Shown: piece after piece, positions 1 through 12,512 of the stretch | How positions within the stretch are numbered: the first letter of the stretch is position 1 | Layout: each line of letters opens with the position of its first letter | DNA from: Acidimicrobiia bacterium | GTDB lineage: Bacteria > Actinomycetota > Acidimicrobiia > Spongiisociales > UBA5794 | DNA length: 12,512 nt | Assembly (NCBI GenBank): GCA_013001485.1 | Contig: JABDMN010000004.1 | Coordinates: forward strand, 1 to 12,512 | Reading direction: 5' to 3' | Made by a program: the position numbers and the translations under genes | The notes under the pieces: generated by a model | What the model was told of the DNA's origin: nothing | What the model saw: the letters and a program-made list of their open reading frames with translations, nothing else | Database searches by the model: none

Positions 1-163
1 TAAGCGCTGAAAGCATCTAAGCGCGAAGCCGCCTCTAAGATGAGATCTCCCACCGGTTTACCGGGTAAGACCCCTGGTGAGAACACCAGGTTGATAGGCC
101 AGAAGTGGAAGCGCAGCGATGCGCGTAGCTGACTGGTACTAATCGGTCGAGGGCTTTCGGTTG
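1..163 (+). rRNA. rrl: 23S ribosomal RNA, 3' end (partial)
   Basis: This is the last part of a large-subunit rRNA gene that enters from the left edge. The conserved end is recognisable: TTGATAGGCC, then AAGCGCAGCGATGCG, then GGTACTAAT about 20 bases before the end. These match the terminal helices of bacterial 23S rRNA. The 3' boundary is estimated by comparison with the E. coli terminus and could be off by several bases, because the 5' partner strand of the closing helix lies outside the window. Confidence 0.95.
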
Positions 164-184
164 AATACTCGATGTCTGTGCTCG

Positions 185-212
185 CTATGGAGTGCTCAAG
201 AAGCACGCATAG
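185..212 (+). other. 23S-5S spacer hairpin, possible rRNA processing site
   Basis: The short spacer between 23S and 5S contains an inverted repeat. CTATG at 185-189 pairs with CATAG at 208-212, and GTGCT at 192-196 pairs with AGCAC at 202-206. A small internal loop separates the two stems and CAAGA closes the top. Such spacer stems are commonly cut by RNases during maturation of rRNA precursors. The fold is seen directly; the processing role is inferred from position. No tRNA gene is present in the spacer. Confidence 0.5.
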
Positions 213-213
213 G

Positions 214-330
<117 letters not shown>

Positions 331-338
331 TTTCTATT

Positions 339-376
339 CGAGGCCGTCCCATTGGGGCGGCCTCGTTTTCGTTTGG
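339..376 (+). terminator. Rho-independent terminator of the rRNA operon
   Basis: CGAGGCCGTCCC at 339-350 pairs over 12 positions, one of them a T-G wobble, with GGGGCGGCCTCG at 354-365. The loop is ATT, and TTTTCGTTT follows. It begins about 10 bases after the 5S 3' end, the expected place for the operon terminator. It is the strongest intrinsic terminator I see in the window and separates rRNA transcription from the gene that starts 26 bases downstream. Confidence 0.9.
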
Positions 377-401
377 TCCCCGCTACCGTCCAGGAGCGCA
401 C

Positions 402-1397
402 ATGGCAGAACAACGAGATCGACGAAACAGACGCGGCGGTGACCGGCACCGCTCGGACAATCGCGGGCGTGACGGCTCGAGGGGGTCGGGATCCCGTGGA
501 GGATCCAAGGGCCGCGCCTCGGGTGGGTCTCAGGGCTCCCGTGGCGGTTCTGGGTCGGATCAGCGATCCGGCAGGCGCCAGGACGGCAGGGGCCGCAGTA
601 CCGATCCGCGACGCTCATCTCGCGGTACCGATCGCACGTCTCAGCGCGGCGACACAGGGTCCCGTCGCTCCAGCGGGTCTTCCCGCGACGACAGCCAGGA
701 CCGTGGCCGATCCGGGGGCCGGGTGGTTCGTAAGGATCTGTCAGCCGCGCAAGCCTCGATTCCGCGATGGGTTGTCGACGAGCTGTCCCGGACCACGTCC
801 GCGACGAAGTCAGCCGGTGCCATCGAGGCGTTGGCAAAGGCGAGCGAAGCGTTCCAGGACGGTGCATTCCAGAGGGCGGCGCGCCATGCGACGCAGGCGA
901 AGGAGTTCGCACCTCGCTACGCATACATCCGTGAGGTTCTCGGGCTTGCGACATACCGAGCCGGCGACTGGGAACGGGGTCTCGCCGAGCTTCGTGCCTA
1001 CCGCCGGATGTCGGGAGACACCACGCACTTGCCGGTCGAGATGGACATTCTGCGTGCCCTGGGCCGCGATCGCGCAGTCGCCAATGCGTGGGAGGAGTTG
1101 CAGAAGCGCGGAGGCAGGGCCTCAACGATGAAGGAGGGCCTCGTCGTATACGCCTCCTACCTGCTCGACGAGGGCAATGCCGAGGAAGCCTGGAAGCTTC
1201 TCGGAACCCAGCGAGTGACGGCACAGTCGGGCGAGGCTGATCGCAGGGTTTGGTACGTCGCCGCCAAAGCTGCGGCGCGTCTCGGTGATGCCGACGCAGC
1301 GGCGAACCTGCGCAACGCCATCCTCGAAGGGGACCCTGGGTTTCCCGGGATCGACGAACTCGAGGCTGAGATCGCCGCGGCCGGTCGACGCTCCTAG
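402..1397 (+). CDS. TPR-like protein with Arg/Gly/Ser-rich disordered N-terminus
   Basis: The product has 331 residues. Residues 1-107 are low-complexity and highly basic, built of RG, SRGG, RGR and DR repeats, and are almost certainly disordered. From about 118 to the end the chain is Ala-rich and helical. TPR-like hairpins occur around 140-203 (an A-x-FQDGAFQRAARHATQAKEFAP unit, then a YRAGDWERGLAEL unit) and again near 245-310. The start is well supported: AGGAG at 392-396 lies 5 bases before the ATG. No enzymatic motif or signal peptide is seen. The RG-rich tail resembles RNA-binding tails, and the gene directly follows an rRNA operon, so an RNA or ribosome-related role is possible, but this is inference. 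The gene is convergent with the hydrolase gene at 1414-2346, with a 16-base gap. Confidence 0.85.
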   Translation: MAEQRDRRNRRGGDRHRSDNRGRDGSRGSGSRGGSKGRASGGSQGSRGGSGSDQRSGRRQDGRGRSTDPRRSSRGTDRTSQRGDTGSRRSSGSSRDDSQDRGRSGGRVVRKDLSAAQASIPRWVVDELSRTTSATKSAGAIEALAKASEAFQDGAFQRAARHATQAKEFAPRYAYIREVLGLATYRAGDWERGLAELRAYRRMSGDTTHLPVEMDILRALGRDRAVANAWEELQKRGGRASTMKEGLVVYASYLLDEGNAEEAWKLLGTQRVTAQSGEADRRVWYVAAKAAARLGDADAAANLRNAILEGDPGFPGIDELEAEIAAAGRRS

Positions 1398-1413
1398 GAC
1401 AGCCGCAAGAGAT

Positions 1414-2346
1414 TCAGCTCTGCAGGCCCAGCCAACGGACGATTCCCGCTGGCATCATCGGCCAGAAGGTGTTCTTGTCGTACGTCGCGATGACGTCTTC
1501 GGACACGCCTTGGGCCCGATATCCCTCCAGCACCCACTCCCGCAGACGGACAGCTGCCGCCTCCGTGTCATCGCCAAGGTCCCGGACGAAGTCGACCCAC
1601 GCTTCGACTCGCGCTTCCGCCTCAGCAAGCGCCGCTTGAGGGTCGTCGTGACGTCCGAAGTGAGCGAACCCGAGAAAGGCCGGGTCCCTATCGGCCATGC
1701 GCCGTAGCTGCGAAACCAGGAGCGGAGGATCCAGGTCGGGCGGCGGCGTGACCGGTTGAACGAAGTGGCCGTGCGGAAACGCGATGCCAACCGAGTCGCC
1801 GATGAACATCCCGCCAGACTCAGGATCCAGAAACACCACATGGTGCTTGGCGTGTCCGGGTGTGTCCATCACGTCGAGGAATCTCCCGGCGCCCAGAGGA
1901 ATCCTGGTGCCCTCCTCGAGGATCAGCATCCGATCGTCGGCAATCGGCTCCATGGGACCCCACATCGTGGCCATGCCTTCTTCTCCATAGATCCGGGTGG
2001 CGGAGTCCCAGAGACGTTGCGGGTTGGCGAGGTGTCTTGCGCCTGCGGCGTGTACACCGATCCTGGCGTTCGGATAGCGGGCCGCGAGATGCCCGGCTCC
2101 GCCGGCGTGATCGAGGTGGATGTGCGTCACCGCGATCGTGGACAGGTCGTCGATGCCGAGCGAATCGAGAGTGTCAGTCAGGTGATGCAGCGTCACCGAC
2201 GGGCCAACTTCGATGAGGACACGCTCTGGCCCGTCGAAGAGGTAACACGCCAGACGCTCGGTGTCGTCGAACATCAAGGCGTCGATCTGATACAGACCGT
2301 CGGCGAGCCGTGTCACGCGCTCCATGGCTCGGAGCCTATCTGTCAT
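1414..2346 (-). CDS. Metallo-beta-lactamase-fold hydrolase
   Basis: A 310-residue cytoplasmic MBL-fold protein. The metal-binding signature HIHLDH is at residues 75-80. Further candidate ligands are H165 in TPGHAKHH, D184 in IGDSVG, and H229 in FAHFGRH, in the order typical of binuclear glyoxalase II/RNase Z-like hydrolases. The substrate cannot be told from sequence. The open frame extends upstream to 2682, but that extension is low in family character and runs antisense to the SSB-like gene, so I start at MTDR (2346), preceded by AAAGGGG. MERV at 2325 is a possible later start. The gene is divergent from the SSB-like gene with a 51-base gap that must hold both promoters. Confidence 0.85.
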   Translation of the reverse strand: MTDRLRAMERVTRLADGLYQIDALMFDDTERLACYLFDGPERVLIEVGPSVTLHHLTDTLDSLGIDDLSTIAVTHIHLDHAGGAGHLAARYPNARIGVHAAGARHLANPQRLWDSATRIYGEEGMATMWGPMEPIADDRMLILEEGTRIPLGAGRFLDVMDTPGHAKHHVVFLDPESGGMFIGDSVGIAFPHGHFVQPVTPPPDLDPPLLVSQLRRMADRDPAFLGFAHFGRHDDPQAALAEAEARVEAWVDFVRDLGDDTEAAAVRLREWVLEGYRAQGVSEDVIATYDKNTFWPMMPAGIVRWLGLQS

Positions 2347-2397
2347 ACCCCTTTCATACGGTGCTCGAGTCCCCGCACTCCCCACGAAAGGAATGCA

Positions 2398-2721
2398 ATG
2401 GATCTCAACCTCGTCGTCGTGTCGGGCCGCCTGGCGACCCTCCCCGAGCTGCGCACCTTCCAGAGCGGCTCCAGCCTTCTCCGCTTGCTCGTCACCGTTC
2501 GATCCGATGAACCTCGCAGCAGGGTCGACGTGATCCCCATAACGGTGTGGGACCCGCCCGAGTCCCTTCTCGATGGACAGCTCACGCCGGGACGCCGGGT
2601 GTGGGTGGCTGGAGCGACGCAGCGGCGCTTCTGGTCTACTGAAGGTGGCAAGCGGAGCCGCATCGAGATCGTCGCCAACCACGTTGAGGTGCCACCGGAT
2701 CTCGAGACCGCTGACTCATGA
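2398..2721 (+). CDS. Short single-stranded DNA-binding (SSB-like) OB-fold protein
   Basis: A 107-residue protein that matches the SSB OB-fold core: NLVVVSGRLATLPELRTFQSG at the first strands, LLVTVRS, an IPITVW strand, then a LTPGRRVWVAGATQRRFW strand pair and IEIVANHVEV at the end. The ATG at 2398 has GAAAGGA at 2386-2392 five bases ahead, so the longer open frame reaching back to 1756 is not the gene. The protein ends soon after the OB fold and lacks the acidic DDDIPF-like tip that canonical SSBs use to recruit partners. It is therefore probably an accessory SSB and not the housekeeping one, which is normally beside rpsF/rpsR. The next gene follows after 30 bases on the same strand. Confidence 0.8.
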   Translation: MDLNLVVVSGRLATLPELRTFQSGSSLLRLLVTVRSDEPRSRVDVIPITVWDPPESLLDGQLTPGRRVWVAGATQRRFWSTEGGKRSRIEIVANHVEVPPDLETADS

Positions 2722-2751
2722 GGTCAACTGCGTCACTAGCCTCGCCGGACA

Positions 2752-4287
2752 ATGTCACGGGTCACAATCGCCTCAGGTTCCCAGCTCTCGGCGGATGCCG
2801 GTGCTGCCATCGCCGATGCAGGCGGCAATGCGGTCGATGCAGCAATCGGCGCAGCAATTGTCTCGATGTGCACCGAGCCGGGGATCATTGCCCCAGGTGC
2901 ATCTGGGTACCTGACGATATGGGATCCCGAGAGCGAACCAGTGGTGATCGACGCCTATGCCGAGATGCCAGGTCGGGGTCTCCGCCCCGAACGTTTCGGC
3001 CAGGGTGGAACCGAAGTCCACATCGACTACGGCGGCGGGATGACGACTGTTGTTGGCGCCGGGTCGGTGGCCACGCCAGGAGCCTTCGCCGGCTTCGGAG
3101 TCGCTTCAGAACGCTTCGGAGCGGTGCCATGGGAGGAGATCCTGCGACCGGCGGTTGACGTTGCTGAGACGGGCTTCCCCATTTCATCTGCGTCAGGGCA
3201 ATACCTCGTCTACTCACACGAGAAGGTCTTTGGCTGGCAACAGGAGAGTTACCGCGCGATCCATCATCCCGACGGCCGCCCGTTGCAGGTCGGCGAAACG
3301 GCTCACATCCCCGGCCTGGCAGCGAGCCTCTCGCAGATTGGTCAGGAAGGGCCTGACAGCTTGTATACGGGTTCACTCGGACAGGCGATAGCCGACGCAA
3401 TCCAACGAGGCGGGGGACTGCTGAACGCAGACGACCTGGCGGCCTATGAGGCCATCGTCCGCGAACCGGTGCGGATCACTATCGACGACTGGGACGTCGT
3501 CACGAACCCACCTCCAGCAGTAGGTGGCGCCGCCCTCGCCGCGATGCTGCTCCTCGTCGACGATCACCCGTTCCGAGAGTGGACAACGGACGAGTTGACG
3601 CATCTGATCGAAGCGCAGCGCGCCGTCTTCGAATACCGGATCCGAGAACTCGACGAGGTCGCCGACCGTTCAGAGCCTGCGCAGCGTCTTCTCGAAGCTG
3701 CGCGCCTCGGAGAGCCGGGCCGGCTGCTTGATTCTCCTTCGACCATCCACACGTCGGCTGTGGACGGCGACGGCCTGGCATGTGCTGTGACTGTTTCAGC
3801 TGGATACGGATCCGGCCTCATGGTCCCTGGCACCGGACTGTGGATGAACAACTCGCTGGGTGAGGTCGAGCTCAATCGGTCCGGGTTCCATGCACAGGAG
3901 CCGGGGGCTCGCTTGATCTCGAACATGGCTCCCACCGTGGCGAGGCACAAGGACGGAACGGTCCTGGCAATTGGCAGTCCCGGTGCCGATCGCATCACGT
4001 CTGCACTGTGTTGCGTTCTGGTGAACTTCCTCCATGTCGGCATGTCGCTGAGCGATTCGATCGATGCCTCTCGAGTCCACTACGAGCGTTTCCAGGGTGT
4101 ACCGACCGTGTCTCATGAACCGGGGCTCGCGGTCGAAGCACCGGAAGGCCTCGAGCTACGGCGTTTCCCCGACAAGTCCATGTACTTCGGAGGCGTGCAG
4201 GCCGCCCTGTTCAGCCCGGCTGCCGGGCTCTATGCAAACGCGGATCCTCGGCGCGCTGGGGGAACAGCGCGAGGTGGAGTGGCCTGA
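2752..4287 (+). CDS. Gamma-glutamyltransferase-family Ntn hydrolase with altered substrate site
   Basis: A 511-residue member of the GGT family, whose precursors cleave themselves to expose an N-terminal Thr on the small subunit. N-terminal SADAGAAIADAGGNAVDAAIGA is the family opening. The processing/nucleophile motif reads ST-IHTSAVDGDG, with T331 as the predicted nucleophile, giving chains of about 330 and 181 residues. LMVPGTGLWMNNSLGE, NMAPTV, GSPGADR and the terminal ANADPRR are also family landmarks. Several substrate-site residues differ from E. coli GGT: the Arg of the DFRE motif is Ala (A70), the Ser-Ser pair is S390-N391, and the oxyanion Gly-Gly is G411-A412. There is no signal peptide, so the protein is probably cytoplasmic. 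Its substrate may not be glutathione. The ribosome-binding site is weak. The gene converges on the kinase-like gene with a 3-base gap. Confidence 0.85.
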   Translation: MSRVTIASGSQLSADAGAAIADAGGNAVDAAIGAAIVSMCTEPGIIAPGASGYLTIWDPESEPVVIDAYAEMPGRGLRPERFGQGGTEVHIDYGGGMTTVVGAGSVATPGAFAGFGVASERFGAVPWEEILRPAVDVAETGFPISSASGQYLVYSHEKVFGWQQESYRAIHHPDGRPLQVGETAHIPGLAASLSQIGQEGPDSLYTGSLGQAIADAIQRGGGLLNADDLAAYEAIVREPVRITIDDWDVVTNPPPAVGGAALAAMLLLVDDHPFREWTTDELTHLIEAQRAVFEYRIRELDEVADRSEPAQRLLEAARLGEPGRLLDSPSTIHTSAVDGDGLACAVTVSAGYGSGLMVPGTGLWMNNSLGEVELNRSGFHAQEPGARLISNMAPTVARHKDGTVLAIGSPGADRITSALCCVLVNFLHVGMSLSDSIDASRVHYERFQGVPTVSHEPGLAVEAPEGLELRRFPDKSMYFGGVQAALFSPAAGLYANADPRRAGGTARGGVA

Positions 4288-4290
4288 GCG

Positions 4291-4968
4291 TCAGTACGGC
4301 GGCCACGGTATGGCCGGGCGGTCATCGGGCGGTTGCGGATGCACAGGGTTGTCCAGGAAGGTGCGGACGCGCGAGGCCAGCGCGAGGAAGGCCTCTTCTC
4401 CCAGCGCCGTGGTGATCTCTTGGCCGAGTTCGCCTTCCAGTTCAATCCCTAGAGCCGCCACCGACTCGACGACGCCAGATGGCGCACTCTTTCCTGCAAA
4501 CGGCCACAGGACGGTTCGCAGCTTGTCGTCGGGATGGAATGTCAATCCGTGATCGACCCCAACCAGTCCCGTTGGAGTGCTGAGGATGTGGCCCACCTTT
4601 CGATCGGCGTTGTTGACAACGATGTCGAAAACGGCGAGCGGCCACAAGCGGCCGTCCGCGTTCGTGATGAGCGTCACGGCATCGAATTCCTCGTCGGCCT
4701 CGACGTAACGTTGCAGCGACCCTGGCCCGAATGGGCCGTCGCCCATCACGGTCTCGGGCACGATCTCGAGGTTCATGGCATCCGCCACACGGAAGGCAAG
4801 GATCTCTCGCCACGCAAGCGTCTCAGCCTCGAAATCCCACAGTGGGCGCTCGCCAGCCACGGGTTTGTAGACCACACGGGTGCCGTCTTCGGTCTCAGCG
4901 AGCAGCGTGGCGTTGGATGCGGCAACGAACCTGCCAACCACGGCCGTCACCGTGGGCTCCCACGTCAA
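4291..4968 (-). CDS. SCO1664-family protein, PI3/PI4-kinase-like fold
   Basis: A 225-residue protein matching the actinobacterial SCO1664 family. ASNATLL and VVYKPVAGERPLWDF (K35 is the likely nucleotide-binding Lys) form the N-lobe. FDIVVNNADRKVGHIL (N119-H127) resembles the catalytic loop of PI3/PI4 and HipA-like kinases, and VDHGLTFH (D139) takes the place of the metal-binding DFG. It may phosphorylate a protein or small molecule, but the substrate is unknown. I start at TTG 4968, whose TTGA overlaps the stop of the DUF3090 gene; GAGG lies 9 bases upstream and the family's N-terminus aligns there. GTG at 4950 is an alternative start. It is last in the three-gene minus-strand operon. Confidence 0.8.
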   Translation of the reverse strand: MTWEPTVTAVVGRFVAASNATLLAETEDGTRVVYKPVAGERPLWDFEAETLAWREILAFRVADAMNLEIVPETVMGDGPFGPGSLQRYVEADEEFDAVTLITNADGRLWPLAVFDIVVNNADRKVGHILSTPTGLVGVDHGLTFHPDDKLRTVLWPFAGKSAPSGVVESVAALGIELEGELGQEITTALGEEAFLALASRVRTFLDNPVHPQPPDDRPAIPWPPY

Positions 4969-5450
4969 GGTTGATGGCCTCGCAGGTCGCCGTTGGTGGT
5001 TGGGCACCGATGACCCTCCGGATCCATGGCGAGGCCACAACGAGGGCACGCCGGACGTCCAGCGGTGACGGCTTCCAGTGCCTCGGCAGCCATGGCACCC
5101 ATCAGGTTCGGCGTGATCTCGAACTGGACAGCCTCGGCTTCATCGTCAACAGGGACCAGAACGACCTCGAGGAGCGACGTGGAGTCGTTGAACTCGATGG
5201 CGATCTGACCGACCCGCCAGACCACGTCGCCGGGTGGTGCGAACCCGGCAGCGTCTCCCGACCCGGAGTCGGCCAGGTCGTTTCGGCCCAGCAACTCGAG
5301 CCCCGCATCGGCGAGAGCTTGAACCTGTGCCTTCTCGCACAAGAACCACCGGGTGGTGGTATCGGTTTCCAGCTGGATGTAGAAACGCCGGTCTCCTGGA
5401 ACACCCACGGCGCCTGCTGAGAAGAACGAGGCTTGACCGAGGTTGATCAT
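4965..5450 (-). CDS. DUF3090 family protein with C-terminal zinc-ribbon-like motif
   Basis: A 161-residue protein recognised as DUF3090 from GVPGDRRFYIQLE near residues 16-28, WRVGQIAIEF near 78-87, and the C-terminal GRPACPRCGLAMDPEGHRC. The last part holds C135, C138, H147 and C149, a CxxC...HxC set that could bind zinc. The function of the family is unknown. The ATG overlaps the stop of the phosphatase gene as ATGA, and its own TGA overlaps the next start as TTGA, so the three genes are very likely translationally coupled. No signal peptide or membrane segment is present. Confidence 0.88.
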   Translation of the reverse strand: MINLGQASFFSAGAVGVPGDRRFYIQLETDTTTRWFLCEKAQVQALADAGLELLGRNDLADSGSGDAAGFAPPGDVVWRVGQIAIEFNDSTSLLEVVLVPVDDEAEAVQFEITPNLMGAMAAEALEAVTAGRPACPRCGLAMDPEGHRCPTTNGDLRGHQP

Positions 5451-6040
5451 GAGGTCTGGTGGTTGACGACGGCGACAGTTGGGAACGAACCCGGATTCAG
5501 GATGACCTTCGACACGGAAGCGGGCCGAACATCGAGCCTGTGGACCATGTCGAGCGGCATGCCCAGGTAGTGGGCAAGGGTGACTCGGATGATGTCTGCG
5601 TGGGAGACGACGACTACTCGCTCCCTGGGGTGACGTTCGGCGATTTCCTCGATCGCGCTCACCGCGCGGTGCTGCGCCTCGGCGAGGGTTTCTCCGTCAG
5701 GGAACCGGAACCGTGCCGGGGCAACGAATAGGGCTTGCCAGGCCTTGAGCTTGCGCAACGAGTTCAGGGTTCTGCCCTGCCACGCTCCGTAATCGACTTC
5801 CTGGACCCGACGTTCGTTGCGGGCACGGGTCGAGATCTCACGAGAGATGATCGCCGCGGTCTCGCTACACCGCTGGACCGGGGACGTGTAGACGGTCGAC
5901 ACCTTTTGAGGTGCCAGAAACCGAGCGGTGGCCTCGGCTTGTTCTCGTCCCGCGTCAGAAAGGGCGACGCCGGGAATGCGACCTGTCAGCCGCGAGCCGG
6001 TTTCAGTGGTGACGCCATGACGGACGAGATACAGCTCCAT
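5447..6040 (-). CDS. Histidine phosphatase (MSMEG_4193 / phosphoglycerate mutase-like family)
   Basis: A 197-residue member of the histidine phosphatase superfamily, which forms a phosphohistidine intermediate. The RHG motif is at R7-H8-G9, the second Arg is in TSPVQRCSETA (R57), the EVDYGAWQG block follows at 81-89, FPDGETL at 113-119, and the second catalytic His in VVSHAD (H147). Length and block order fit the actinobacterial MSMEG_4193 family. It is first in the operon with DUF3090 and the SCO1664-like gene. In many actinobacteria this trio is followed by mshC of mycothiol synthesis; here a convergent GGT-family gene sits there. The physiological substrate is unknown. Confidence 0.88.
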   Translation of the reverse strand: MELYLVRHGVTTETGSRLTGRIPGVALSDAGREQAEATARFLAPQKVSTVYTSPVQRCSETAAIISREISTRARNERRVQEVDYGAWQGRTLNSLRKLKAWQALFVAPARFRFPDGETLAEAQHRAVSAIEEIAERHPRERVVVVSHADIIRVTLAHYLGMPLDMVHRLDVRPASVSKVILNPGSFPTVAVVNHQTS

Positions 6041-6096
6041 GGGCCGGAGAGCCTACCGGCGCCTGCCCGGCTACCTCGGTTGGGTACGATCCCGTC
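6041..6096. promoter_or_regulatory. Divergent promoter region; candidate leaderless -10 at 6085-6090
   Basis: This 56-base gap separates the minus-strand trio from the plus-strand DUF2087 operon and must hold both promoters. On the plus strand TACGAT at 6085-6090 is a good -10 hexamer, and its expected start site falls on the GTG at 6097, suggesting a leaderless transcript. No clear -35 is seen. On the minus strand TAGGCT (complement of 6050-6055) could be the opposing -10, giving a leader of only a few bases. No Shine-Dalgarno sequence precedes either start, which supports the leaderless reading. Confidence 0.4.
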
Positions 6097-6627
6097 GTGA
6101 ATCCGAACGAGTTCCTGCGCCTTGCCCTCGACCCGCTTCGACTGTCGATTCTCGGCGCTGCCGCATCCGAATCGCTCGATCTCGAAGCAGTCGCTGCGGC
6201 TCATGGCGTCGATCGGAGGACGGTCCTCGAAGCCTATGGGCGCCTCCGGGCGGCGGGTCTGGTCTCTGAGGACGATCGCCTCGTCAGCGAGCAGCTCCAG
6301 ACTGTGGCGGCCGCACTTCCATCCGAACCCGTCGCCGATCCTGCCGTTGTCGAGGGGGAGTGGTCGGCGGGGGAGCGTGATGTCCTCGCCCGGTTCTTCT
6401 CGGGCACCCGACTCGAGTCCATCCCGACTCAGCACGCAAAGCGACTCGTGGTCCTGGAGCGCCTCGCGCAGGAGTTCGAGCCAGGCCTGCGCTATCGGGA
6501 ACAGGAAGTCAACTTCACCTTGCAGCTATTCCACGCCGACTATGCCGCGTTGCGCAGGTATCTGGTCGACGAGGGCCTCATGACCCGGGCCGACGGCGTC
6601 TATTGGCGGACCGGTGGCCGCACCTGA
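6097..6627 (+). CDS. DUF2087 protein with N-terminal helix-turn-helix, probable regulator
   Basis: A 176-residue protein with two parts. Residues 8-62 look like an ArsR-type winged helix (LDPLRLSILGAAASE, then AVAAAHGVDRRTVLEAYGRLRAAGLV). Residues 98-171 match DUF2087: FFSGTRLESIPTQHAKRLVV, LAQEFEPGLRYREQEVN, and ALRRYLVDEGLMTRADGVYW. DUF2087 is often found in such predicted transcription factors; its ligand is unknown. The GTG start at 6097 follows the -10-like TACGAT by 6 bases. The gene overlaps the SURF1 gene by 14 bases, so the regulator is probably co-transcribed with, and may control, the SURF1 and selenoprotein genes. Confidence 0.85.
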   Translation: MNPNEFLRLALDPLRLSILGAAASESLDLEAVAAAHGVDRRTVLEAYGRLRAAGLVSEDDRLVSEQLQTVAAALPSEPVADPAVVEGEWSAGERDVLARFFSGTRLESIPTQHAKRLVVLERLAQEFEPGLRYREQEVNFTLQLFHADYAALRRYLVDEGLMTRADGVYWRTGGRT

Positions 6628-7369
6628 TTGGTCCTTTGCGAAGATGCCGCGGTGGATCGTCGGCCATCTGGTTGCGCTCGCGGCAATCGCGCTGTTTGTC
6701 AGCCTCGGGTTCTGGCAATTCGACCGACTCGAGGAACGACGCGAGCTGAACTCGCTGGTCACGGCGCGGATGGAGTTGGACGTCACCAGCCTCGAGACGC
6801 TGACGGCCGGCTTCAGTTCCTTCGACGGCCTCGAGTATCGCAAGGCATTCGTCACCGGTGAGTACCTTGCCGACTCTGAGGTCATGTATCTGCTCGTGTC
6901 TCGCAATGGGCTCAGCGGCCATGTCCTACTGACCCCTTTGCAGGTCGAAGGCAGCACTCGGGTCGTGCTCGTGGAGCGAGGCTGGGTACCCGCCGACGCC
7001 GAAGGACCACCCGTGCCTGGTGCGGAGCCTCCTGACGGAACTGTGACCGTGACCGGCAGGCTCCTCGATGCTGACGATCGACGCCGGGACGTTGGATCCG
7101 TCGACCTCGAGACTCGACGGATCACGACGTTCGACCGACTGGTTCTCGATGAGGCCATCACGGGAGATCTACTCCCGATGATCTTGCGGCTCGAGTCGCA
7201 GGTGCCTGAGGCGCGGGCAGAGCCGGGACTGATGCCTGGACCGGTGCTCACCGAGGGGCCACATCTGGGATATGCCGTGCAATGGATACTCTTCGCGGGG
7301 GTGGTCTTGGTCGGCTATCCCGTGTTGCTCTATCGGACGGCGCGACGCCGGAATGCTCTGGCACCCTGA
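6614..7369 (+). CDS. SURF1 family protein, cytochrome c oxidase assembly
   Basis: A 251-residue membrane protein with the SURF1 plan: one membrane helix at each end (about 12-34 and 222-240) and an extracytoplasmic domain between. The N-terminal FVSLGFWQFDRLEERRELN matches the SURF1 helix and its exit (usual form LGxWQxxRxxxK), VVLVERGWVP is the central conserved GW block, and the C-terminal HLGYAVQW is the family signature. SURF1 proteins help insert haem a in haem-copper oxidases. The GTG start lies inside the end of the DUF2087 gene; ATG 6644 is an alternative start. The selenoprotein gene follows after 15 bases on the same strand. Confidence 0.88.
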   Translation: MAAPDWSFAKMPRWIVGHLVALAAIALFVSLGFWQFDRLEERRELNSLVTARMELDVTSLETLTAGFSSFDGLEYRKAFVTGEYLADSEVMYLLVSRNGLSGHVLLTPLQVEGSTRVVLVERGWVPADAEGPPVPGAEPPDGTVTVTGRLLDADDRRRDVGSVDLETRRITTFDRLVLDEAITGDLLPMILRLESQVPEARAEPGLMPGPVLTEGPHLGYAVQWILFAGVVLVGYPVLLYRTARRRNALAP

Positions 7370-7384
7370 GGCGTTATCCAGACT

Positions 7385-8362
7385 GTGACTCGAAGACTGC
7401 TCGCGCTCGCCATCATCCTCGGCTTTGTCACCGCGGCGTGTGGCGACGGAACGAACTCCGATACAGGCGCACCTCAGGTAGTCGCCGGCGTCGGGGCATT
7501 GCCGGCCGTTGAGGTGCTCGACGTTGCTACCAGCGACACGGTCGACGTCTCGACGCTGCTGCCTGCCGACAAGCCGTTGCTGGTCTGGTTCTGGGCGCCG
7601 CATTGACCGTTCTGCCGGCGCGAGGCGCCGGAAGTCGAGCAGTTCGCTCGACAGCACGCAGACCAGGTGACAGTCGTAGGACTGGGCACTCAAGACACCT
7701 TTGCCGAGGCACAGGAGTTCCGCGAAACCTACGGAACCACGTCGTTCACCATGCTGTGGGACCCAGGATTCGACTCGTGGTCGGCGCTCGGCATCCGGGG
7801 GCAGCCACAGGCGCTGCTGTTCTCGCCAGACGGGACAGCAATCGGGCAATGGGTGGGACCGTTTGATCCCGATGAGGTACTGGAGCTCTCCGAGGCCGCC
7901 CTCGACGACCCGTCCGCGTTCACAACCTCAACCACACAGCCGGACCCTGATCGAATCGCCGTGCCGGGTGATGCTGTCGCCGTGCATTACACCGGGTCCC
8001 TCGACGATGGTTCGGTGTTCGATTCCTCCGATGGCTCTCAACCGTTGACGTTTACGCTGGGTTCAGGCGCTGTCATCCGTGGGTTCGATCTGGCAGTTGT
8101 GGGTCTCAAGATCGGTAGTTCGAAGACGGTCACCATCCTGCCCGAGGACGGCTACGGCGCCCGCGATCCAGAGCGCATCGTCGAGGTGCCACTCACGAGC
8201 GCTCCCGACGGCATCTCCGTTGGTGACAGTGTCCAGTTCAGCGACGGCAGCCCGGGAACAGTGATTGAGATCGGTGCTGAGACGGTGGTGGTGGACGCGA
8301 ACCATCCGTTGGCGGGAGAGACGCTCACGTTCGAAATCGAACTGATCGGGTACGAGAACTAG
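7385..8362 (+). CDS. Predicted selenoprotein: lipoprotein thioredoxin (UPFC) fused to SlyD-type FKBP
   Basis: Read through the in-frame TGA at 7604, this frame encodes 325 residues. Residues 1-18 are a lipoprotein signal (MTRRLL, hydrophobic core, VTAAC) with C19 as lipidation site. Residues about 38-175 form a thioredoxin domain closest in pattern to mycobacterial MPT53/DsbF: LVWFWAPH-U74-PFC77, VTVVGLGTQD, and the cis-Pro loop GIRGQPQALLF. Residues about 187-325 are an FKBP prolyl isomerase (AVHYTGSLDDGSVFDSS, FTLGSGAVIRGFD) with SlyD features (YGARDPERIVEVP, DANHPLAGETLTFEIEL). U74 takes the nucleophilic Cys position, giving a UxxC redox site outside the membrane. Standard callers would report 7385-7606 and 7667-8362 as two genes. 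The alternative is a pseudogene or a base error. Homology on both sides of the TGA in one frame and the hairpin after it favour recoding. Confidence 0.75.
7604..7606 (+). other. In-frame TGA predicted to encode selenocysteine (Sec74)
   Basis: TGA replaces the first Cys codon of a CPFC redox motif, the one position in the domain where selenocysteine makes chemical sense. The following base is C (UGAC), a context seen at other bacterial Sec codons such as fdhF. TGA is the ordinary stop for most genes in this window, so a changed genetic code is unlikely. Selenocysteine insertion would need SelA, SelB, SelC tRNA and SelD encoded elsewhere in the genome. Confidence 0.72.
7608..7637 (+). promoter_or_regulatory. 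Candidate bacterial SECIS hairpin
   Basis: CCGGCGC at 7615-7621 pairs perfectly with GCGCCGG at 7625-7631, leaving a GAG loop at 7622-7624. Below it a G-A mismatch is followed by two pairs (7613/7633, 7612/7634), and 7608-7609 can pair with 7636-7637. The loop starts 16 bases after the TGA, at the short end of the range described for bacterial SECIS elements, and has G as its first base as that model requires. The hairpin lies in the coding sequence, as bacterial SECIS elements do. A similar 7-bp stem occurs by chance at 4213-4229, so the stem alone is not proof; its position is the argument. Confidence 0.6.
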
Positions 8363-8919
8363 CTTCCCGATTCCTTCCAAGCCTTCTTGCGAGCCTTGAA
8401 CTCGTCGAGTTCCGCGAAGTCGTAGATCTCTCCGACGTACGGCCAGTCGGGAACCACCGCTTCCCACCCGTCGGGCTTCAACCCGAACCGCTCAGCCAGC
8501 ACCCCTAGGTAGACCCTTGCCTTGTACTCACCAAATCCGGGGAGAGCCATCATCCGCTTCTTGATCGTCCCCGCCGTCATTTCGTCCCCGCTCCACAGTC
8601 CAGACGGCTCGCCGCCGTACTCCTCGACCAGAGAACTGCAAACTGCCTGGACACGTTTGGCCATCGACCCCGGGAACCTGTGAAGGGCCGGCTTCTCCTT
8701 GAAAATGCCCTCGAGTTCCTCGGGATCGTATGCGGCGATCGTTGCTGCATCCAGCTCTCCGCCCAGGCGCTCCGCCAGGAGGTACGGGCCGATGAATGCC
8801 TTCTCGATAGGGACCTGTTGGTACAGCACCAATCCAACGATCAAGGCGACGTCGTTGGATGCGAGTAACTCGTTGGCGGCAGGCTCGGCCGTATAGGGAA
8901 GAAGCTTGGGACGGGTCAT
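8359..8919 (-). CDS. HhH-GPD family protein (TIGR03252-type), putative DNA glycosylase relative
   Basis: A 186-residue protein matching an uncharacterised, mainly actinobacterial HhH-GPD family. LIVGLVLYQQVPIEKAFIGPYLLAERLG is the N-terminal helical part, then KPALHRFPGSMAKRVQAVCSSL, and the helix-hairpin-helix MALPGFGEYKARVYLGVLAERFG. HhH-GPD proteins bind DNA and include base-excision glycosylases; no iron-sulfur Cys cluster is seen here and catalytic activity is unproven. The ATG at 8919 lies 9 bases after the stop of the SRPBCC-like gene, so they form a pair. Its TAG stop overlaps the selenoprotein's TAG on the opposite strand in the palindrome CTAG (8359-8362). Confidence 0.85.
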   Translation of the reverse strand: MTRPKLLPYTAEPAANELLASNDVALIVGLVLYQQVPIEKAFIGPYLLAERLGGELDAATIAAYDPEELEGIFKEKPALHRFPGSMAKRVQAVCSSLVEEYGGEPSGLWSGDEMTAGTIKKRMMALPGFGEYKARVYLGVLAERFGLKPDGWEAVVPDWPYVGEIYDFAELDEFKARKKAWKESGS

Positions 8920-8928
8920 GGGGCGAAA

Positions 8929-9474
8929 CTAGCGCGATTGCGGAGACCGACTGACGGTGAGCCTTGTCGCTTCGTCGAGTCCGAAAACGACGTCGTCTCC
9001 ACCGGGGACCTCGGATTCCTCGATGATGCGGAGGAGCCTGCGGAAGAACCTTTCGAGGGCGGTTTCGGCGAGGCGATGGAACCCAAGCCGGTCAAGCGCC
9101 GCTCCGACCAGACCAAGAGGTGGCTGATAGAGGCCCAGGAGCGAGAACATGGTTCGTTCGGCGTCGATGGGCTCAGCTTCTAGATCTGCTTCGATCACGG
9201 GGAACAGCGACGAATGGTCTGCCGGGCTCCACCGGATCGAAACGCGACCGAGTGGTACCCGGCCCGGAATGTCGCGGAACCCTTTGACGTCGAGGTGGAC
9301 TTCCTTGGCGAGAGCAACACCTCCGACTTCGATGTCGAGGGCGGTCTCGTGCGCACCGGTCAGACCGGCCTCGGCGGCGCCCTCCAGGAGCGCGAGCGAC
9401 CGGTGCATGAGCAGTGAACGGACGTCGCCATAGGGTCTGTTGACAGCGTTGTACAGGTGAACGTGCTGTTTCAC
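8929..9474 (-). CDS. SRPBCC/polyketide cyclase-like ligand-binding protein
   Basis: A 181-residue soluble protein with a GTG start (MKQHVHLYNAVNRPYGDV). The pattern VPLGRVSIRWSPADHSSLFPVIEADLEAEPID, then LLGLYQPPLGLVGAALDRL and a long C-terminal helix (residues about 135-160), resembles SRPBCC-fold (START-like) proteins of actinobacteria. Such proteins have a deep hydrophobic pocket for lipids or other ligands. No catalytic residue can be named. It is upstream of, and probably co-transcribed with, the HhH-GPD gene. It is divergent from the PAP2 gene, with a 96-base gap. The family call is moderate: it could be an unrelated conserved hypothetical protein. Confidence 0.65.
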   Translation of the reverse strand: MKQHVHLYNAVNRPYGDVRSLLMHRSLALLEGAAEAGLTGAHETALDIEVGGVALAKEVHLDVKGFRDIPGRVPLGRVSIRWSPADHSSLFPVIEADLEAEPIDAERTMFSLLGLYQPPLGLVGAALDRLGFHRLAETALERFFRRLLRIIEESEVPGGDDVVFGLDEATRLTVSRSPQSR

Positions 9475-9570
9475 TGGTTACAAGGAAACCATCCCAGCAG
9501 TTCGACCGGTAGGGACGAATGCCTGCCTCATCGGGGACCGTTGGCAGCGATTGCGTGACAAGATGGAGGC

Positions 9571-10305
9571 GTGACAGGCCAATTTCAGCCTGCGACGCCC
9601 CCGAGGGTGACCCGGCCCCGCGAACACGAGATGCTCGCCGAACACCGCTGGGCGCTGGTCGCATCCCTGGTTCTCTACCTCGCCGTTGGTGCCCTGTTCG
9701 TGCTGATGGCCTTTCCGTCGGGGGAGAAGTACGTGCAGTCGGTCGACGACTGGTGGTACGACTCGATCGACGTCATCCGGGTTGGCGCCGTTACCGCCCT
9801 TGCTCACGTCCTCAACGTGCTGGGGTCAACGTGGGTCACCGTGCCAATACGGGTGGTCACTGCGGGCTGGCTCGCACGAATCGGGCGCATCGAGGCGTTG
9901 ACGACCTGGATCCTGACGATCGTGGCCAGCGAGGCGATGATCTGGATCCTCAAGACCGCCTATCGACGCGAGCGTCCGCCTGATGGCCTGGTTGAGACAA
10001 CGAGTTTCAGCTTCCCTTCCGGTCATGCCATTGCGGGGACGGTCACTGCGATCGCTTTGGTGATCGTGCTCGTACCTGCCGGCCGGCGCCGCCGACGGTG
10101 GGAGGTCATCGCCGGGCTGTTTGCTTTCACCATGGGGATGTCACGGGTGTACCTCAACGCCCACTGGCTGTCGGACGTCGTTGCCGGGACCGTTCTCGCT
10201 GCGGCCTTTGCGATCGGGATCGCTGCACTCGTGCATGAAGTTGGCGATGCGGCGCACCGCCGACGCGTCGAGCGGGATCTTGAAGAGGCCGACGGCTCGA
10301 AGTGA
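9571..10305 (+). CDS. PAP2-family membrane phosphatase
   Basis: A 244-residue integral membrane protein of the PAP2 (phosphatidic acid phosphatase type 2) superfamily. All three catalytic motifs are intact: K128-x6-RP (KTAYRRERP), P149-S-G-H152, and S191-R-x5-H198-x3-D202. Hydrophobic segments lie near 28-48, 73-100, 111-127, 154-170, 178-190 and 203-221. Likely substrates are lipid phosphates or undecaprenyl pyrophosphate, with the active site facing outside. The GTG start at 9571 has GGAGG only one base upstream, which is unusually close, so ATG 9631 is possible. The stop overlaps a potential GTG start of the ATPase gene. Confidence 0.85.
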   Translation: MTGQFQPATPPRVTRPREHEMLAEHRWALVASLVLYLAVGALFVLMAFPSGEKYVQSVDDWWYDSIDVIRVGAVTALAHVLNVLGSTWVTVPIRVVTAGWLARIGRIEALTTWILTIVASEAMIWILKTAYRRERPPDGLVETTSFSFPSGHAIAGTVTAIALVIVLVPAGRRRRRWEVIAGLFAFTMGMSRVYLNAHWLSDVVAGTVLAAAFAIGIAALVHEVGDAAHRRRVERDLEEADGSK

Positions 10306-10330
10306 CCGAGGTCGACGCCGTTCGTACCAT
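10302..10330 (+). promoter_or_regulatory. Candidate promoter for the P-type ATPase gene
   Basis: GTGACC at 10302-10307 (four of six matches to TTGACA) is separated by 17 bases from TACCAT at 10325-10330. Seven bases after the -10 comes ATG 10338, so transcription could begin at the start codon and give a leaderless message. The -35 overlaps the stop codon of the PAP2 gene. This is pattern matching only; the GTG at 10302 might instead be the ATPase start codon. Confidence 0.3.
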
Positions 10331-10337
10331 GGCATTG

Positions 10338-12512
10338 ATGGACTGGCACGCTGAAACCGTTGGCGCCGTGGCGGCCGCACTGGACACCGACCCACAGGAT
10401 GGCCTCGCTCCCCGAGACGTCGCCGCCCGCCTCGAGCGATATGGCCCGAACACCATCGGTGAGGAATCCGGGCCCTCGCGACTTCGCATCTTCCTTGCTC
10501 AGTTCGCAGACGTGCTCGTCTGGGTTCTGCTGGTCGCGGCGTTCATCAGCGGTGTGATCCTCGGCGAGATCATCGACACGGTGGTCATCCTGGCGATCGT
10601 CGCTCTCAACGCTGTGATCGGCTACACCCAGGAGGTCCGCGCCGAAGGCGCTCTCGCCGAGTTGAAAGAGATGACAGCGCCCGATGCCGTTGTGATCCGC
10701 GGCGGGACTCCGTCTCGAATCTCCGCCGACGACGTCGTACCGGGGGACCTGTTGAGGCTGGAGGCCGGCGATCGGGTGGCGGCCGACGCCCGCCTGATCG
10801 AGGTAGCCCATCTCGAAGCGGACGAGGCATCTTTGACCGGCGAGAGCATCCCCGACTCCAAGTCGACTGAACCGGTGCCGGCTGACACTTCGCTGGGCGA
10901 CCGCACATCGATGGTCTACGCAGGGACCGTCATGACTACAGGCCGAGGCCTCGCCATCGTGACCGCGACGGGCACTTCCAGCGAGGTGGGCCGCATCGCC
11001 GACCTTTTGTCGATTGAAGAGCCGCCCACCCCGCTTCAAGTCGAGCTCGACAGGGTGGGTAAGCGCATCTCCGTTCTGGCCGGGTTGATTGCCGTGATCA
11101 TCTTCGGCCTCGGCCTCCTGCGGGGCTTGGAACCAGAGACGATGTTCCTGACCGCGGTCGCGCTGGCGGTAGCCGCGATCCCCGAGGGTCTGCCGGCCGT
11201 GAACACCATCACGCTGGCACGGGGAGTCCGCAAGATGGCTCGTTCGAATGCGATCGTGCGGCGCCTTCCCGCTGTGGAGTCCCTCGGAGCCGCCTCGGTG
11301 ATTTGCACCGACAAAACAGGAACCCTGACCAAGAACGAGCTTGCCGTGCAGCACCTCGGCTTTGCGGGTCTGTCGATTCCGGTGGGGACGACGGGTGATT
11401 CCCGTCTTGTCCGCTACGCCCACATCGCGACTTTGTGCAACGACGCCGTGCGAACTGCGACGGGCTTCGTCGGCGATCCGACCGAGGTAGCGCTGCTGCG
11501 TTCGGTGGAATCGGCGGTCGCCGACATCGAGCAACTCCGGCGCGATCAACCTCGCCTCGATGAGTGTGGCTTCGACTCGTCTCGTAAACGCATGTCGACA
11601 CTCCACCGTGACCACGACGGCTATTACCTGGCGATGAAGGGAGCCCCAGAAGTCGTCATCGGTCTGTGCACGCAGTATGAGGAACCCGACGGAGCGGCCC
11701 CCCTTGCCGCTGCCGAAAGCCATGCCGCTCTGGCGGAAGCTGAGGACTTCGCTGAGAACGGGCTGCGCACTCTGGCCTTCGCATACAAGAGACTGGACAG
11801 GAAGCCGGATGACCTCGAGGCCGAGGAGACCGGCTTGGTTCTCGTCGGTGTCGCGGGGATGAGCGATGAGATCAGGTCTGAAGTACCCGCCGCAATCGAC
11901 GAGGCCCGGGCTGCCGGTCTCCGGGTGGTGATGGTGACTGGAGATCACATGGTCACCGCTCGCGCAGTCTCCACCGAACTGGGGCTTGTCGATGAGGCTC
12001 GAGGCGTCATGGCTGGTTCAGAGCTTCGTGGAACCTCCGTTGAGGCCCTGACGTCGGTGGTTACGGACTACGGCGCCTACGCCCGCGTCGATCCGGCCGA
12101 CAAGGTCAAGCTTGTCGACGCCTGGCAGGACCATGGCGAGATCGTGGCGATGACGGGTGACGGGGTGAACGACGCGCCGGCGCTTCGGGCAGCCGACATC
12201 GGCGTGGCGATGGGCTCAGGGACCTCAGTGGCGAAGGAAGCGTCATCGCTGGTTCTTGCCGACGACAACTTCGCCACGATCGTCAAGGCCGTCAGAGAGG
12301 GCCGCACGATCTTCTCGAATCTCAAGAAGGTCATCTACTTCCTGTTGTCGGCCAACGTGAGCGAGGTCCTGGTGATGCTCATCGGGTTTCTCGCCTTCAC
12401 GTCGCTCGAGGAGCCGTTGCTCGCCGTCCAGATCTTGTGGATCAACCTGGTCACTGACGGTCTGCCCGCGATCGCCCTGGGAATCGACCGTCCGACACCG
12501 GGACTCATGGAC
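10338..12512 (+). CDS. P2A-type Ca2+-transporting P-type ATPase (3' end cut by window)
   Basis: 725 residues are visible; the frame is open at the right edge, and the family usually has about 880-920, so most of M7-M10 is missing. Motifs in order are TGES (167-170), PEGL in M4 (282-285), the phosphorylation site D325-KTGTLT, KGAPEVV, VTGDH, and GDGVND (607-612). The SERCA-like Ca2+ ligands are present: E283 in M4, N673 and E676 in M5 (ANVSEV), and N703, T706 and D707 in M6 (NLVTDGLP). This points to Ca2+ (possibly Mn2+) export and away from heavy metals or H+. I start at ATG 10338 because MDWHAETVGAV fits the family N-terminus and a -10-like element sits 7 bases ahead. In-frame GTG 10302, overlapping the PAP2 stop, and ATG 10329 are alternatives. 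Confidence 0.92.
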   Translation, partial: MDWHAETVGAVAAALDTDPQDGLAPRDVAARLERYGPNTIGEESGPSRLRIFLAQFADVLVWVLLVAAFISGVILGEIIDTVVILAIVALNAVIGYTQEVRAEGALAELKEMTAPDAVVIRGGTPSRISADDVVPGDLLRLEAGDRVAADARLIEVAHLEADEASLTGESIPDSKSTEPVPADTSLGDRTSMVYAGTVMTTGRGLAIVTATGTSSEVGRIADLLSIEEPPTPLQVELDRVGKRISVLAGLIAVIIFGLGLLRGLEPETMFLTAVALAVAAIPEGLPAVNTITLARGVRKMARSNAIVRRLPAVESLGAASVICTDKTGTLTKNELAVQHLGFAGLSIPVGTTGDSRLVRYAHIATLCNDAVRTATGFVGDPTEVALLRSVESAVADIEQLRRDQPRLDECGFDSSRKRMSTLHRDHDGYYLAMKGAPEVVIGLCTQYEEPDGAAPLAAAESHAALAEAEDFAENGLRTLAFAYKRLDRKPDDLEAEETGLVLVGVAGMSDEIRSEVPAAIDEARAAGLRVVMVTGDHMVTARAVSTELGLVDEARGVMAGSELRGTSVEALTSVVTDYGAYARVDPADKVKLVDAWQDHGEIVAMTGDGVNDAPALRAADIGVAMGSGTSVAKEASSLVLADDNFATIVKAVREGRTIFSNLKKVIYFLLSANVSEVLVMLIGFLAFTSLEEPLLAVQILWINLVTDGLPAIALGIDRPTPGLMD

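Follow-up and report, generated by a model that had tools for sequence, protein, structure and literature searches.

Within the window analysed here, a 12,512-nucleotide stretch that is contig C92 of an Acidimicrobiia draft bin (G000), a gene for a thioredoxin-like lipoprotein is interrupted by an in-frame TGA exactly at its active site. The locus raises the question of whether this codon is read as selenocysteine (Sec) or marks a damaged gene, and, if the former, what kind of protein the whole frame would encode.

A reading frame continuing across a TGA codon

The gene (7385..8362, + strand) extends from a predicted GTG start to a TAG stop (8360–8362), and reading of the ORF and its translation shows that the frame at 7385–8359 (+) contains a single internal stop, the TGA at 7604..7606 (+). 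One frame interrupted at this position had been described in the first-pass annotation, and sequence and coordinates agree with that description. Read-through gives a product of 325 residues, predicted to be a selenoprotein lipoprotein, with Sec at position 74 (U74), Cys77, a lipobox Cys19 and the Pro141 of a ‘GQP’ motif. The TGA lies in the motif WFWAPH-U-PFC, and the TGC at 7613..7615 (+) encodes Cys77, the putative resolving residue of the UxxC motif. The N-terminus is a signal peptide with a lipobox (VTAAC; 7385..7441, +), the Cys19 of which is presumably lipidated; a loose pattern detected a lipobox-like motif in 71/80 Sec relatives (first 80 of 105 stretches).

A thioredoxin-like domain (PF00578/PF08534/PF00085; 7505..7906, +, ends taken from the structure model) with a UPFC active site and a DsbF/MPT53/ResA-like fold is followed by an FKBP-type peptidyl-prolyl isomerase domain (7955..8359, +), with SlyD/SlpA-like fold matches. 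The Pfam match to PF00578 (AhpC-TSA; 43.7 bits, cut-off 26) covers residues 49–151 with the TGA inside, bearing out the earlier claim that homology extends across this codon without a change of frame; the segment 5′ of the TGA matches no Pfam family on its own, and the segment 3′ of it gives AhpC-TSA at 24.1 bits. An in-frame UGA flanked on both sides by same-frame homology, as used to recognise bacterial selenoproteins, is therefore present. In the predicted structure (mean pLDDT 88, pTM 0.62, the latter making the relative placement of the two domains less certain than each domain itself) a helix (residues 75–90) is modelled directly after U74.

A 23S rRNA gene, of which the 3′ end is present, and a 5S rRNA gene open the contig (window 1–330), and a SURF1-family gene (6614..7369, +) lies directly upstream of the Sec gene. 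SURF1 is found near the Sec gene in only 3, and gamma-glutamyltransferase in 2, of the first 80 stretches, so that this neighbourhood is not general. The gamma-glutamyltransferase of the window is 88% identical to that of a same-genus bin (G001) over residues 122–511, on which basis C92 was assigned to its genus. Gamma-glutamyltransferase and a Sec thioredoxin also share one contig in G055, G062, G068, G087 and G093, and at L124 SURF1, histidine phosphatase, DUF3090 and gamma-glutamyltransferase genes are all near a Sec thioredoxin.

Conservation of TGA and exchange with Cys codons

A public genome collection was scanned with a 30-base DNA pattern, WFWAPH-[TGN]-P-x-C, in which the third base of the active-site codon was left free. 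Among 120 matches in 105 stretches this codon is TGA in 113, TGC in 4, TGT in 3 and TGG in none. A TGA copy is present in 98/105 stretches and two TGA copies are present in 15/105. By hand count, 78/105 record titles name Acidimicrobiia, Acidimicrobiales or Acidimicrobiaceae; the remainder are mostly Actinomycetota, Actinomycetes, Ilumatobacter and Microthrixaceae, with five given just as ‘bacterium’ and one as Acidobacteria (L191). Cys homologs at the UGA codon, a further mark of bacterial selenoproteins, are thus represented by 7/120 matches and additionally by protein homologs carrying WFWAPHCPxC. The first-pass annotation had proposed that TGA encodes Sec in place of the nucleophilic Cys and had pointed to the codon found in orthologs as the way to check this; the distribution of TGA (113/120) and Cys (7/120), together with selC and selD in the same bin (see below), supports that proposal.

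The same counts bear on the possibility of a pseudogene or sequencing error, in which a Cys codon would have decayed to a stop and left the gene dead or truncated. A single base separates TGC or TGT from TGA, the window derives from a draft metagenome bin, and one relative (L094) does have further TGAs in frame close to the active site and is probably decaying or error-ridden. Against this, TGA occupies the same codon in 113/120 matches from many assemblies, the frame is open on either side of it and a covarying RNA hairpin lies just downstream, making a defective gene highly improbable. Inactivating mutations in relatives, named earlier as potential counter-evidence, are rare in the part downstream of the site: the frame remains open for at least 80 residues past it in 109/113 TGA copies, and of the four that close earlier three (L142, L159 and one L188 copy) begin 108, 162 and 160 bases, respectively, from the end of the stretch, the fourth being L094.

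A tree was built from 97 rows (81 Sec, 16 Cys), comprising the window and ten Cys proteins in addition to rows from the first 80 loci, over 138 columns; rows that were identical, contained N or were cut short were dropped before counting, as were, for the tree, those with <80 residues after the site. On this tree the distribution of Sec and Cys requires 6 changes, at least 4 of them forced by supported branches, many other forks being unsure because of the small number of columns. The nearest row to the window is L151 (63% identical; fork support 94/72). At L167 a Cys copy (TGT) that lacks the second of the two hairpins described below is placed beside a Sec copy (support 95/85), which looks like a recent Sec-to-Cys change.

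Among the matches listed for 99 genomes (the window's own and 98 relatives), nine other close matches to the thioredoxin part (L024–L032) all have WAPHUP at the site, eight of them belonging to a single other family (f7) and the ninth to the doubtful same-genus bin G001. In the window's own family (50 genomes), the matches listed include a close thioredoxin-part match only in the window's genome and in G001, the other 48 having just FKBP-part matches or weaker thioredoxins; the Sec gene is patchy in this family. L030 (G075) and L031 (G001) share 97.3% identity along 2082 bases, their bins having been placed in different families, and one of them is probably misbinned. Because of this near-identity L031, the same-genus ortholog, was discounted as proof of vertical descent.

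An RNA hairpin downstream of the UGA codon

A predicted bacterial SECIS hairpin (7635..7651, +) with apical loop AGUUC (7641–7645) is located within the coding sequence. The bSECIS model, as given in the available part of PMC13188914, has a loop of 3–9 nt, a stem of 4–16 bp, a G at loop position 1 or 2, a distance of 16–37 nt from the UGA and an energy <= -7.5 kcal/mol. The hairpin, with 6 pairs (7 in the computed fold) and 34 nt from UGA to loop, agrees with this model, the energy figure applying to the entire 7604–7660 segment and not to the hairpin alone; this 57-base segment folds at -26.3 kcal/mol (z -2.11), and 8/200 shuffles fold as well.

Pairing was counted in the 105 stretches plus the window, giving 100 distinct Sec and 7 distinct Cys sequences, and was compared with a null of 1000 draws of synonymous codons, weighted by codon usage in the more 3′ parts of these genes. 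The inner four pairs form in 96/100 Sec and 0/7 Cys sequences (null mean 6.8, maximum 15) and all six in 85/100 Sec and 0/7 Cys (null mean 1.4, maximum 6), far above the synonymous null, so that conservation of the protein does not explain the hairpin. The pair joining positions 32 and 42 downstream of the UGA is A-U in 81 sequences, G-C in 11, C-G in 3, U-A in 2 and G-U in 1, with 2 mismatches, although the sequences are related to each other and these pair changes are not independent events. As position 32 is in mid-codon, changes at this pair alter the amino acid (Glu, Gly, Ala or Val) together with the third position of the partner codon. GCT is used for the Ala of the 3′ arm in 82/99 sequences vs 78/731 Ala codons further downstream. 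The SECIS constraint appears strong enough for one amino acid position to vary with RNA pairing, a natural case of constraint imposed by RNA on protein.

Another hairpin, the first after the TGA (7615..7631, +; CCGGCGC-GAG-GCGCCGG), is not Sec-specific, since at least 5 pairs form in this region in 75/76 Sec and 5/6 Cys sequences from the first 80 loci. It was rejected as the main SECIS: its loop begins 15 nt from the UGA (model minimum 16) and it forms in 5/6 Cys sequences too. At the Rfam gathering score only rRNA was matched in the window, and two weak matches within 7300–8500 at a loose threshold were taken as chance. Neither the SECIS hairpin nor the FKBP domain is included in the first-pass annotation.

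Other Sec thioredoxins were seen in the course of these comparisons. Loci L070–L076 (G081, G067, G074, G086, G054, G092 and G061), from another family of the order, represent a further subfamily with WSP[FL]UETCR; L070, L071, L072, L074 and L076 have GAGC-RGUUC-GCUC at the place of the hairpin, which is not drawn in the lowest-energy fold of L070. The window's own bin contains a second thioredoxin-like lipoprotein frame with an active-site TGA (L008, G000:C26:5607-6047, -; WAEWUGTCRRELP), and FWAEWUxxC frames like it are found in the relatives G025, G002, G036, G060 and G073.

Selenium machinery

Bin G000 consists of 2,248,434 bases in 405 contigs and is 82.85% complete and 5.67% contaminated, the latter meaning that contigs may be mixed. 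It carries a tRNA-Sec gene (selC; C226, anticodon tca; 75.9 bits, gathering 47) and a selD gene (C237) with its own TGA in GAG-U-ACK; UxxK is a known Sec site motif of selD (PMC13188914, available part). The earlier suggestion to look for selA, selB, selC and selD in the same genome is therefore borne out for selC and selD, while neither selA nor selB was detected in this 82.85% complete bin; matches below the selB cut-off in the same genome were not accepted as SelB. Across 99 genomes (own included) selA is over the cut-off in 81, selB in 82, selD in 90 and tRNA-Sec in 74. selA and selB lie next to each other in the same-genus bin (C420:6072-7301 and 7325-9079), and the proteins flanking selAB there (L208 ORFs 9626-10885 and 4885-5598) had no match in G000 in a search run without a positive control, a hint that the entire selAB neighbourhood is missing from this bin. 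The absence of selA and selB is likely an assembly gap. Two tRNA-Sec matches over the cut-off were noted in single bins (G016, G020, G041, G050, G070, G084 and G089), the second being weaker (53-56 bits) in G050, G070, G084 and G089.

The tRNA also bears on whether TGA might be reassigned in this organism, to Trp, Gly or another residue, or read through without selenium. Read-through of TGA by itself leaves the residue unnamed. Nevertheless, the tRNA-Sec present has the anticodon tca, TGG occurs in 0/120 matches with Cys codons as the sole alternatives seen within TGN, and TGA ends other genes, e.g. SURF1 at 7367–7369; reassignment is extremely improbable. Selenocysteine is, from these sequence comparisons, almost certainly the residue at the TGA.

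The FKBP domain and its fusion to the thioredoxin

The C-terminal half has Pfam and fold evidence of its own: FKBP_C (PF00254) matches at residues 192–320 (78.4 bits, cut-off 21.1), and FKBP, SlyD and SlpA entries are its fold matches, with 5i7q and 4dt4 at the top. PF00254 above the gathering score is thus found together with an FKBP fold, the combination by which an FKBP-type prolyl isomerase is identified.

This fusion is seen in 0/114 other loci, including three thioredoxin copies so near the limit of their stretch that a fused FKBP would go unseen. One metagenome protein (P0001; 227 aa, on a 986-base contig) has the downstream part of the thioredoxin and then FKBP, in the same order as in the window, with 56% identity across 70% of the query in an alignment running through the linker. 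The start of P0001 lies after the active site; the gene caller may have begun past a TGA, or the contig may simply end there. A protein search with P0001 gave no other match covering >70% of it among the best 120 of 926. The Sec thioredoxin–FKBP fusion, found in one other protein only, therefore looks real but rare, and because of this rarity the second function rests on the identity of the domain.

Such rarity could also mean that the selenoprotein is genuine and its FKBP part incidental, an accidental fusion lacking coupled function or a joint made in assembly. The zero count in 114 other loci fits this, as does the finding that matches to the FKBP part and to the thioredoxin part stand apart in relatives. 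P0001, an independent metagenome protein, has the same domain order and shares the linker over its 56% identity (70% of the query), and after the TGA the window's reading frame runs open through both domains; an incidental FKBP part is accordingly possible but rather unlikely.

Proposed function

The gene very likely encodes an exported, Sec-dependent thiol-disulfide oxidoreductase lipoprotein fused to a prolyl isomerase, with selenium incorporation and activity predicted from sequence. The UGA at 7604–7606 would be recoded by SelB and Sec-tRNA(Sec), directed by the hairpin at 7635–7651. Sec at a nucleophilic position has a lower pKa and attacks a client disulfide faster. Thiol-disulfide exchange by the thioredoxin half is probable: the TlpA/DsbF-like N-terminal half would make, break or reshuffle disulfides via a Sec74–Cys77 selenenylsulfide, Cys77 resolving Sec74 and the Sec74–Cys77 bond then being reset by a partner, with any direction of electron flow a matter of prediction. 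Carried on the same lipid-anchored chain, the FKBP domain would probably isomerise prolyl bonds, putatively in the same clients, and the whole protein would thereby catalyse folding outside the membrane by two activities. The odds that prolyl isomerase function is really coupled in this way are about even.

A wider reading, given an equal chance of being right or wrong, is of a single-chain exported selenium-dependent folding machine in which Sec oxidoreductase and prolyl isomerase act jointly on secreted proteins, and which may have come from an Acidimicrobiia-wide expansion of Sec extracytoplasmic thioredoxins that in some cases stand as adjacent pairs. Relatives of the selenium half occur widely in this little-studied class and point to an exported Sec thioredoxin family among its uncultured members. 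Standard gene prediction would probably truncate such genes at the TGA, and P0001 does begin after the active site. The fusion would also give direct access to two questions: the reason for using selenium in disulfide chemistry outside the cytoplasm, and the way in which disulfide exchange is linked to prolyl isomerisation.

Comparison with known systems

Solved structures matching the N-terminal half are Mycobacterium tuberculosis DsbF (3ios), MPT53 (1lu4) and ResA entries. DsbF and MPT53 share the thioredoxin fold (TM-score by target 0.85 and 0.80, respectively) and match in sequence (9.2e-16 and 3.7e-13), but are without an FKBP domain and presumably carry Cys at the site where the window gene has Sec. 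P0079-type FKBP–thioredoxin fusions likewise combine both domains in one lipoprotein-like chain, but FKBP comes first, the active site has Cys rather than Sec and the thioredoxin domain is a different one (CIPCKQMKP).

Actinobacteria are one of three groups described as rich in selenoprotein families (PMC1794560, available part), and SelA and SelB are reported from most sponge symbiont bins (PMC5649159, available part). Nothing on this Sec thioredoxin clade was found in the available parts of PMC9312934, PMC5029168 and PMC12013277. Among titles and abstracts of the open-licence literature no paper on Acidimicrobiia selenoproteins was found, and no title dealt with this clade or with a selenoprotein–peptidyl-prolyl isomerase. 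Domain fusions of thioredoxin-fold selenoproteins are described in PMC2398784, with none to FKBP seen in the available part.

The NCBIfam models WAxxUGC (NF041054), Rcas_1661 (NF041057) and HUIPC (NF047660) also describe thioredoxin-like proteins with an active-site Sec, but with different motifs; the window and its relatives are far below the cut-off of, or unmatched by, the first two and are unmatched by the third, and no NCBIfam selenoprotein model is above its cut-off for the window, L029, L024 or L008. That the protein is undescribed, as first suggested, holds in so far as no such model was passed and the clade was not found in the literature searched, and fails in so far as UxxC thioredoxin-like selenoproteins are already listed (PMC13188914, available part).

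That paper lists 119 selenoprotein families or subfamilies, PF00578 UxxC and PF08534 UxxC among them, and its main text, as far as available, makes no mention of FKBP, peptidyl-prolyl, lipoprotein or actinobacteri. The closest entry is the PF00578 UxxC ‘Prx-like thiol:disulfide oxidoreductase’ of its Table 1 (available part), with which the window protein shares PF00578 above the gathering score (43.7 vs 26 bits) and UxxC (UPFC), and from which, compared by listing, it differs in being a predicted lipoprotein of Acidimicrobiia with WFWAPHUPxC and an FKBP domain. UxxC thioredoxin-like selenoproteins are already known, and any novelty would lie in the WFWAPHUPxC clade and in the fusion to FKBP.
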